Assembly (NCBI RefSeq): GCF_016907755.1
Contig: NZ_JAFBCN010000001.1
Location: 3,224,001-3,288,000, forward strand
DNA length: 64,000 nt
Direction: 5' to 3'
From: Cellulosimicrobium cellulans
GTDB taxonomy: Bacteria; Actinomycetota; Actinomycetes; Actinomycetales; Cellulomonadaceae
Part shown: positions 1 through 64,000 of the stretch, one piece after another
How positions within the stretch are numbered: position 1 is the stretch's first letter
Layout: each line of letters begins with the position of its first letter
The notes under the pieces: generated by a model
Databases searched by the model: none
Seen by the model: only the letters and a program-made list of their open reading frames with translations
What the model was told of the DNA's origin: nothing
Position numbers and translations under genes: made by a program

Positions 1-169
1 CGGGTTCGTCGTCCAACCACGACGCTGAGTCGTCGAACGCACCAACGGCTGGATCAACCGCCACCGACGCCTCGCCCGCCAGTACGAGAGCCCGCTCACA
101 ACCCACGAAGCATTCATCATCCTCTCCCAGACCCGGCTCCTGCTACGCCGACTCGACCGCCACGGATAG
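1..169 (+). pseudogene. IS5-family transposase, C-terminal remnant
   Basis: The frame ending in TAG at 167-169 reads as the last part of an IS5-family DDE transposase: VVERTNGWINRHRRLARQYE and then a short hydrophobic C-terminal helix ending LLRRLDRHG. An in-frame TGA at 26-28 sits just before VVERT, where relatives carry tryptophan (TGG to TGA). The copy therefore cannot make a full transposase even if its 5' part lies intact to the left of the window. It is a relic and unrelated to the IS5-type element near 60.3 kb. The family assignment rests on the motif only. Confidence 0.75.
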
Positions 170-197
170 TCGTTCGACAGGCTTTAGACTGACCGGC

Positions 198-941
198 ATG
201 GCCCGCAAGAACTCGGACAGCACCGGCGCGCCCGCCGCCGGCGAGCAGGTCGCGAAGCAGAAGAAGCCCAAGAAGCAGCGCTGGTACCACCAGGTGTGGG
301 CCGCGTACCAGATGACGCGCAAGCAGGACCCTGCGGTCACGTGGGTCATGCTCGGCGTGTTCGTCGGCATCCTCGCCGTCGCGCTCGGCATCGGCCTGTG
401 GTGGGGCCAGTGGGTCTACACGCTCATCGTCGGCATCCCGTTCGCGGCGCTGGGCGCGATGTTCGTGCTCACGCGCCGCGCCGAGCGCGCCGCCTACCAG
501 CAGATCGAGGGTCAGCCCGGCGCAGCGCGCGCCGCGCTCGGGACGATCCGCCGCGGCTGGACGTTCGACGAGGAGCCGGTCGCGATCGACCCGCGCACGC
601 AGGACCTCGTGTTCCGCGGCGTCGGCCGGGCGGGTGTCGTGCTGGTGAGCGAGGGTCCGGCGCACCGCGCGAAGCGTCAGCTCGACGCCGAGCGCAAGCG
701 CGTCGCGCGCGTGCTGCCGAACGTGCCGATCACGACGATCCAGGTCGGCGACGAGGAGGGCCAGGTCGCCCTCCCCAAGCTCCCGCGCGCCGTCCAGAAG
801 CTCAAGCCGTCGCTCACCAAGCCGGAGACGGCCGAGGTGTCCAAGCGTCTGCGCGCCCTCGGGGTCTCGCGCCTGCCGATCCCCAAGGGCATCGACCCGA
901 CGCGCGCCCGCCCCGACCGCAAGGGCCTCAAGGGTCGCTGA
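198..941 (+). CDS. DUF4191 domain-containing membrane protein
   Basis: This is a 247-residue actinobacterial DUF4191 protein of unknown function. The N-terminus is lysine-rich and cytoplasmic (KQKKPKKQRW). Two closely spaced hydrophobic segments follow at about residues 49-70 and 73-95, and then a soluble basic C-terminal domain of about 150 residues ending in an Arg/Lys-rich tail. The length is normal for the family. It is followed by a convergent RDD gene and glnA1, the arrangement seen in many actinobacteria, where DUF4191 genes sit between lipoate genes and glnA. The ATG start is preceded by a short gap after the IS remnant, so the IS may have removed or replaced the original upstream neighbour. 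Confidence 0.9.
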   Translation: MARKNSDSTGAPAAGEQVAKQKKPKKQRWYHQVWAAYQMTRKQDPAVTWVMLGVFVGILAVALGIGLWWGQWVYTLIVGIPFAALGAMFVLTRRAERAAYQQIEGQPGAARAALGTIRRGWTFDEEPVAIDPRTQDLVFRGVGRAGVVLVSEGPAHRAKRQLDAERKRVARVLPNVPITTIQVGDEEGQVALPKLPRAVQKLKPSLTKPETAEVSKRLRALGVSRLPIPKGIDPTRARPDRKGLKGR

Positions 942-957
942 CCAGACTTCCTGCTGC

Positions 958-1010
958 ACGACGACGCCCGGCCGGGCGAGGCTCGCTCCTCACCGGCCGG
1001 GCGTCGTCGT
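958..1010. terminator. Bidirectional hairpin terminator
   Basis: Perfect 18-bp inverted repeat: arms 958-975 and 993-1010 around a 17-base loop. It lies just after the DUF4191 stop and before the end of the convergent RDD gene, so it can stop transcription from both sides. There is no U-tract, as usual in GC-rich actinobacteria. Confidence 0.8.
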
Positions 1011-1069
1011 CCCGCGTGACTGCTGGCCCCGGGTGACCCCGCTGCGCGGGACGCACGTCGGAGCCGCCG

Positions 1070-1546
1070 TCAGGTGCGGACCAGGACGGTGCCCGCAGCG
1101 CGGTCGTGGAGCCCGCGCCCGTCGGCGTCCCACACGACCGCGGGGATGACGAGGCAAAGGAGCACGGTCCGCAGCGCCCCGCGGCCGATCCCGACCATGC
1201 GCGCCGGCTCAGCCAGGCGACGGACCCGCATGCCCATGACACGGTGACCGACCGTGAAGCCGAGCGTGCTCACCAGCAGGACGTTCTCGATAGCGAAGAC
1301 CAGCGGCTGCGACCAGACCGGCAGCGCCGAGATGCCCTCGAAGAATCCCGGTGCGGCGGGCCGGAAGAAGAGGAACGCGACGAGCGTCGCGAGCACCCAG
1401 TCGATGACGAGCGCGACGACGCGCCGCCCCAGGGTCGCGAGCGAGCCCGGTCCGTCCGGCGGGAGGCCGAGCCGCGCGCCCCGGCCGTCCTGCTGTCCGC
1501 CCGGGGTGCCCTCGAGCCACGAACCCATGTCCTCGCGTGAAACCAC
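1070..1546 (-). CDS. RDD family membrane protein
   Basis: This is a 158-residue RDD protein. The family signature is present: the first helix follows [15 protein letters not shown], and a later segment reads [13 protein letters not shown]. Three hydrophobic helices are visible, at roughly residues 50-70, 85-105 and 125-145. RDD proteins are small integral membrane proteins, some of which are implicated in ion exchange; the specific role here is unknown. I chose the GTG at 1546 ([10 protein letters not shown]); an ATG at 1528 is a close alternative, and the long upstream extension is arginine-rich and looks non-coding. It is convergent with DUF4191 and divergent from glnA1, a common actinobacterial arrangement. 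Confidence 0.85.
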
Positions 1547-1665
1547 GGGACCAGGGTACGTGCCGGTCGGTGGACGACCTCGACGGTGCGGGCGCGCACG
1601 GCGGTATCGTGCCGAACGGCACACCGCCCGCCGGCGGCTGCCGCGTGCCCTCGTGTAGCACGAAC

Positions 1666-1701
1666 GTCACACGGGGACGCGGGACGTAACACGCCCGAAA
1701 C
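1666..1701 (+). promoter_or_regulatory. GlnR-type nitrogen-control box upstream of glnA1
   Basis: GTAAC at 1686-1690, six bases, then GAAAC at 1697-1701 matches the actinobacterial GlnR consensus gTnAc-n6-GaAAc exactly. A further GTCAC half-site lies at 1666-1670. It is about 105 bases upstream of the glnA1 start, where GlnR sites lie in Streptomyces and Mycobacterium glnA promoters. The assignment as a GlnR site is inferred from the consensus. Confidence 0.75.
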
Positions 1702-1807
1702 AATGGGTACATGGCGGGGAAACCGCCTCGGCCTAGGTTCGTGGGCGCCACGTCAGCGGCAGGTTCGCCGCGCAGCCCGACGGCACCACCCGATCAAGGA
1801 GCAACGG

Positions 1808-3232
1808 ATGTTCAACAACGCGGAGGAGGCAATCGCCTTCACGCGGAACGAGGGCGTCGAGTTCGTCGACGTCCGGTTCTGCGACCTGCCCGGCATCATG
1901 CAGCACTTCAACATCCCCGTCTCGCAGTTCGACGAGAAGGCGTTCGAGGACGGCCTGATGTTCGACGGGTCGTCGATCCGCGGCTTCCAGGCGATCCACG
2001 AGTCGGACATGAAGCTCGTGCCGGACGTCAAGACCGCGTTCGTGGACCCGTTCCGCAAGCGCAAGACGCTGGTCGTGAACTTCTCGATCGTCGACCCGTT
2101 CACGGGTGAGCCGTACTCGCGCGACCCCCGCAACATCGCGGCCAAGGCCGAGGCGTACCTGCGCTCCACCGGCATCGCCGACACCGCGTTCTTCGCGCCC
2201 GAGGCCGAGTTCTACCTCTTCGACGAGGCCCGCTTCGCGACGAACCAGCACTCGAGCTTCTACTACCTCGACTCGATCGAGGCCGCGTGGAACACCGGTC
2301 GCGAGGAGGAGGGTGGCAACCTCGCGTACAAGACGCGCTACAAGGGCGGCTACTTCCCCGTCTCCCCGTCCGACCGCTTCGCGGACCTGCGCGACGACAT
2401 GTGCGCGACGCTGGAGCAGGTCGGCCTCGAGGTCGAGCGCGCGCACCACGAGGTGGGCACCGCCGGCCAGCAGGAGATCAACTACCGCTTCAACACGCTG
2501 CTGCACGCGGCCGACGACCTGATGAAGTTCAAGTACGTCATCCGCAACGAGGCGTTCGAGGCCGGCAAGTCCGTCACCTTCATGCCGAAGCCGATCTTCG
2601 GCGACAACGGCTCGGGCATGCACTCCCATCAGTCCCTCTGGAAGGACGGCAAGCCGCTGTTCTTCGACGAGAAGGGCTACGGCGGTCTCTCCGACCTCGC
2701 GCGCTGGTACATCGGCGGCCTGCTCAAGCACGCTCCGTCGCTCCTCGCGTTCACGAACCCGTCGGTGAACTCCTACCACCGCCTGGTCCCCGGCTACGAG
2801 GCCCCGGTCAACCTGGTCTACTCGGCCCGCAACCGCTCCGCGTGCATCCGCATCCCGGTGACCGGCTCGTCCGCCGCTGCGAAGCGCGTCGAGTTCCGCG
2901 TCCCGGACCCGTCGGCCAACCCGTACCTCGCGTTCGCCGCGCAGCTCCTCGCCGGCATCGACGGCATCAAGAACCGCATCGAGCCGCCGGAGCCGATCGA
3001 CAAGGACCTCTACGAGCTGCCGCCCGAGGAGCACGCGCAGATCCAGCAGGTCCCCGCGTCGCTCGGCGAGGCCCTCGACGCGCTCGAGGCCGACCAGGAG
3101 TACCTCACTGAGGGTGGCGTCTTCACGCCGGACCTCATCCAGACGTGGATCGACTACAAGCGCGCCAACGAGATCGACCCGATCCGCCTGCGCCCGCACC
3201 CCCACGAGTTCGAGCTCTACTACGACATCTGA
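1808..3232 (+). CDS. glnA: Type I glutamine synthetase (GlnA1)
   Basis: Glutamine synthetase, 474 residues, makes glutamine from glutamate, ammonia and ATP in the cytoplasm as a dodecamer. Family motifs are clear: the N-terminal beta-grasp region with [10 protein letters not shown], the metal/ATP region with [21 protein letters not shown], and the glutamate-binding NRSACIRIP. Tyr402 in DLYELPPEE matches the tyrosine adenylylated by GlnE in the GlnA1 type, so this enzyme should be under covalent control by the GlnE encoded at 12.2-15.3 kb. The start is the ATG after AAGGAG; the upstream in-frame extension has no GS homology. A GlnR box lies upstream, consistent with nitrogen-status regulation. 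Length and motifs are normal. Confidence 0.97.
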
Positions 3233-3242
3233 TCGGTCCTGT

Positions 3243-3263
3243 GCGTCTGACCTGCGCAGACGC
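3243..3263 (+). terminator. Hairpin after glnA1
   Basis: Inverted repeat with 7-bp arms (3243-3249 and 3257-3263) 10 bases after the glnA1 stop. It abuts the end of the convergent integrase remnant. This is also the likely left boundary of the integrated element. Confidence 0.5.
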
Positions 3264-4108
3264 TAGCCGGACGATGCTGTAGTCCGCAGAGAGTCCGCAC
3301 GAGCCGCCAGCACTGCACCAACGGCGGCTCGTGTGGACTCTTCTGTGTCTGGCCACAGGTGGGCGTAGGTGTCGAGCGTCGTCTTCGCGGACGCGTGCCG
3401 CAACCGCGCCTGGACCACCTTCACGTCCGCACCCGCAGCCATGAGCAGCGACGCGTAGTAGTGCCGCAGCTCGTGGAACCGAAACACGGCTGGCAACCCG
3501 GCCGCGAACCGCGCATCACGCACGGCGCGGGTGAGCTGCCACGGCCCGACCTGTTCCTGCAACTCGGTCGTCAGGAACGTCCCGTCCGACGGATGCTCCT
3601 TGAGGTGCGCCGCCAGCTCGAGGGAGAGCTCCCGCGCGATCGGTAGCGGGTTCTTCGACTCGTCCGTCTTGAGCAGCTCGGCGGGGTACTGGACCGTCGG
3701 CGAGATGACGCCGCGCATGAAGTCGATGTCGACGACCCGTAGCCCACACACCTCCGCGGTTCGCAGGCCCGCGAACGCGCCCAGCAGGACCGCGGGACGC
3801 AGCCCGAACGGCATCGCGTCGTGCAGCACCCACACCTGATCCGTCGACGCAATGAATGCCCGCTGCTTCCTGGCCGGCGGTGCCGTCCGCCGCGAGCACG
3901 GGTTCCTCGGGATCATCCCGTCGTGCACCGCGTCCGTGAGGATCTGCGACAGTCGAGCATGGAGCGCGTACACGTAGGACTGCGCCGCTCCCCCGTCCTT
4001 CAGCGACGCCACCCACGTCTTCACGTGCGACGCCCGCAGCCCCTGTAGCCGGTGCCCGCCGAGCCCGGCCTTGATCTGCGCGAACGCCCGATCGCAGCAG
4101 ATTCGCAT
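3263..4108 (-). pseudogene. Tyrosine recombinase (phage integrase), N-terminally truncated
   Basis: The visible 281 residues contain a complete tyrosine-recombinase catalytic domain: Arg in AGLRTAEV, HELRH, then LRHASAKTTLDTYAH with the second His and the nucleophilic Tyr. Part of the core-binding SAM-like domain remains (HVKTWVASL). The arm-binding N-terminus that integrases of this type normally have is missing. Instead the reading frame runs at about 4090-4115 into the plus-strand tape-measure fragment, so a deletion has joined two distant prophage genes. The ATG at 4108 is probably not a natural start. Its position immediately downstream of glnA1 suggests integration at the glnA 3' side. 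Probably inactive. Confidence 0.8.
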
Positions 4109-4484
4109 CCAGGCACGCGTTGACGCGGACCCGAACTACAACCCCGCCACCGCACCGTCCCAGATCCGCAGGGCCCGCGGCGGCATCATCCCCGGCATGC
4201 CCTCGTCCACCGACAACCTGCGCGCCGACGTCGCGTCCGGCGAGTACCTCGTCAACGCCGACGCCACCGCGAAGAACCGGCAGCTCCTCGACGCGATCAA
4301 CCAGGGTCGCCAGCCCGTGCTGCCGCAGTCGGGTGTCATGACACCCACGTCCGTGTCGCTTGAGGGCGCGAACATCACCATCGAGGTCGACGGCACCAGT
4401 TTCCGCGGCTACGTCCGCCAACAGGCGCGTGTCGAAGCCACGTCGGCGATCCTTACCGCGCAGAAGCGGCCCGCGGCGCGCTGA
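4095..4484 (+). pseudogene. Phage tail tape-measure protein, C-terminal fragment
   Basis: The plus-strand frame ending at 4484 reads RARGGIIPGMPSSTDNL and GEYLVNADATAKNRQLLDA, the glycine-rich 'hidden stator-like' tail end common in tape-measure proteins of actinobacteriophages, followed by a short charged C-terminus. The preceding thousand or more residues are absent. The boundary with the integrase relic lies near 4090-4115. It is best explained as one end of a large internal prophage deletion. Identification is by motif recognition only. Confidence 0.6.
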
Positions 4485-4507
4485 ACTCGCCCCCATTGGT
4501 GAGGCCT

Positions 4508-4651
4508 CTAGCAGCGACCAACATCCGTGCCGATCTCTCCGCACTTCCCACATTGGAGCGCCTCGACACTGCCGAGCTTGTGCAGGAAGAACGGCCGACA
4601 GGCGTTGCAGTACGAGCAAAAGTGGTTCCCGATGGGCACTCCGTCGGCCAT
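4508..4651 (-). CDS. 47-residue zinc-ribbon-like small protein
   Basis: This short frame begins at an ATG that overlaps the stop of the preceding small gene by one base (TGATG), a classic translational-coupling arrangement. The protein has two cysteine pairs, CSYC and CGKC, about 24 residues apart, which can form a zinc ribbon. Small zinc-ribbon proteins are frequent in actinophage genomes. The function is unknown. Confidence 0.55.
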   Translation of the reverse strand: MADGVPIGNHFCSYCNACRPFFLHKLGSVEALQCGKCGEIGTDVGRC

Positions 4652-4788
4652 CAAAGCCCCAACCCACCAAGCTCATCGTCGATCATCTTGTCGACCTCCT
4701 TGTCGACGGCCTTCTCGATCGCAGCCTCGACCTCCGCCTCGGTCGCATCCTCCGGAACCTTGACCTCGGACTCGCGCTCGAACGACAT
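4651..4788 (-). CDS. 45-residue acidic small protein
   Basis: ATG at 4786-4788 is preceded by GGGAGGG at good distance for a ribosome binding site. The product is highly charged (many Glu, Asp and Lys; EAEVEAAIEKAVDKEVDK), predicted helical, and ends in DDELGGLGL. It is coupled by a TGATG junction to the zinc-ribbon gene that follows. It probably belongs to the prophage remnant. No family is recognised. Confidence 0.5.
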   Translation of the reverse strand: MSFERESEVKVPEDATEAEVEAAIEKAVDKEVDKMIDDELGGLGL

Positions 4789-4881
4789 GCTCACCCTCCC
4801 CTTCGCCACGACCATCGTGACCTGGATCACAGTAGCGAGAAGTCGGTGAACCTGTCGGCGCAACGTGCCATGCTCGGGGCC

Positions 4882-5085
4882 ATGGCACAGCTTCAGATAT
4901 TCACAGGGTCCGGTCAGCCGACGCTCGCACTAACCGTCGACGACGGCAGGGTGGAGGAGTACAAGGCGCTGCTCGAGGACCGACTCAAGGGCGGCGTCGC
5001 CGAGATCGAGTCTGAGGACGGTGCTCGGCGCCCGCAGACGTACTACATCGTGCCCAGCAACGTGACGGCCTGGACCTTCCGCTAG
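4882..5085 (+). CDS. 67-residue hypothetical protein
   Basis: ATG at 4882 (MAQLQIFTGSG) opens a frame of ordinary alternating composition, MAQLQIF...YYIVPSNVTAWTFR. It ends six bases before the next small gene. An in-frame ATG at 4870 is an alternative. Sequence character (QTYYIVPSNVTAW) fits a small beta-rich protein. It belongs to a run of small plus-strand genes at 4.9-5.8 kb that look like prophage-remnant or cargo genes. No function assigned. Confidence 0.5.
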   Translation: MAQLQIFTGSGQPTLALTVDDGRVEEYKALLEDRLKGGVAEIESEDGARRPQTYYIVPSNVTAWTFR

Positions 5086-5091
5086 TCCGGC

Positions 5092-5247
5092 ATGAGCGAC
5101 GCTCCGAAGACGTGCCCGACGTGCAACGTGCCGACCAGGCTTAGCGCCAACGGCAGAGTGCCCGGTATCTCCGACGTCCCGCTGGTGCCGCTTCCCGTGT
5201 TCTGCTGCCCGAGGTGCAAGACGACCTGGGTGCTCGATGCGAAGTAG
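5092..5247 (+). CDS. 51-residue CxxC zinc-ribbon protein
   Basis: ATG at 5092 follows the previous stop by six bases. The product has CPTC near the N-terminus and CCPRC near residue 40, spaced for a single zinc ribbon, and ends at TAG 5245-5247. A second small zinc-ribbon protein (4508-4651) lies nearby on the other strand. Function unknown; probably part of the same transferred segment. Confidence 0.55.
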   Translation: MSDAPKTCPTCNVPTRLSANGRVPGISDVPLVPLPVFCCPRCKTTWVLDAK

Positions 5248-5292
5248 ACCCTACCCCCGCGCATGTCGGTGGGGCGTGGGATGCTCCGGGGC

Positions 5293-5778
5293 ATGACGAA
5301 CACGGAAGACCCTCTGGTCCCACCCACCGACGCTACAAGCCTTCATCAGCAGGTTGAGCAGCTCACCGAAGGCGCCGACCCTTACCTCGACACCGTCCTC
5401 AAGGCAGTTTTGGGGAACCGCTCCGAGAACGAGGACACGAGCCTCCCCCTGACCGTGCTCACGCCGGGCGGAGTCGTGAGCGGAACGGTGGTCTCCGCGC
5501 GCCGATGGTCCAAGCATCTGCGCGCGAGCCTCACAACGGGCAATGAGGCCGTTGACGGCGCCTTTGGGAGGCTCTTCGACGACATCCAGACCGACTACGA
5601 GGAGTTCGTCGACGCGTTGGACGCTCATGAGCTTCCGTACCCGGCCTTCTCGTACATCCACTTCGAGGACGCGGTCGTCTACGCCGGCAATGTCCCTCTG
5701 AACGGCGGGAACTTTCGCGTCGAGCGGCGCAAGATCGGCGGCTGGAGCTTCGGGCTCTTCAAGCCCAACGACGGCTAA
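5293..5778 (+). CDS. Hypothetical protein, 161 residues
   Basis: The likely start is the ATG at 5293 (MTNTEDPL); in-frame ATGs at 5263 and 5281 lie just upstream. The protein is acidic and soluble, with a predicted helical N-terminus and the stretch LPLTVLTPGGVVSGTVVSA, which loosely resembles GvpU-like gas-vesicle accessory proteins; I cannot confirm that. Base composition is lower in GC at third positions than in neighbouring core genes, in keeping with acquired DNA. No catalytic motif is visible. Confidence 0.55.
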   Translation: MTNTEDPLVPPTDATSLHQQVEQLTEGADPYLDTVLKAVLGNRSENEDTSLPLTVLTPGGVVSGTVVSARRWSKHLRASLTTGNEAVDGAFGRLFDDIQTDYEEFVDALDAHELPYPAFSYIHFEDAVVYAGNVPLNGGNFRVERRKIGGWSFGLFKPNDG

Positions 5779-5806
5779 GCGTCCTCGAGCGACTCCCACC
5801 ACTCGA

Positions 5807-6292
5807 TCAGGTCCCCCTCCGCCGACCCGCACGACGTTCCCGCGCCGCGTGCCGGACCTTTCGCGACGTCCCGCGCTCGGCGAGATCGTCGAGGACGACA
5901 TCGGCGGTGACGTTCTCCACCAGCTGTCGCTGGCACCACAGGGTGAGGTCGGGCAGGTCATCGACGATCGACCGGGGTCGCACGACGAGGTCACGAATCA
6001 GCGCCCATTCCCGGAGTCTCTGTTCTGCAAAGGCCCTTCCGGGCGATGCCCCGAGACCGTCGACCCAGGAGCGGCCCTCGGTGAGGTCGACGTGCTGCAG
6101 GACGTCTACGACGACGACCCTGGCCATCTCATCGCCCTCGACGACTGCTTCCTTGAGCAGCGGACGGAGGTCCTCGCGCCGGACCGCGCCCGCGTAGACG
6201 GCCCACCGGCTGTGCTCGTCGTCGAGGTCGACGTCGCTCGTGCCCAATCCTCCGGCAAGGAGACGGAGAAGGTCTCGGCCACGCGGAGTCAC
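5807..6292 (-). CDS. Hypothetical protein, 161 residues
   Basis: GTG start at 6292 overlaps the stop of the upstream gene (GTGA), so the two are probably translated together. The product is rich in acidic residues and Leu/Val, soluble, with a basic C-terminal tail (RERRAGRRRGT). I recognise no family. It forms, with the 64-residue upstream gene, a small two-gene unit convergent with the 5293-5778 gene. A toxin-antitoxin-like pair is one possibility by size and coupling alone; no sequence motif supports it. Confidence 0.45.
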   Translation of the reverse strand: MTPRGRDLLRLLAGGLGTSDVDLDDEHSRWAVYAGAVRREDLRPLLKEAVVEGDEMARVVVVDVLQHVDLTEGRSWVDGLGASPGRAFAEQRLREWALIRDLVVRPRSIVDDLPDLTLWCQRQLVENVTADVVLDDLAERGTSRKVRHAARERRAGRRRGT

Positions 6293-6483
6293 TCCCGGTC
6301 CTCCGGTTGTCCGAGGAGCGCGTCGACTTCGTCACTGCTCAGAACCCGATGCGCCTCGCCACGCACCGCCCTGTCCGGAAGGGCCCGGTCTTTAACGGTC
6401 CCCTCGGTGTCGGCGAACTCGGGGAAGTCGGCCACGACGAAGAGCTTCTCGGCGGCTGCGCTTCTTCCCGGCTCGGACGACAC
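6289..6483 (-). CDS. Hypothetical protein, 64 residues
   Basis: I prefer the GTG at 6483 (VSSEPGRSAAAEKLFVVADFPEF) because a TAGGTT -10-like hexamer lies just upstream, the layout of leaderless actinobacterial genes; a longer frame to 6516 would swallow that element. The protein is short and acidic, ending in a helix SSDEVDALLGQPEDRE. Its stop overlaps the start of the 161-residue downstream gene by four bases. Function unknown. Confidence 0.4.
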   Translation of the reverse strand: MSSEPGRSAAAEKLFVVADFPEFADTEGTVKDRALPDRAVRGEAHRVLSSDEVDALLGQPEDRE

Positions 6484-6579
6484 GGTGCCCAACCTAGCCG
6501 CGGCTCGGCGGCTCACCGAGTGCTTTCGCCCGTCGCCCCTGTGATCTTCTGCCCGGTCAGGAGGCCCCAGAAGTCCTGG

Positions 6580-6609
6580 TTGTCAGGCACGCACGTCGCG
6601 CGCTAGTTT
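6580..6609 (+). promoter_or_regulatory. Candidate promoter of the chitinase gene
   Basis: TTGTCA at 6580-6585 and TAGTTT at 6604-6609 are separated by 18 bases, 43 bases before the chitinase start. This is a plausible housekeeping-type promoter, judged by pattern only. Confidence 0.4.
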
Positions 6610-6652
6610 GTGAGCGGCGGTAACGATGCCGCCCACACGAGCAGGGGGATTC

Positions 6653-7561
6653 ATGAGCACACGCTTCCGGCGCGCCCTCACGGCCGTCGCGTCCGCGCTG
6701 GTGTCGACCGTCGTGGCGGCGTCGCTCGCCGCTCCGGCGAGCGCGTCCGCGGCGCCCGCGGCCGCCGACCCGTCCGCGAGCGCCGCGTGCGCCGCGACGT
6801 GGTCGGCCACGACGGCGTACTCGGGCGGCCAGACGGCGTCGCACCACGGGCGGAACTGGACGGCCCGCTGGTGGACGCAGCGCGAGACGCCTGGCTCGAC
6901 GAGCGTCTGGGTCGACGCGGGCCGGTGCACGGGGGGCGGGGACGACTTCGTCGTCAGCCGCGAGGAGTTCGACGCGATCTTCCCGAACCGGCACCCGTTC
7001 TACACGTACGACGGGTTCGTCGACGCGCTGGGCGCCTACCCCGCGTTCGCGAGCACGGGCACGCCCGAGACACGGACGCGCGAGGTCGCGGCGTTCCTCA
7101 CCCACGCGGACTTCGAGTCGGTGGGCCTGCGGTACGTGAAGGAGATCAACGAGGCGAACTACTGGATCAAGTGCGACTACTCCCAGCCGTTCGGCTGCCC
7201 CGCCGGCCAGACGGCGTACTACGGTCGCGGGCCGATCATGTTCAGCTGGAACTTCAACTACAAGGCTGCGGGCGACGCGCTCGGGATCGACCTGCTGAAC
7301 GACCCGTGGCTGGTCGAGGAGGACCCGTCCGTCGCGTGGCAGACGGCGCTCTGGTACTGGAACACGCAGAACGGCCCCGGGGTGATGACGTCGCACCAGG
7401 CGATGGTCTCGGGTTCCGGGTTCGGCCAGACCATCAACTCGCTCAACGGTGCGCTCGAGTGCGACGGCGGCAACCCCGCCTCCGTGCAGTCCCGGGTGGA
7501 CCGTTACGTGCGCATCACCGAGGTCCTGGGCGTGGCCCCGGGCTCGGGCCTGTACTGCTGA
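6653..7561 (+). CDS. Secreted GH19 chitinase with N-terminal carbohydrate-binding module
   Basis: Secreted endochitinase of glycoside hydrolase family 19, Streptomyces ChiC type, 302 residues. In order: a signal peptide (basic start, hydrophobic core, Ala-rich cleavage region, residues 1-40), a small CBM5/12-like module (ATWSATTAYSGGQTASHHG, W...W pairs, about 45-85), and the GH19 domain from about 95 to the end. The catalytic glutamates are Glu155 and Glu164, nine apart as in ChiC, and the substrate-cleft motif GCPAGQTAYYGRGPI is intact. The His normally preceding the first glutamate (HET) is Phe here (FES). The ATG at 6653 follows AGGGGG; the upstream in-frame ATG is less well placed. It degrades chitin outside the cell. 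Confidence 0.93.
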   Translation: MSTRFRRALTAVASALVSTVVAASLAAPASASAAPAAADPSASAACAATWSATTAYSGGQTASHHGRNWTARWWTQRETPGSTSVWVDAGRCTGGGDDFVVSREEFDAIFPNRHPFYTYDGFVDALGAYPAFASTGTPETRTREVAAFLTHADFESVGLRYVKEINEANYWIKCDYSQPFGCPAGQTAYYGRGPIMFSWNFNYKAAGDALGIDLLNDPWLVEEDPSVAWQTALWYWNTQNGPGVMTSHQAMVSGSGFGQTINSLNGALECDGGNPASVQSRVDRYVRITEVLGVAPGSGLYC

Positions 7562-7584
7562 CCGGGCTGGCCCGCGTGCAGTGA

Positions 7585-7623
7585 GGCGGGTGCGGTGCGC
7601 GCAGGGGGCGCACCGCACCCGCC
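7585..7623. terminator. Bidirectional hairpin terminator
   Basis: Perfect inverted repeat with 15-16-bp arms (7585-7600 and 7608-7623) around a 7-base loop, placed between the ends of the convergent chitinase and monooxygenase genes. Confidence 0.85.
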
Positions 7624-7625
7624 GG

Positions 7626-9338
7626 TCAGCCTGCGGCAGGGACTGCGGCGGTCTGCGTGGCGGCGGCGGGCACGTGAGCCGTCGGCAGCCCGGAGCCCGG
7701 ACGGAACCCGGCGTACTGCTCGGCCGCGGCCCGTGCGCACTCGTCCTGGTAGACGGGTCCCCCGCCGAGGTACACCGCCATCTCCGCGCGCTTGCCGGGG
7801 ACGTTGCCGCCGACGAACCAGGCGCCGGCCTTCTTGCCCTCCTCGTACATGACCGTGGCCCGCCCCGCGCGCTCGGTCTCCTCGTACCACCACTCCTCGG
7901 CCTCGCGCGTGGCCTCGAGCTGCGCGACGCCGTTCTCCCGCGCGTACGCGAGCGCCCGCTGGAGCCACTGCGCACCACGCTGGACCGGCACGGTGAGGTT
8001 GGACAGCGGAGTCTGCGGGCCGAGCGACAAGAAGAAGTTGGGGAACCCGTGGACGGAGATCCCCAGGTACGTCCGCAGCCCGTCCCGCTCCCACCGCTCC
8101 CGCAGCGTGACGCCCTCGCGCCCCACGACGTCGAACGCCGTGAGCGCGCCGGTCATGGCGTCGAACCCCGTCGCGAGCACGAGCACGTCGAGCTCGTGCT
8201 CGACCTCCTGCTCGCCCCCGTCCTCGGAGCCGCCGACCACGACGCCGCTGGGCGTGACCCGCGTGATCGGGTTCGCGAGCACGTCCACGAGCTCGACATT
8301 GTCCCGGTTGTACGCGGCGTAGTAGCCGTGCCCGGTGGGCGGGCGCTTGCCCATGAACGTGTAGGTGGAGGGGCTGAGCGCCTCGGCGGTCCGGGGGTCG
8401 GTGACGATCTCGCGGATCTTGCCGCGGAGGAACTCGGACGCGAGCGCGCTCGCCTCGGGGCTGGAGACGAGGTCGGTGAAGCACTCGTTGGCGAACCGGA
8501 AGCCCCCGGCCTCCCACCGTGACTCGAAGACCCGACGGCGCTCCTCGGCGTCGACCTCGAGCGCGGACCGCGTCGGGACCTCCATCGGCACGCCGAACGG
8601 GTGCTGGGCTGCGCGCTCGAAGACGGCGTCGTAGTCCGCCCGCAGCGCGGCGAGCTCGTCGGCGGTCACGGCGGGGCTCGTCGTCTCCAGGACGTAGTTC
8701 GGGGTGCGCTGGAAGACCGTGACCTGGGCCGCCTGGGCGGCGAGCTCCGGGAGCATCTGGATCCCCGAGGCGCCGACGCCGATCAGCCCGACGCGCTTGC
8801 CGGACAGGTCCACCCCCTCGTGCGGCCACCTCGCCGAGTGGTGTGCGGGCCCGGTGAAGGTGTCCAGGCCGGGGACGTCCGGGTACAGGGGGCGCGAGAG
8901 CAGCCCTGTCGCCGAGACGAGGTAGGTGGCGCGCAACGTCGACCCGTCGGCGAGGGTGAGGGTCCACTGGTTCGTGGCGTCCGAGTGCTCGGCCCGCTCG
9001 ACGGTCGTGCTCAACCGGATGTCACGCCGCAGGTCGAGCCGGTCGGCGACGAACTCCAGGTAGGCGCGGATCTCCTCGCCGCGCGGGTAGCGCTCGCTCC
9101 AGTCCCACTCGTCCCGCACCTCGCGGGAGAACGAGAACGCGTACGCGAGGTACTCCGAGTCGGTGCGCACACCCGGGTACCGGTTGGCCCACCACGTCCC
9201 GCCGACTCCCCCGGCGGCGTCGACCACGAGGACGGAGAGCCCGACCTCCCGCAGATGGTGGAGCATCGCCAGCCCCGAGAAGCCCGCCCCGATCACGACC
9301 GCGTCGTAGGTCCCGCCGCCGCTCGCCACATCGCCCAT
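7626..9338 (-). CDS. FAD-dependent monooxygenase, Baeyer-Villiger type
   Basis: A 570-residue flavoprotein monooxygenase. FAD-binding GAGFSG lies at residues 17-22, a second Rossmann motif GVGASG near 190, and the Baeyer-Villiger fingerprint FTGPAHHSARW (FxGxxxHxxxW) near 160-170. Enzymes with this fingerprint use NADPH and oxygen to turn ketones into esters or lactones; the substrate cannot be read from sequence. The start is the ATG at 9338 (MGDVASGGGTYDAVV); upstream residues are not homologous. It is a single gene, convergent with the chitinase and codirectional with the SLC13 permease 120 bases upstream, with no obvious pathway partners in the window. Confidence 0.9.
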   Translation of the reverse strand: MGDVASGGGTYDAVVIGAGFSGLAMLHHLREVGLSVLVVDAAGGVGGTWWANRYPGVRTDSEYLAYAFSFSREVRDEWDWSERYPRGEEIRAYLEFVADRLDLRRDIRLSTTVERAEHSDATNQWTLTLADGSTLRATYLVSATGLLSRPLYPDVPGLDTFTGPAHHSARWPHEGVDLSGKRVGLIGVGASGIQMLPELAAQAAQVTVFQRTPNYVLETTSPAVTADELAALRADYDAVFERAAQHPFGVPMEVPTRSALEVDAEERRRVFESRWEAGGFRFANECFTDLVSSPEASALASEFLRGKIREIVTDPRTAEALSPSTYTFMGKRPPTGHGYYAAYNRDNVELVDVLANPITRVTPSGVVVGGSEDGGEQEVEHELDVLVLATGFDAMTGALTAFDVVGREGVTLRERWERDGLRTYLGISVHGFPNFFLSLGPQTPLSNLTVPVQRGAQWLQRALAYARENGVAQLEATREAEEWWYEETERAGRATVMYEEGKKAGAWFVGGNVPGKRAEMAVYLGGGPVYQDECARAAAEQYAGFRPGSGLPTAHVPAAATQTAAVPAAG

Positions 9339-9459
9339 GCACCGCTCCCCTGTCTCAGATCCGTCCGGACACCGCCGGGCTGACGGCCCGTGCGATGCGG
9401 TATACCGTCCCACGCACGGGGGCTTCCTGCCACGGCGGGCCAGCCTCCGACCAGCCTGG

Positions 9460-11061
9460 TCAGAACGGCCAGACGAGCGGCACGTAGAGGACCGCGGCGG
9501 CGAGGAACACCACCGCGAGGGGGAGGCCCAGACGCCAGTAGTCGCCGAACCGGTAGCCGCCCGGCTGCAGGACCATGAGGTTGACCGGCGTCGCGATCGG
9601 GGTGAGGAAGGCCGCAGCGCCGGCGACCGTGAGCGCCATCATGAACGGCTGCACGCTCACCCCGAGCGTCTGGGCGAACGACACCGCGACCGGCGCCATC
9701 ACGAGGACGGTCGCGACGTTCGAGATGAACTGGCCGAGCACGAGGGTGAGCACGCACACGACGAGCAGCGCGAGGTGCGGAGAGCCGCCGCCGGTGAGCC
9801 GGAGCACGACGTCCGCGATCGCGTCGGCCGCACCCGAGGAGACGAACGCCGCGGACAGCGGGATGAGGGCCGCGATGAGGACGACGGTGTCCCACGAGAT
9901 CGCGCGGAACGACTGCGGCACGGTGACGACCTTCGTGAGCACGAGAGCTCCCGTCGCGAGCAGCCCAGCGATCACGGGGGGCACGACCCCGGTCGCGAGC
10001 AGCACGATCGTCACGACCAGCACCGCGAGGCAGCGCCGCCAGCCGCGCCCCAGCGGGACGCCCCGCTGCAGGCTCCGCGGGGAGTCGACGGCGATGACGT
10101 CGGGCGACTGGGTGTACCGGTGGAGCGCGTCCCAGGGTCCGCGCACGAGCACCGCGTCGCCGGGCTGGAGGATCATCGGCCCCGAGGGCGCCTCGGACTC
10201 GGGGCCCGTGGTGCTGCCGTCGCCGCGGCGGATGGCGAGCACGACGAGGCCCTCGTCCCGCGTCGTCATGCCGGGGCTCACCCGACGCCCGACCAGGGAC
10301 GAGCGCGGCGCGATGAGCACCTCGACCACCCCCGTGCCGCCGGTGAAGAGGCGACCGGTGTCGAGCTCCGCGGGGTAGCTCTCGCGCCACGAGCGCACCC
10401 GCTCGCGAGGGTCGGCCGTCGTCTCGGCCAGGTGCTCGGGGACACGCTCCGGGAGCAGCCGGTCCCCCAAGGTCACCACGAGGACCGCCGTGGCGAGCAC
10501 GAGCGGGATCCCCACCAGCGCGAACTCGAAGTAGCCGAACTCCTGGCCGCCCGCCTCGGCCGCCGCCTCGGACACGATGATGTTCACCGGCGTACCGGTC
10601 AACGTCAGGAGCGAGCCGGCGCCCGCGGCGAACGCGAGCGGGATGAGCATGCGCGAGGGGACGATGCCGGCTCGGGCGGCGGCCACCACCGCGACCGGGA
10701 GCAGCGCCGCGACGGCGCCGTTGATGCTGATGACTGCCGCGAGGAGCGCCGCGACCCCGACCATCAGCGCGAGCAGCCCCGCCCGTCCCAGGGACGCGCG
10801 CCGTTCGAGCCACTGCCCGATCCACGCGGTGATGCCCGTGGAGTCCAGCGCGTCGCTCAGCACGAACAGCGTCGCGATGAACAGCACGATCGGGTCGCTG
10901 AAGCCGCTCAGCGCCGCGTCGAGCGGGAGCACGCCCGTCGCCCAGAGCGCGACGGGCACGAACAGCGCGACGACGACGAGAGGGAGCCGGTTGGTCATGA
11001 AGCCCACGACCGCCAGCGCCAGGATCACGAACGTCGCGACCAGCGGATCGATCATGGGCAC
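9460..11061 (-). CDS. SLC13/DASS-type permease with TrkA-C domain
   Basis: A 533-residue integral membrane protein of the SLC13 / ion-transporter superfamily. Two hydrophobic halves of about five to six helices each flank a cytoplasmic RCK_C (TrkA-C) domain at about residues 215-320 (EVLIAPRSSLVGRRV; LQPGDAVLVRGP). Each half carries a TPVN loop motif (LTGTPVNIIV and ATPVNLMVL), as in sodium-coupled dicarboxylate or sulfate carriers. Substrate cannot be deduced. Start is ATG 11061 (MPMIDP) or ATG 11055 (MIDP). It is divergent from the dehydrogenase-like gene at 11138. Confidence 0.88.
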   Translation of the reverse strand: MPMIDPLVATFVILALAVVGFMTNRLPLVVVALFVPVALWATGVLPLDAALSGFSDPIVLFIATLFVLSDALDSTGITAWIGQWLERRASLGRAGLLALMVGVAALLAAVISINGAVAALLPVAVVAAARAGIVPSRMLIPLAFAAGAGSLLTLTGTPVNIIVSEAAAEAGGQEFGYFEFALVGIPLVLATAVLVVTLGDRLLPERVPEHLAETTADPRERVRSWRESYPAELDTGRLFTGGTGVVEVLIAPRSSLVGRRVSPGMTTRDEGLVVLAIRRGDGSTTGPESEAPSGPMILQPGDAVLVRGPWDALHRYTQSPDVIAVDSPRSLQRGVPLGRGWRRCLAVLVVTIVLLATGVVPPVIAGLLATGALVLTKVVTVPQSFRAISWDTVVLIAALIPLSAAFVSSGAADAIADVVLRLTGGGSPHLALLVVCVLTLVLGQFISNVATVLVMAPVAVSFAQTLGVSVQPFMMALTVAGAAAFLTPIATPVNLMVLQPGGYRFGDYWRLGLPLAVVFLAAAVLYVPLVWPF

Positions 11062-11137
11062 CCCATGGGACGTCAGGATGCCACACGACCCCCGTCCGGG
11101 AGATCACCGGAATAGTGGGCGCGCCGGTGCGTTGTCG

Positions 11138-11785
11138 ATGACCATGACGACACTCGGGATCATCGGCGCAGGCAACATCGGCTCTCAGGTCGCGCGGGCC
11201 GCGATCACCCACGGCTACGACGTGGTCATCGCGAACTCGCGGGACCCCCGGACCCTGGACGACCTCGTCGCCGACCTGGGGCCCCGGGCGCGGGCGGCGA
11301 CCGCGGAAGAGGCGGCGCGCGCCGCGGACGTCGCCGTCGTCGCGGTGCCGTTCGGGTCGTACCGCGAGGTCCCGGTCGAGCCGCTCGACGGGAAGATCGT
11401 GCTCGACGCGAACAACTACTACTGGGAGCGCGACGGGCACGTCGAGGCCATCGACCGGGGCGAGGCCACGTCGTCGGGCCTGCTGCAGGAGCACCTGGCC
11501 GGGTCCAAGGTGGCCAAGGCGTTCAACCACATCCAGTCGGCGCACATCACGACCGACGGGACCCCCGCGGGCACGCCGGGGCGTCGGGCCCTGGCGACCG
11601 CGAGCGACTTCCCGGAGGCCGCGGCCTGGGTCGAGCGCTTCTACGACGAGATCGGGTTCGACGCCGTCGACACGAGCCCGCTCGCGGAGTCGTGGCGCGT
11701 CGAGCGCGACCGCCCGGCGTACGTCGCGCGCCAGGACGCCGACGAGCTGCGCGCGAACCTCGCCCGCGCGCCCCGCACGATCTGA
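11138..11785 (+). CDS. NAD(P)-binding F420-reductase-like oxidoreductase
   Basis: A 215-residue Rossmann protein of the NADPH-dependent F420 reductase (Fno) / ProC-like N-terminal family. The nucleotide motif is at the very N-terminus (LGIIGAGNIGSQVARA). The dipeptide ADVAVVAVPFGS and the segment GKIVLDANNYY follow, then SKVAKAFNHI, the Fno-like conserved block. Whether the partner is F420 or another substrate is not determined. Start choices are ATG 11138 and ATG 11144. It reads toward the glnE operon and ends 22 bases before the end of the convergent membrane-protein gene. Confidence 0.8.
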   Translation: MTMTTLGIIGAGNIGSQVARAAITHGYDVVIANSRDPRTLDDLVADLGPRARAATAEEAARAADVAVVAVPFGSYREVPVEPLDGKIVLDANNYYWERDGHVEAIDRGEATSSGLLQEHLAGSKVAKAFNHIQSAHITTDGTPAGTPGRRALATASDFPEAAAWVERFYDEIGFDAVDTSPLAESWRVERDRPAYVARQDADELRANLARAPRTI

Positions 11786-11806
11786 CCCGGTCCCGGGGCG
11801 GGCGCG

Positions 11807-12196
11807 TCAGGCGGGCTCGCCCCGGGCGACGAGGCCTGCGCCCACGATCAGCAGCACGAGGAGCGCGACCACGAGGCCGAGGAGCACGAGCGCGCGGGCC
11901 GGTTCGAGCGGCCCGTCCACGAGGCGAGCGGACCGCCGGCAGCCGAGGCCAGCCAGGCCCCACAGCACCGCGGCGGCAAGGGGCTCGGGGCTCTGCCACA
12001 CGACGGCCAGCACGACCGCGAACGCCGCGAGCGCCCAGGCGATCCACCCTGCCCAGCGCAGGCGCGCGCCGTAGAACGACCCCGGCGGGCGGCCGCCGTG
12101 CTCCGACGCGACGGCGCGACGATCGCGCGCGCCGAGCAGGCGGGGCTCCTGCCGGCCGAGCAGTCCTGGGACGGGCGGCTCGTCGCGCCGGGCCAC
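11807..12196 (-). CDS. Small membrane protein downstream of glnE
   Basis: 129 residues starting at GTG 12196, two bases after the glnE stop, so it is the third gene of glnA2-glnE. The N-terminal 45 residues are charged and Arg/Pro-rich. Two pairs of hydrophobic helices follow (AGWIAWALAAFAVVLAVVW, LAAAVLWGLAGL, then ALVLLGLVVALLVLLIVGAG). It has no known family to my knowledge. Position suggests cotranscription with nitrogen-metabolism genes but not a shared function. Confidence 0.7.
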   Translation of the reverse strand: MARRDEPPVPGLLGRQEPRLLGARDRRAVASEHGGRPPGSFYGARLRWAGWIAWALAAFAVVLAVVWQSPEPLAAAVLWGLAGLGCRRSARLVDGPLEPARALVLLGLVVALLVLLIVGAGLVARGEPA

Positions 12197-12198
12197 GG

Positions 12199-15100
12199 TC
12201 AGTCCTCGCCGTAGAAGACGCGTTCCATGACCGTCCGGGCGCGCCGCGCGGTACGCAGGAAGTGCTCCTCGAGCTCGGCCCCCGTGTCCACGTCCGGGAG
12301 GTCGAGCACGCGCGCGAGGCCGTTGAGCGCGAACCGGTCGTGCGGCAGCACGTCGACCGTCGAGCCGGTCGTCCGGCCCGACCACAGCACGAGCGCGCTG
12401 CGCAGGCGGGACGCGAGGTGCCAGGCCTCGCCGAGCACCGCGGCGTCGTCCGCGTCGACGAGCCCGGCCGTCACGGCCGCCCGGAGCGCGTCGACGGTCG
12501 ACGTCGTGCGCAGACCGGCCACCTCGTGGGCGTGCTGGAGCTGGAGGAGCTGGACGGTCCACTCGACGTCGGAGACTCCCCCGCGGCCGAGCTTGAGGTG
12601 ACGCGACGCCTCGACGCCGCGCGGGAGCCGCTCGGACTCGACGCGCGCCTTGATGCGCCGCACCTCGCGCACCTCCGCGAGGTCGAGCCCGCCCTGCGGG
12701 TAGCGCCGGCCGTCGACGACCCGGGTGAACGTGTCGCCGAGACCGTCGAGGTCGCCCGCGACCGGGCGCGCGCGCAGGAGCGCCTGCGCCTCCCAGACGC
12801 TCGACCACCGCTCGTAGTACTCGGTGTACGACGCGAGCGAGCGCACGAGCGGGCCGTTGCGCCCCTCGGGCCGCAGGTCGGCGTCGACCGGGAGCGCGGG
12901 CTCCGGGCCGACGGCCGACAGGAGCTGGCGCAGCCGCGTCGCCACGGCGAGCGCGTACGCCTGAGCGTCGCGACTCTCGGCTCCGGGCACCGGGTCGTGC
13001 ACGAACATCACGTCGGCGTCCGAGCCGTAGCCCATCTCGCGACCGCCGAGGCGGCCCATCGCGACGACGAGCAGGCGCGCCGGAGCGGAGCCCGGGTCCT
13101 GGGCGTCGTACCCGAGCTCGCCGCGCGCGACGAACTCCGCGACGCGGAGCGCACCCGCGAGCACGACGTCCGCGGCGTCGGAGATGCTCCGCGCGGCGGC
13201 GACGGCGTCGACGACGCCCAGCAGCTCGGCGGCGCCGGTGCGGGCCAGCTCGCGGCGGCGCACGGCGCGCAGGCTCACCGTCGCCGGATCGACCTCGTCG
13301 GCGCGCGTGAGGATGGCGTCGGTCTCGGCCGTGAGCCGCTGGATACCCCGCGGGGCGAGGTCGGCGTCCTCCGCGAGCCAGCGGACCGACTCGGGCGAGC
13401 GGGCCAGCGCGTCTGCCATGTAGCGGGAGTTCGCGAGCAGGTGCGCGAGCCGCTGCGCCGCGGAGCCGGAGTCGCGCAGGAGCTTGAGGTACCAGTGCGT
13501 CGCACCGAGCGTCTCGGAGAGGGTGCGGAACGCGAGCAGTCCCGCGTCGGGGTCGGCGCCCTCGGCGAACCAGCCGAGCATGACGGGCAGGAGCTGGCGC
13601 TGGATCGCCGCGCGCCGGCTCACGCCCTCGGTGAGCGCGGTGACGTGGCGCATCGCGCCCGCGGGGTCGCGGTAGCCGATCGCGGCGAAGCGGGCCTTCG
13701 CGGCCTCGGGCGCCAGGCTCACCTCGTCCGGGGAGAGCTGCGCGACGGCGGGCAGGAGCGGGCGGTAGAAGATCTCCTCGTGCAGCCCGCGCACCTCGCG
13801 GCGCGTCGCGCGCCACCGCTCGGTGAGCCCCTCGGCGCCGTCGGTGCGCATCCCGAGCGACCGGGCGAGACGGCGCAGCTCGTCCTCGGAGGTCGGGACG
13901 AGGTGCGTGCGGCGGAGCCGGACGAGCTGGATGCGGTGCTCGAGCGAGCGCAGGAACCGGTAGCAGACCCCGAGCCGGGCGGCATGCTCGCGGCCGACGT
14001 ATCCCGCGGCGGCGAGCTCGGCGAGCGCGGTGAGCGTCCCGCGACTGCGGATCGACTCGTCCGACCGCCCGTGCACGAGCTGGAGGAGCTGCACGGTGAA
14101 CTCGACGTCGCGCAGGCCGCCCTTGCCGAGCTTGAGCTGGCGGTCGGCCTCGGCCGCGGGCACGTGGTCCTCGACGCGGCGGCGCATCGCCTGCGAGTCC
14201 TCGACGAAGTTCTCGCGGCCGGCCGCCGACCACACGAACGGCGCGATCGCCTCCTCGTACGCGCGGCCCAGGTCCCGGTCCCCCGCGACCGTGCGCGCCT
14301 TGAGCAGCGCCTGGAACTCCCAGGTCTTGGCCCAGCGCTCGTAGTACGCGACGTGGCTCTCGAGCGTGCGCACGAGCGGGCCCTGCTTGCCCTCGGGGCG
14401 CAGCGCGGCGTCGACCTGCCACAGGGCGGGCTCCCCCGACGTGCCCCAGCACACGCGCGCGAGGCTCGTCGCGAGCCGCGCCCCGACGCTCGTCGCGTAC
14501 GCCTCGTCGTACCCCTCGGCGGGCTCGACGACGTAGATGACGTCGACGTCGGAGATGTAGTTGAGCTCGCGCGCCCCGCACTTGCCCATGCCGATGACGG
14601 CGAGCCGCACGCCCGCACCGTGGTCGTCGAGCTCCGCGCGGGCGATCGCGAGCGCCCCCTCGAGCGCGGCGGCGGCGAGGTCCGCGAGCGCCGCGCCGAC
14701 GGCGGGCATGCGCGTGAGCGGGTCGGTCACGGTGAGGTCGGTCGCGGCGATGCGCAGGATCCGCTCACGGTAGGCGCGGCGCAGGGCGTCCACGCGTCCC
14801 GGCCCGGGCCGGTCGGCGACGGGCACCGCCGCGTCCGGGTCGGCGCCCGCCGCGCGCAGGAGCTCGGCCCGCACGTCGCGCACGTCGACCCCGGTCCCGG
14901 GGGTCGGGTCCGCGAGGACCTCGAGCGACGCAGGACGACGCACGACGTCGTCGCCGAGCGCGACCGAGGCCCCCAGCACCGCGAGCAGGCGGTCGCGCGC
15001 CTCGCCCGGCCCGAGGCTGCGCCGGGCGAGGTCCGCGAGCGGCGCCCGCGCCTCGACGTCGGGCCGCAGCGTGCCGGCCAGCCGCACGACCTGCAGGAGC

Positions 15101-15348
15101 GCGAGGTCCGGATCTGCCGCGGCACCGAACGCGGCGAGCAGCTCGTCGTCCACCGCGGACGCCGGGTCCGCGGCCTCCCCGTCCGCTCCTGGCGGGCGCC
15201 CGCCGTCGAGCAGGAGTGCGAGGTCAGGGTCCGCGAGCAGGCCTGCCGAGCGCGAGATGTCGGCGAAGCCGACGCGCGCGAGGCGACCCGTGAGCGTCGG
15301 CCGACGGGAACCGCCGGACCGACCTGACGTCGTCGTGGGCCCGCTCAC
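12199..15348 (-). CDS. glnE: Glutamine synthetase adenylyltransferase/deadenylase (GlnE)
   Basis: A 1,049-residue bifunctional enzyme that adds AMP to, or removes it from, the regulatory tyrosine of GlnA1 according to nitrogen state. Two nucleotidyltransferase domains are visible: the N-terminal deadenylylase half with ISDVDVIYVV near residue 265 and the C-terminal adenylylase half with GSDADVMFVH near residue 775, each preceded by a G-M/A-GK/R motif and followed by an HLKLGRGG- or QLKLGKGG-type strand with GxxDVE. Length is normal. It starts at GTG 15348, overlapping the glnA2 stop by four bases (GTGA), so translation is coupled. Its target Tyr402 exists in GlnA1 but not in GlnA2. Confidence 0.96.
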   Translation of the reverse strand: MSGPTTTSGRSGGSRRPTLTGRLARVGFADISRSAGLLADPDLALLLDGGRPPGADGEAADPASAVDDELLAAFGAAADPDLALLQVVRLAGTLRPDVEARAPLADLARRSLGPGEARDRLLAVLGASVALGDDVVRRPASLEVLADPTPGTGVDVRDVRAELLRAAGADPDAAVPVADRPGPGRVDALRRAYRERILRIAATDLTVTDPLTRMPAVGAALADLAAAALEGALAIARAELDDHGAGVRLAVIGMGKCGARELNYISDVDVIYVVEPAEGYDEAYATSVGARLATSLARVCWGTSGEPALWQVDAALRPEGKQGPLVRTLESHVAYYERWAKTWEFQALLKARTVAGDRDLGRAYEEAIAPFVWSAAGRENFVEDSQAMRRRVEDHVPAAEADRQLKLGKGGLRDVEFTVQLLQLVHGRSDESIRSRGTLTALAELAAAGYVGREHAARLGVCYRFLRSLEHRIQLVRLRRTHLVPTSEDELRRLARSLGMRTDGAEGLTERWRATRREVRGLHEEIFYRPLLPAVAQLSPDEVSLAPEAAKARFAAIGYRDPAGAMRHVTALTEGVSRRAAIQRQLLPVMLGWFAEGADPDAGLLAFRTLSETLGATHWYLKLLRDSGSAAQRLAHLLANSRYMADALARSPESVRWLAEDADLAPRGIQRLTAETDAILTRADEVDPATVSLRAVRRRELARTGAAELLGVVDAVAAARSISDAADVVLAGALRVAEFVARGELGYDAQDPGSAPARLLVVAMGRLGGREMGYGSDADVMFVHDPVPGAESRDAQAYALAVATRLRQLLSAVGPEPALPVDADLRPEGRNGPLVRSLASYTEYYERWSSVWEAQALLRARPVAGDLDGLGDTFTRVVDGRRYPQGGLDLAEVREVRRIKARVESERLPRGVEASRHLKLGRGGVSDVEWTVQLLQLQHAHEVAGLRTTSTVDALRAAVTAGLVDADDAAVLGEAWHLASRLRSALVLWSGRTTGSTVDVLPHDRFALNGLARVLDLPDVDTGAELEEHFLRTARRARTVMERVFYGED

Positions 15349-16682
15349 AGGACCTGGAGGAACCGCTTCAGCTCGAACGGCGTGACCTGCGCGCGGTAGC
15401 CGTCCCACTCCTGCCGCTTGTTGCGGAGCACGAAGTCGAAGACGTGCTCGCCGAGCGTCTCGGCCACGAGCTCCGACTTCTCCATGACCGCGATCGCCTC
15501 GTCGAGCGACTGCGGGAGCGGCTTGATGCCCAGCGCGCGACGCTCGGCGTCGGTGAGCTCCCACACGTCGTCCTCGGTGGCCTCGGGGAGCTCGTAGCCC
15601 TCCTCGATGCCCTTGAGACCGGCCGCGAGCATGACGGCGAAGGCCAGGTAGGGGTTCGTGGCCGAGTCGAGCGCGCGGTACTCGACGCGGCTCGAGTTGC
15701 CCTTGCCCGGCTTGTACATCGGCACGCGCACGAGCGCGGAGCGGTTGTTGTGGCCCCAGCACACGTAGCTCGGCGCCTCGGCGCCGCCCCACAGGCGCTT
15801 GTACGAGTTCACGTACTGGTTGGTGATCGCCGTGATCTCCGCAGCGTGGACCAGGAGCCCCGCGATGAACTGGCGCGCCGTCTTGGACAGCTCGAACTGG
15901 GCGCCGGGCTCGTGGAACGCGTTGCGGTCGCCCTCGAAGAGCGACAGGTGCGTGTGCATGCCCGAACCCGGCTGGTCGGCCATCGGCTTGGGCATGAACG
16001 AGGCGAACACGCCCTGCTCGAGCGCGACCTCCTTGACGACCGTGCGGAACGTCATGAGGTTGTCGGCCGTGGTCAGCGCGTCCGCGTAGCGCAGGTCGAT
16101 CTCGTTCTGCCCCGGCCCGGCCTCGTGGTGGGAGAACTCGACCGAGATGCCCATGGACTCGAGCATCGTGATCGCGGCGCGGCGGAAGTCGTGCGTCGAT
16201 CCCCGCGCGAGGTGGTCGAAGTACCCGCCCTGGTCGACCGGGACGAGCGGCGCCTCGGCGTCGGCGGGCTGGTTGAACAGGTAGAACTCGACCTCGGGGT
16301 GCGTGTAGAACGTGAACCCCTTGTCGCTCGCCTTGGCCAGCGCACGCTTGAGCACGTTGCGGCTGTCCGCGAGGGACGGCTCGCCGTCGGGCGTGAGGAT
16401 GTCGCAGAACATGCGCGCGGTGCCGTGCCGCTCGCCGCGCCACGGGAGCACCTGGAACGTGGTGGGGTCCGGCTTGGCGATCATGTCGGCCTCGTACACG
16501 CGCGTGAGGCCCTCGATCGAGCTGCCGTCGAACCCGATGCCCTCGGCGAACGCCGACTCGAGCTCCGCGGGCGCGATCGCCACCGACTTCAGCATCCCGA
16601 GCACGTCGGTGAACCAGAGCCGGATGAAGCGGATGTCGCGCTCCTCGACCGTGCGGAGCACGAACTCCTGCTGCCTGTCCAT
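15345..16682 (-). CDS. glnA2: Type I glutamine synthetase paralogue (GlnA2)
   Basis: A second glutamine synthetase, 445 residues, the size of mycobacterial GlnA2. Motifs: FDGSSIEGL, THPEVEFYLF, PGSGMHTHLSLF, NRSALVRVP. The adenylylation tyrosine of GlnA1 (DLYELPPEE) is replaced by Trp374 (DVWELTDAE), so GlnE should not regulate it. It is nevertheless cotranscribed with glnE: its stop overlaps the glnE start (GTGA). The ATG at 16682 is preferred; an in-frame ATG three codons upstream is possible. It is divergent from nadE across a 117-base region containing the imperfect repeat CCGTGTGAC...TGACACGG, a candidate operator of unknown factor. Confidence 0.94.
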   Translation of the reverse strand: MDRQQEFVLRTVEERDIRFIRLWFTDVLGMLKSVAIAPAELESAFAEGIGFDGSSIEGLTRVYEADMIAKPDPTTFQVLPWRGERHGTARMFCDILTPDGEPSLADSRNVLKRALAKASDKGFTFYTHPEVEFYLFNQPADAEAPLVPVDQGGYFDHLARGSTHDFRRAAITMLESMGISVEFSHHEAGPGQNEIDLRYADALTTADNLMTFRTVVKEVALEQGVFASFMPKPMADQPGSGMHTHLSLFEGDRNAFHEPGAQFELSKTARQFIAGLLVHAAEITAITNQYVNSYKRLWGGAEAPSYVCWGHNNRSALVRVPMYKPGKGNSSRVEYRALDSATNPYLAFAVMLAAGLKGIEEGYELPEATEDDVWELTDAERRALGIKPLPQSLDEAIAVMEKSELVAETLGEHVFDFVLRNKRQEWDGYRAQVTPFELKRFLQVL

Positions 16683-16799
16683 GCGGTACATCCTGCCTGA
16701 TCCGTGTGACGAACGGGTGACACGGTCGTGTGGCGGACGTCGCGCGTCCGGACGACGCCGCGGACCGATCGCGCGCGCCCGCTCGTCTAGGCTGGCCGC

Positions 16800-18506
16800 A
16801 TGGCTGATCTGCGCGTCGCGCTGGCACAGGTCGACACGTGCGTGGGGGACCTCGACGGCAACGCCGCCCTCGTCCTCGCGCGCACCCGGGAGGCCGCGAC
16901 GGCGGGCGCGCGGCTCGTCGCGTTCCCGGAGATGACCCTCACCGGCTACCCGATCGAGGACCTCGCCCTGCGTGCGTCGTTCCGGCGCGCGGCGTGGGAC
17001 GCCGCCGCGGACATCGCGACCCGGCTCGACGCCGAGGGCCTGGGCCACGTCACCGTGGTGCTCGGCACCGTGGGTACCGCGGGCGCGCCCCGCGGCGCGG
17101 GAGCGGCGGAGCGCGAGGCGTCCGGCTCGCCCGCCGACCTCCCGACGAACCGCGCGGTCGTGCTGCGCGACGGCGTCGTGCAGGCCGCGTACGACAAGCA
17201 CCACCTGCCCAACTACGGCGTGTTCGACGAGTTCCGCATCTTCGCGCCCGGCGAGACCACGACGGTCGTCGAGGTCGAGGGCCGCCGCGTGGGGATCGCG
17301 ATCTGCGAGGACATCTGGCAGGACGGCGGCCCGGTCGCCGAGATGGCGACGCTCGACGAGGCGGGGAACGGGCTCGACCTGCTGCTCGTGCTCAACGGCT
17401 CCCCGTACGAGGAGGGCAAGGGGCACGTCCGCACCGACCTCGCGGCGCGCCGCGCGCGCGAGGTGAGCGCCCCGGTCGCGTACGTCAACCTCGTGGGCGG
17501 GCAGGACGACCTCGTGTTCGACGGCGGCTCGTTCGTCACCGACGCCGCGGGCGCGGTCGTCGCGCGCTCGCCGCAGTTCGTGGAGGACCTGCTGGTGTGG
17601 GAGCTGCCCGACGACGGCCGGGCCCCGCGCGGGTCCCTCGCCCCGGAGCTGCACCCCGACGAGGAGGTCTACCGGGCCTGCGTCACCGGGCTCGCGGGCT
17701 ACGTCCGCAAGAACGGTTTCCGCTCGGTCGTGCTCGGCGCGTCGGGCGGCATCGACTCGGCGCTCACCGCGACCGTCGCCGCGGACGCGATCGGCGGGAG
17801 CAACGTCGTCGGCGTCTCGATGCCCTCGCAGTACTCGTCCGAGCACAGCAAGGACGACGCCGCCGACCTCCTGAAGCGTCTCGGCGGGGACTACCGCGTC
17901 CAGCCCGTCGCGCCGATGGTCGACGCGTTCCAGGGCGAGCTCGCGCTCGAGGGCGTCGCCGAGGAGAACCTCCAGGCGCGCGTGCGCGGCGTGATCCTCA
18001 TGGCGATCTCCAACCGGGAGGGCCACCTCGTCATCGCGCCGGGCAACAAGTCCGAGCTCGCGACGGGGTACGCGACGATCTACGACGCGGGCAGCATCGG
18101 CGGCTTCGCGCCCCTCAAGGACGTCGACAAGTCGCGCGTGTGGCGGCTCGCGCGCTGGCGCAACGACCAGGCGGTCGACCGGGGCGAGATCCCGCCGATC
18201 CCCGAGTCGTCCATCACCAAGCCGCCGTCCGCGGAGCTGCGCCCGGGCCAGACCGACCAGGACTCGCTGCCTCCCTACGACCTCCTCGACGAGGTGCTCG
18301 ACGCCTACATCGAGCACGCCGAGGGCCGCGCCGAGCTGCTCGCTCGCGGGTTCGACCCCGAGGTCGTCGACAAGGTGGTCACGCTCGTCGACCGCGCCGA
18401 GTGGAAGCGCCGCCAGTACCCGCCGGGCCCCAAGGTCACCGCCCTCGCGTTCGGCCGCGACCGTCGCCTGCCCATCACCAACCGCTGGCGCGAGCCGCTC
18501 GACTGA
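16800..18506 (+). CDS. nadE: Glutamine-dependent NAD+ synthetase
   Basis: A 568-residue enzyme making NAD+ from nicotinic acid adenine dinucleotide, ATP and glutamine, the last step of NAD synthesis. The N-terminal amidase (nitrilase-fold) domain has the triad Glu44 ([10 protein letters not shown]), Lys133 (DKHHLPNYG) and Cys169 (GIAICEDIW). The C-terminal synthetase domain has the ATP-pyrophosphatase P-loop GASGGIDSA at 313-321, and later SELATGY and KSRVWRL. The two-domain length fits the glutamine-using type. It reads in the same direction as panB, 58 bases downstream, probably as one unit (cofactor biosynthesis). Confidence 0.97.
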
Positions 18507-18564
18507 CGCCGCCGGTCACCCCGCGCGCCGTCCGCCCCGTACCCCGCACCCAGGAAAGGCCGTC

Positions 18565-19413
18565 ATGTCTGCTCACACCGCCCCCGAGCCCGCCGCCACC
18601 GGCGGCACGGGACCGCGCCGCGTCCGCGTGCACCACCTCGCCGAGGCGAAGGCGCGCGGCGAGAAGATCACGATGCTCACGGCGTACGACGCGGTGACGG
18701 CGCGCATCTTCGACGACGCCGGGATCGACATGCTGCTGGTCGGCGACTCGATCGGCAACACGATGCACGGGCACGCCACGACGCTCCCCGTCACGGTCGA
18801 CGACCTGATCCCCCCGGCCCGCGCTGTCGCACGCGCCGCTCGACGAGCGTTCACGGTCGTCGACCTGCCGTTCGGGTCCTACGAGGCGAGCGCGGAGCGG
18901 GCGCTCGCCACGGGCGTGCGCTTCCTCAAGGAGACCGGCGTGAACGCGGTCAAGCTCGAGGGCGGGCGCCGCGTCGCCGCGCAGGTCCGCGCGCTCACCG
19001 ACGCCGGCATCCCTGTCGTCGGCCACCTGGGCTTCACGCCGCAGTCCGAGAACGCGCTCGGCGGGCCGCGGGTCCAGGGTCGGGGCGACGACGCCGCCGA
19101 GCGGCTCAGCGAGGACGCCCTCGCCGTGGCCGAGGCTGGGGCGGTCGCCGTCGTGCTCGAGATGGTCCCGGTCGAGGTCGCCGCCCGGATCACCGAGATC
19201 CTGCGCATCCCCACGATCGGCATCGGCGCGGGCGCCGCGTGCGACGGCCAGGTGCTCGTCTGGACGGACATGGCGGGCATGACGGACTGGTCGCCGCGCT
19301 TCGCCAAGCGGTACGCCGAGATCGGCGCCGCGCTCGGCCAGGCCGCCGCCGACTACGCTGCGGACGTCCGGGGCGGCACGTTCCCCGACGACGCGCACAG
19401 CTTCGCGCGCTGA
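18565..19413 (+). CDS. panB: 3-methyl-2-oxobutanoate hydroxymethyltransferase
   Basis: A 282-residue enzyme of pantothenate synthesis that transfers a hydroxymethyl group from 5,10-methylene-THF to ketoisovalerate. A 20-residue Ala/Pro-rich N-terminus precedes the (beta/alpha)8 barrel. Signatures are [24 protein letters not shown] (metal Asp), FGSYEAS, KLEGG (Lys), and [12 protein letters not shown] start with AGGAAAGG upstream. Downstream of nadE. It is convergent with the amidase gene across a short GC-rich spacer. Confidence 0.96.
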
Positions 19414-19447
19414 CCTCCCGGGTGTCCGAGGGCGGGGAGCCCCGGCG

Positions 19448-20365
19448 TCAGCCGACGTCCGCACCGCCGTCGCCCACCCACGCCGCGAGCCCCGCGGCGA
19501 GGGCGTCGGCGTAGCGCTGGCGGCCCTCCTCGGACTCCATGACCGCGGCCTCGTCGGGGTTGCGCATCTCCCCCAGCTCGAGCATGACCGCGGGGCGTTC
19601 GGCGTGGTTGAGGGTCGCGAGGTCGGCGCGCCGCTGGATCGGACCGTCGTCCGCGGTGACCGAGGACGACGGCGCGAACCCGGCCGCGGTCAGCGCCGCC
19701 ACGAGCTCGTGCGCGAGCGCGACGCTCGGTGCTCCCTGCTCCTCGTTCACGGGCGGGTCCGAGACGATCGCGAAGAATCCGTGCGCGCGACGGTCCTCGG
19801 TCCCGTTGGCGTGGATCGAGACGAGGACGTCGGCGTCGTTCTCCTGGGGGAAGCGGCCCCGCGCGTCGACGCACGGACCCACGCCCGCGTCGTCGGGGCG
19901 CGTGAGCACGACGACGGCGCCGAGCTCGGTGAGCCCCTCCGCGAGGCGGCTGCTCACGTCCCACGCGAACGCGTGCTCCGGGTAGCCCGCGTCCGTGGAC
20001 GCGCCCACGGTGTTGCAGGCCTTGGTGTCGCCCCGCCCGTCGGGGACGGGCGCGTTGACCGTGAGCGGGTTCGCCCCGTTGGCGCCGTTGTGCCCGGGGT
20101 CGACGGCGACGGTGAGGCCGGCGAGCGGGGGCGGCGGGCCGGTCTTCGTGACCGTCGGGTCCGGGGACGCGGTCGTCGGCCCGGGTGCGGGGGCCGAGGC
20201 GACGGCGTCGCCGGACGGGGCGAGCGTCGTCGGGTCTCCCCCGGACACGGCGCGGACCTGCAGTGCGACGAGGAACGTCAGCGCGCCGACGGCGAGCCCC
20301 ACGAGGAGCAGGCCGAGGCGCCCCGACCATGCGCGCCGCGGGCCGGGTGGTGGGCCGTGGGTCAC
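19448..20365 (-). CDS. N-acetylmuramoyl-L-alanine amidase (Amidase_3)
   Basis: A 305-residue zinc amidase that cleaves the lactyl-amide bond between muramic acid and the stem peptide of peptidoglycan. An N-terminal uncleaved-looking anchor or signal (LGLLLVGLAVGALTFLVAL, residues 17-36) and a Pro/Thr linker precede the Amidase_3 domain from about residue 80. Zinc/active-site landmarks are VDPGHNG, PEHAF (zinc Glu region), VSIHANG, and the C-terminal catalytic Glu in VMLELGEMRN. It starts at GTG 20365, overlapping the stop of the upstream 73-residue gene by four bases. Confidence 0.9.
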   Translation of the reverse strand: MTHGPPPGPRRAWSGRLGLLLVGLAVGALTFLVALQVRAVSGGDPTTLAPSGDAVASAPAPGPTTASPDPTVTKTGPPPPLAGLTVAVDPGHNGANGANPLTVNAPVPDGRGDTKACNTVGASTDAGYPEHAFAWDVSSRLAEGLTELGAVVVLTRPDDAGVGPCVDARGRFPQENDADVLVSIHANGTEDRRAHGFFAIVSDPPVNEEQGAPSVALAHELVAALTAAGFAPSSSVTADDGPIQRRADLATLNHAERPAVMLELGEMRNPDEAAVMESEEGRQRYADALAAGLAAWVGDGGADVG

Positions 20366-20583
20366 TCGCCGCGCTCGCGGCGCTCTTCCTCGTCCCAGGC
20401 GTCGGACCGCTCACGGGCGGTCTCGAGGGCCTTCTCCGCAGCCTCGCGCGTCGGGTACGGCCCCATGCGGTGCGTCCACGAGCCGCTCGGTCCGCGGTGC
20501 ACCTCACCCGTGCGGGTGTCGAAGTAGAACTGGTCCTCGGTCGCGGGCTCGCCGTCGTCGCTGAAGCGTGATCCGGTGCTCAT
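20362..20583 (-). CDS. SPOR-like small methionine-binding-motif protein (hypothetical)
   Basis: 73 residues: an acidic start, the motif [15 protein letters not shown], then [19 protein letters not shown] and a highly charged tail. The central strand-helix pattern ([18 protein letters not shown]) is that of a half SPOR-like fold, common in small actinobacterial proteins of unknown role. Its stop overlaps the amidase GTG start (GTGA), suggesting coupled translation and a link to cell-wall work, which is inference. It is divergent from map. Confidence 0.7.
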
Positions 20584-20652
20584 GTTCCGATCCTCCCCCA
20601 TCCCGGGCCGCCTGTCCGTCCGCGCCCCGCGCACCTTCGTAGACTGGCCGCC

Positions 20653-21564
20653 ATGAGCCCCACCCCGTCCCCCACCTCGCCCGACGCCGTCGCGCCCCCC
20701 GGTCCGGACCGGCGTGGACCGCTCGTCCCGGGCGTCGTCGGACCGCTGCGCACGGTGCCCGCCTCGATCGAACGACCCGAGTACGTCGGGCGGCCGGGAC
20801 CGCGGCCGTTCACGGGCAGCGAGGTCAACGACCCCGAGACGGTCGACCGCATCCGCGTGGCGTCGCGGATCGCCGCCCAGGCTCTCGTCGAGGTGGGACG
20901 CCACGTCGCCCCGGGCGTCACGACCGACGAGCTCGACCGCGTCGGGCACGAGTTCGTCCTGGACCACGGCGCCTACCCGTCGACCCTGGGGTACCGCGGG
21001 TTCCCCAAGTCGCTGTGCACGTCGCTCAACGAGGTCGTGTGCCACGGCATCCCGGACTCGACGGAGCTCGTCGAGGGCGACATCGTCAACGTCGACATCA
21101 CCGCGTACGTCGGCGGCGTGCACGGCGACACCAACGCGACCTTCACCGTCGGCGCGGTCGACGAGGACTCTGCGCTGCTCGTCGAGCGCACGCGCGAGGC
21201 CCTGGCCCGCGGCATCAAGGCCGTCGCGCCGGGACGCCAGATCAACGTGGTCGGGCGCGTCATCGAGCGCTACGCGGCCCGGTTCGGGTACGGGGTCGTG
21301 CGCGAGTACACGGGGCACGGCGTCGGGCGTGCGTTCCACTCGGGCCTCGTCGTGCCGCACTACGACGCCGCGCCGGACCACGCGACCGTCATCGAGCCCG
21401 GGATGGTCTTCACGATCGAGCCGATGCTCACGCTCGGGACGTCCGAGTGGCGGATGTGGGACGACGGGTGGACGGTAGTCACCGCGGACGCCTCGCGGAC
21501 CGCGCAGTTCGAGCACACGCTGCTGGTGACCGACGACGGAGCGGAGATCCTCACACTGCCATGA
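20653..21564 (+). CDS. map: Methionine aminopeptidase, type I
   Basis: A 303-residue metalloprotease removing the initiator methionine from new proteins. The first 50 residues are a Pro-rich extension ([13 protein letters not shown]) like that of the MapB/type 1c actinobacterial enzymes. The catalytic pita-bread domain follows with the five metal ligands in context: VDITAY (Asp), DTNATF (Asp), GHGVG (His), TIEP (Glu), and AQFEHT (Glu). ATG start. Its stop overlaps the ppgK start by four bases (ATGA). Confidence 0.95.
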
Positions 21565-22337
21565 ACGCCCACCAGGACTCTCACTCCGCTCCCCGCACCG
21601 CCTTCGGCATCGACATCGGCGGCAGCGGCATCAAGGGCGCGCCGGTCGACCTCACCACCGGCGAGTTCGCGCAGGAGCGCCACCGCATCCCGACGCCCCA
21701 GCCCTCGACCCCGCAGGCCGTCGCCGAGGTGATCGCCGAGCTCGTCGGCGAGTACGACCTCCCGCAGGACGTGCCGATCGGCGTCGCGTTCCCTGCGCCG
21801 CTGCAGCACGGCGTCGTGCGCTTCATCGCGAACCTCGACCAGTCGTGGACCGGGGTCGACCTGCCCGCGCTCGTCGCGCGCGAGACCGGGCGCCACGTCG
21901 TCGCGGTCAACGACGCGGACGCCGCCGGGGTCGGCGAGGTGCGGTACGGCGCGGCACGCGACGCGGACGGGGTCGTGCTCGTCGCGACGCTCGGCACCGG
22001 GATCGGCAGCGCCATCGTCGTCGACGGGCACCTGCTCCCGAACACGGAGCTCGGTCACCTCGAGATCGACGGGTACGACGCCGAGACGCGCGCCTCCGAC
22101 GCCGCACGCGACCGGGAGGACCTGGACTGGGCGCAGTGGGCCGAGCGGCTGCAGCGCTACTTCGGCGTCGTGGAGGACCTGTTCTCGCCCGACCTCATCG
22201 TCGTGGGCGGGGGCGTGAGCAAGAAGCACGAGCACTTCCTGCCCTTGCTCCACCTCCGGGCACCGATCGTCCCGGCCCAGCTCCGCAACGCGGCAGGCAT
22301 CGTCGGTGCGGCGTCGCTCGCGGCGGACGCGCGCTGA
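21561..22337 (+). CDS. ppgK: Polyphosphate/ATP glucokinase
   Basis: A 258-residue ROK-type kinase phosphorylating glucose to glucose-6-phosphate with polyphosphate (and usually ATP) as donor, typical of actinobacteria. Phosphate-binding motifs are [10 protein letters not shown] near the N-terminus and LGTGIGSA in the middle; the sugar/catalytic Asp lies in [12 protein letters not shown] at 21561 overlaps the map stop. It is convergent with the STAS gene across only six bases. Confidence 0.93.
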
Positions 22338-22343
22338 CCGGAG

Positions 22344-22709
22344 TCAGCTCGTCGTGACCTCGTGGCGCTCCGTGCCGAAGATGTCGATGACGCCGAGCAT
22401 CTCGAGGACGTCGGTCACGACCGTCGGCGGGTTGCGCAGCGTGACGGACAGCCCCTCCTCGGAGCCGATCGTGTAGAACTGCACGAGGAACGCGATGCCC
22501 GTGGAGTCCATGAACGTCACCTTGGACGTGTCGATCACCACGGGGACGTCCCGTTCGAGCGCGTTCGCGAGCGCGGCGCTCGCCTCGCTGCGGAGGGCGA
22601 CGTCGATCTCGCCCCACATGTCCACGACGCTCGCCTCGGGCTCCTCGAGCAGCCGGATGCCGCCCGTCCCCGCCTCGGCGTCGTTCCGCTCCAGCTCCTG
22701 CACCAACAC
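22344..22709 (-). CDS. STAS-domain anti-sigma-factor antagonist
   Basis: 121 residues with GTG start at 22709 (VLVQELERN). Two in-frame alternatives up to 22817 would add a nonhomologous basic N-terminus. The single STAS domain has the phosphorylation motif [11 protein letters not shown], with the target serine in DSTG, as in RsbV/SpoIIAA-like antagonists that release a sigma factor when dephosphorylated. A kinase partner is not in the window. It is convergent with ppgK. The 329-base region upstream (22710-23038) contains only the ppc terminator and no convincing gene. Confidence 0.85.
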
Positions 22710-22972
22710 TGCCCCGCCCTTCGTCCCGCCCTGCCTCGCCCACCCCGACGAGTACCGCGCCTCCTGCCTGACGCTCCGATCGGTCGTTACCTGATGTCGT
22801 ACGTCGTCGGGCGACAACGAGGCTCCGGCGTGATCGGTCGTCGCTAGCGTACCCCACGGATGCCGCGGGCAGGTAGGCCTCTGGCGAAGGCTTTACCCTG
22901 GAGGCCGTCGATATCGTTCACCGGAGCGATCGTTGAGGATTCATTCAACAGTTGGACGGGTGTCCAGACGGC

Positions 22973-23017
22973 GACGGCCGCCACTCGACCCTGAGCCGGG
23001 TCGGCGTGGCGGCCGTC
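22973..23017 (-). terminator. ppc terminator hairpin
   Basis: Arms 22973-22984 and 23006-23017 (12 bp, GACGGCCGCCAC and its complement) continue inward through CGACCC/GGGTCG into a long stem. It lies just downstream of the ppc stop. Confidence 0.85.
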
Positions 23018-23038
23018 GTGCGCGTGGGCGCTGCGGGG

Positions 23039-25783
23039 TCAGCCCGTGTTCTGCAGGCCGGCGGCGACGCCGTTCACGGTGAGCAGCAGGAGGTGCTGCA
23101 GCTCGTCCTTGACCGGCCCTTCCGCGCCCGAGCGGAGGCCGCGCAGGGCACGCACCTGGAGCAGCGAGAGCGCGTCGACGTACGGGCTGCGGAGCTGGAC
23201 CGCGCGGCCCAGGACGCGGCGCCCGGCGAGAGGCCAGGCGTTCTCCGTGACGGCGAGGACCTGCTCGCGCGTGAGCCGCAGCTCGTCGAGGATCGCCTGC
23301 GCGAGGTCGTCGCGCTCGCCGAGCGCGAGGTACCGCTCCGCGATGCGCTCGTCCGTCTTGGCGAGCGACATCTCGACGTTGTCGAGGAGCGTCGCGAACA
23401 GCGGCCACTCGCGGTGCGCCTCGCGCAGCAGGTCGAGGTCGCCGAACTCCTTCAACGCCGTCCCGAGCCCGTACCAGCCCGCGAGGTTGATGCGGGCCTG
23501 CGACCACGAGAACACCCACGGGATGGCCCGCAGGTCGTCGAGCGAGGAGACGGACAGGCCGCGGCGTGCCGGACGCGAGCCGATGGGCAGCAGGCCCACC
23601 TCCTCGAGCGGCGTCACCTCGGCGAACCACTGCGGGAAGCCGTCCGCGCGCACGAGCTCGTGGAACCGGCGGCGCGACGACACGTCGAGCGCCGCGGCCA
23701 GGTCGCGGTACCGCTCGGTCGCCTCGGCGTTGCGCTTCTCCGTCGACGGCGCCGACGCCAGCAGGGTCGCCGCGGCGACCTGCTCGATGTGGCGCGACGC
23801 GATGGTCGGGTCGCCGTAGCGCGCGAGGATGACCTCGCCCTGCTCCGTGAGCTTGAACCGGCCGTCGACCGAGCCCGGCGGCTGGGCGAGCACCGCACGG
23901 TTCGCCGGACCGCCCCCGCGACCGAGCGCACCGCCACGGCCGTGGAACAGCGTCAGCGTGATGTCGTGCCGCTCGGCCCACTGCGCGATGCGGCTCTGCG
24001 CGTCGTGCAGCGCGAGCGTCGCCGAGACCGGACCGACGTCCTTCGACGAGTCCGAGTAGCCGAGCATGACCTCGACGCGGCGCCCGTTCTCGGCGAGCCG
24101 GCGCTGCACCTGGGGAAGCGTGAGCATCGACTCGAGGATGTCGACGCTCGCCCGGAGGTCCGCGAAGGTCTCGAACAGCGGGATCGCGTCGACGACCGGC
24201 ACCTCGTCGGCGCCCTCGAACGCGAGCTCCGCGAGCTGGTACACCGCCGCGAGGTGCTCGGGCTTCTGCGTGAAGGACACGATGTAGCGGCGCGCGGCGC
24301 GGACGCCGTAGCGCTCCTGGACCGCGCCGAGAGCGCGGAAGGTGTCGAGCACCTCGCGCGTGCGGTCGGACAGGTCGCCCCGCAGGCCCTTCTCCGCGAT
24401 CTCCGCGAGCGCGGCCTCGTGGACCTGCGAGTGCTGACGCACCTCGAGCTCCGCGAGGTGGAAGCCGAACGTCTCCACCTGCCAGACGAGCTGCTGCAGG
24501 TCCCCGTAGGCCGCGCGGGGCGCGCCCGCCGCGACGAGCGACTCCTGGACGACGCGCAGGTCGGACTCGAGCTGCTCCGCGGTCGCGTACGCGAGGTCCG
24601 CGTTGCGGGCGCGCGTCGCGGCGATCCGGTCCGCCACGACGAGCAGGACCGCACGGTGCGGCTCGCCCGGGGACGCCGCCGACGCGGCGGCCGTCACGGC
24701 CTCCGAGAGGCGGCGCTGCCGCTCCCAGAGCGCCCGCAGCCCGTCCGACGGCGGCGTGCCGTCCTGGTCGAGCGTGAGCTTGCGCCCGACGAGGCGCGTC
24801 TGCTGCTCGAGCGCGGCGAACGCGTGGTCCGCCGCGATCGCGGCCGCCTGGCGCGTGACCTCGGCCGTGACGTTCGGGTTGCCGTCACGGTCGCCGCCGA
24901 TCCACGTGCCGAGGCTGACGAACGGCCGCACGAGCGGCTCCTCGCGCCCCGCCTCGTCGCCGAGGAGCCAGTCGTCCAGGCGCCGGTAGACCGTGGGGAA
25001 CGTGTCGAACATCGTCGCGTCGAACACGCCGAGCGCCGTCTTCACCTCGTCGAGGACGGACGGCTTGTGCTCGCGGATCGGCGCGGTGCGCCACATCGTG
25101 TCGATCTCGGCGAGCAGGCGGCGCTCGTTCTCCGCGAGCGACGTGCCGCCGAGGCGCTGCGCGTCCCGCTCGTCGAGCAGGGTCGCGATGCGGCGCACCG
25201 CGCCGGACACCGCACGACGGCGGGCCTCGGTCGGGTGCGCCGTGAGCACCGGGCGGAACTCGAGGCGACGCAGCCGGCGCAGCGCCTCCTCACGGCCCAC
25301 CTCGCCGACGAGCTGCTCGAACGCCTCCGGGAGGGAGTCGTCGGGCGTCGTCGCGCGGGTCGCGAACTCGGCCTCGCGCTCGCGCAGGACGCGCACGCGG
25401 TGGTACTCCTCCGCGAGGTTCGCGAGGTGGAAGTAGCACGTGAAGGCCCGGGCGACCTGCTCGGCGCGCGCCATGGAGAGGCCCTCGACGAGGGTCTCCG
25501 CCTCGGCGAGCACCGTGCCGGACGGGTCGTCGTACGCGCGGATGGACAGCTCGCGCAGGCGCTCGACGTCGTCGAGCAGGTCCTGGCCGCCCGTCTCGCG
25601 GAGCACGGTGCCGAGCAGACCGCCGAGCAGGCGGACGTCGTCGCGCAGCGGGGCGGGCACGTCGTGGCGGGCGAGGCCGCGCCCTGCGTGCCCGGTGTCG
25701 TCGGAGACGTCGGCGGCGGCCCGGTCAGGGCCGTCGGCAGCACCCGGCGACGGGGACAGTTCCGAAGGGGAGAGGTCGTTCAC
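23039..25783 (-). CDS. ppc: Phosphoenolpyruvate carboxylase
   Basis: A 914-residue anaplerotic enzyme fixing bicarbonate onto phosphoenolpyruvate to give oxaloacetate. Landmarks are VLTAHPTEARRR (active-site His), GTWIGGDRDGNP, LGYSDSSKDVG, HGRGGALGRGGGP (mobile catalytic loop) and the C-terminal LLLLTVNGVAAGLQNTG ending in the family-typical ...NTG. The first 45 residues are an acidic, disordered-looking extension. Length is usual. A strong terminator follows. It is not in an operon. Confidence 0.97.
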   Translation of the reverse strand: MNDLSPSELSPSPGAADGPDRAAADVSDDTGHAGRGLARHDVPAPLRDDVRLLGGLLGTVLRETGGQDLLDDVERLRELSIRAYDDPSGTVLAEAETLVEGLSMARAEQVARAFTCYFHLANLAEEYHRVRVLREREAEFATRATTPDDSLPEAFEQLVGEVGREEALRRLRRLEFRPVLTAHPTEARRRAVSGAVRRIATLLDERDAQRLGGTSLAENERRLLAEIDTMWRTAPIREHKPSVLDEVKTALGVFDATMFDTFPTVYRRLDDWLLGDEAGREEPLVRPFVSLGTWIGGDRDGNPNVTAEVTRQAAAIAADHAFAALEQQTRLVGRKLTLDQDGTPPSDGLRALWERQRRLSEAVTAAASAASPGEPHRAVLLVVADRIAATRARNADLAYATAEQLESDLRVVQESLVAAGAPRAAYGDLQQLVWQVETFGFHLAELEVRQHSQVHEAALAEIAEKGLRGDLSDRTREVLDTFRALGAVQERYGVRAARRYIVSFTQKPEHLAAVYQLAELAFEGADEVPVVDAIPLFETFADLRASVDILESMLTLPQVQRRLAENGRRVEVMLGYSDSSKDVGPVSATLALHDAQSRIAQWAERHDITLTLFHGRGGALGRGGGPANRAVLAQPPGSVDGRFKLTEQGEVILARYGDPTIASRHIEQVAAATLLASAPSTEKRNAEATERYRDLAAALDVSSRRRFHELVRADGFPQWFAEVTPLEEVGLLPIGSRPARRGLSVSSLDDLRAIPWVFSWSQARINLAGWYGLGTALKEFGDLDLLREAHREWPLFATLLDNVEMSLAKTDERIAERYLALGERDDLAQAILDELRLTREQVLAVTENAWPLAGRRVLGRAVQLRSPYVDALSLLQVRALRGLRSGAEGPVKDELQHLLLLTVNGVAAGLQNTG

Positions 25784-25896
25784 GGTGACGAGAGTATTCC
25801 TTGACCGTCAGGGGACGTGAAGGCGTCCGAGGGGTGATCGTCGGTCGAGCACCGGTCGGCAGGGGGTCGCAGCCCGCGACCCCGGACCGGTCGCCG

Positions 25897-26715
25897 TCAG
25901 CGGCGCGCGCCGACGCGCACCGCGTCGAACGGCGCGTTCGACGTCACGCGGTCCTCGATCGAGGCGGTGACGACGTCCTTGGCGACGCGCGCGGCGTCGA
26001 GCACCGAGGCGCCCTTGGCGAGCTCGGCGGTGATCGCGGCGGCGAACGTGCAGCCCGCTCCGCTCACGCGCTCCTCGCCGATCTTCGGCGTGCGCAGCAC
26101 GTGCACCTCGTCGCCGTCGACCAGCACGTCGACCGCGTCCGGGCCGGGCAGCTCGACGCCACCCTTCGCGACGACGGCGCGCGGGCCGAGCGCCTGGACC
26201 TTGCGCGCCGCGTCGACGAGCTCCTCGACCGTCTCGATCGACTCGACGCCCGCGAGCGTGCGCGTCTCGAAGAGGTTGGGCGTGACGACGGTCGCGAGCG
26301 GGAGGACCTGCGCGCGCAGCGCGGTGTCGGTGTCGAGCGCCGCGCCCGGCTCCTGGCCCTTGCAGATGAGCACCGGGTCGAGCACCACGTGCTCCCACGT
26401 GCGAGAGCGCAGCGACTCCGCGACGACGTCGATCGTCGCAGGCGTGCCGAGCATGCCGATCTTCACGACCGACGGCTCGTGCGTGACCGTCGCCGCCTCG
26501 AACTGGTCGGCGATCACCTGAGGGTCGACCGGGACGAACCGGTGGCCCCAGTCGTTCTTCGGGTCGAACGAGACGATGCACGTGAGCGTGCCGACGCCGT
26601 ACGCACCGAGCTCCTGGAACGTCTTGAGGTCGGCCTGGATCCCGGCACCGCCGGTGGCCTCCGACCCCGCGATGACGTAGGCGAGCGGGGGCGTGTGCGC
26701 GTCGTGGTGGGACAT
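25897..26715 (-). CDS. Pyridoxine kinase / HMP-phosphate kinase family (ThiD/PdxK)
   Basis: A 272-residue ribokinase-fold kinase. The N-terminus has AYVIAGSEATGGAGIQADLK, as in ThiD and the related pyridoxal kinases. Other marks are LDPVLICKG, VVTPNLFE and the anion-hole motif ERVSGAGCTFAAAI with catalytic Asp region. Members phosphorylate hydroxymethylpyrimidine (phosphate) for thiamine or pyridoxine/pyridoxal; sequence alone does not separate the two. The segment TLTCIVSFDPKNDWGHRF resembles the Gram-positive PdxK subtype. Start ATG 26715. It lies between ppc and rnpB as a single gene. Confidence 0.88.
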   Translation of the reverse strand: MSHHDAHTPPLAYVIAGSEATGGAGIQADLKTFQELGAYGVGTLTCIVSFDPKNDWGHRFVPVDPQVIADQFEAATVTHEPSVVKIGMLGTPATIDVVAESLRSRTWEHVVLDPVLICKGQEPGAALDTDTALRAQVLPLATVVTPNLFETRTLAGVESIETVEELVDAARKVQALGPRAVVAKGGVELPGPDAVDVLVDGDEVHVLRTPKIGEERVSGAGCTFAAAITAELAKGASVLDAARVAKDVVTASIEDRVTSNAPFDAVRVGARR

Positions 26716-26774
26716 GGTGCTCCTCGGCACGAGTAGGACGGAGTGCCGTCGTCCCGGTCGTGCCGGGAGGCGGG

Positions 26775-27192
26775 CGGACGAGCCGGTCTGTACGCCGGGT
26801 TCTGTTCCCGCGCGAGGTCACCCTCGCGCGGGCGACGGTCATCCATCTAGGCCCTGCGTCGCCGCAGGGCTCGAGCGGTCTACCCGACTGTGCTTCTCCG
26901 TGGAGAATCGGGCGGGCAGCCCTCAGACACAGTCTGTCTGACCTTGCTCCAGGTGGGGTTTACCGAGCCGGGCCGGTCACCCGGCCCGCTGGTGGTCTCT
27001 TACACCACCGTTTCACCCTTACCGCGCCGGGCAGGGCCGAAGCCCGTCCTGACGTGGCGGTCTGTTCTCTGTGGCACTGTCCCGCGGGTCACCCCGGGTG
27101 GGCGTTACCCACCACCTTGCCCTTCGGAGCCCGGACGTTCCTCGGCGAGGAGCACGAGGCCCCTCGACGCGACCGTCCGACCGACTCGTCCG
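26775..27192 (-). ncRNA. rnpB: RNase P RNA, bacterial type A
   Basis: The catalytic RNA of RNase P, about 418 nt, which trims the 5' end of precursor tRNAs. The 5' universal element GAGGAACGTCCGGGCTCC (actinobacterial variant) and the 3' element AGAACCCGGCGTACAGACC are both present. P1 closes perfectly: 27179-27192 pairs with 26775-26788 over 14 bp with one G-U. The GGTAAGGGTGAAACGG block is also seen. No competing ORF fits here. The ends are placed from P1 pairing, so they are accurate to a few bases. Confidence 0.97.
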
Positions 27193-27200
27193 CACCGGCA

Positions 27201-27229
27201 AGATTACCGGTCCCGGGCGGATCGTCGAA
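27201..27229 (-). promoter_or_regulatory. rnpB promoter
   Basis: On the minus strand TTCGAC (27224-27229), 17 bases, TAATCT (27201-27206), about eight bases before the predicted 5' end of rnpB. It is a good match for a vegetative sigma promoter. Confidence 0.7.
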
Positions 27230-27309
27230 CCAGCGACCGGCCCACCTGAGGGGGCGGCGGCCCCGTAGGATGGCCCGCCCCCCTCACACCCGGATCCCGG
27301 AGGTCTGAC

Positions 27310-29388
27310 GTGCCCGCCCCCGCCGTACCGTCCGGCCCCGACGCACCGACCGGCGCACCTGCCGGGGACGCCTCGGGCGAGCTCGCGCGGGAGCAGGAGT
27401 TCCTGGCCGCCGCCCGCACGCAGCTCGCCCGCATGCGCGAGCGGGCCGGGTCGCTCCACGCCCTCGCCGGGGACCGGGTCAGCGCCGAGTACCTCGAGGC
27501 GGCGCTCGCCCGCCGGCTCGCCCAGCTCGCCGACGACCCGGAGGTCCCGCTCTTCTTCGGACGCATCGACCTCGACGCCGTGGACCACGAGCCCGCCGAG
27601 GTCTTCCACATCGGGCGTCGTCACGTCTCCGACCCCGAGGGCGACCCGCTCGTCGTCGACTGGCGCGCCCCGGTGAGCACGCCCTTCTACCGGGCCACCC
27701 GCACCGAGCCGATGGGCGTCGCCGCCCGCCGCCGCTACGGCTTCCAGCGCGGTGCCCTCACCGGATTCGAGGACGAGTCGCTCACCGCCCCGGGTCCCGG
27801 TGCGGAGTCCTCCGCGATCCTCGAGGCCGAGATCGAGCGACCCCGTACCGGGCCGATGCGCGACATCGTCGCCACCATCCAGCCCGAGCAGGACGTCATC
27901 GTGCGCAGCGGGCTCGACCGGACCGTCGTCGTGCAGGGGGCGCCCGGCACCGGCAAGACCGCCGTCGGGCTGCACCGTGCCGCGTACCTGCTGTACTCCC
28001 ACCGGGAGCGGGTGAGCCGTGCCGGCATGACCGTCGTGGGGCCCAACGCGAGCTTCCTGCGGTACATCCGCGACGTCCTGCCCGCCCTCGGCGAGGTCGA
28101 CGCGACCCAGACCACCGTCGAGGAGATCGTCACGGCGCACGGCCGCCTGCGCGGGACGGAGCCCGCGGACGTCGCCCGGCTCAAGGGCGACGTCCGCATG
28201 GCCGAGGTGCTCCGACGCGCCGTGTGGTCGCACCTCGTCGAGCCGTCCGAGGCGCTGGTGCTGCCGCGCGGTGCGCGCCGCTGGCGCGTCGCCGCGCACG
28301 AGGCACGCGAGGCCGTGGCCCAGGTGGTCGGCCGGGAGCCGCGCTTCGACGCCGGCCGCGACCACCTGCGCCACGCGCTCGCGCACCGGATCCTCGTGCA
28401 GATCGAGGAGTCCGGCGAGGCGCTCGACGAGCGGGCCTGGGACGCGCTCGCGCGCACCCGGCCTGTCCGGGACTACACCGCGGCGGTGTGGCCGAAGGTC
28501 ACGCCGCCGGCGCTTCTGCACCGGCTCCTCGTCGACCCCGCGTTCCTCGCCGCGAGCGCCGACGGCGTGCTCACCACGGCCGAGCAGGAGCTGCTGCGCC
28601 CGGCCCGACCGTCCCGCACGCCGGGCACGGCCCGCTGGACGCTGGCCGACCTCGTCCTGCTCGACGAGGTCGCCGACCTGCTGGCCCGCGGCGCGTCGGT
28701 CGCGCACGTCGTGGTGGACGAGGCGCAGGACCTGTCGCCCATGATGCTGCGCGCTCTCGGGCGCCGGGCGCGCACCGGCTCGCTGACGGTGCTGGGCGAC
28801 CTGGCCCAGGCGACCACGCCGTGGGGAGTCTCCTCGTGGACCGACGCGCTGACGCACCTCGGCAAGCCCGACGGCCACGTGGAGCAGCTCACCGCCGGCT
28901 TCCGCGTCCCCGGCGACGTCATCGAGTACGCGGCCCGCCTGCTGCCCTCGATCGCGCCGGACCTCGACCCGCCGGTCGCCGTCCGTCGCGCCCGGGGCGA
29001 GCTGGTCCTCACCACGGGCCCGCTGGTGGACCTGGTCCGCACGGCGCTCGGCCGCGAGGGCTCGGTCGGGCTCATCGTGCCCGACGGCGGCGCGGAGGCC
29101 GCGCGCAGGGCGCTCACCCAGGCCGGCCTCCCCTTCGCGGTCGTCGGCGAGGGGTCGGACGACGCGGGCACGGTCGAGTTCGACGCGCGCCTCGACCTCG
29201 TGCCCGCGTCGCTCGCGAAGGGGCTCGAGTTCGACCACGTCGTGCTGGACGACCCGGAGGGCGTCGTCCGGGGCGAGCCCGACCGGGTCACTGGCCTGCG
29301 GCGACTGTACGTCTGCCTGACCCGCGCGGTGACGTCGCTCGCCGTCCGCCACCGGGACGACCTGCCCGCCGAGCTCCGCCGCCCCTGA
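27310..29388 (+). CDS. UvrD-like helicase, HelD/HelR-type RNA polymerase-associated
   Basis: A 692-residue superfamily 1 ATPase of the HelD family. N-terminal coiled-coil helices (residues 20-75: EFLAAARTQLARMRERAG) are the arm that enters RNA polymerase in HelD structures. Walker A GAPGTGKT is at 210-217, Walker B VDEAQDLS at 470, and motif VI-like RRLYVCLTRA near the C-terminus. In actinobacteria such proteins free or recycle stalled RNA polymerase, and the HelR subgroup gives rifamycin tolerance; that subgroup assignment is inference. It starts at GTG 27310 after GGAGG. Divergent from rnpB and followed 68 bases later by recQ. Confidence 0.88.
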   Translation: MPAPAVPSGPDAPTGAPAGDASGELAREQEFLAAARTQLARMRERAGSLHALAGDRVSAEYLEAALARRLAQLADDPEVPLFFGRIDLDAVDHEPAEVFHIGRRHVSDPEGDPLVVDWRAPVSTPFYRATRTEPMGVAARRRYGFQRGALTGFEDESLTAPGPGAESSAILEAEIERPRTGPMRDIVATIQPEQDVIVRSGLDRTVVVQGAPGTGKTAVGLHRAAYLLYSHRERVSRAGMTVVGPNASFLRYIRDVLPALGEVDATQTTVEEIVTAHGRLRGTEPADVARLKGDVRMAEVLRRAVWSHLVEPSEALVLPRGARRWRVAAHEAREAVAQVVGREPRFDAGRDHLRHALAHRILVQIEESGEALDERAWDALARTRPVRDYTAAVWPKVTPPALLHRLLVDPAFLAASADGVLTTAEQELLRPARPSRTPGTARWTLADLVLLDEVADLLARGASVAHVVVDEAQDLSPMMLRALGRRARTGSLTVLGDLAQATTPWGVSSWTDALTHLGKPDGHVEQLTAGFRVPGDVIEYAARLLPSIAPDLDPPVAVRRARGELVLTTGPLVDLVRTALGREGSVGLIVPDGGAEAARRALTQAGLPFAVVGEGSDDAGTVEFDARLDLVPASLAKGLEFDHVVLDDPEGVVRGEPDRVTGLRRLYVCLTRAVTSLAVRHRDDLPAELRRP

Positions 29389-29456
29389 CGTGCGCCTCGG
29401 CGCGCCGGACGGACGCGCCGGGCCGCCGTGTCGGTCCTCGTCGGTAGGGTGCCCGG

Positions 29457-31298
<1,842 letters not shown>

Positions 31299-31364
31299 GC
31301 CGGCGCACCCCGGGCTCGGGGCCGTCCCCCGTCGCCTGCGGCGGGGCAAGACCCGGGACCGGCG

Positions 31365-31748
31365 TCAGACGTCGACGCGGTACGACAGCGCGAGCTCGTC
31401 GCCGCTGACCCCGCGGATGCCCCAGTTCTCGCGCGGGCTCTCCAGGATCACGAGCTCCACGTCGTCCGGGGTCAGGCCGAGGGCGGGCACGACGTCGTCG
31501 TACAGTGCCGCGATCAGCGCCCGCTTGGCCTCGCGCGTGCGGCCCGTGAAGCACACGACCTCGACGACGAGGTACGCGTCCGAGCGGGGGGCGACCAGGT
31601 CGTCGTCGTCCAGGAGCAGGAAGCGGTGGAACCGCTTGTCCGGCGGGAGCTGCCACGTGCGCACGAGCGCGTCGTGCAGTGCGTCGGACACCTCCGCCCG
31701 CCGCTCGCCCCACACGCTGCGCCGTCCGTAGATCTTCACCTGGGCCAT
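31365..31748 (-). CDS. Tautomerase-family protein
   Basis: 127 residues from ATG 31748. The beta-alpha-beta pattern and the segments KRFHRFLLLDDDDL and RTREAKRALIAALY fit the Tautomerase_2 / 4-oxalocrotonate tautomerase-like family. These enzymes use an N-terminal proline exposed after Met removal; here residue 2 is Ala (MAQVKIYG), so the classic catalytic base is missing unless translation starts elsewhere. An upstream ATG at 31772 (MRHGYARPM) does not give Pro2 either. The activity is therefore doubtful. It is convergent with recQ. Confidence 0.75.
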   Translation of the reverse strand: MAQVKIYGRRSVWGERRAEVSDALHDALVRTWQLPPDKRFHRFLLLDDDDLVAPRSDAYLVVEVVCFTGRTREAKRALIAALYDDVVPALGLTPDDVELVILESPRENWGIRGVSGDELALSYRVDV

Positions 31749-31834
31749 CGGGCGAGCGTAGCCGTGACGCACCCCACGCCGTCGTCCCTGGTCACGCGCC
31801 GCGACGACGCGGCGTCCGCTCGTAGAGTGGCCGC

Positions 31835-32677
31835 GTGCTCGTGCTGCTCCCCCCGTCCGAGGGCAAGACTCCCGCGCCCGACGGCGCCACGCCGGTCGAC
31901 CTCGCCGCGCTCACCTCTCCCGCCCTCACCGCGCACCGCGCGCAGGTGCTCGACGCGCTCGCGGCCGCGAGCGCGCGCCCGGACGCGCACGACGTCCTCG
32001 GCACGACGCCGGGGCTCGCCGACGAGGTGCGCCGCAACGCGTCCCTGCGGACGGCACCGGCGGGTACCGCCGCCGACGTCTACACGGGCGTGCTCTACGG
32101 TGCGGCCGACCTCGCGGGCGCGCTCGCGTCGGGCGGCGAGGCCGCGCGGCGGACGCGCGAGGACGTCCGCGTCGTGTCGGCGCTGTGGGGCGCACTCTCC
32201 CCCGCCGACCGCGTCCCGGCGTACCGGCTCTCCATGGCGGTCGACCTGCCCGGCGTCGGGAAGCTCGCGACCGCGTGGCGCCCGCACCTCGCCCCCGTGC
32301 TCGACGAGCGCGCGGCGGGCGACGTCGTCGTCGACTGCCGGTCCGCGACGTACGTGGGCGCGTGGAAGCCCTCGACCTCCGGGCCACGTTCGGCCGACTG
32401 GGTCGCGGTGCGGGTGGTGCGCGAGCACGCCGGGAAGCGCACCGTCGTCTCGCACAACGCCAAGCACACGCGCGGCGTGCTCGCCGGGCACCTGCTGCGC
32501 CGGGCCGCGGCGTCGCCGTCGTCGGCCGCCGAGCTGCTCGACGCCGCGGGCGAGCTCGTCGGCACGGTGATCGGCACCGAGGTGGGCTCGGGCCTGAGCT
32601 ATCGCCTCCTGGAGACGACGCTCCACGACGCGACCACCCGGAACGGGCCGCGCACGCTCGAGCTCGTCATCGCCTGA
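31835..32677 (+). CDS. yaaA: YaaA-family peroxide stress protein
   Basis: 280 residues. The family start MLVLLPPSEGKT is intact, as are YTGVLYGAADL and VDCRSATYVGAW and the region VSHNAKHTRG that binds DNA in YaaA structures. In Escherichia coli YaaA limits intracellular iron under peroxide stress and its helix-hairpin-helix fold binds DNA. It starts at GTG 31835. Transcribed with the TfoX-N gene 77 bases downstream. Confidence 0.92.
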   Translation: MLVLLPPSEGKTPAPDGATPVDLAALTSPALTAHRAQVLDALAAASARPDAHDVLGTTPGLADEVRRNASLRTAPAGTAADVYTGVLYGAADLAGALASGGEAARRTREDVRVVSALWGALSPADRVPAYRLSMAVDLPGVGKLATAWRPHLAPVLDERAAGDVVVDCRSATYVGAWKPSTSGPRSADWVAVRVVREHAGKRTVVSHNAKHTRGVLAGHLLRRAAASPSSAAELLDAAGELVGTVIGTEVGSGLSYRLLETTLHDATTRNGPRTLELVIA

Positions 32678-32754
32678 GCGATCGGCCGAGCGATCGACGG
32701 AACCCTGGGCTCGCACGCACTGCGGCCCGGCGCGGCGAGGTCCACAGTGGACCC

Positions 32755-33102
32755 ATGGTCTACAGCGAGGACCTCGCCGAGCGGATCCGCGGCGCCTTGG
32801 GGCCGCGCGCCCCGTTCGACGAGCGGAGGATGTTCGGCGGCATCGCGTTCCTCGTCAACACGCACCTGGCGCTCGGCGTCACCCGGGACGACCTCATGGT
32901 GCGGGTCGGCAAGGACGGCACGGGCGCGGCGCTCGAACGCGGCGGAACGGTCATGGAGATGGGCGGTCGCCCGATGACGGGGATGATCCTCGTCGAGGGC
33001 GCGCGGGTCGCCGACCCGGACGAGCTCGACGCGTGGGTCGCGACGGCCGTCGAGCACGCCCTCACGGAACCCGCCAAGGCGAAGAAGCCCCGGAAAGTGT
33101 GA
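32755..33102 (+). CDS. TfoX N-terminal domain protein
   Basis: 115 residues from ATG 32755. The TfoX_N hallmark is RRMFGGIAFLVN with a preceding helical SEDLAERIRGAL and a following LMVRVGKDG strand. The C-terminal TfoX/competence domain is absent; stand-alone TfoX_N proteins are common in actinobacteria and have no defined role. It ends in a Lys-rich tail (EPAKAKKPRKV). Confidence 0.88.
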   Translation: MVYSEDLAERIRGALGPRAPFDERRMFGGIAFLVNTHLALGVTRDDLMVRVGKDGTGAALERGGTVMEMGGRPMTGMILVEGARVADPDELDAWVATAVEHALTEPAKAKKPRKV

Positions 33103-33131
33103 CCCGCCCGATCGACGTCAGACTCCGACGG

Positions 33132-33180
33132 CGAGGTAGAACCCGCCGCCTCGGGGTAGAACGCGCGGAGCTCTACCTCG
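33132..33180. terminator. Inverted repeat between convergent TfoX-N and RNase H genes
   Basis: CGAGGTAGA (33132-33140) pairs with TCTACCTCG (33172-33180). A shorter GGTAGAAC repeat sits in the loop, and a 9-base GACGTCAGA direct repeat flanks the whole region (33114-33122 and 33210-33218). It is plausibly a weak bidirectional terminator. Confidence 0.4.
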
Positions 33181-33213
33181 CGACCGGAGGCTCTATCTGG
33201 CGGAGGACGGACG

Positions 33214-34467
33214 TCAGAGGTCGCTCGGGACGCCCTGGGCGGTGAGCTCGCTCGTGCCGTCGGCCCACAGGCGCAGGATGCTCACCGACGCCGGCGGCAC
33301 CCGCACGCGCGACCACTGCGACGGCGGCGCGCCGATCGCCGTGCCGATCGCGGCGCGCACCTGCACCGCGTGGCCCACGACGACCGCCGTCCGGCCCGCC
33401 GCCCCCGCACCCGCACCCGCACCCGCACCCGGCAGGAGCGTGTCGACGAGGTCCTGGAGCCCGTGCCAGACGCGCGCGCCGACGTCGGCGTACGACTCGC
33501 CGCCCGGGGCCGCGGTCGTGCCGGTCGTGTGCCAGGCGTGCAGGCGGCCCGGCCACGCGGCGTCGACCTCCGCGGCCGTGAGCCCCTCCCACTCCCCGAA
33601 GTCGACCTCGGCGAACCGGTCGTCCGTCGTGACGTGGACGCCGAGCCGGCGGCCGACCGCTCGCGCGGTCTCCTGCGCGCGCACCATGGGCGAGGCGACG
33701 ATCGCGGACGGCCGCGGCAGGTCGGGCCACGCCTGGCGGCCGATCCGGAACACCAGGTCGGCCGCCTGCGCGGCCTGCGTGCGGCCGCGCGCCGTCAGCG
33801 ACGGGCCGGGGACCGACGACCCGCTGAACGCACCCGCGACCGTGAGCGGCGTCTGCCCGTGGCGCACCAGCACGACCGTGAGCGCGGGCGCGTCGTCGAA
33901 CCGGACCGCGGCGCCGGACGGGCGGGCGGGGGTGTCGAACGCGGCCGACTCGCCCGGGACGTCGGTGGACGCCTCGGCCGCGTCGAGACCCGGATCGCGG
34001 TCGGGGTCACCCGGCGCAGCGCCCGCCGGGTAGTCGCGCACGACCGTGCCCGCCGTGTCCATCGCCTCGTTCGCGAGGGCGTCCGCCGCGGAGTTCTGCG
34101 CGCGCGGCACCCACTCGTACGCGACCTGGCCCGCCGGCAGCACCGCGGCGGCCTCGGCGGCGAGGCGGCGCATGTCGTCGTGCTTGATCTGCCAGCGCCC
34201 CGACATCTGCTCGACGACGAGCCGCGAGTCCATCCGCACGGTCACCCGGGCGTCCGGGTCGATCTCCGCGGCGGCGCGCAGCCCCGCGACGAGGCCGGAG
34301 TACTCGGCGACGTTGTTCGTCGTCGTCCCGAGGAACGCGGCGCGCTCGGCGAGGACCTGCCCGCTCGCGCCGTCGCGCACGAGCGCGCCGAAGCCCGCGG
34401 GTCCGGGGTTCCCCCGGGACCCGCCGTCGGCCTCGACGACGAGGTGCCGTCGACCGTCCGCGCTCAC
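33214..34467 (-). CDS. Bifunctional RNase HI / acid phosphatase (CobC-like)
   Basis: A 417-residue fusion known in actinobacteria (mycobacterial Rv2228c). The N-terminal RNase HI domain (residues 1-145) has the catalytic carboxylates in VEADGGSRGNPGPAG, NVAEYSGL, MDSRLVV and NSAADALANEA. A Pro/Ala linker leads to a phosphoglycerate-mutase-like domain: VLVRHGQTPLT, RAQETA, VDFGEWEGL and VVVGHAVQVR with the active-site His, an alpha-ribazole-phosphatase type. It cuts RNA in RNA-DNA hybrids and is proposed to work in cobalamin synthesis. It starts at GTG 34467, overlapping the upstream gene by four bases. The C-terminal domain contains a Gly-Ala repeat (GAGAGAGAG) from a hexanucleotide tract. 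Confidence 0.93.
   Translation of the reverse strand: MSADGRRHLVVEADGGSRGNPGPAGFGALVRDGASGQVLAERAAFLGTTTNNVAEYSGLVAGLRAAAEIDPDARVTVRMDSRLVVEQMSGRWQIKHDDMRRLAAEAAAVLPAGQVAYEWVPRAQNSAADALANEAMDTAGTVVRDYPAGAAPGDPDRDPGLDAAEASTDVPGESAAFDTPARPSGAAVRFDDAPALTVVLVRHGQTPLTVAGAFSGSSVPGPSLTARGRTQAAQAADLVFRIGRQAWPDLPRPSAIVASPMVRAQETARAVGRRLGVHVTTDDRFAEVDFGEWEGLTAAEVDAAWPGRLHAWHTTGTTAAPGGESYADVGARVWHGLQDLVDTLLPGAGAGAGAGAAGRTAVVVGHAVQVRAAIGTAIGAPPSQWSRVRVPPASVSILRLWADGTSELTAQGVPSDL
33405..33431. repeat. Hexanucleotide microsatellite inside the RNase H/phosphatase gene
   Basis: About four and a half copies of CCCGCA encoding the (Gly-Ala)n run between the phosphatase helices. Copy number could vary by slippage in frame. 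Confidence 0.8.
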
Positions 34468-35207
34468 GCGCCGGCGCCCTCCGGCCGCACGACGATGTGG
34501 CCGTAGTCCTCGAGGCGCACCACCTGGTCGGGCGCGGCGGACGTGATCGCTGCGAGCTCGGCCGGGCTCAGGGAGACGTTGAGCCCGGCCACGTGCTGGC
34601 CGCGCAGGGCGACGACGCCCCGGCCGCCGTTCTGGTCGCGCACGCGTTCGTAGAGGGCGAGGAGCCCGGCGTCGAGGCCCGCGACGGCGTCGGTGCGCTT
34701 GCCCGCGACCTGGCCGGCCTCGGCGTCGAGCTCGGCGTAGCGCGCGTCCCGAGCGGCCACGACCTCGGCCTTCGCGGCCTCCAGCTCGGCGTTCGCGGAC
34801 TCCAGCTTGGCGAGCGCCTCCTCGTGCGCCTCGAGCCGCTCCATGACGTCCAGCTCGACCTCCTCCAGCACGCCCTGGCGCCGCGCGAGGGACTCGAGCT
34901 CCGCGACGAGCGCCTGCGCGTCCTTGGCCCCGACCTGCCCCGAGTCGAGCCGCGACTGGTCGCGCGTCGCGCGCGTGCGCACCTGCTCGACGTCGGTCTC
35001 GGCCTTGGTGAGCTCGCGCTTGAGGTCGCTCACCGCGGTGCGGGACTCGACGAGCTTGCCCCGCAGGTCCGCCATCTGGGCGTCGAGCTCGGCGATGCGC
35101 GCGTGCTCGGGCAGGTTCTTGCGCTGGTGCGCGAGCTGCTGCGCCCGCGTGTCGAGCTCCTGGACGTCGAGCAGGCGGAGCTGGTCGGCGGGCGGTGCGG
35201 TGGCCAC
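34464..35207 (-). CDS. Coiled-coil protein of the zinc-ribbon (zf-RING_7-like) family with no cysteines
   Basis: 247 residues. A long antiparallel coiled coil spans roughly residues 15-185 (LDTRAQQLAHQRKNLPEHAR...). The C-terminal domain has the family's shape, SLSPAELAAITSAAPDQVVRLEDYGHIVVR, which in relatives is a zinc ribbon (CxxC ... CxxCG). All four ligand cysteines are missing and the whole protein has no cysteine. Its position between Nif3 and the RNase H/phosphatase gene, with overlapping start and stop, is the actinobacterial standard (mycobacterial Rv2229c). The family role is unknown; a structural role seems likely. Start ATG 35207 with AAAGGAACC upstream. Confidence 0.88.
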   Translation of the reverse strand: MATAPPADQLRLLDVQELDTRAQQLAHQRKNLPEHARIAELDAQMADLRGKLVESRTAVSDLKRELTKAETDVEQVRTRATRDQSRLDSGQVGAKDAQALVAELESLARRQGVLEEVELDVMERLEAHEEALAKLESANAELEAAKAEVVAARDARYAELDAEAGQVAGKRTDAVAGLDAGLLALYERVRDQNGGRGVVALRGQHVAGLNVSLSPAELAAITSAAPDQVVRLEDYGHIVVRPEGAGA

Positions 35208-35259
35208 AGGTGGTTCCTTTCGTGGGCCCTGTGCGGGGCCGGCGTGCGGGGTCGGGGAG

Positions 35260-36264
35260 TCAGGCGTGCGGGTCGGCTCGCGGATCGGCGGGTGAGTCGG
35301 CCGGCACGGACGCGATCCGTGCGGTCCACGGGTCCGTGACGAGCGTGCTCACGCGCGTCTCGACGACCGTCCCGGGCTGCGCGCGCGCGAGGACGCGAGC
35401 CAGGTCCTCGGCAGCGTAACGGAGCCACGGCCACTCGGAGGCGTAGTGCGGCACGTCGACGAGGAACGGTGTCCCCGCCTCTCCACCGCCTTCGAGCCGC
35501 GCGCGCTCGCGCAGCTCGGAGACCGGGTGGTGCCGCAGGTCCGACGTGAGGTAGACGTCGGCGCCGCTCGCACGGACGGCGTCGAACAGCGAGTCGCCCG
35601 ACCCGCCGACGACGGCGACGGACTCCACGGGTGCGTCGAGGTCGCCCGCGACGCGCACACCCTGGACCGTGGGCGGGAGCACCTGGGCGACGCGCTGCGC
35701 GAAGCCGCGCAGCGTCGTCGGCTCCGCGAGGCGCCCGACCCGGCCCGTACCGGTCGACGCCGCCTCGTGCGGAGACGGCGCCGGGTGGGCGACGAGCGGC
35801 ACGCGGTGCAGCAGGTCGAGGGCGTCCGCGAGCGCGTCGGCGACACCGCGCTCCGCCGCGTCGGCGTTCGTGTGCGCGACGTACAGGCCGCAGCCGCCCC
35901 GGATGAGCCGGTGCACGAGCGAGCCCTTGAACGTCGTCGCGGCGACCGAGTGCACGGGCCGCAGGAACAGGGGGTGGTGCGTGACCAGCAGGTCCGCGCC
36001 CCAGGCGAGCGCCTCGTCGGCGACCTCCTCGACCGGGTCGACGGCGAACAGCACCCGGCGCACGGGAGCGCCCGGGTCCCCGGCCACGAGCCCGACGGCG
36101 TCCCACGCCTCGGCGGTCGACGGCGGGTACAGCTCGTCCAGCGTCCGCACGACACGGCCGAGCGTCGGGCGCGCGGCGTCGTCGGCCACGGGGACGGCGG
36201 ACGAGGGGTCGGCGCTCGTCGTCGCGGTGCTCGTCTCGGTGCTCGGATCGGGCGCGACGGTCAT
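35260..36264 (-). CDS. Nif3-like dinuclear metal centre hexameric protein
   Basis: A 334-residue Nif3/YbgI protein. The metal-binding histidines and acidic residues appear in LLVTHHPLFLRP, VAHTNADAAERG and, near the C-terminus, LVDVPHYASEW. The 35-residue Ser/Thr-rich N-terminus is not part of the fold. Nif3 proteins form hexameric toroids; suggested roles include GTP cyclohydrolase-like and DNA-related activity, unproven. First gene of the Nif3 / coiled-coil / RNase H-phosphatase unit; a 52-base gap follows. Divergent from arsR. Confidence 0.92.
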   Translation of the reverse strand: MTVAPDPSTETSTATTSADPSSAVPVADDAARPTLGRVVRTLDELYPPSTAEAWDAVGLVAGDPGAPVRRVLFAVDPVEEVADEALAWGADLLVTHHPLFLRPVHSVAATTFKGSLVHRLIRGGCGLYVAHTNADAAERGVADALADALDLLHRVPLVAHPAPSPHEAASTGTGRVGRLAEPTTLRGFAQRVAQVLPPTVQGVRVAGDLDAPVESVAVVGGSGDSLFDAVRASGADVYLTSDLRHHPVSELRERARLEGGGEAGTPFLVDVPHYASEWPWLRYAAEDLARVLARAQPGTVVETRVSTLVTDPWTARIASVPADSPADPRADPHA

Positions 36265-36313
36265 GGCGGCAGGCTATCCCGCGCGGGGCGACGGGGTGCC
36301 GCCGGACATGGTT

Positions 36314-36335
36314 TGATGGATTGCGCAATCCATCA
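36314..36335. promoter_or_regulatory. Perfect 22-bp palindrome, probable ArsR-family operator
   Basis: TGATGGATTG followed directly by CGCAATCCATCA is identical to its own reverse complement. It lies 21 bases upstream of the arsR start, between arsR and the divergent nif3 gene. ArsR-family repressors typically bind such imperfect or perfect 12-2-12-like palindromes over their own promoters. Whether it acts on both directions is unknown. Confidence 0.75.
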
Positions 36336-36356
36336 TTCCGTTGCCCCGGAGGACCC

Positions 36357-36809
36357 GTGTCCCGCACACCCCGACCCGCCCGGCCCGACGACGGCGCCCA
36401 CGGCACCGACGAGGCCGCTCCCCTCTACCGCATCAAGGCCGAGCTCTTCCGGTGCCTCGCGCACCCCACCCGCATCCAGGTGCTCGAGGTCCTCGCGGCC
36501 GACGCCGACCACACCGCGCCCGTGTCCGACCTCCTGGACGTCACCGGGTGCGAGCCCTCCCAGCTCTCCCAGCACCTCGCCGTGCTGCGCCGGGCCGGGG
36601 TCGTCACCTCGACCCGCAGCGGCAACGCGGTCGAGTACCGCCTCGCCGAGCCCCTCGTCGCCGAGCTCCTCGTCGTCGCGCGCGCGTTCCTCCTCTCGAG
36701 CCTCGCGGGCGCGTCCGACCAGCTCGAGGCCGCGCGACGGCTCCCCGCCCTGCCGGGCGCGTCGGCGCGGGCCGTGCTCGACGCGACCACGTCGACCGCC
36801 TCCGCATGA
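36357..36809 (+). CDS. ArsR-family transcriptional regulator
   Basis: 150 residues from GTG 36357, placed after GGAGG (36347-36352). Winged-helix DNA-binding domain spans about residues 25-105: LFRCLAHPTRIQVLEVL, then helix-turn-helix SDLLDVTGCEPSQLSQHLAVLRR and wing GVVTSTRSGNAVEYRL. The metal-binding cysteine pair of arsenic or cadmium sensors (ELCVCDL) is not present in the usual place, although Cys residues occur (FRCL, GCEP); the signal is unknown. It overlaps the SulP start by four bases (ATGA) and probably controls itself and SulP through the upstream palindrome. Confidence 0.9.
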   Translation: MSRTPRPARPDDGAHGTDEAAPLYRIKAELFRCLAHPTRIQVLEVLAADADHTAPVSDLLDVTGCEPSQLSQHLAVLRRAGVVTSTRSGNAVEYRLAEPLVAELLVVARAFLLSSLAGASDQLEAARRLPALPGASARAVLDATTSTASA

Positions 36810-38518
36810 GCCGCCTCGCCGCCGTCCGCGACCTGCTCCCCCGCCGCTCCGACTACGACCTGCGACCCCGGACCCTGCGCGCCGACCTGCTCGCGGGCGT
36901 CACCGTGGGCGTCGTCGCCCTCCCGCTCGCGCTCGCGTTCGGCGTCAGCTCCGGCGTCGGGGCGGCGGCCGGGCTCGTCACCGCCGTCATCGCCGGCGTC
37001 GTCGCCGCCGTGCTCGGCGGGTCGAACCACCAGGTCTCCGGCCCGACCGGGGCCATGGCCGTCGTGCTCGCGCCGATCGTCGTCACGCACGGCCTGGGCT
37101 CCGTCGCGCTCGTCACCGTCCTCGGCGGGCTCGTCGTCCTCGTCGCAGGGCTCGCCCGGCTCGGGCGCGTCGTCACGTACATCCCCTGGCCGGTCGTCGA
37201 GGGGTTCACGCTCGGGATCGCCTGCATCATCTTCCTCCAGCAGGTCCCGGCCGCGGTCGGGGTCGAAGCAGCCCCCGGTCACAACACGTTCGTGACCGCG
37301 GTCGAGGCCGTGCGCGCCGCCGTGACCGACGTCCCGCCCGCCCCGGTCCTGTGGACGCTCGGGTGCGTCGCGCTCGTCGCCGCGACCATGCTGCTGCTCC
37401 CCCGCCTCCACGCGGCGATCCCCGCGTCGCTCGTCGCGGTCGTGCTGGCCACCGTCCTCGTCGAGGCGCTCGGCGCGCCCGTCCCGCGCATCGGCGCCCT
37501 GCCGTCGTCGCTGCCCGCGCCCGTCGTGCCGACGTTCACCCCCGGCGCGCTGCGCGACCTCGGCGGCGCCGCCCTCACGATCGCCGCGCTCGCAGCCATC
37601 GAGTCGCTGCTGTCCGCCCGCGTCGCGGCGTCCATGGTGCAGACCGGGTCGCCCGGCGGCTCCGTCTACCAGCCCGACCGCGAGCTCGTCGGACAGGGCC
37701 TCGCGTCCGTGGCCAGCGGCCTCTTCGGCGGCATGCCCGCCACGGGAGCCATCGCCCGCACCGCGGTCAACGTGCGCTCCGGCGCCCGCACGCGGCTCGC
37801 CGCCGTCGTGCACGCGGTCGTGATCCTCGCCGTCATCTACCTCGCCACCGGCCCGGTCTCCCGGATCCCGCTCGCCGCGCTCGCCGGTGTGCTCATGGTG
37901 ACGAGCTTCCGGATGATCGGCGCCCGGACGATCCGCTCGGTGGTCGTCGCCGGGCGGTCCAGCGCCGCGACCTTCGTCGTCACCGCCGTCGTCACCGTCG
38001 CGTTCGACCTCGTGCAGGCCATCGAGATCGGCATCCTCGTCGCCGCGTTCTTCGCGCTGCGGACCGTGGCCCGCGCCTCCGCCGTGCACCGCGACCCGCT
38101 CCCCGGGCCGGCCGAGCCGGGCGACGAGCACGTCGCGCTCTTCCGCCTCGAGGGCTCCATGTTCTTCGGTGCCGCGGACCGCGTGCTCACCGAGGTGACC
38201 GACGCCTCGGCGCACGACGACGTCGCGGTCGTCGTCCTGCGGCTCTCCCAGCTCCGCATGGTCGACGCGACCGGTGCCAGGGCGCTCGGCGATCTCGTGG
38301 AAGGGCTCGAGGCACGGGGCGTGACCGTGCTCGTCAAGGGCGTCCAGGAACGGCACCGGTCGCTCCTCACGAACGTCGGGGCGCTCGCCGAGCTCCGCCA
38401 CGAGAACCACCTCTTCGACACGCTCGACGACGCGATCGAGCACGCGCGCTCCCACGTGCGCCGCGCCGCCCGGGGCACGGACGTCCCCCAGGTGCGGGGG
38501 CTGCGCCCGTCGACCTGA
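36806..38518 (+). CDS. SulP-family anion transporter with STAS domain
   Basis: A 570-residue membrane protein. About twelve to fourteen hydrophobic helices cover residues 25-430, with SulP signatures ADLLAGVTVGVVALPLALAF, NHQVSGPTGAMAV and GLASVASGLFGGMPATGAIART. A STAS domain follows (about 455-555: HVALFRLEGSMFFGAADRVL, VDATGARALGDL). SulP members move sulfate, bicarbonate or other anions; the substrate cannot be told. ATG 36806 overlaps the arsR stop. An ArsR-family regulator fused in operon to a SulP carrier is a common actinobacterial arrangement. Confidence 0.93.
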   Translation: MSRLAAVRDLLPRRSDYDLRPRTLRADLLAGVTVGVVALPLALAFGVSSGVGAAAGLVTAVIAGVVAAVLGGSNHQVSGPTGAMAVVLAPIVVTHGLGSVALVTVLGGLVVLVAGLARLGRVVTYIPWPVVEGFTLGIACIIFLQQVPAAVGVEAAPGHNTFVTAVEAVRAAVTDVPPAPVLWTLGCVALVAATMLLLPRLHAAIPASLVAVVLATVLVEALGAPVPRIGALPSSLPAPVVPTFTPGALRDLGGAALTIAALAAIESLLSARVAASMVQTGSPGGSVYQPDRELVGQGLASVASGLFGGMPATGAIARTAVNVRSGARTRLAAVVHAVVILAVIYLATGPVSRIPLAALAGVLMVTSFRMIGARTIRSVVVAGRSSAATFVVTAVVTVAFDLVQAIEIGILVAAFFALRTVARASAVHRDPLPGPAEPGDEHVALFRLEGSMFFGAADRVLTEVTDASAHDDVAVVVLRLSQLRMVDATGARALGDLVEGLEARGVTVLVKGVQERHRSLLTNVGALAELRHENHLFDTLDDAIEHARSHVRRAARGTDVPQVRGLRPST

Positions 38519-38535
38519 CTGCCTAGCCTGGAGCG

Positions 38536-39474
38536 GTGCACGAGTTCGTGCGAGCCCCGTCCGACACGCTGCCGCCCGGCGTCGTGTCGATGGTCGGGTA
38601 CCGCCTGCGGACGGAGACAACGGACGGCGCGCCGTCCGTCCACCGTGGGCTGCCCTCGCCGTGGCTCACGCTCGTCGTGAGCACCGCGGGCGTCGTCCCG
38701 ACGTCGCCCGGGCCGGACGCCGTGCCGGTGCGGTACGAGTCGCTCGTCGGCGGTCTGCACACCCGGCCCGCCCTGATCCACCAGCCGCAGGAGCAGGCGG
38801 GCGTGCAGCTCGCGCTCGACCCGCTCGCCTGCCGGGCGCTGCTGGGCGTGCGCGCGGGCGACCTCGGGCTCGTCGAGGACGGCGACGCCGTCCTCGGCCC
38901 CGCCGCCGCGCGGCTGCGCGAGCAGGCTGCCGAGGCGGGCTCCTGGGCTGCCGCGTTCGAGGCGGTGTTCGCGGCCTTCGCCGGCCGGGACGGCCGGCCC
39001 GGCGGTCCCGGAGCCCTCCCCGTCCGCGCCGAGGTGCGCGCCGAGGTCGCGGAGGCCTGGCGCGTGCTCGTCCGGACCCGGGGCCGGGCGCGCGTGCGTG
39101 ACGTCGCGCGTCACGTGGCCCTCGGCGAGCGTCAGCTCGAGACGCTGTTCCGGGCCGAGCTCGGCGTCACGCCCCGGGCCGCGCGCGGCCTCGTGCGGTT
39201 CGACGCCGCGCGCCGCCAGGTGCAGCGCCTCGCCCTCGGCCGGGGCGCCCGGACGCTGGCCGACGTCGCCGCGCGGACCGGGTACGCCGACCACTCCCAC
39301 CTGGTGCGCGACTTCCGCCGGTTCGCCGGCACGAGCCCGACGGCCTGGGTCCGCGAAGAGCTCGGGAACATCCAAGCCGGCGGGCACTCCGACGGCCCAG
39401 GCTGGGAGCACGAGCAAACATCCGAGCAGGAGGACGAGCATGAGCATCCACGAGAGCACGGCGCAGCACGCTGA
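38536..39474 (+). CDS. AraC-family transcriptional regulator
   Basis: 312 residues from GTG 38536. An N-terminal sensor region (no cupin motif obvious) covers residues 1-165. A C-terminal pair of helix-turn-helix motifs follows (RVRDVARHVALGERQLETLFRAELGVTPRAA and TLADVAARTGYADHSHLVRDFRRFAGTSPTAW), the AraC/XylS signature. The target is unknown, but its stop lies 35 bases inside the VOC gene downstream, so it likely regulates, or is cotranscribed with, that gene. A GC-rich tail rich in Glu and His ends the protein. Confidence 0.88.
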   Translation: MHEFVRAPSDTLPPGVVSMVGYRLRTETTDGAPSVHRGLPSPWLTLVVSTAGVVPTSPGPDAVPVRYESLVGGLHTRPALIHQPQEQAGVQLALDPLACRALLGVRAGDLGLVEDGDAVLGPAAARLREQAAEAGSWAAAFEAVFAAFAGRDGRPGGPGALPVRAEVRAEVAEAWRVLVRTRGRARVRDVARHVALGERQLETLFRAELGVTPRAARGLVRFDAARRQVQRLALGRGARTLADVAARTGYADHSHLVRDFRRFAGTSPTAWVREELGNIQAGGHSDGPGWEHEQTSEQEDEHEHPREHGAAR

Positions 39475-39910
39475 GGGCACCACCGTCACCGACGGGGAAC
39501 GGCCCGAGCCTCTGGTGTGGCCCACGCTCCAGGCGCGCGACGCCCGCGCGCTCGTCACGTTCCTCACCGACGTCGTCGGGTTCGTCGCGACGGCCGTCAT
39601 GGCGGGCGAGGACCGCGACGTCGCCCACGCCCAGCTCGACTGGCCGCACGGCGGCGGGATCATGCTCGGCAGCCACTCCCCCGACCGGGAGTGGTCGCGC
39701 GAGCCCGGGACCTGCGGCACGTACGTCGTCGTCCCCGACGACGAGATCGAGGCGCTCGGCACGCGGCTCCGTGAGCGCGCGCCGGGAGCCGGGGGACGCG
39801 TCGTCGTCCCGCTCCGGGACACGGACTACGGGAGCCGCGAGCTCGTGCTCCAGGACCCCGAGGGCAACCTGTGGTCGTTCGGCACCTACCGGGGCGAGCC
39901 GCGGCGCTGA
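39440..39910 (+). CDS. VOC-family (glyoxalase-fold) protein
   Basis: A 156-residue protein starting at ATG 39440 within the end of the AraC gene. Two beta-alpha-beta-beta-beta modules make one VOC fold. The first module includes LQARDARALVTFLTDVVGFVA and the second the C-terminal strand VLQDPEGNLWSFGTYRG. Histidine and glutamate metal ligands are not securely identifiable; many members are resistance or ligand-binding proteins. An AraC-VOC pair is a common actinobacterial layout. Convergent with the polymerase-like gene, with a terminator between. Confidence 0.85.
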   Translation: MSIHESTAQHAEGTTVTDGERPEPLVWPTLQARDARALVTFLTDVVGFVATAVMAGEDRDVAHAQLDWPHGGGIMLGSHSPDREWSREPGTCGTYVVVPDDEIEALGTRLRERAPGAGGRVVVPLRDTDYGSRELVLQDPEGNLWSFGTYRGEPRR

Positions 39911-39933
39911 CGCCGCCGGGCGACGACACCACC

Positions 39934-39963
39934 GGGCGACGGGTCCGCGGCGACCCGTCGCCC
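39934..39963. terminator. Hairpin terminator between VOC gene and polymerase-like gene
   Basis: Perfect 11-bp arms (39934-39944 GGGCGACGGGT and 39953-39963) with an 8-base loop. Serves both convergent genes. Confidence 0.8.
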
Positions 39964-39968
39964 GCCCC

Positions 39969-41663
39969 TCACTTCGCCTCGGCGTAGTGGTCGACCACCG
40001 CGACGGTGAGCGGGAAGTCGACCGGGAACTCCCCGAAGAGGAGGCGACCCGCCTCCGCCGCGGCCGCGCGCACCTCGTCGGCCACCGTCTCGGCGAGCTC
40101 GGCCGGCGCGTGCACGACGACCTCGTCGTGGAGGAAGAACACGAGGTGCGCCCGGTCCGCGAACGGCGCTGGGGCGGCACCCGGGGTCGCGGCGAGAGGC
40201 AGCTCCCACAGACGGCGACGGATCGACGCGAGCCAGCAGAGCGCCCACTCGGCCGCCGTGCCCTGCACGACGAAGTTCCGCGTGAACCGGCCCCACGCGC
40301 GGGTGTACGACCGGGCGCGGGCCTGCGCGTCCGCGCCCGTCCGGCCGCTCTCGACGTCGTCCGCGCCGTCCTCGACCGCGTACGCGCCCTCCTGGGCGGC
40401 CTGCCACGACTCGCCGGGGCGCGGCGAGCTGCGGCCCAGGAGGGTCGACACGACCTCGCCGCGCTCGCCCGCCTGCGCGGCGCGCTCCACGAGGCCGATC
40501 GCGTCGGGGAACGCCTTCGCGAGCCGCGGCAGGACGAGGGCGCTGTCGCCGGTCGTGCCCCCGTACATCGCCCCGAGCATCCCGACCTTCGCGTGGTCGC
40601 GCGTCGCGACCGCCCCCGACGCGACGATGCCCGCATACATGTCGCCCCCGCGCCCGGCCGCCGCCATGCGCTCGTCGTGCGCGAGCCCGGCCAGCACGCG
40701 CGGCTCGAGCTGCGCGGCGTCCGCGACGACGAGCCTCCAGCCCGGGTCGGCGACGACCGCGCGCCGCACCTGCTGGGGGAGCTGCAGCGCCCCGCCGCCG
40801 CTCGACGCCCACCGGCCCGTGACGACGCCGCCCACGACGTACTCGGTGCGGAACCGCCCGTCGTGGACCCACGTGTCGAGCCAGGACCAGCCGTTCGCGG
40901 TGAAGAGGCGTGAGAGCTTCTTGTACTCGAGCAGCGGCTCAACGACCGGGTGGTCGGCGCGCTCGAGCTCCCACTTGCGCAGCGACCGCACGCCGACGCC
41001 CGCGTACTGCAGGGCCTTGAGCAGGTCCGGGTGCGAGTCCGGGTTGAGGGTCGGTGGCGCGTCGAGGGCGACGCGGATGCGCGCGACGAGGTCCTCCATG
41101 CGGGCGGGCCGCTCGCCCGGTCGCGGACGCGGGCCCAGCGCGTCCGTGAGGATCGCGTCGTGCACGTCGGCGCGCCACGGGACGCCCGCGTGGTGCATCT
41201 CCGCGGCGACCAGCGCACCCGCCGACTCGGCGGCGAGCAGCATCCGCAGTCGCCCCGGTCCGCCCGGGCCGTCGGCGCCCGCGACCGCGGTGAGCTGGTC
41301 GCGCAGCTCCGCCACCGTGTCCAGCTCGACGCGCGGTGCGTCCTGCGGCCCGAGTTCGAACAGGCCGACGGGACGCGGCACCGCCGTCGGCTCGCGGCCT
41401 GCGGGCACCGCGGCGAGCGCGTCCCACGGCCCCGGGTCGCGCCGCGCGAGCACCGACCCCGCCGCGAGCTGTGAACGACGCAGCAGGACGTGGGAGAGGC
41501 GCAGGTCGTGCGACCGCTCCACGCGCCGGCCCTCCGCGAGGAGCCGCGGGTACCACCGGTTCGTGTCGTCCCACGTCTCGCGGACCGGGTCCGCCGGGCC
41601 GTCGACGACGTGCTCGACCCGGGCCCGGTCCGGCGGCCCCATGCGGACGGCGTAGGTGCTCAT
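39969..41663 (-). CDS. Bifunctional 3'-5' exonuclease / DNA polymerase (PolI-like)
   Basis: A 564-residue family A DNA polymerase of the short actinobacterial type. Polymerase motifs are present: motif A DAAQLEPRVLAG (catalytic Asp), motif B RDHAKVGMLGAMYGG (Lys) and motif C LHDEVVVH (catalytic Asp-Glu). The 5'-nuclease domain of PolI is absent, and the N-terminal ~170 residues are a diverged exonuclease-like region in which I cannot find a convincing DxE motif. Start ATG 41663 overlaps the SWIM gene stop (ATGA), so it closes the MoxR/VWA/SWIM operon. Overlap with that system is the interesting point: its function may be linked. Confidence 0.85.
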   Translation of the reverse strand: MSTYAVRMGPPDRARVEHVVDGPADPVRETWDDTNRWYPRLLAEGRRVERSHDLRLSHVLLRRSQLAAGSVLARRDPGPWDALAAVPAGREPTAVPRPVGLFELGPQDAPRVELDTVAELRDQLTAVAGADGPGGPGRLRMLLAAESAGALVAAEMHHAGVPWRADVHDAILTDALGPRPRPGERPARMEDLVARIRVALDAPPTLNPDSHPDLLKALQYAGVGVRSLRKWELERADHPVVEPLLEYKKLSRLFTANGWSWLDTWVHDGRFRTEYVVGGVVTGRWASSGGGALQLPQQVRRAVVADPGWRLVVADAAQLEPRVLAGLAHDERMAAAGRGGDMYAGIVASGAVATRDHAKVGMLGAMYGGTTGDSALVLPRLAKAFPDAIGLVERAAQAGERGEVVSTLLGRSSPRPGESWQAAQEGAYAVEDGADDVESGRTGADAQARARSYTRAWGRFTRNFVVQGTAAEWALCWLASIRRRLWELPLAATPGAAPAPFADRAHLVFFLHDEVVVHAPAELAETVADEVRAAAAEAGRLLFGEFPVDFPLTVAVVDHYAEAK

Positions 41664-43999
41664 GCCCGCGCCGCCCGGTCGGCCGTGCCACTCGGGGCAG
41701 TCACGGCGCGCGCGAGAGCGCGACCGCGCGACGCGACGAGCGCCGCGCGCAGGAGCCGCGCGGCGTCGGGCTCGCGGGCGACGAGCGCGACCGCGCCCAA
41801 GAGCGTCGGCGCCCCCACGTCGTCCGCGGTCCGCGCCGCGCGCGCGAGCGCGGCCTCCTGCTGGGGGCTCAGGTGCCGCCGGCCGGTCGCGGCGAGCGCC
41901 ACGGCGGCGTCGAGCACGGTGGCGCAGACGTCCTCGACGGGGGCCGGTGCCGTGACCTCGTGCACCTGGGTCGTGGCGCGCCCGCGCAGCGCCCGGACGC
42001 GTGCGCGCAGCCGGGTCCACGTGCTCGACCAGGCGCGGTGGTCGTAGGCGGGCGTGAGCGTGGGCACGACGAGCCCGAGCCCGCCGCCGGGGCGCTCGAC
42101 GAACAGGCCGACGGCCTCGACCCCACCGGAGTCGAGGTCGTGCTCGACCGCGACGGCGACGAGCCGGCGGCTCCCCGCCGCCACCCCGAGCAGGGTGTCG
42201 CAGGCCGCCTCGTCCGCGGCGTCGACGCGCACGACGGTCGGGGTGCCGTCCGCGGACACGAGGTGCCACGTGAGCTCCTGCGCGACCTCGTCGACGCCGA
42301 TGCGGCCCGCGTCCCGGACCATGACGACGCGGACCACGGCGGGTCTCCGCCCGAACCCGACCTCGGCCCGCGCGTCGAGCGACGCAGTCCGCTCCGCCAC
42401 GTCCCGCAGCGCGTCGGCGTCGAGCGTCCCCAGCGGCTCGACGCCGGGCCCCTCGCCCGCGCGCAGCGTCCCCGCGCGCTCGGTCGCGCCGCGCAGGGCG
42501 AACGGGCCGCGGCACAGCGACTCCACCGAGCGCCCCCACACGAGCGGGAGGTCCCAGGAGCGGCGGAACGTGGGGTCGGCACCGGGCGGCCGGCCGGTGG
42601 TGACCGCCCGCGTCCGGCCCTCGACGACGTCCCACAGGTGCACGGTCACCCCGCGCGCCCCCGAGGCGGCGACCCACCAGCGCGCCCCGAGCGGGAGGAG
42701 GTGCGGGAGGTCCGTCACGCGCTCGTCCGGTGCCGCGGCGTCCGGCGCGGGCTCGGCCCGCACGAACGCCCAGAGCTCGGCCAGCGCGAGCAGGCACTCC
42801 TCCTCGTCGACGGCGTCCCGGCGGTCCGCGAGCGCTTCGAGCCGCCCGACCGCCGACGTGACGAGCCGCTGCACCGCGGGCCGGCGCCCCAGCCGCGCGA
42901 GCACACCGGCGCCGCGCAGCTCCTCCAGGTCGTCGCGGCCGAGGTGCGAGAGCCCGACGTCGAGCACCCGCTCGACCGCGCGCGCGACCTCGTCCGCCAC
43001 CGCTCGGGCGTCGGGGACCCCCGTCGCGCGCGGCGCCGCGGCGGGCGCCTCCTCGGGCCACGGCCAGGCACGGCCGTGGGCGCGCCAGACGCGGGCGAGC
43101 GCCTCGAGCCGCCACCGACGGTCGTCCGCCCTGGCCGCCGAGGGCGAAGCGCCGGGACGTTCGCGCTCCACGAGCATCCCCGCGAACCCGGCGCCCGCGA
43201 CGTAGGTCACGCGCGGGGCGCCGGGCCAGGCGATCACCACGCGGGGACCGTCCACCGTCACGTCCGTCGAGCCGCGCGTCGGCGTGTCCGCGCGTTCCCG
43301 CAGCTCCTGGGCGACCACGCGCACCACGACGGCCCCGGCCGCCCGGTGCACCGCCCGTGGGTCGAGCGCGAGGATCTCGCCCAGCGGGTCGGCCCCCGAC
43401 GCGGCACGAGGACCAGCGTCTGGCTCCGGGGGCGCGCCTGCCTCGATGCGCTGCGCCGTCGGACCCGCCGAACCGGCGTCGGCTCGACCGTGACGCGCGC
43501 GGACGGCTGCGGGATCGGGGCGGGCATCGGGGCCGGCGTCCGCATCGGCATCGGAGTCGGCGCCGGAGTCGGCGCCGGCATCGGCATCGGCATCGGCATC
43601 GGCATCGGCATCGGCGGGAGCGTCGGCCGTCGGCCGCACCACCGCCGCGTCGTCACGGGCCGCCGCGACGGGCTCCAGGTGCTCGGTCGCCGCATCGGCC
43701 ACCGGCTCGGCGGCTGCGTCGCGCGCCCACAGGCACGCGGCCACGACGTGCTGGCACGCACCCGGCGTCGGGCACGCGCACCGCGCACCCGCGGGACCGC
43801 GCGCGTCGAGCTCGACGCGCGCGCCCCCGACGGACAGCGCGGCACCGTCCCCGCGCAGCTCGAGCACCTCCACCTTCCCCGCGGCGACGTCCTTGCGGGC
43901 GCGGCGCACCAGGCCCGCGTTGGCGAGGGTGGCGAGCGCGGCGTCGTCGTACCCGGCGTACACCGCCGCCCACGGGACGGGACCGGTGGTGCCGCTCAC
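41660..43999 (-). CDS. SWIM zinc-finger protein
   Basis: 779 residues from GTG 43999, overlapping the VWA stop by four bases. The SWIM motif CxCx(n)CxH is at C74, C76, C82, H84 (CACPTPGACQH). It binds zinc and is seen in DNA- or protein-binding proteins. A low-complexity Ala-Asp stretch follows (about residues 125-155, (DA)n), then a long helical and beta region without catalytic motif. In the E. coli yeh cluster the equivalent gene is yehQ. Inferred role: recognition or scaffold subunit of the MoxR-VWA system. Confidence 0.85.
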   Translation of the reverse strand: MSGTTGPVPWAAVYAGYDDAALATLANAGLVRRARKDVAAGKVEVLELRGDGAALSVGGARVELDARGPAGARCACPTPGACQHVVAACLWARDAAAEPVADAATEHLEPVAAARDDAAVVRPTADAPADADADADADADAGADSGADSDADADAGPDARPDPAAVRARHGRADAGSAGPTAQRIEAGAPPEPDAGPRAASGADPLGEILALDPRAVHRAAGAVVVRVVAQELRERADTPTRGSTDVTVDGPRVVIAWPGAPRVTYVAGAGFAGMLVERERPGASPSAARADDRRWRLEALARVWRAHGRAWPWPEEAPAAAPRATGVPDARAVADEVARAVERVLDVGLSHLGRDDLEELRGAGVLARLGRRPAVQRLVTSAVGRLEALADRRDAVDEEECLLALAELWAFVRAEPAPDAAAPDERVTDLPHLLPLGARWWVAASGARGVTVHLWDVVEGRTRAVTTGRPPGADPTFRRSWDLPLVWGRSVESLCRGPFALRGATERAGTLRAGEGPGVEPLGTLDADALRDVAERTASLDARAEVGFGRRPAVVRVVMVRDAGRIGVDEVAQELTWHLVSADGTPTVVRVDAADEAACDTLLGVAAGSRRLVAVAVEHDLDSGGVEAVGLFVERPGGGLGLVVPTLTPAYDHRAWSSTWTRLRARVRALRGRATTQVHEVTAPAPVEDVCATVLDAAVALAATGRRHLSPQQEAALARAARTADDVGAPTLLGAVALVAREPDAARLLRAALVASRGRALARAVTAPSGTADRAARA
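43530..43615. repeat. GGCATC hexanucleotide microsatellite in the SWIM gene
   Basis: About a dozen copies of GGCATC (with GGCGTC variants) encode alternating Asp-Ala on the minus strand. The tract is prone to slippage but keeps frame, so the acidic linker length probably varies between strains. Confidence 0.85.
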
Positions 44000-45252
44000 G
44001 GGAGCACCTCGCCCAGCCACTCGGCGAACCGCTCCGGGGTGAGCGCCGCGATCTCCATGCCCTGCTCCGCGAGCCGCCGGGCGACGCCGCGGTCGTACGC
44101 GGGGTTCGCCTGGCCGTCGAGCGCGGCCAGGCCGAGCAGCCGCACGCCGGACGCGTGCAGCCGCCCGACGCTCGCCACGAGCTGCGACACGGAGCCGCCC
44201 TCCTCGAAGTCGGTGACGAGCGCCACCACGGTCCGGCGAGGGTCGCGCACGTGCTGCTCCGCGTAGCGCACCGCGCGCGCGATGTCCGTGCCGCCGCCGA
44301 GCTGCGCCGTGAGGAGCACCGTCACGGGGTCGTGCGCGAGGTGCGACATGTCGACGACGGACGTGTCGAACAGCACGAGCCTCACCGTGATGCCGGGCAG
44401 CCCCGCGAGGATGCCGGCGCTCACCGCGCTGTACAGCACGGACGCGGCCATCGACCCGGACTGGTCGACGAGCAGCACCACGTCGTACGACAGCGCGCGA
44501 CGGCGCCGCGCCGAGAAGCGCAGGTCCGTGACGAGCAGGCGCCGCCGCTCCGGGTCCCAGCGCCCGAGGTTCGCGCGCACGGTCGCGGCCGCGTCGAACG
44601 TGCGGCTCGACCGCACGAACGAGCGGCGCGACCGGTCGCGCCGGCCGTCCACAGCGGTCTCGAAGCGCGGCCGCAGGCGCTTCACGACATCCTCCACCAC
44701 GCGCGCGACGAGCCGCTTCAGACCGTCCTGCACCCCGGGCCCGAGCCGTCCCCGGGCGCGCAGCAGCGCGGACGCGAGCTCCGTGCTGGGCTCCACCGCG
44801 TCGACGGCGCGCGGGTCGGCGAGCAGCTCCGTCATCCCGTACCGGCCCACGGCCTCGACCTGCATGCGCTCGAACGTCTCGCGCGGGAACAGCTCGCGCG
44901 CGGACTCGAGCCAGTCCAGCCCCGCGACGACGGAGCCGCCACGCCCGCCCGCGCCCCGCCCGTCGCCTCGCCTGTCACCGGGCCCGTCACCGCTGCCGTG
45001 CCGGTGCCCGCGGGCCGTGTACTCGCGGTCGTACAGGTGGCCGAGCGTCCGGTCGAGGCCCTGGTCCGCCGCCGGGACGGGCAGCGCGTCGCCCGCGTAC
45101 CGGCCCAGCACGAGCCGCCACCGGCGCGCAGCCTCGTGGTCGTCCGCGCGGCCCTCGGCGCGCCAACTCGCCACGGGACCGGGGCCGTCCGGCGAGGTCC
45201 GGGTCGACGTCGCCCCCGGCACGTCCGCCGTGCCCGGACCCGCGGCCGTCAC
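43996..45252 (-). CDS. VWA domain protein (CoxE/YehP-like)
   Basis: 418 residues from GTG 45252, overlapping the DUF5682 stop. The von Willebrand A domain occupies the C-terminal half with a complete metal-ion site: DxSxS at 263-267 (DQSGSM), the threonine in GGGTDIARA and the aspartate in VTDFEEGG. The N-terminal half is helical (WLESARELFPRETFERMQVEA). MoxR ATPases typically work with VWA partners as a chaperone-like remodelling pair. E. coli counterpart: yehP. Fourth gene of the cluster. Confidence 0.9.
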   Translation of the reverse strand: MTAAGPGTADVPGATSTRTSPDGPGPVASWRAEGRADDHEAARRWRLVLGRYAGDALPVPAADQGLDRTLGHLYDREYTARGHRHGSGDGPGDRRGDGRGAGGRGGSVVAGLDWLESARELFPRETFERMQVEAVGRYGMTELLADPRAVDAVEPSTELASALLRARGRLGPGVQDGLKRLVARVVEDVVKRLRPRFETAVDGRRDRSRRSFVRSSRTFDAAATVRANLGRWDPERRRLLVTDLRFSARRRRALSYDVVLLVDQSGSMAASVLYSAVSAGILAGLPGITVRLVLFDTSVVDMSHLAHDPVTVLLTAQLGGGTDIARAVRYAEQHVRDPRRTVVALVTDFEEGGSVSQLVASVGRLHASGVRLLGLAALDGQANPAYDRGVARRLAEQGMEIAALTPERFAEWLGEVLP

Positions 45253-47753
45253 TGCGCACCCCCGGCGACCCAGGCGCCGAGGCCGTCGCGCTCCAGGACC
45301 GCGACGAGCTCGCGCTCGACGAGCAGCCCCGCGCGCAGGTCGTCCTCCGTCACGTCGACGTGCCGGTCCAGCGCGGCGGCGCTCGTCCCGGTCCGCGCCG
45401 CGACGCGCTCCGCGAGCCGGTGCGTCTCGGTGGGCCGCAGCCAGGTGAACGCCCGGCGCAGGTCCGGCAGCACCGCCCGGAACGCGTCCTCGTCGAGGCC
45501 GCGCAGCCCCTCGTCGACCGCGTCGAACATCTCCGGCGTGTGGAGCAGGAGGTCGGGGGCGGCGCGCATCACGCCGCCGAGGAACGCCGTCGCCGCCACC
45601 GGGTCCGCGCCGGGTGCGAGCTGCGCCCGGACACGCGTGACGAGGCCGTCGCCGCCCGGCCCGTCGTCCAGCTCGTCGTCGACGGCGGCGAACGCCGTGA
45701 GCGCACCCCGCACCGCGGGCGACGCGTCGTCGTCCTCGCGCACGTGCACGAGGGCTCGCGCCACGGACTCCGACGCCGAGCCCGTGCCGTCGCGGCCGGC
45801 GTCGCGCAGGTCCCGGACCAGGGAACGCAGCGCGACGAGGCTCGTCAGCGCGTCGTCCTGCGTCGCCTCGTCCGCGGCCGCGAGGTCCGGGACGAGGTAG
45901 GCGGCCGTGGCGAGCCCTTGCTCCGCGAGGTCGAGCAGCGCCTCGGCGTGCTCGCCGAGCTCCAGCTCCGTGCGCGCGCGCCACAGCCCCACGAGGCGCC
46001 GCATGCCCGCGACCACCGAGGCGAGCGACGGGTCGACGTCGAGCGTCGCGCGCACGAGGGCGACCAGCGAGGGCAGGCGGTCGGGCAGGCCCACCACCAC
46101 GCACTGCGCGACGAGCCGCGCCACTGCGTCGCTCGACCGCTCCTCCCGCGCCCGGTCGCGCGCGTCGTCGAGCAGCGCGACGGCGACGGCGTCGAGCGTC
46201 GCCCCGCGGTGGGAGAGCTCGACGAGCCGCGCCTCGACGAGCGGCGTCCACGCGTACTCCCACTCCTCGAGCACCAGGCCGAGGCCGCGCCCGGCCACGT
46301 GGTCGGGGCCGGAGACCCGGCGCGCGAACCCCAGCTCGAGGAACGCGCACAGCGCGAGGAACCGGCGCCGGTCGCGGTGCGCGGCCCGGCGTCGCGCGTC
46401 GAGCCGCACCGTCCGCGGCACCGAGTCGGACACGTCCAGGCGCAGCGCCCGCGCGCGCGAGCGCGCCTCCTCCACGAGCGGCGGCGACGCGCCCCCGGGC
46501 GGCACCTCGCCGAGCGCGCGCCCGGCGAACACCTCCGCGACAGCGAGCCCGAGCGGTCGGTCGCCCGCCGCGTCGAGGTCGTCAGCGTCCTTGACGTAGC
46601 AGGACGTGATCGCGTCGAGCAGGTCGGTGCGGCACGGCCACGGCCGCTCGCGCAGCGCCGCGAGCCGGTGCGCGTGCTCGACGGCGGCCTGCGACTGCGC
46701 CACGCTCACGAGCGCACCGCGGGCGCTCGCCCCGCGCCCGACGTCCACGAGGACGCCGTTCGCCGCGCCCGCGGGACCGCCCGCGGCGTGGTGCGCGGCC
46801 CACAGCCGGTCGTAGTACCCGGGCGTCGGCATCCCGGCGCCGTACCCGCGCAGCGCGTCGAGCCGCTCGTCGTCGTACCGCACGAGCCACGCGGGCGCGT
46901 CGGCCAGGTCGCCGTACCCGCCCGCCGGGCGGCGAGCGACGACGGCCTCGCCGTGCGTGCTCCCCGACAGCGCCTCGACGAGGGCGAGCGTGTGGAACGC
47001 GCCCGTCACGACGACGACCGGTCCGTCAGCGCGCGCCGCGTGCTCGGCGACGCGCGCCGACATCCGCGCCTCCCGGTCGAGCGACCCGTCGGCCACGAGC
47101 GCCTCGTCCTCGTAGTCGAGGCGAGCGAGGGCCGCCCAGGCGAACACGTCGTCGGCGAGCTCGCGCCAGCCGCGCAGCCGCGCGGTGTCGCGTGCCTCGA
47201 ACAGGTGGTCCCACAGCTCGTCGTGGTCCCGGCACCCGAGGCGCTCGGCGAGCCGCGCGACGGTGCGCGAGTGCGCGAGGTGCCGCTCCACGAGGACGGT
47301 GCGGGCCGCCGGGCCCTCGCCGTCGTCCTCCGCCTGCCGCGCACCCCACGGGGAGTCGACGAACGCGAGCCGCGCGTCGAGGGCGTGCCCCGCCCGGAGC
47401 GCGACCCACTCGGGCGAGTACCGTGCGAGCGGGTAGAACCCCGCGCCGCGCGCACCGCCTCCCGCCGCGTCCGCGGGGTCGCCGGCGAGGCTGAGGACGG
47501 CGACCGGCGGGACCGTCCGCTCGTCGAGCAGCGCGGGCAGGAGCCGCGTGTACTCCTCCGGGCCCTCGACGAGCACGACCGACGGGCGCACCTCCTCGAC
47601 CAGCGCGGCGACGGCGACCGCGCACGCCGGGCTGTGATGGCGTACGCCGAACAGGTGCACGCCGTCGCGCTCGCGCAGGGTCACGAGGTCGCGGGCTGCC
47701 TGCCGCAGCCGGGGCGGCGCAGCGTCCCACGCGGCGCGCAGGGCTACCGCCAC
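45249..47753 (-). CDS. DUF5682 protein
   Basis: 834 residues with GTG start at 47753, ten bases inside moxR. The N-terminal region has VHLFGVRHHSPACAVAVAAL and VVLVEGPEEY; later comes VVVTGAFHTLAL. The G-x-x-H-H start, ExP strand and GAFH motif recall the TraB/ChaN/EreA-like superfamily, a fold with predicted hydrolase or heme-binding activity; this relation is inference. The rest is mostly helical. E. coli counterpart: yehM. A catalytic role in the MoxR-VWA system would be consistent with the conserved histidines. Confidence 0.8.
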   Translation of the reverse strand: MAVALRAAWDAAPPRLRQAARDLVTLRERDGVHLFGVRHHSPACAVAVAALVEEVRPSVVLVEGPEEYTRLLPALLDERTVPPVAVLSLAGDPADAAGGGARGAGFYPLARYSPEWVALRAGHALDARLAFVDSPWGARQAEDDGEGPAARTVLVERHLAHSRTVARLAERLGCRDHDELWDHLFEARDTARLRGWRELADDVFAWAALARLDYEDEALVADGSLDREARMSARVAEHAARADGPVVVVTGAFHTLALVEALSGSTHGEAVVARRPAGGYGDLADAPAWLVRYDDERLDALRGYGAGMPTPGYYDRLWAAHHAAGGPAGAANGVLVDVGRGASARGALVSVAQSQAAVEHAHRLAALRERPWPCRTDLLDAITSCYVKDADDLDAAGDRPLGLAVAEVFAGRALGEVPPGGASPPLVEEARSRARALRLDVSDSVPRTVRLDARRRAAHRDRRRFLALCAFLELGFARRVSGPDHVAGRGLGLVLEEWEYAWTPLVEARLVELSHRGATLDAVAVALLDDARDRAREERSSDAVARLVAQCVVVGLPDRLPSLVALVRATLDVDPSLASVVAGMRRLVGLWRARTELELGEHAEALLDLAEQGLATAAYLVPDLAAADEATQDDALTSLVALRSLVRDLRDAGRDGTGSASESVARALVHVREDDDASPAVRGALTAFAAVDDELDDGPGGDGLVTRVRAQLAPGADPVAATAFLGGVMRAAPDLLLHTPEMFDAVDEGLRGLDEDAFRAVLPDLRRAFTWLRPTETHRLAERVAARTGTSAAALDRHVDVTEDDLRAGLLVERELVAVLERDGLGAWVAGGAQ

Positions 47754-48880
47754 AGGTCGCCCGCCGCGGTGAGGAAGTCCTTCCAGCGCGCGTCCGAGCG
47801 CGCGCGCTCGCGCACCACGTTGTCCACGTAGTGCCGCAGGCGGCGCGCATCCTCCTCGTCGCCCTTGAGGGCGACGCCGCCCACCTGGCGCGCGACCTGG
47901 CCCGCGGTCACCGTGCCGTCGCCGAGGTACCGGGCCTCGAGCGACGCCGCGATCGCGACGTTCACGGCCTCGGCCGTCGACATCACGGTCTCGGGCCGCT
48001 TCACCGGGGCACCGCTCGCCGTCGTGCCCGTGCGCAGGTCCTGGAAGACCGTGACGAGCACCTCGAGCACGTCGCGGTCGAGCCGCGGACGCTCCGGGGC
48101 CGGACCGAGCTCGGCCGTCAGCCTGCTCTCGACGAGCTCCATCTCGAACGCGCGGTCCCGGATGGGCGCGACGGTCTCGAAGTTGAAGCGGCGCTTGAGC
48201 GCCGCGGACATCTCGTGGACGCCGCGGTCGCGCAGGTTCGCCGTCGCGAGGACGTTGAACCCGGGCCGCGCCGCGACGCGCGCGTCGGCGCCGAGCTCGG
48301 GGACCATGAGCTGCTTCTCCGAGAGCACGGACACGAGCGTGTCCTGGATCTCGGGGGCGCAGCGCGTGATCTCCTCGAACCGCGCGACCCGACCGCTCTC
48401 CATCGCCCGGAAGACCGGCGAGGGGACGAGCGAGCGCTCGCTCGGCCCCTCGGCGATGAGGAGCGCGTAGTTCCACGAGTACCGCACGTGGTCCTCGCTC
48501 GTGCCCGCGGTGCCCTGGACCGTGAGCGTCGACGTGCCGCTCGCGGCGGCGGCCAGGAGCTCGGACAGGAGCGACTTCGCGGTGCCCGGCTCGCCGACGA
48601 GCATGAGCCCCTGGCGACCCAGCAGCGACACGACCGCGCGGTCGACGAGCGGGTCGTCGCCGAAGAACTTCCGGCTCACGCCCAGCTCGGCGTCGCCCAC
48701 GACGAACGCGCGCACCGCGCGGGGGCTCAGCCGCCACCCCGGCGGGACGTCGGCGCCGCGGCGCGCGTCCGCTGCGGCGAGCGCCGCGAGCTCGTCGGCG
48801 TACCGGACCTCGGCGGGCGGCCGCAGCTCGCCCGGTCCCCCGGCCGCGACCTGCGCGTCACCGGTCGTCGTGCTCGTCAC
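47744..48880 (-). CDS. MoxR-family AAA+ ATPase
   Basis: 378 residues from GTG 48880. Walker A GEPGTAKS is at 96-103. The Walker B region reads VARFEEITRC, where the usual Asp-Glu is Glu-Glu, a variant to note. Sensor 1 is in LATANLRDRG and the arginine-finger region SAALKRRFNFE. MoxR ATPases remodel proteins together with VWA partners, as in methanol dehydrogenase or RavA-ViaA. E. coli counterpart: yehL. A 164-base spacer separates it from the upstream DUF4132 gene; downstream genes all overlap. Confidence 0.9.
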   Translation of the reverse strand: MTSTTTGDAQVAAGGPGELRPPAEVRYADELAALAAADARRGADVPPGWRLSPRAVRAFVVGDAELGVSRKFFGDDPLVDRAVVSLLGRQGLMLVGEPGTAKSLLSELLAAAASGTSTLTVQGTAGTSEDHVRYSWNYALLIAEGPSERSLVPSPVFRAMESGRVARFEEITRCAPEIQDTLVSVLSEKQLMVPELGADARVAARPGFNVLATANLRDRGVHEMSAALKRRFNFETVAPIRDRAFEMELVESRLTAELGPAPERPRLDRDVLEVLVTVFQDLRTGTTASGAPVKRPETVMSTAEAVNVAIAASLEARYLGDGTVTAGQVARQVGGVALKGDEEDARRLRHYVDNVVRERARSDARWKDFLTAAGDLWR

Positions 48881-49044
48881 CCGGGCTCCTCCTTCGTCGG
48901 GTCGCGGGCGTCGTGCCCGTGGTCCTGCAGGTCAGCGTAGGAGCCACGTCCCACACGACGGGCGGCGCGGCGCCGAGTCCCGACGCCGCACCGCTCCCGT
49001 ACCGCACCGTGCCGGTCGGTCCTGGCGCGGACCGACGAGCACGG

Positions 49045-52000
49045 TCAGTACTGGCTCTTGCGCTCCCAGTCGGGGTCGAACGATCCCGCCTCGGCGACGG
49101 CGACGTAGTCGCGGTACGCCTCCGCGACGAGCACGGGCGGCAGGTCCGCGATGCGCGCGGTCCCCCGGCCCGACGCGCGTCCCATGCGCTCGAACGTCAG
49201 GGCCGTCACCGCGGCCGCGATGTTCTCCTCGGGGACGAACGACCCCGTGAACTCGATCTGCACCACGACCCCCGCGCTCGCGAACGACTTCGTGTACGCG
49301 CTGAACCACCCGGCGTCCTCCGCCTGGGAGCGCGTGTAGCCGCGCTTGGTGGCGCGTCCCCGGATCGAGAAGCTGTCGGAAAACCAGCCCTTGTGGTCGT
49401 CGATCGCCGTCGCGCCGGCAGGGACGTCGGGCGTCGCGACGTCGAGCTGCGCGAAGAGCGGGGTCACCTCGTAGTCCGCGAGGTGCGCCGACCAGGCAGC
49501 CGTGGCGTCCGGACCGAGCAGGACCGCATGGGTGAGCCCGACCGTCGACCCCTCGCCGAGCACGACGTCCTCGTCGTCGGCGTCGACGAGCGCGCCGCCG
49601 TCGGGACGGAACGGGCGCGCCTCGTCCGTGCCGGGGTTCTCGACCCACACGAGCCGCTCGACGAGCCGCGACATCACCGGGTGGCCGAGCAGGTACTCCT
49701 GCCACTCCTGCGCCGTCCACGTGCGGCCCACGCACATCGCCTCGTAGAGCCGCTGGGTCTGCAGCGCGACGACCGCCTTGAGCTCCTTGCGGCTCGCGGT
49801 GAGCTGCTTCTTCGCGGCCGAGACGAGCTCGGGGTCGTCCTGCGCCCGCGCGGCCGGGAGCGCCTTGACCACCTTGCCCGCGTCGCTCGTGAGCTCGAGC
49901 GTGAACGCGGGGGTGATGCGCCCGACGTACTCACGGGACCCGAGGTCGAGGTGGAGCAGGCCGTCGTCCTCAAAGCCCGCCGTCTGGACCGTCCGGTCCG
50001 CGAGCTGGTCCGCCGTCCATCCGCGCCGGTCCGCGAGCTCGGCGGCGAGCCGCTGCGCCGTCTCCTGCACGGTCGCCTGCCGGAAACGGCGCGAGACCGC
50101 GAGGAGCTCCTGGATCGCGGCAGGCTGACCGTTCGCCGCGAGCGCCTGGACGAGCGCCTCGGTCTGCGCCCGGCGACCGACGTGCGCCTTCGCGTAGCGC
50201 TGGAACGTCGCGGCGAGCTCGCCACCCGGCATCGCGACCGTGAGCGCGAGCATCCCCTTGTCCTTGACCGCCGAGCCGAGGTAGGTCGCCTGGTGCTCCC
50301 GGTAGAGGTCGCGGTGGTGGTCCTCGACCGTCTTGGACGCCTCGACCGAGTAGTACTCCGGCGAGCGCTTGGCCCACGCCTGGTACTGGTCGTACCGCTG
50401 CTGCGCGCCCGCCGTCGCGTGCGCGTCGCTCTCCTGCGCCGACGGGTTGCGCGTGTCCTGCGCGACCCACGCGGCCAGCACGTGGCTGCCGAGGCGCGCG
50501 CGGTCCTCCTCCTGCAGGAGGGACAGGTATCGCTCGAGCAGCCCCGCGCCGCTCGGGTCCTTGAGCTTGACCGCGAGCACGACCCACCAGCGCAGGATCG
50601 TCGGGTCCACCGGCGAGCCGTCCGCCGCCCAGCGCGCGTCCGGCAGGGAGCCCAGGTCGAACCAGGACATGCTCACCGGCGCCTTGCCGCGCAGTCCCTT
50701 GGTCGCCTCCGCGAGCAGCACCTCCGGCGCGAGGTCGACCGAGATGTCCTCCCCGAGGACCTCGAGCGACGTGAGGATCGCCGCCCGGACGACCTCGCTG
50801 CGCTCCTTCGCGAGCGCGGCCCGCAGTGCGGGCACCGCGTCGGCGTCGCCGAGCCGGGCCAGCCACTCCGCGGCGGTGCGGCGCACCTCGGACCGGCCGT
50901 TGCCGAGCCCCTGCTCGGCCAGGCCCCGCACGCCGGGGTGCGTGCTCAGCGCCTCCTGCGCCGTCGCCCGGTACGTGCGGCCCTCGCCGAGCGCGAGCTC
51001 GGTGAGGCGCGGCAGGAAGGTGCGCGGGACGTGCGGGAGCTGCGCGAGCACCGCGAGCGCCCGCGCCGGCTTCGTCGTGCCGTACGTGCGCTCGCGGTCG
51101 TCCAGCGCCGCGGCGAGCCGGTCGAGCCGCCCCGCGTAGTACGGCCACGCGTTCTCGGGCGTCACCGTGTCCATGGCCCACCACGTGGAGAAGTACAGCT
51201 CGTCGATCAGTGCCTCGGCGTCGTCGCGACCGATCCGCCGCAGCGCCTCGTCGAGGACGCGCAGGTCGACGTCGAGCATGTCGCCCTCGTTGAGCCGATA
51301 CCAGCCGAACCGCTCGCTGTGGCCGCGCGCCTCGTTCGCCTGGAGCCGCAGCCGGTGCAGGAGGGTGATACCGGGGAGGCGCGAGAAGACGCCCGGTGCG
51401 GCCAGCCGGCGCATCGCGATGCCGCCCGGGCGACGCGTGCTCGTCCCGGACAGGAACGCGGCGAAGATCCGGAGGTCGTCGTCGGAGATTCCCGGCAGCT
51501 CCTTGAGGTCCTGCTCGACGGCCTGGCGACGCCACCGCGGCCACCCGTCGTCGTCCTTCTTGCCGGGGTGCGCCGCCAGCTCCGCGCGGGCGCGCTCGAG
51601 GGCGGTATCGATCGCGGCCCGCGCGGCCTGCACGAACTCATCGCCGAGCACCGTCTCCGGCAGGAGCTCGAAAGGCGGCACCTCGATCGCCGGCTCGTCC
51701 TCCTGCGCGGCGTCGAGCACGCGGGCACGCTCGACGGTGTCGCGCAGGAGCGTCGCGCGCGCCCCGGTCGACTGCTCGGCGGCCCGCTCGAGGTCGACCA
51801 GCCCGCCGTCGACCTGCGCGAGGCGCGTCACGACCGTCCCGAGCCGGGACGGCGCGAGGGTTGTGAGGAGCGGGGTGAGGATCTCGCGCTGGCGCTCACC
51901 CGGGAGCTGCGCGACGGCGGCCACCGCCGCCTCACGCACGCCCTTGCTCGTGTCCGCCGCGAGCCGAGCCAGGAGCGGGGCGAGCGCCGCCGTCGCCGCA

Positions 52001-52773
52001 GCGTCGGACGCCACGAGCTCGATCAGCTCCGTCCGCCCCGCGGCGCTCACGCCCGGCAGCGCCTGGGTCGCCACGTCGACGTGCGCGACCACGAAGTCGC
52101 GCGCCGGCTCGCCGAGGAGCGCCGGGCCCAGGTGGCGCGAGGCCCAGCCCGACGACGTCGGGCGCTCGAACAGCTCGCGCAGCACCACCGCCGTCGCGTC
52201 GGTCTCCGGCACGCCGCCCTCGACCGCGAGCGCCACCAGCAGGTCCGGCGTCCAGCGGTCGGGCGTCTGCTTGCCGTTCTTGCCCTTGCGGCGGTCGTTC
52301 GCGCGCCGCGACATGTCATTCACGAGCACCGTGAGCCAGCGCGGGTCGGCGGGGCGCTCGCGGTCGACCTCCGACGACACGGCGCTGAGCACCCGGCCGA
52401 TCCGCACGAGCTCAGGGATCGTCACCGAGTCGCTCAGCGTGTAGAGGTTGGACCGGGCAGTGACGGCCTTCGCGGAGGTCCAGCCCGGCACCGCGGTCTT
52501 GAGTCGGTCGTCCTGCGCGGGCGTCGTCCACGAGTAGATCCCCGACTGGCCCGGCCGCCCCAGCAGCACCTCGACGTCACCGCCGCGCAGCGCCTCGAGC
52601 TCCAGCAGCACCTCGGGGCCCTCTCCCCGGTGCACGTACGCGACCGCGCGGTCCGCGAGCGCCGGCGACTCGACCGCGAGCACCTTCAGCGCGTCGACGA
52701 GCCGAGCGCTCGGACGGCCACCTCCCGCCTGCTCCTCGTCGCGCCGGAACAGACCCTTGACCTTCTCGAGCAC
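49045..52773 (-). CDS. DUF4132 protein with HEAT-like repeats
   Basis: 1,242 residues from GTG 52773, preceded by GAGGTAGAGG. Helical repeats of HEAT type run through most of the protein (for instance EVRRTAAEWLARLGDADAVPALRAAL and VREAAVAAVAQLPGERQREI). The C-terminal DUF4132 domain carries WTAQEWQEYLLGHPV, LVWVENPG and IDDHKGWFSDSF-like blocks. E. coli yehI (formerly called molR) has the same domain. No catalytic motif is seen; the HEAT scaffold suggests an adaptor or sensor. It is the first gene of the six-gene cluster. Confidence 0.88.
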   Translation of the reverse strand: MLEKVKGLFRRDEEQAGGGRPSARLVDALKVLAVESPALADRAVAYVHRGEGPEVLLELEALRGGDVEVLLGRPGQSGIYSWTTPAQDDRLKTAVPGWTSAKAVTARSNLYTLSDSVTIPELVRIGRVLSAVSSEVDRERPADPRWLTVLVNDMSRRANDRRKGKNGKQTPDRWTPDLLVALAVEGGVPETDATAVVLRELFERPTSSGWASRHLGPALLGEPARDFVVAHVDVATQALPGVSAAGRTELIELVASDAAATAALAPLLARLAADTSKGVREAAVAAVAQLPGERQREILTPLLTTLAPSRLGTVVTRLAQVDGGLVDLERAAEQSTGARATLLRDTVERARVLDAAQEDEPAIEVPPFELLPETVLGDEFVQAARAAIDTALERARAELAAHPGKKDDDGWPRWRRQAVEQDLKELPGISDDDLRIFAAFLSGTSTRRPGGIAMRRLAAPGVFSRLPGITLLHRLRLQANEARGHSERFGWYRLNEGDMLDVDLRVLDEALRRIGRDDAEALIDELYFSTWWAMDTVTPENAWPYYAGRLDRLAAALDDRERTYGTTKPARALAVLAQLPHVPRTFLPRLTELALGEGRTYRATAQEALSTHPGVRGLAEQGLGNGRSEVRRTAAEWLARLGDADAVPALRAALAKERSEVVRAAILTSLEVLGEDISVDLAPEVLLAEATKGLRGKAPVSMSWFDLGSLPDARWAADGSPVDPTILRWWVVLAVKLKDPSGAGLLERYLSLLQEEDRARLGSHVLAAWVAQDTRNPSAQESDAHATAGAQQRYDQYQAWAKRSPEYYSVEASKTVEDHHRDLYREHQATYLGSAVKDKGMLALTVAMPGGELAATFQRYAKAHVGRRAQTEALVQALAANGQPAAIQELLAVSRRFRQATVQETAQRLAAELADRRGWTADQLADRTVQTAGFEDDGLLHLDLGSREYVGRITPAFTLELTSDAGKVVKALPAARAQDDPELVSAAKKQLTASRKELKAVVALQTQRLYEAMCVGRTWTAQEWQEYLLGHPVMSRLVERLVWVENPGTDEARPFRPDGGALVDADDEDVVLGEGSTVGLTHAVLLGPDATAAWSAHLADYEVTPLFAQLDVATPDVPAGATAIDDHKGWFSDSFSIRGRATKRGYTRSQAEDAGWFSAYTKSFASAGVVVQIEFTGSFVPEENIAAAVTALTFERMGRASGRGTARIADLPPVLVAEAYRDYVAVAEAGSFDPDWERKSQY

Positions 52774-53031
52774 CCTCTACCTCACCGTCACGTCGTCGCT
52801 GCTGGTGCGGCCGATGCTAGAGGCGGGCGCCGACACGAGCCGGGCTGGCGCGAGGCCCGACGCCCAGGGGTCGCACATCGACGTCGGGAGGCAGCCCACG
52901 AACGGGCGAACGCCGCGCCGCGCGGGACGGCGATACGGGCCACCGGAGAATGGCTCGAAGTGTCAGGGCGGAATCGCGTTCACGCGCCCGAATTCCGAAC
53001 CGGTGCTAGCGTCACCCTGGGGGTGGTCTCC

Positions 53032-54504
53032 ATGGAGCTGGTGTACCAAAGCGACGGAAAGCGCGTCGTCGTCAATCCCGACCTTCTCGTGATCGCCTGC
53101 GATCCACGCGGCCTCGAGCCGGTCATGGAATTCACCCCCCAGGAACGGCCACTGCTGGACGCTCTCCGCAACTTCACCTTTTACACGACGTGCCTACGGG
53201 TCTACCCGCGCACGACGCAAGACCGGGTCGTCATCCTCGCTCCCGACGTCGTCGAGTCGCAGGCAGGCCTCGTGCAGGGGTACCGCAACGAGACAGCGAA
53301 ACAGTGGGGTCTTCCAGCCGCGAACAGCGCCACGACCAATGTCGTCACGACATATCAGATGGTCGGGATCAACGGCGCGTCGGATCCTGCGACCCTCGCC
53401 GCACAGCGCAGCGCGTTCCTGGACGATCCGCCGTCGTGGTGGCCCTTCCAGCCCGGCCGGTACGAGATCGTGCAGGTCGAGGAGCATCAGGACGGCGCAG
53501 TCCACCCGGCCGTCAACCCGTTGTTCACGCCCTACTTCAACCAGTTCCCCGCCGCTGCGCTCGGCGCCGGGGCACCATGGCGATGGCTCAACATCCAGGG
53601 CATGAACGACACCGTGTACGTCCACGCGTCGACGTGCTTCGAGTCGGTCCTGCACTGCTGGTCCTACCTGAACATCCTTCTCGCCGCGAGGCCCCAGCTG
53701 CTCGCGGCCCCCAAGGACAGCACCATCGTGGTCATCGGCGCGGGTGTGAGCGGACTTCTCTTCGCGCAGCGTTTCATCGACGAGGGTTTCACCGACGTCT
53801 CGCTGCTGGAGTCCACGAACCGCTTCGCAGGCAAGACGCACTCGTTGCAGGTGCCGGACCAGGGCGGCACGTCCATCGCGGAGCTCGGCACGTGCTATCT
53901 GTCGCCGGCGTACGACGAGATGGCACGGGCGCTCTCGGAGTTCACCGTCGGCAACGCGCGCGTACCCGTGGCCCATGGGTCCGAACGCGGCATCGTCGTC
54001 GGCGCTCCGCCGAACGAGACGGTGATGGCCTACAGCGACTACGGGCTCATGGTCGCCTGTCAGTCGCTGGGGTTCGGGTGGCCGTGCAGCAAGGCGAAGC
54101 AAGATGCCGCGTACCTCAAGCTCATCGAAGCCGCCTTGTTCTACGTGGGCCTACGCCTCGAGATCTTCGGCACCATCGATGGTGTCATGCCGACCTCGAG
54201 GCCGGCCGGCGACCCGCACGGCGTCTTCTCGAAGACCTTTGCACAGTTCCTCGACGACAACGGCATGGGCGTGCTGAAGGGCTATCTGATGTACGCCTAC
54301 CAGGTGCAGGGTTACGGGGATCTCGACAAGATCCCGGCGTACTACGGTCTCGTGTGGATCACACCGGACATCGCGCAACCCTTCGGCGGTACGAGCGGCG
54401 TCACGGCCTGGCAGAAGGGCTGGGAAGACGTCTGGGACCAGATGGTCACGAAGCGCGCCATGAACATCACGCTGAACGCCCGCGTGGTCAGCGTTCGCCG
54501 CTGA
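53032..54504 (+). CDS. Flavin amine oxidase-like protein with apparently permuted halves
   Basis: 490 residues from ATG 53032. The FAD-binding Rossmann motif VVIGAGVSGLL lies at residue 236, not near the N-terminus. Residues 1-229 resemble the second half of NAD(P)/FAD amine-oxidase-like proteins (LLVIACDPRGLEPVMEFT; then a C-terminal-type HASTCFESVLHCW), while residues 230-490 are the first half (dinucleotide site, SLLESTNRFAGKTHS, ending NITLNARVVSVRR). Joining the end to the start restores the natural strand order. The gene has lower GC than its neighbours. Substrate unknown. Either a functional circular permutation or a rearranged pseudogene. Confidence 0.7.
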   Translation: MELVYQSDGKRVVVNPDLLVIACDPRGLEPVMEFTPQERPLLDALRNFTFYTTCLRVYPRTTQDRVVILAPDVVESQAGLVQGYRNETAKQWGLPAANSATTNVVTTYQMVGINGASDPATLAAQRSAFLDDPPSWWPFQPGRYEIVQVEEHQDGAVHPAVNPLFTPYFNQFPAAALGAGAPWRWLNIQGMNDTVYVHASTCFESVLHCWSYLNILLAARPQLLAAPKDSTIVVIGAGVSGLLFAQRFIDEGFTDVSLLESTNRFAGKTHSLQVPDQGGTSIAELGTCYLSPAYDEMARALSEFTVGNARVPVAHGSERGIVVGAPPNETVMAYSDYGLMVACQSLGFGWPCSKAKQDAAYLKLIEAALFYVGLRLEIFGTIDGVMPTSRPAGDPHGVFSKTFAQFLDDNGMGVLKGYLMYAYQVQGYGDLDKIPAYYGLVWITPDIAQPFGGTSGVTAWQKGWEDVWDQMVTKRAMNITLNARVVSVRR

Positions 54505-54606
54505 CCACGGCGCGTCGTCGACAGCCGCGTCGGTCTCACGAGCGACATCGGCGGTTCCGCTCCCCGGCCGAGCACGTTCGACGTCGATGGCGCTGTTTCG
54601 GCCGGC

Positions 54607-56322
54607 TCAGGGGTCGATGAATGCCCGAAGGTGCGTTCGCAGCTCGGGGTCCACGACGTAGACGAACGTCCCGCGCATCCCTCGCGTCAGCAGCACCGCA
54701 TAGATGTTCGTGACGAACGCCAACAGGTCGTCGTCGTCGTACGTGATTCCCCGCTTCGTGTTGTTCTGCATCCCCTTCGAGTCGAAGTAGGACCCCCTCT
54801 CGAAGTACAGGCGCCCACTCGCCGGGTCATAGCGCATGTCGCCGCCGATGATCACGCCTGCGTAGTTGAGGTCGTATCCCTGGACCGTGTGGATCGAACC
54901 GACCTCGTCGATCGACGTCGGGCTGCTGATCCAGTCCGTCGAGGTGCGGTTCCACGGCATCTGCAGACCGTCGAGGTCGATGTCGGGAGCAGAGGGGTCG
55001 GCCCGGCTGCGCCACGGAAAGGCATATCCCGCGACCAGACGCGCAAGCCCGTACTCGGCTTCCCGTGCGCGGATCGCGTCGCGCATCTCACCCAGATCGT
55101 CGAACATCCGCAGCTCGTAGCCACCGAAGCGTCGCGGCGTCGGGCTCTGCCCGGCGAGGATCTCTCGGATGTACGCGACGTAGTCGTGGCCCGCGAGGAC
55201 ACGCATCTGCGAGGACAGCGGGTAGAGGCGGTGCGCCTCGCGCGCCTCCTCGACCAACCTGTCGAGGACGTCGGTCGGCAGATCGGCCGGACGCACACGC
55301 TGACCCGAGTCGAGCAGGAAGATCTGGTGCCTGCTCTTCTCTCGAATCCAGTCGAGCTGGGTGATCGTGAGGTCGTCCGCACCGAAGAGCCGGTGATTGA
55401 TCGCGGGGAACTTGGCGTTCAGAACGCCTGACGCGAGGCTCGCGCGCTGGTTGAGCCGGTGAGTCTCGTCGACGATCAGCAGATCGAACGTCTCCGTGCT
55501 CTCGCCGACCTGGAAGGGCGTGAGCACCATGTCCTTGCGTAGACCAGGCGTCTTGCGGAACACCTCCTGGATCGAGGCACGCAGCGACTGCTGCGGCACC
55601 ACGAGGCCGACCTTGAAGTCCTTGAGAAGCTCGGGGTAGCCCTCCGCGAAGAACTCGGAGAACACCGTCTCGGCGCTCAGCGCCTCTGTGAGGTCGGCCG
55701 TCTCGATGTCACGAAGGAGCTTCATGAGGTAGATGCCGACGATCGTCTTGCCGGTGCCCGGGTCACCCTGGACGACGATCGTGCTCTGGCGGTCGGAACG
55801 CAGATCGTCGAAGAGGCCCTCGAGGATGTCCTCGACGGCGATCGCCTGGTCGGAGTTCAGTGCCTTGAACGGCGAGAGCTTGAACAGGTCGCTGTTCTCG
55901 ATCTGGCTGATCGACCGTGTGAAGAGCCCCTGCGCGCGCAGTTCCTCGAAGACCGCTCGGAACGTGTCGCGGTAGCGGCTCCGGTCGTAGTAGTCGGCAT
56001 CGACGATGCCGAAGTTCCGGTTCAGGACCTGATAGTGGCCGTCCCCCGAGAACCAGCGGATCAGGTGCGACTCGAGGTCGAGGCAGACCGACTTGTTGAA
56101 CGTCTCGTCGACGACGATGCGAACACCCCTCAGATGCGCCTTGCCGCTCGTGTCGAGGTGCTGTCGCATGCGAGCAACGGCGTTGAGGGTCTCGCCCACG
56201 TAGATGTCGCGATCGCCGTCGATCGCGTACACGACGGGCCAGTTGGTGAGCCGACGATCCCCCCGGCGAGTGTTGACCGCATCGGCATGGAACGGAAGGT
56301 GCTCGACCTCAAACCTGGTCAT
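54607..56322 (-). CDS. GIY-YIG nuclease fused to DUF2075 ATPase
   Basis: 571 residues from ATG 56322. Residues 28-95 are a GIY-YIG nuclease-like domain (VVYAIDGDRDIYVGETLN, Arg in RMRQHL, Glu in CLDLESHL). The second part is a DUF2075 (schlafen-group-3-like) superfamily 1-type ATPase with Walker A GDPGTGKT at 186-193, Walker B LLIVDETHRLNQR, and helicase-like motifs later (VGSIHTVQGYDLNYAGVIIGG). Its start overlaps the MazG-like gene by 14 bases, so they are translated together. Such nuclease-ATPase fusions with nucleotide pyrophosphohydrolases recur in defence islands; a phage-defence role is inference. Confidence 0.85.
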   Translation of the reverse strand: MTRFEVEHLPFHADAVNTRRGDRRLTNWPVVYAIDGDRDIYVGETLNAVARMRQHLDTSGKAHLRGVRIVVDETFNKSVCLDLESHLIRWFSGDGHYQVLNRNFGIVDADYYDRSRYRDTFRAVFEELRAQGLFTRSISQIENSDLFKLSPFKALNSDQAIAVEDILEGLFDDLRSDRQSTIVVQGDPGTGKTIVGIYLMKLLRDIETADLTEALSAETVFSEFFAEGYPELLKDFKVGLVVPQQSLRASIQEVFRKTPGLRKDMVLTPFQVGESTETFDLLIVDETHRLNQRASLASGVLNAKFPAINHRLFGADDLTITQLDWIREKSRHQIFLLDSGQRVRPADLPTDVLDRLVEEAREAHRLYPLSSQMRVLAGHDYVAYIREILAGQSPTPRRFGGYELRMFDDLGEMRDAIRAREAEYGLARLVAGYAFPWRSRADPSAPDIDLDGLQMPWNRTSTDWISSPTSIDEVGSIHTVQGYDLNYAGVIIGGDMRYDPASGRLYFERGSYFDSKGMQNNTKRGITYDDDDLLAFVTNIYAVLLTRGMRGTFVYVVDPELRTHLRAFIDP

Positions 56323-56629
56323 ACTTCGTGCTCCGGCCACGCGCCCTCTCGACCGGGTACTTCTCCTTCGTCGTCTTGAGCTTCTCCAGGACGATCCGAT
56401 CGACGTCGAGGCCGAGCCTGTCCGCGAGGAGCAGGCAATATGTCAGGACGTCGGCGAGCTCGGCTTCCACGTCCTCGGGAACGAAGTCCGAGCTCCACTG
56501 GAAGCACTCGAGAAGCTCGGCCGCTTCGATCGAGATGCTCTTCGCCAGGTTCTCCGGGGTGTGGAACTGCCCCCAGTCGCGCTCTGCGACGAACTCGCGA
56601 AGCGCCCGAATGACCTCTGTGTCACGCAT
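56309..56629 (-). CDS. MazG-like nucleotide pyrophosphohydrolase
   Basis: 106 residues from ATG 56629. An all-alpha NTP-PPase fold of the MazG/dCTPase (RS21-C6-like) type. Metal ligands sit in the ExxE-like EAAELLECFQW and the ELADVLTYCLLLADRL helix (ExxD). Such enzymes remove pyrophosphate from (d)NTPs. The start of the DUF2075 gene lies within its last codons, so the pair is coupled. Upstream lies a tRNA fragment rather than a normal promoter region; the transcription start is unclear. Confidence 0.88.
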   Translation of the reverse strand: MRDTEVIRALREFVAERDWGQFHTPENLAKSISIEAAELLECFQWSSDFVPEDVEAELADVLTYCLLLADRLGLDVDRIVLEKLKTTKEKYPVERARGRSTKYDQV

Positions 56630-56803
56630 GTCGGGGAGGGTACTCGCTCAGCGGGGCAACTTCCCACGCACACGCCGCTTCTCGCCATGGCCTGCCGAGA
56701 CGATGCCGACATGCCACGCCTGACCGGTCCGCTTCGCGTCCTCCCACGACCACCCTCAGAGGATTCGCGCTCGGTCTCCTCGGGCGGGCCGCGCCTTCCG
56801 AGG

Positions 56804-56862
56804 TGGTGGGCCCGGAGGGACTCGAACCCCCGACATCCACGGTGCAACTGGTGAAAGTCTGC
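56804..56862 (-). pseudogene. 3' half of a tRNA gene, probable attachment-site scar
   Basis: Read on the minus strand, the T-arm GGGGG-TTCGAGT-CCCTC, the acceptor 3' strand CGGGCCC, discriminator A and CCA (ending at 56804) are textbook tRNA. The 5' acceptor strand GGGCCCG, D-arm and most of the anticodon stem are missing at the expected distance. Integrases commonly cut inside the 3' half of tRNA genes and leave such a copy at the far end of an island. The orientation predicts that the element lies to the right (higher coordinates) with the intact tRNA beyond its other end. Confidence 0.7.
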
Positions 56863-56999
56863 CTGACCTGCATGTTTGCGACGGAATCATGAGCCGCGGG
56901 CCTATCGCGGGGCTGGAGCGCGCGGTCGGTGATCATGCGTTCCAGGATGGCACGGCAGATGTTGAGTTCCCGGCGGCGGTAGGTGACGCGCGACAGACG

Positions 57000-58052
57000 G
57001 ACTATGGCGCCTTGGTCGCGCTACCAGCTGGGGCAGACGGATTGCTGACGAGGCGGGCAAGCATGTCGCGAACGACGTCTCCGGTGCCGAGTACCACGTC
57101 AGCTATTCCGATCCGCTGGTGGCAGATACGGACGGCGACGGAATACTAGGGGACGCGGCGGACCGACCTCGGGCTCGACGCGTTCGACCCGGACAACGAC
57201 GACGACCAGCCCGACGACCGCATCGAGGTCGAGGAGATCGGCACAGCTCCCGACCTCGCCGACACCGGGTGGTGACGGCATCGACGACGGGTTTGAGGAC
57301 GCGAACAGGGAGAGCCGGGGTCTCGACCCGCTGTGGGTCGACGTCAAGGTCAGCACGTGGGACTACGCCACGGACTTTTGCACGGGGCGCGATCCTCGGC
57401 GACCTCAGCCCAGGAAACTCGCTCGCGTGGCTTACCGGGAACCTCGTGTCGGGCGGGTCCAGCTTCCTTCCGGGTGTGGGATAGGTCGTCGGCTCCGTTG
57501 CCGATGTCCGCGACGTCATCGGGTCGGCGATCCACGCCGACTGGGTGGGCGCGGGCTTCTCCGCGGTGGGTGTCGCGCCGGGCGTTGGCGACGCCGTCGC
57601 GATCCCGGTCAAGGTGGCGACGTTCGTCGCGCGCAACCCCAAGCTCGCGACCCAGGTAGCCGCCGCCATCGGGGCTCTCGACAAGGTGCCGGCGGCGGTC
57701 AGGGTCGAGGCCGTCAAGGCGACGGTGCCCAGCTGGAACGGTCTGACGCGCGCCGGCTCCAACGAAGGAGCAACTCCTACTGCTGGCTCAAGGTCGCACC
57801 AACTTCGACCATGTCGTAGCAGCCCTTCCGGGCAGCGTGCCCGCCGGACGGACCACGTCAGCCTTTTACCCGACCGGTCAGAGCGGCGAGGACCACCTCG
57901 CCAGCATCTTGGGTGCGTCGCCCATGGGCACTGACAGGCAGGTCCCGCCTCGACGGTTGGACTGCCTCGAGATCTGTCGCAGCAACACCCGCATCTTCGA
58001 CGTGCTCGTCGACGGCGTCGCCCACGAGTCGAAGGTCGGCTACGCGCGGTGA
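57000..58052 (+). pseudogene. Polymorphic-toxin-like gene, frameshifted
   Basis: Pieces of one protein appear in all three frames. They include thrombospondin-type-3/calcium-binding repeats (DTDGDGI twice, DPDNDDDQPDD), a hydrophobic Gly/Ala-rich connector (GAILGDLSPGNSLAWLTGN; VGDAVAIPVKVATFVAR) and a C-terminal toxin-like domain (FYPTGQSGEDHLASILG; VDGVAHESKVGY). At least three frameshifts (near 57155, 57280, 57375 and 57770) and an in-frame stop at 57482-57484 break it. The E-x-K in HESKVGY suggests a restriction-endonuclease-fold nuclease toxin; the identification is motif-based. Confidence 0.65.
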
Positions 58053-58112
58053 GAGTCTTGTCGCTGCCCATCTAAATCGGGGGTCAACAGCAGAAGCCAC
58101 CGGGGGTGCTCA

Positions 58113-60215
58113 ATGAGCCGTATCCGAAGAAACGATCTCGTCCGCGCTCTGGTGGAGCTTGGTACCGCCGAACGGTCTCCGGTCGAGGTAGTCATGACCG
58201 ACCGGGACAACCTGGCCGGCTGGCTCGCGACCAGACACGACCTGGTCTCCGAAACGGAGCCGATCGAAGCCGTCATCATGAACGGCGAGGTGCGGGCAGC
58301 GATCTGCTGGCCCTGGATCGTGACACCGGCCGGCGAGACCATCAATGCCGAGGCACGACTCTCAGCGGGCACAAGCCTGCCCGACCTGGCCACGTGGGTC
58401 GCGCAACCTGTCGAGACGCGAGTTCGCCGCGCAGGGACCGTCGTCGTGCCTGAGGGGCCGTTCCGCCACCACGACGAGCGCTGGAACCGCTTCACCTACT
58501 CCTACGACGGCTACTCCCGCTGGTACGGGGATACTCAGGTCGCATCCCGCGTCCTGGACGAGGCGCGAGCGGCCTCCGCGGAGGGGACGCTCGACCTCGC
58601 CAGTTTCGGCGTCGACACGCTCCGGGCGCTGCTCTTCTTCACCGAGCGCCGCGCGCGCTGGGCCGAGGAATGGACCGTCGTGGACAATTTCTGGGCGACG
58701 ATCATCACGGCCGAACTTCGTCGGAAGACCGGCGGCCTGATCACCGAGATTCCGGGCCGGGGCACCACGGCCCAACTCGCCGCCGCGTATCTGCTGGAAC
58801 AGGCGGAGACCTACGCTGCAGCGGTCCGATCGAGCGGCATTCACCAGCTCGTCCACGACCTGGCTGAACGAGTCCCGTCGCTGGGGCGCGAGGAACTCGA
58901 ACTCGAGCTCTCAGTGTTCGGCGAGTGGCTGGCGCATCTCACGATGATCGGCTCCAAGACCGAGATGGACCCGGCCGTTCGGCAAAGGGTGACGAAAATC
59001 CTTGCCCCCGCGATATCGGACTATGCCCAGTCGATGTGGTCACACGCAGCCCCCGTCGCACCGCTTCAGGCAGCCCTTCGCGAGAGACTCAAACGCCTCG
59101 GCTGGGCAGAGCACTACCTCGGCGCCTCCTCGGATCACGCCAAGACGAGGAAACGGTGGGATCTCGTAACACGTGATCGCGCTGGTGACATCTCCGGTCT
59201 GCACGTCGAGGCCGCCGGGTCGCCGCCCTTCACCGGAACCATCCCTCGCTCGGAGGGCCGGTGGTTCCGCGACCCCGGCGTCGGCATCTACTGGACTGAT
59301 GACCGTGACCGGACCGGCGTCCTCTCATTCGACGGCGGCCAGTCGACCGCAGATCTCGACGCCCTGAAGACCGACGTCGCGAACGCCGGCGGAACCGCGT
59401 CCGACGCCTTCGAGGCCGCCCGCAACGCCGCTCAGCAGCACCATGGCCCGGTCCGCACGAGGATCGGTCATCTTGACGCCGTGCGCAGCACTTACGGCGA
59501 ATTGACCACGCATGTCGAGATGCCGGCATCGGGAAGCGGCGGTTGGTGGGCGCACGCGGCGTCATGGGTCGTCGCCACCGAGCTCGCTCGCCGCCACTCC
59601 GACACGAGCATCGTCCAGGTTCACATGCCCAGCGGGATATCCGATCGACTCTGGGTGGGTCGGTGGCACCCCGAGAAGGAGCTCGACTTCACGGTCCTCT
59701 GGTCCCTCGATCGTGCCGGCGGTGCCGCGCACACCGGGCCGAACCTCATAACCTTCTCAGACGATCCATGGACACATCTGATCAAGTCGGGAGACCCGTT
59801 CGACATGATCGCGGAGCTGGAGCGCGCGGTCGGGTACCGACCTGTCGCTCGCGCCCGACCGACAACCTCCCGAACGCTCACCTACCGGCTCATCTCCCAT
59901 GTCATGTCGGCCACGGCCGTGACGCGAAGGCCGGTGCGTTGCCGCAACGTCGTGATCGACTCGTCGATGGGCTCGGTCGTCGACATTCCTGACGCGTTCG
60001 CGCACCAGCTTCCTGCGGATGCGCTCGAGCACGAGGCGATCCGCCGGGATCACTATCGGTACTGGGTCCTGGAGCGCGAGGGCCGAGCTCTTGCACTCGT
60101 GAGCGACCGCGGAAGAGGGTGGAGCGAGCGCGGCAAGCTCGATCTCGTTGCTGAGTACCGGTCCTCCCGTTCCATCGCGGTGACAGCAACGGCGTTGCTC
60201 GGTGGCTTCGTCTGA
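58113..60215 (+). CDS. Large hypothetical protein in island, 700 residues
   Basis: A single intact 700-residue frame from ATG 58113 with GGGGGTG upstream. Lower GC than the core genes. It is soluble, acidic to neutral, rich in Trp, Arg and Glu, without signal peptide or transmembrane helices. Several blocks look domain-like: FRHHDERWNRFTYSYDGYSRW, TGVLSFDGGQSTADL, and GISDRLWVGRWHPEKELDF. I recognise no family and no catalytic motif. It sits between a toxin pseudogene and an insertion element, followed by a 20-bp palindromic terminator. Confidence 0.75.
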   Translation: MSRIRRNDLVRALVELGTAERSPVEVVMTDRDNLAGWLATRHDLVSETEPIEAVIMNGEVRAAICWPWIVTPAGETINAEARLSAGTSLPDLATWVAQPVETRVRRAGTVVVPEGPFRHHDERWNRFTYSYDGYSRWYGDTQVASRVLDEARAASAEGTLDLASFGVDTLRALLFFTERRARWAEEWTVVDNFWATIITAELRRKTGGLITEIPGRGTTAQLAAAYLLEQAETYAAAVRSSGIHQLVHDLAERVPSLGREELELELSVFGEWLAHLTMIGSKTEMDPAVRQRVTKILAPAISDYAQSMWSHAAPVAPLQAALRERLKRLGWAEHYLGASSDHAKTRKRWDLVTRDRAGDISGLHVEAAGSPPFTGTIPRSEGRWFRDPGVGIYWTDDRDRTGVLSFDGGQSTADLDALKTDVANAGGTASDAFEAARNAAQQHHGPVRTRIGHLDAVRSTYGELTTHVEMPASGSGGWWAHAASWVVATELARRHSDTSIVQVHMPSGISDRLWVGRWHPEKELDFTVLWSLDRAGGAAHTGPNLITFSDDPWTHLIKSGDPFDMIAELERAVGYRPVARARPTTSRTLTYRLISHVMSATAVTRRPVRCRNVVIDSSMGSVVDIPDAFAHQLPADALEHEAIRRDHYRYWVLEREGRALALVSDRGRGWSERGKLDLVAEYRSSRSIAVTATALLGGFV

Positions 60216-60219
60216 GCCC

Positions 60220-60239
60220 GCCGGGTCGCGCGACCCGGC
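60220..60239 (+). terminator. Palindromic terminator after the 700-residue gene
   Basis: GCCGGGTCGC GCGACCCGGC, a perfect 20-base palindrome beginning five bases after the stop codon of the gene at 58113. Confidence 0.7.
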
Positions 60240-60326
60240 CAAGTCAGGTCACGCCTCACCCGAACGCTGAGGCACACACCGCCGAATTCACCCGCTGCCA
60301 CCAGGCAACTCTCGAGGCACCCCCTA

Positions 60327-60343
60327 GAGGACGTCTCACGTGG
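60327..60343 (+). repeat. Left terminal inverted repeat
   Basis: 17 bp, identical (inverted) to 62248-62264; begins GAGGACGTCTCACG directly inside the TA. Confidence 0.85.
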
Positions 60344-61149
60344 TTGCCTGGAGCTTCTTGAACGCGGTGATGGTGGCCCCGAGCGCGACGAAGGCGGCGA
60401 AGAGGTTGGCGTGGCGTTCGTAGCGGATGGTCAGGCGGCGGTAGCCGGTGAGCCAGGCCTGGGTGCGTTCGACCTTCCAGCGGTGGCGTCCGAGGCGCTC
60501 GGAAGAGTCGATGCCGCGGCGGGCGATCTTGGGGGTGATGCCGCGCTCGCGCAGGAAGGAGCGCAGGCGCTCGACGTCGTAGCCCTTGTCGGCGCGCAGC
60601 TTGACCAGCCGGCGCCTGCGCGGTCCGCGGCGCGACTTCACAGGTGGGATGCCGCGGACCATCGGTTCGGCGGCCAAGGAGTCGTGCAGGTTGGCTGCCG
60701 AGACGCCCACGACCAGGGGCAGGCCGTTCGCGTCGGTCAGGACGTGGATCTTGGAGCCCTTCTTGCCCCGGTCCACCGGGCTCGGGCCGGTCAGCGAGCC
60801 CCCCTTTTGGCCCGTACGCTCGCCGCGTCCAGGATCACCGAGCTCCAGTCGATCATCCCGGCCGCCCCGAGCCGGTCCAGGACCTGGCGTTGCACGCGGG
60901 CGAACACCGCGGCCTGGGTCCAGGTGGTGAACCGGCGGTGCGCCGTGGCCGCGAGACGCCGAACGAGTCCGGCAGCATCCGCCACGCGCACCCGCTGGTC
61001 AGGACGTAGACGATCGCCGTGAACACAGCCCGCGCGTCCACCGGCGCCGTCCCGCCGCCCTGCGGTCGCGTCTCGAAGTCTGGCAGCTCGGGCTCGACGA
61101 GCTTCCACAACTCGTCGGGCACCAGCCGCAACCCCAACGCATCGCTCAC
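60336..61149 (-). pseudogene. IS5-family transposase, frame-disrupted
   Basis: An IS427-group IS5 transposase. It starts with MSDALGLRLVPDELWKLVEP (ATG at 61149), continues in another frame (ATAHRRFTTWTQAAVF and VILDAASVRAK) and ends in a third (GPSPVDRGKKGSKIH, LRADKGYD, HRWKVERTQAWL with catalytic residues). The junction at VRAKRG holds an AAAAGGGGGG slippery run and fits the natural programmed -1 frameshift of the group. The other break, near 60960 (GVSR to ATAHRR), lacks one base and is a true mutation. The element is therefore probably not autonomous. Confidence 0.85.
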
Positions 61150-61267
61150 GAGATCAGATCATGGCCACCCGAACCCCGCGAACCGGGCATCCACGCCGAA
61201 CCGGGGCGAACCGTTTGCGACATCCTCCAGCAGGGCAGTTGTCTGGCAATGAGCCTGCGCGGAGTCG

Positions 61268-61618
61268 TCAGGTGTCGTCGGGGTTGGCTCGAGACGGGTG
61301 GGGCGCCGCGAGGGTGTTGAGCAGCCCTCGCAGGAGCTCTACCTCGACGAGAAGCGCCTGGCGTCCCTCTGGCGTGATCCGAGCCCAGGTGCGGGAGCGA
61401 CGACCATCGCTGCCTTTGCGGAGGGTGACGTAGCCACTGGTCACCAGCACCTCGAGGTGTCGTCCAAGGTTGCCGTCGGTGAGCTGGAGCACGCGCTTGA
61501 GGTGTGTGAAGTCTGCACCTCGCGTCTCAGCGAGGATCGCCAAAATCCCCAACCGTGCCCGCTGGTGGACCGTCTCGTCGAGCTGGGCGAGCGGATGCTG
61601 CTCAGGAGGGGAGCTCAC
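61268..61618 (-). CDS. Winged-helix transcriptional regulator
   Basis: 116 residues from GTG 61618. Helix-turn-helix DFTHLKRVLQLTDGNLGRHLEVLVTSGYVTL and wing KGSDGRRSRTWARITPEGR fit the ArsR/PadR-like winged-helix (HTH_45, 'transcriptional regulator') family common in actinobacteria, usually paired with a membrane protein. Its start overlaps the stop of the membrane-protein gene upstream (GTGA). Enclosed within the IS ends, it is a passenger. It probably represses its own operon. Confidence 0.8.
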   Translation of the reverse strand: MSSPPEQHPLAQLDETVHQRARLGILAILAETRGADFTHLKRVLQLTDGNLGRHLEVLVTSGYVTLRKGSDGRRSRTWARITPEGRQALLVEVELLRGLLNTLAAPHPSRANPDDT

Positions 61619-62175
61619 GCTGTGACTGGTCCGGAACCTCGTCGTTCGCGGACGAACGTGACGATCGCGAGGATCAGGACCACGAGCGTGCCGATCACCA
61701 TGCCCCCGACCCCGCCGCCCAGGAACGCAGCATGATTGCTCAGAGTGCCGAGCGTGACGACCGGACTCAGCGCCATCAGGAACAGCCCGGGCCCCCAGAG
61801 CCATGCGTCGCGCCCGCGCCACCCGAGGACGACGAGCCCGAGGCCCAGGAAGAACGCAGGCCCGACGAAGATGACGGCGACCAGGCCGAACGGCACGAAG
61901 AGCAGGGCCAGTAGAGCGAGCGCGATGAGGCCGTACCGGTCACTACCCACCCCGACGCCGGTCACGCGACGCTGAATCAGCATGGCGACCAGGAGCAATG
62001 CGTAGGTGAACGCAGGCACGAGCGCCTGAGGGAACAGGTACCACCGCATGGTCGCCTCGGCGAACGTCAGGAACACCATGGCCAGAGCGTTGACGGCCAG
62101 GGGCAACGACGTCGCGTGCCGGACCGCGCGTTGCTGCGCCTGGATCGCTGCCACGTACTCCGGTGCGCTGGTCAT
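61615..62175 (-). CDS. Integral membrane protein of regulator-membrane pair
   Basis: 186 residues from ATG 62175. Five to six hydrophobic segments (LAVNALAMVFLTF, LVPAFTYALLLVAML, LIALALLALLFVPFGLVAVIFV, GPGLFLMALSPVVTL, GGGVGGMVIGTLVVLILAIV). No transport motif is seen. It is the first gene of a two-gene operon with the winged-helix regulator, and 72 bases inside the right IS terminal repeat. The pair is typical of actinobacterial stress or membrane-homeostasis genes of unknown role. Confidence 0.75.
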   Translation of the reverse strand: MTSAPEYVAAIQAQQRAVRHATSLPLAVNALAMVFLTFAEATMRWYLFPQALVPAFTYALLLVAMLIQRRVTGVGVGSDRYGLIALALLALLFVPFGLVAVIFVGPAFFLGLGLVVLGWRGRDAWLWGPGLFLMALSPVVTLGTLSNHAAFLGGGVGGMVIGTLVVLILAIVTFVRERRGSGPVTA

Positions 62176-62247
62176 GGATTCACTCGGCCTGACCGAGCAA
62201 GTGTCGTCAACAAGCCGCGCGGCCCGGACCTACAACGACGCAGCCAG

Positions 62248-62264
62248 CCACGTGAGACGTCCTC
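62248..62264 (-). repeat. Right terminal inverted repeat
   Basis: 17 bp, the exact reverse complement of 60327-60343, followed by TA. Confidence 0.85.
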
Positions 62265-62413
62265 TAAACCTCGCTTACGCCATCATCTGCTGGCGCAAAC
62301 TCCCCGGCTAACCATTCTGAAACGAGCTCTCATAAGCCTTCCTCGGGTTGGGCCTTCGCGAGGACTTCCTCGGAACGCCACGCAGACACCCCCGCGCGCG
62401 CCAGGATGGGGGT

Positions 62414-62848
62414 ATGGCTGATCACCTCAGCAGAGAGGGCCGCTCACGGAACATGGCCGCGATCCGGGCGAAGGACACCAAGCCGGAGCTCGCACTGCGC
62501 CTGACACTCCGGCAGGCCGGTGCGACTGGATACCGCGTGCACCGCAGGGACCTGCCGGGTCGGCCCGACATCGCCTTCATCCGTTGGAAGGTCGCCGTGT
62601 TCGTCGACGGCGTGTTCTGGCACGGGCACCCGGATCACTGGAACCCGGCGAAGGCGTCCTCCGACTATTGGCGGCAGAAGATCGCGCGCAACATCGAGCG
62701 GGACCGGGCCGCTGACACAGCCCTTGCGGAACTCGGCTGGCGCGTGATCAGGGTGTGGGACGTCGACGTCCGTGCCCGGCCCGGCGAGTGTGTGCAACAG
62801 GTTATCCAAGCGCTGCGAGAGGCAGGCAAGCCGCTAGCTGGGGCCTGA
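62414..62848 (+). CDS. vsr: Very-short-patch repair endonuclease (Vsr)
   Basis: 144 residues. Vsr motifs are complete: RNMAAIRAKDTKPELALR, GRPDIAFIRWKVAVFVDG (catalytic Asp in RPDIAF), FWHGH and YWRQKIARNIERDR. It nicks next to T:G mismatches that arise by deamination of 5-methylcytosine, and nearly always accompanies a cytosine-5 methyltransferase; none is inside the window, so it should lie to the right. ATG start. Convergent with the DUF3883 gene across 15 bases. Confidence 0.93.
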   Translation: MADHLSREGRSRNMAAIRAKDTKPELALRLTLRQAGATGYRVHRRDLPGRPDIAFIRWKVAVFVDGVFWHGHPDHWNPAKASSDYWRQKIARNIERDRAADTALAELGWRVIRVWDVDVRARPGECVQQVIQALREAGKPLAGA

Positions 62849-62863
62849 GCCGCGAGACCTCCG

Positions 62864-63697
62864 TCACCAGGCCGGGACCCGGGCCGCCGCATCGTCCCCG
62901 AGCTGGGGTACCCCGCTGACGATCACCCCGGCGGGGACCTCGAGCTTAACCGCCTCCCAACTCCCGAACGGGCTAGCATCGCCGGGGACGTTCGCGTCGA
63001 TCCACTCGCGCGGAACGTGTCCTACCCCGGCGATCTCCATCTCAGGGGTCAGCCGGACGGTCACGAACAACCAGCGGCTGTCCCGGACCATCACGCCGTA
63101 TTCGTGCCGCGACAGGTACGCGGTGAAGCGCCCGGAGCGCGTCGTGGACTTCACCTCCAGGTGCGCCGTGACTGCGCCGTGGGCGAAGGCGATGTCGTAG
63201 CCGAATCCGTCAGACCACGCCGCCACGTGGTCGACGCGGGCACCCGGGCACTCCCCGAGGAGGGCCACGAGGGCCCCCTCCCCGGCCGCCCCCACTTGCT
63301 CACGGGCAGCCGTGTCGACCTTGCCCCAGCTCGACATGACTTGCCCAAACACCTCGTCGGCATCCAGCCCGAGCGCAACTCCCACAGACACGATGTCGGA
63401 GGGCAGCTCGTCCGGCGAGCGGACAAGCTGGTCGGCGTCCTGCACCCACGGCGGCGCCACCCGCTCGAAGATCGTGCTCAGCACCCTTGTCGCCGGTGGC
63501 ACCTGCGATCCCCGGTGCTCGAGGAGTCCCAGGTCCTTCAGCCAGGTCAGGGCGGTCGCGTACTGGGTGGGTGTGAGTTCGCTGTACTGCTCGTGCGTGG
63601 TGAGCAGAGCCTGTGCGCGCGGGATGCCACCGCTCGACGGGAGTACCTCCAGCCAGCGCTTCGCAGCGAGCAGGACCGGCTCAGGAGGCAGGCGCAC
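62864..63697 (-). CDS. DUF3883-type nuclease protein
   Basis: 277 residues from GTG 63697. The C-terminal half is a PD-(D/E)xK nuclease-like DUF3883 domain (GFGYDIAF, then HLEVKSTTRSGRF, with D and ExK; later MVRDSRWLFVTVRL). The N-terminal half is helical (HTH-like SSGGIPRAQALL). It overlaps the helicase stop by 17 bases, so it is in the same transcription unit. DUF3883 proteins are widely associated with restriction and defence loci. Confidence 0.82.
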   Translation of the reverse strand: MRLPPEPVLLAAKRWLEVLPSSGGIPRAQALLTTHEQYSELTPTQYATALTWLKDLGLLEHRGSQVPPATRVLSTIFERVAPPWVQDADQLVRSPDELPSDIVSVGVALGLDADEVFGQVMSSWGKVDTAAREQVGAAGEGALVALLGECPGARVDHVAAWSDGFGYDIAFAHGAVTAHLEVKSTTRSGRFTAYLSRHEYGVMVRDSRWLFVTVRLTPEMEIAGVGHVPREWIDANVPGDASPFGSWEAVKLEVPAGVIVSGVPQLGDDAAARVPAW

Positions 63698-64000
63698 GGA
63701 GGTGGCCCATCAGCGCCTCGAGGTCGCCGCGGTCGAGGCCGCCCCCGGCCGCGGGCTCCTCATCCAGATCAGCAAGCTGCTGCACGGCGGGGTCGTCGAG
63801 GATTCCGCCCATGAACGTGAGCTTGGCCGCCAGCCGCGCGGTGACGACCTCGTCGATCGTGCCCTCGGAGGCGAGCACCGTGATGCGCGTGGCAACGTCG
63901 TGCCGCAGCCCGAGGCGGTGGATCCGGTCAAGGCTTTGCAGGAAGCGTCCCGCGGCGAAGTCGCGGTCCACGTAGACGGCGTCGTGGCACTCGTGGTGGA
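63681..64000 (-). CDS. SNF2/DEAD-type helicase, C-terminal part
   Basis: The frame is open to the right edge and ends at 63681. It reads VYVDRDFAAGRFLQSLDRIHRLG (superfamily 2 motif V/VI, with QSLDRIHRLG), followed by RITVLASEGTIDEVV and a helical tail. The rest of the helicase, including Walker A, is outside the window. Coupled to the DUF3883 nuclease, it belongs to a restriction-like or anti-phage locus with Vsr. Confidence 0.85.
   Translation of the reverse strand, partial: HHECHDAVYVDRDFAAGRFLQSLDRIHRLGLRHDVATRITVLASEGTIDEVVTARLAAKLTFMGGILDDPAVQQLADLDEEPAAGGGLDRGDLEALMGHLRAPAS

Follow-up and report, generated by a model that had tools for sequence, protein, structure and literature searches.

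Proteins of the flavin amine-oxidase superfamily (PF01593) usually carry their FAD-binding unit at the N-terminus, whereas the 490-residue protein encoded near the end of the window (the whole 64-kb stretch of Cellulosimicrobium DNA analysed here) carries it at about residues 231–270, with 230 residues ahead of it. A sequence-only reading of this locus had proposed that the two halves of the gene have exchanged places in a genuine circular permutation, and the question is whether this, or some other cause, explains the order. We find that the gene is very probably a genuine and conserved natural circular permutation of a flavin oxidoreductase resembling PAI, the fatty-acid isomerase of P. acnes (PDB: 2b9w), encoding a single FAD-dependent enzyme. 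The proposal made from the sequence gains its support from the scores obtained when the order of the halves is restored and from eight further genomes that hold the same gene. The features discussed below, with the evidence for each in brackets, are:

53032..54504, + strand: whole gene, 490 aa plus stop, very probably a circularly permuted FAD oxidoreductase of the PAI/amine-oxidase type (ORF, profile and comparison of relatives)
53032..53697, + strand, residues 1–222: putative equivalent of the PAI-like C-terminal half, PAI about 261–452 (profile, HMM and block placement)
53683..53724, + strand, residues 218–231: variable stretch that would join the old C-terminus to the old N-terminus (conservation in nine genes)
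53698..54501, + strand, residues 223–490: equivalent of the PAI N-terminal half, about 3–259, with the FAD-binding β-α-β unit (sequence and profile match)
53725..53841, + strand, residues 232–270: FAD-binding Rossmann motif (Pfam match and conservation)
54460..54504, + strand: new C-terminus, ending in NITLNARVVSVRR plus stop, the putative last strand ahead of the opened hairpin turn (comparison of nine genes)

Reading frame and recurrence of the gene

The forward-strand ORF at 53032–54504 runs for 490 codons without an internal stop, and its translation, which ends in NITLNARVVSVRR, places the first glycine of the GAGVSG FAD motif at G236, confirming the ORF and motif position read earlier. 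The earlier division of the protein at 229/230 also comes close, as the PAI-like N-terminus starts at about residue 226 and the joining stretch occupies about 218–231. Upstream of the ATG the frame stays open back to 48607. The longer ORF was ruled out because six of the eight relatives (L007, L009, L010, L011, L012 and L013) have an in-frame stop within 60 codons upstream, one that is lacking from L006, L008 and the window gene, and because the common DNA extends at most about 90 bases 5′ of the ATG except in near-identical pairs. All nine genes share an ATGGA start, with a GGAGG- or GGGGG-like stretch closely 5′ of each ATG. The GC content of the window gene at codon positions 1, 2 and 3 (63, 45 and 87%) and its pN/pS against the eight relatives (0.22–0.34 for residues 1–222 and 0.24–0.46 for residues 223–490) show that both halves are coding sequence under maintenance.

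The eight relatives come from a scan of species genomes, which located the same gene in two Oerskovia, two Isoptericola and four Cellulomonas records, each matching residues 1–490 at 73–82% identity. The CGCCGCTGA end is common to all nine genes, whose lengths range from 486 to 492 codons. Two of the copies (L010 and L011) are almost identical, at 99% of DNA positions, so that about eight cases, including the window, can be regarded as independent. Presence is patchy, with the gene in 5 of 150 genomes at the level of the family (the window’s own counted) and in one of the 17 listed for the genus. A search of the eight other genomes with the restored-order profile turned up, in every one, the two halves as adjacent matches in swapped order and nothing beyond these two at E up to 0.001.

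These observations bear directly on an assembly misjoin, an artefact confined to the Cellulosimicrobium genome, which had been named as a possible refutation. That genome is a single contig of 4.79 Mb in which a protein search returns one match, the permuted protein itself, and the search for the permutation elsewhere, proposed as a check, recovered the same swapped gene in eight other genomes. A misjoin is excluded by this shared order of the halves, and we regard its probability as negligible.

Order of the two halves

Residues 223–490 are readily recognised. They match 2b9w with E 1.6e-8 in a search of PDB sequences, and PAI is the closest solved relative, being the top PDB match in the sequence search as well as in Foldseek. 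The initial positions of the Pfam profiles NAD_binding_8 and Amino_oxidase match residues 234–306, and the GxGxxG...E unit of the PF01593 superfamily is present in all nine genes (G236, G238, G241 and E260), in which R264 and G267 are invariant as well. Residues 226–490 match positions 3–259 of unpermuted PAI-like proteins, a similarity that argues strongly for homology.

Residues 1–222, taken alone, resemble no PDB sequence or Pfam family significantly, and the two possible orders were for this reason compared against PAI-like proteins, using five unpermuted examples (L084–L088) from another family of the same phylum. In profile–profile alignment the native order places residues 226–490 on PAI 3–259 and ends at the native C-terminus with a score of 69.7, whereas the restored order (residues of the FAD half followed by those of the N-terminal part) aligns 4–348 with PAI 3–339 at a score of 78.6, crossing the join, continuing 80 residues into the native N-terminal part and reaching PAI 339 without a net indel. 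With the columns of the N-terminal part shuffled, none of 150 controls reached 78.6 on the PAI profile (top shuffle 77.6); on a mixed profile of PAI-like and generic proteins, 10 of 150 attained the restored score. Similarity to PAI does not, then, extend along the full length in the native order, the alignment passing the middle of PAI only after the order has been restored.

Single sequences behave in the same way. Against the PAI-like HMM the restored order scores above the native one in all nine genes, by 3.4 to 10.0 bits, and in the window protein the second matching stretch lengthens from PAI 172–259 to PAI 172–306, passing the join without a net indel. A single PAI-like protein as target likewise gives the restored order the higher score in 9/9 genes. 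In shuffle controls on single sequences, between 0 and 58 of 500 per gene do as well as the restored order, the window protein being equalled by 27 of 500. With PF01593 the window protein rises from 26.9 bits in the native to 39.3 bits in the restored order, both above the curated cut-off of 19.8, and the restored match includes a stretch, 189–320 on profile positions 166–283, running over the join (268/269); only four of nine native and two of four restored members have this profile listed at E up to 1. The earlier reading had named an equally good score for the native order as grounds for rejection, and it is the restored order that wins with PF01593, with the PAI-like HMM and in the profile–profile comparison.

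The gain does not extend to all relatives or to all modes of alignment. Against a generic amine-oxidase panel of 29 proteins, restoring the order brings no profile gain, so the suggestion that residues 230–490 followed by 1–229 should align with amine-oxidase-like proteins is borne out for PAI-like proteins and PF01593 and not for generic amine oxidases. A local rotation scan against 16 generic amine oxidases gains 1.9–7.8 bits over a wide span of cut positions, all of which keep 490/1 intact, and therefore singles out no cut. In forced global mode against PAI, the restored order cut at 216 scores 60.6, below the 71.2 of the native order, and the best cut, at 84, scores 78.1; residues 1–84 therefore add to the score and later ones cost.

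The N-terminal part and the new ends

Gapless placement of short blocks of residues 1–222 on a 452-column PAI profile indicates where this signal lies. Block 16–50 is best placed at PAI 273 (69 of 600 shuffles do equally well) and block 36–84 at PAI 293, on the same diagonal, which sets residues 16–84 on PAI 273–341. Block 160–190 is best placed at PAI 390, covering 390–420. Block 187–222 finds its best place at PAI 212, against the permutation, and its second at 417, on the diagonal of block 160–190 and flush with the PAI C-terminus. Blocks 1–35 and 100–130 lie off the expected diagonal, and residues 85–159 have no confident placement on PAI; since the two block diagonals differ by 27, about 27 extra residues would fall within this stretch.

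In a plain alignment, 15 columns between E38 and L216 are identical in the nine permuted N-terminal parts and five PAI C-halves. Global-alignment z-scores of the N-terminal part in the nine genes are 1.8–5.7 against the PAI C-half and 0.8–2.5 against the PAI N-half; against 16 generic amine oxidases the mean z is 0.28 on C-halves and 0.23 on N-halves. By itself the N-terminal part matches PAI with a score of 16.5, no better than the 17.0 of a reversed control. Sequence comparison thus argues strongly for the homology of residues 16–84 to PAI-like proteins and moderately for that of residues 160–222 to the PAI C-half. The earlier statement that the first 229 residues follow the order expected after the FAD half accordingly stands for these two segments in relation to PAI-like proteins; for residues 85–159 there is no evidence of it, and generic amine oxidases give no signal. 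In all, the segments homologous to one unpermuted protein occur in swapped order in nine genomes, with residues 85–159 unplaced.

Structure prediction returned poor models, with a mean pLDDT of 47.5 for the whole protein and 42.4 for residues 1–222 in AlphaFold. The alignment behind the latter model included PAI C-halves, which makes the exercise partly circular, so its fold matches are not independent. In an alignment built from fragments of both halves (A5), the C-half fragments fell mostly on the wrong part, and it was not folded. Foldseek with the poor whole model gave 2b9w as the only match under E 0.001 (E 7e-4, TM 0.24–0.27). With the poor 1–222 model its first rows were flavin oxidoreductases, namely 3ka7, protoporphyrinogen oxidases, nicotine oxidase, phytoene desaturase and 2b9w, at E 0.05–0.64, none of them significant. 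VIA-align set the same poor model, at Z about 3, on 234..424 of 2b9w (Z 2.9), 228..421 of 3ka7 and 268..472 of human protoporphyrinogen oxidase; its top rows were short matches to mostly unrelated proteins with Z up to 4.3, and for both models the VIA-align rows have intermediate Z values, equalled or exceeded by those of other proteins.

A reader might prefer a view with no permutation at all, in which residues 1–222 are a domain of unrelated origin joined to an FAD domain truncated by the loss of its own C-terminal half, and the lack of a significant match for the N-terminal part alone, like its lack of signal against generic amine oxidases, fits that view. Such a fusion leaves the score gain across the C-to-N join unexplained, together with the correctly ordered best placements of blocks 16–50, 36–84 and 160–190 along the PAI C-half, and would require nine maintained genes to do without the latter half of their FAD domain; we consider it improbable. 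A permuted gene could also be a decaying, non-functional remnant. The moderate pN/pS (0.22–0.46, not very low) and the presence in only 5 of 150 family genomes are compatible with decay, as is the fate of the PAI C-terminal AGE motif, which is found in 5/5 PAI-like proteins and is replaced by VHA, with loss of its acidic residue, in all nine permuted genes. Yet none of the nine has a stop or frameshift, the FAD motif is invariant and the length is nearly constant at 486–492 aa, which makes a pseudogene less probable still than a fusion of unrelated domains. The acidic residue of AGE is presumably an FAD contact, and because it has given way to VHA, contacts at that end of the protein would differ from those in PAI.

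A maintained, permuted enzyme remains the preferred reading, and the comparison of the nine genes suggests where its chain was opened and rejoined. The joining stretch, residues 218–231, keeps a constant length and has two invariant positions of 14 (0.14), the lowest conservation among the stretches scored (0.27 for residues 1–15, 0.40 for residues 471–490 and 0.94 for residues 201–217). Here the old C-terminal helix, predicted at about 203–218, would be connected by the short variable stretch to the FAD-binding strand of the old N-terminus. Set against PAI, the permuted protein has its new ends in place of a turn connecting the strands ISKVERV and VVKITVNG, and R490 and M1 would therefore lie in a β-hairpin turn of the FAD domain. 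A β-hairpin turn is a site where opening of the chain can do little harm. PAI’s first and last residues both have counterparts in the permuted protein, so no sequence need have been lost.

The protein would have the same three-dimensional body as PAI and the flavin-amine-oxidase fold, with FAD bound at the usual GxGxxG site. By analogy with the fold family, residues 232–270 would hold the adenosine and pyrophosphate of FAD, the opened hairpin sheet would have residues 1–30 on one side and 476–490 on the other, and the substrate domain would be built from a large share of the remaining chain. The flavin would be used to oxidise or isomerise a small substrate.

Known relatives, spread and origin

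PAI and L084–L088 share with the permuted proteins the FAD motif, the GYG-D-IPA segment and halves that are largely collinear once the order is restored. They differ in having unswapped halves, in lacking the approximately 27 extra residues of 85–159 and in keeping the acidic residue of AGE, and overall identity between permuted and PAI-like proteins is 13–20%. The flavin-containing amine oxidases of PF01593 have the same FAD-binding β-α-β unit, and the match to profile positions 166–283 runs across the join once the order is restored; nearly all listed members of PF01593, however, are in the ordinary order, from profile 1–2 to 439–443, whereas the permuted protein has the FAD unit at residues 231–270 of 490. 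Natural circular permutants occur among DNA and RNA methyltransferases, according to the portion of the literature consulted (PMC1282579); there too segments are swapped, reportedly with the fold virtually unperturbed, although both fold and cofactor are different. An engineered parallel, from laboratory work in which permutation serves to open flavoproteins, is LucY, a fluorescent protein that binds FAD and tolerates circular permutation; it is a different FAD-binding protein, and in the part of its report consulted the laboratory-made permutants fluoresce, none more brightly than wild type, with 4/10 poorly expressed (PMC4408115). We found no natural circular permutant among flavin amine oxidases in the literature searched, most subscription journals lying outside the search.

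No unpermuted close relative or intermediate was found in phylum samples of 396 (E 1e-15) and 386 genomes (E 1e-10), class samples of 296 (N-terminal part, E 0.001) and 246 genomes (E 0.001) or an order sample of 198 genomes (E 1e-5), samples that overlap and in which few candidates per genome were scored. The other matching genomes (45 in the class sample of 246 and three in the order sample) match through the FAD Rossmann part, those inspected including generic FAD enzymes. PAI-like isomerase genes occurred in one of 198 genomes in one sample; L084–L088 come from a sample of 60 genomes in one further family within the phylum, five of which had such genes, a distribution that is likewise patchy. 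Plasmids gave no match to the gene at 1e-5, only two chance-level matches to the N-terminal part (E 8) and none to PAI pieces; the restored sequence matched 194 plasmid records at E up to 10, none of them covering 80%, and the five inspected were other FAD enzymes or a fragment. Phages and viral contigs gave no match to the gene.

The permutation event predates the divergence of the nine known copies. A tandem duplication whose outer halves were trimmed away could have produced this gene, as could fission with the pieces fused again the other way round; no intermediate favouring either origin was found. The gene has probably moved horizontally, as suggested by its differing locations, patchy presence and composition. 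Flanks are common only within the two Oerskovia records and within the two near-identical Cellulomonas records; elsewhere the common DNA extends beyond the gene by no more than about 90 bases on the 5′ side and about 30 on the 3′ side. GC3 is 0.87 in the permuted gene and in the neighbouring Schlafen-type helicase gene, 0.85 in the MazG-like gene, 0.96 in the DUF4132 gene and 0.98 in the AAA_5 gene. No tRNA that might mark an insertion site is present in the 64-kb window. As for a functional partner, the flanks differ between genera, and single neighbours taken from each of five relatives have no common theme; the gene stands alone, and the enzyme most likely works without a fixed genetic partner.

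We lean, with slightly better than even confidence, towards a fuller account in which this is the first described natural circular permutant of the flavin amine-oxidase/PAI fold, a working enzyme with new termini in the FAD-domain hairpin, encoded by a single gene that travelled between Oerskovia, Isoptericola and Cellulomonas and whose unpermuted parent lineage is lost or unsampled. A natural permutant under selection would, if true, mean that a chain with its FAD unit in the middle can still form the FAD amine-oxidase fold, and it would mark a concrete site, the hairpin turn following NITLNARVVSVRR, where related proteins may be open to cutting. Further proteins of this kind may go unnoticed, because profiles that expect an N-terminal FAD unit read them as fragments.

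Several neighbours deserve mention. On the reverse strand at 54607–56629, adjoining the permuted gene, a Schlafen group 3 helicase-domain protein (PF09848, 577 aa) is encoded together with an overlapping MazG-like gene (PF12643), a pair that looks acquired and is perhaps defence-related. On the other side, at 47744–52773 (reverse strand), an AAA_5 (MoxR-like) ATPase lies beside a 1242-aa DUF4132/HEAT-repeat protein, both of high GC3, and at 58113–60215 (forward strand) there is a 700-aa protein with a C-terminal TY-Chap2 domain (PF22553). In one of the Cellulomonas records (L010), cross-matches between L010 and L011 revealed a 278-base repeat of 92% identity at 4279–4556 and 8857–9134, on either side of the permuted gene, possibly a duplicated element flanking it.
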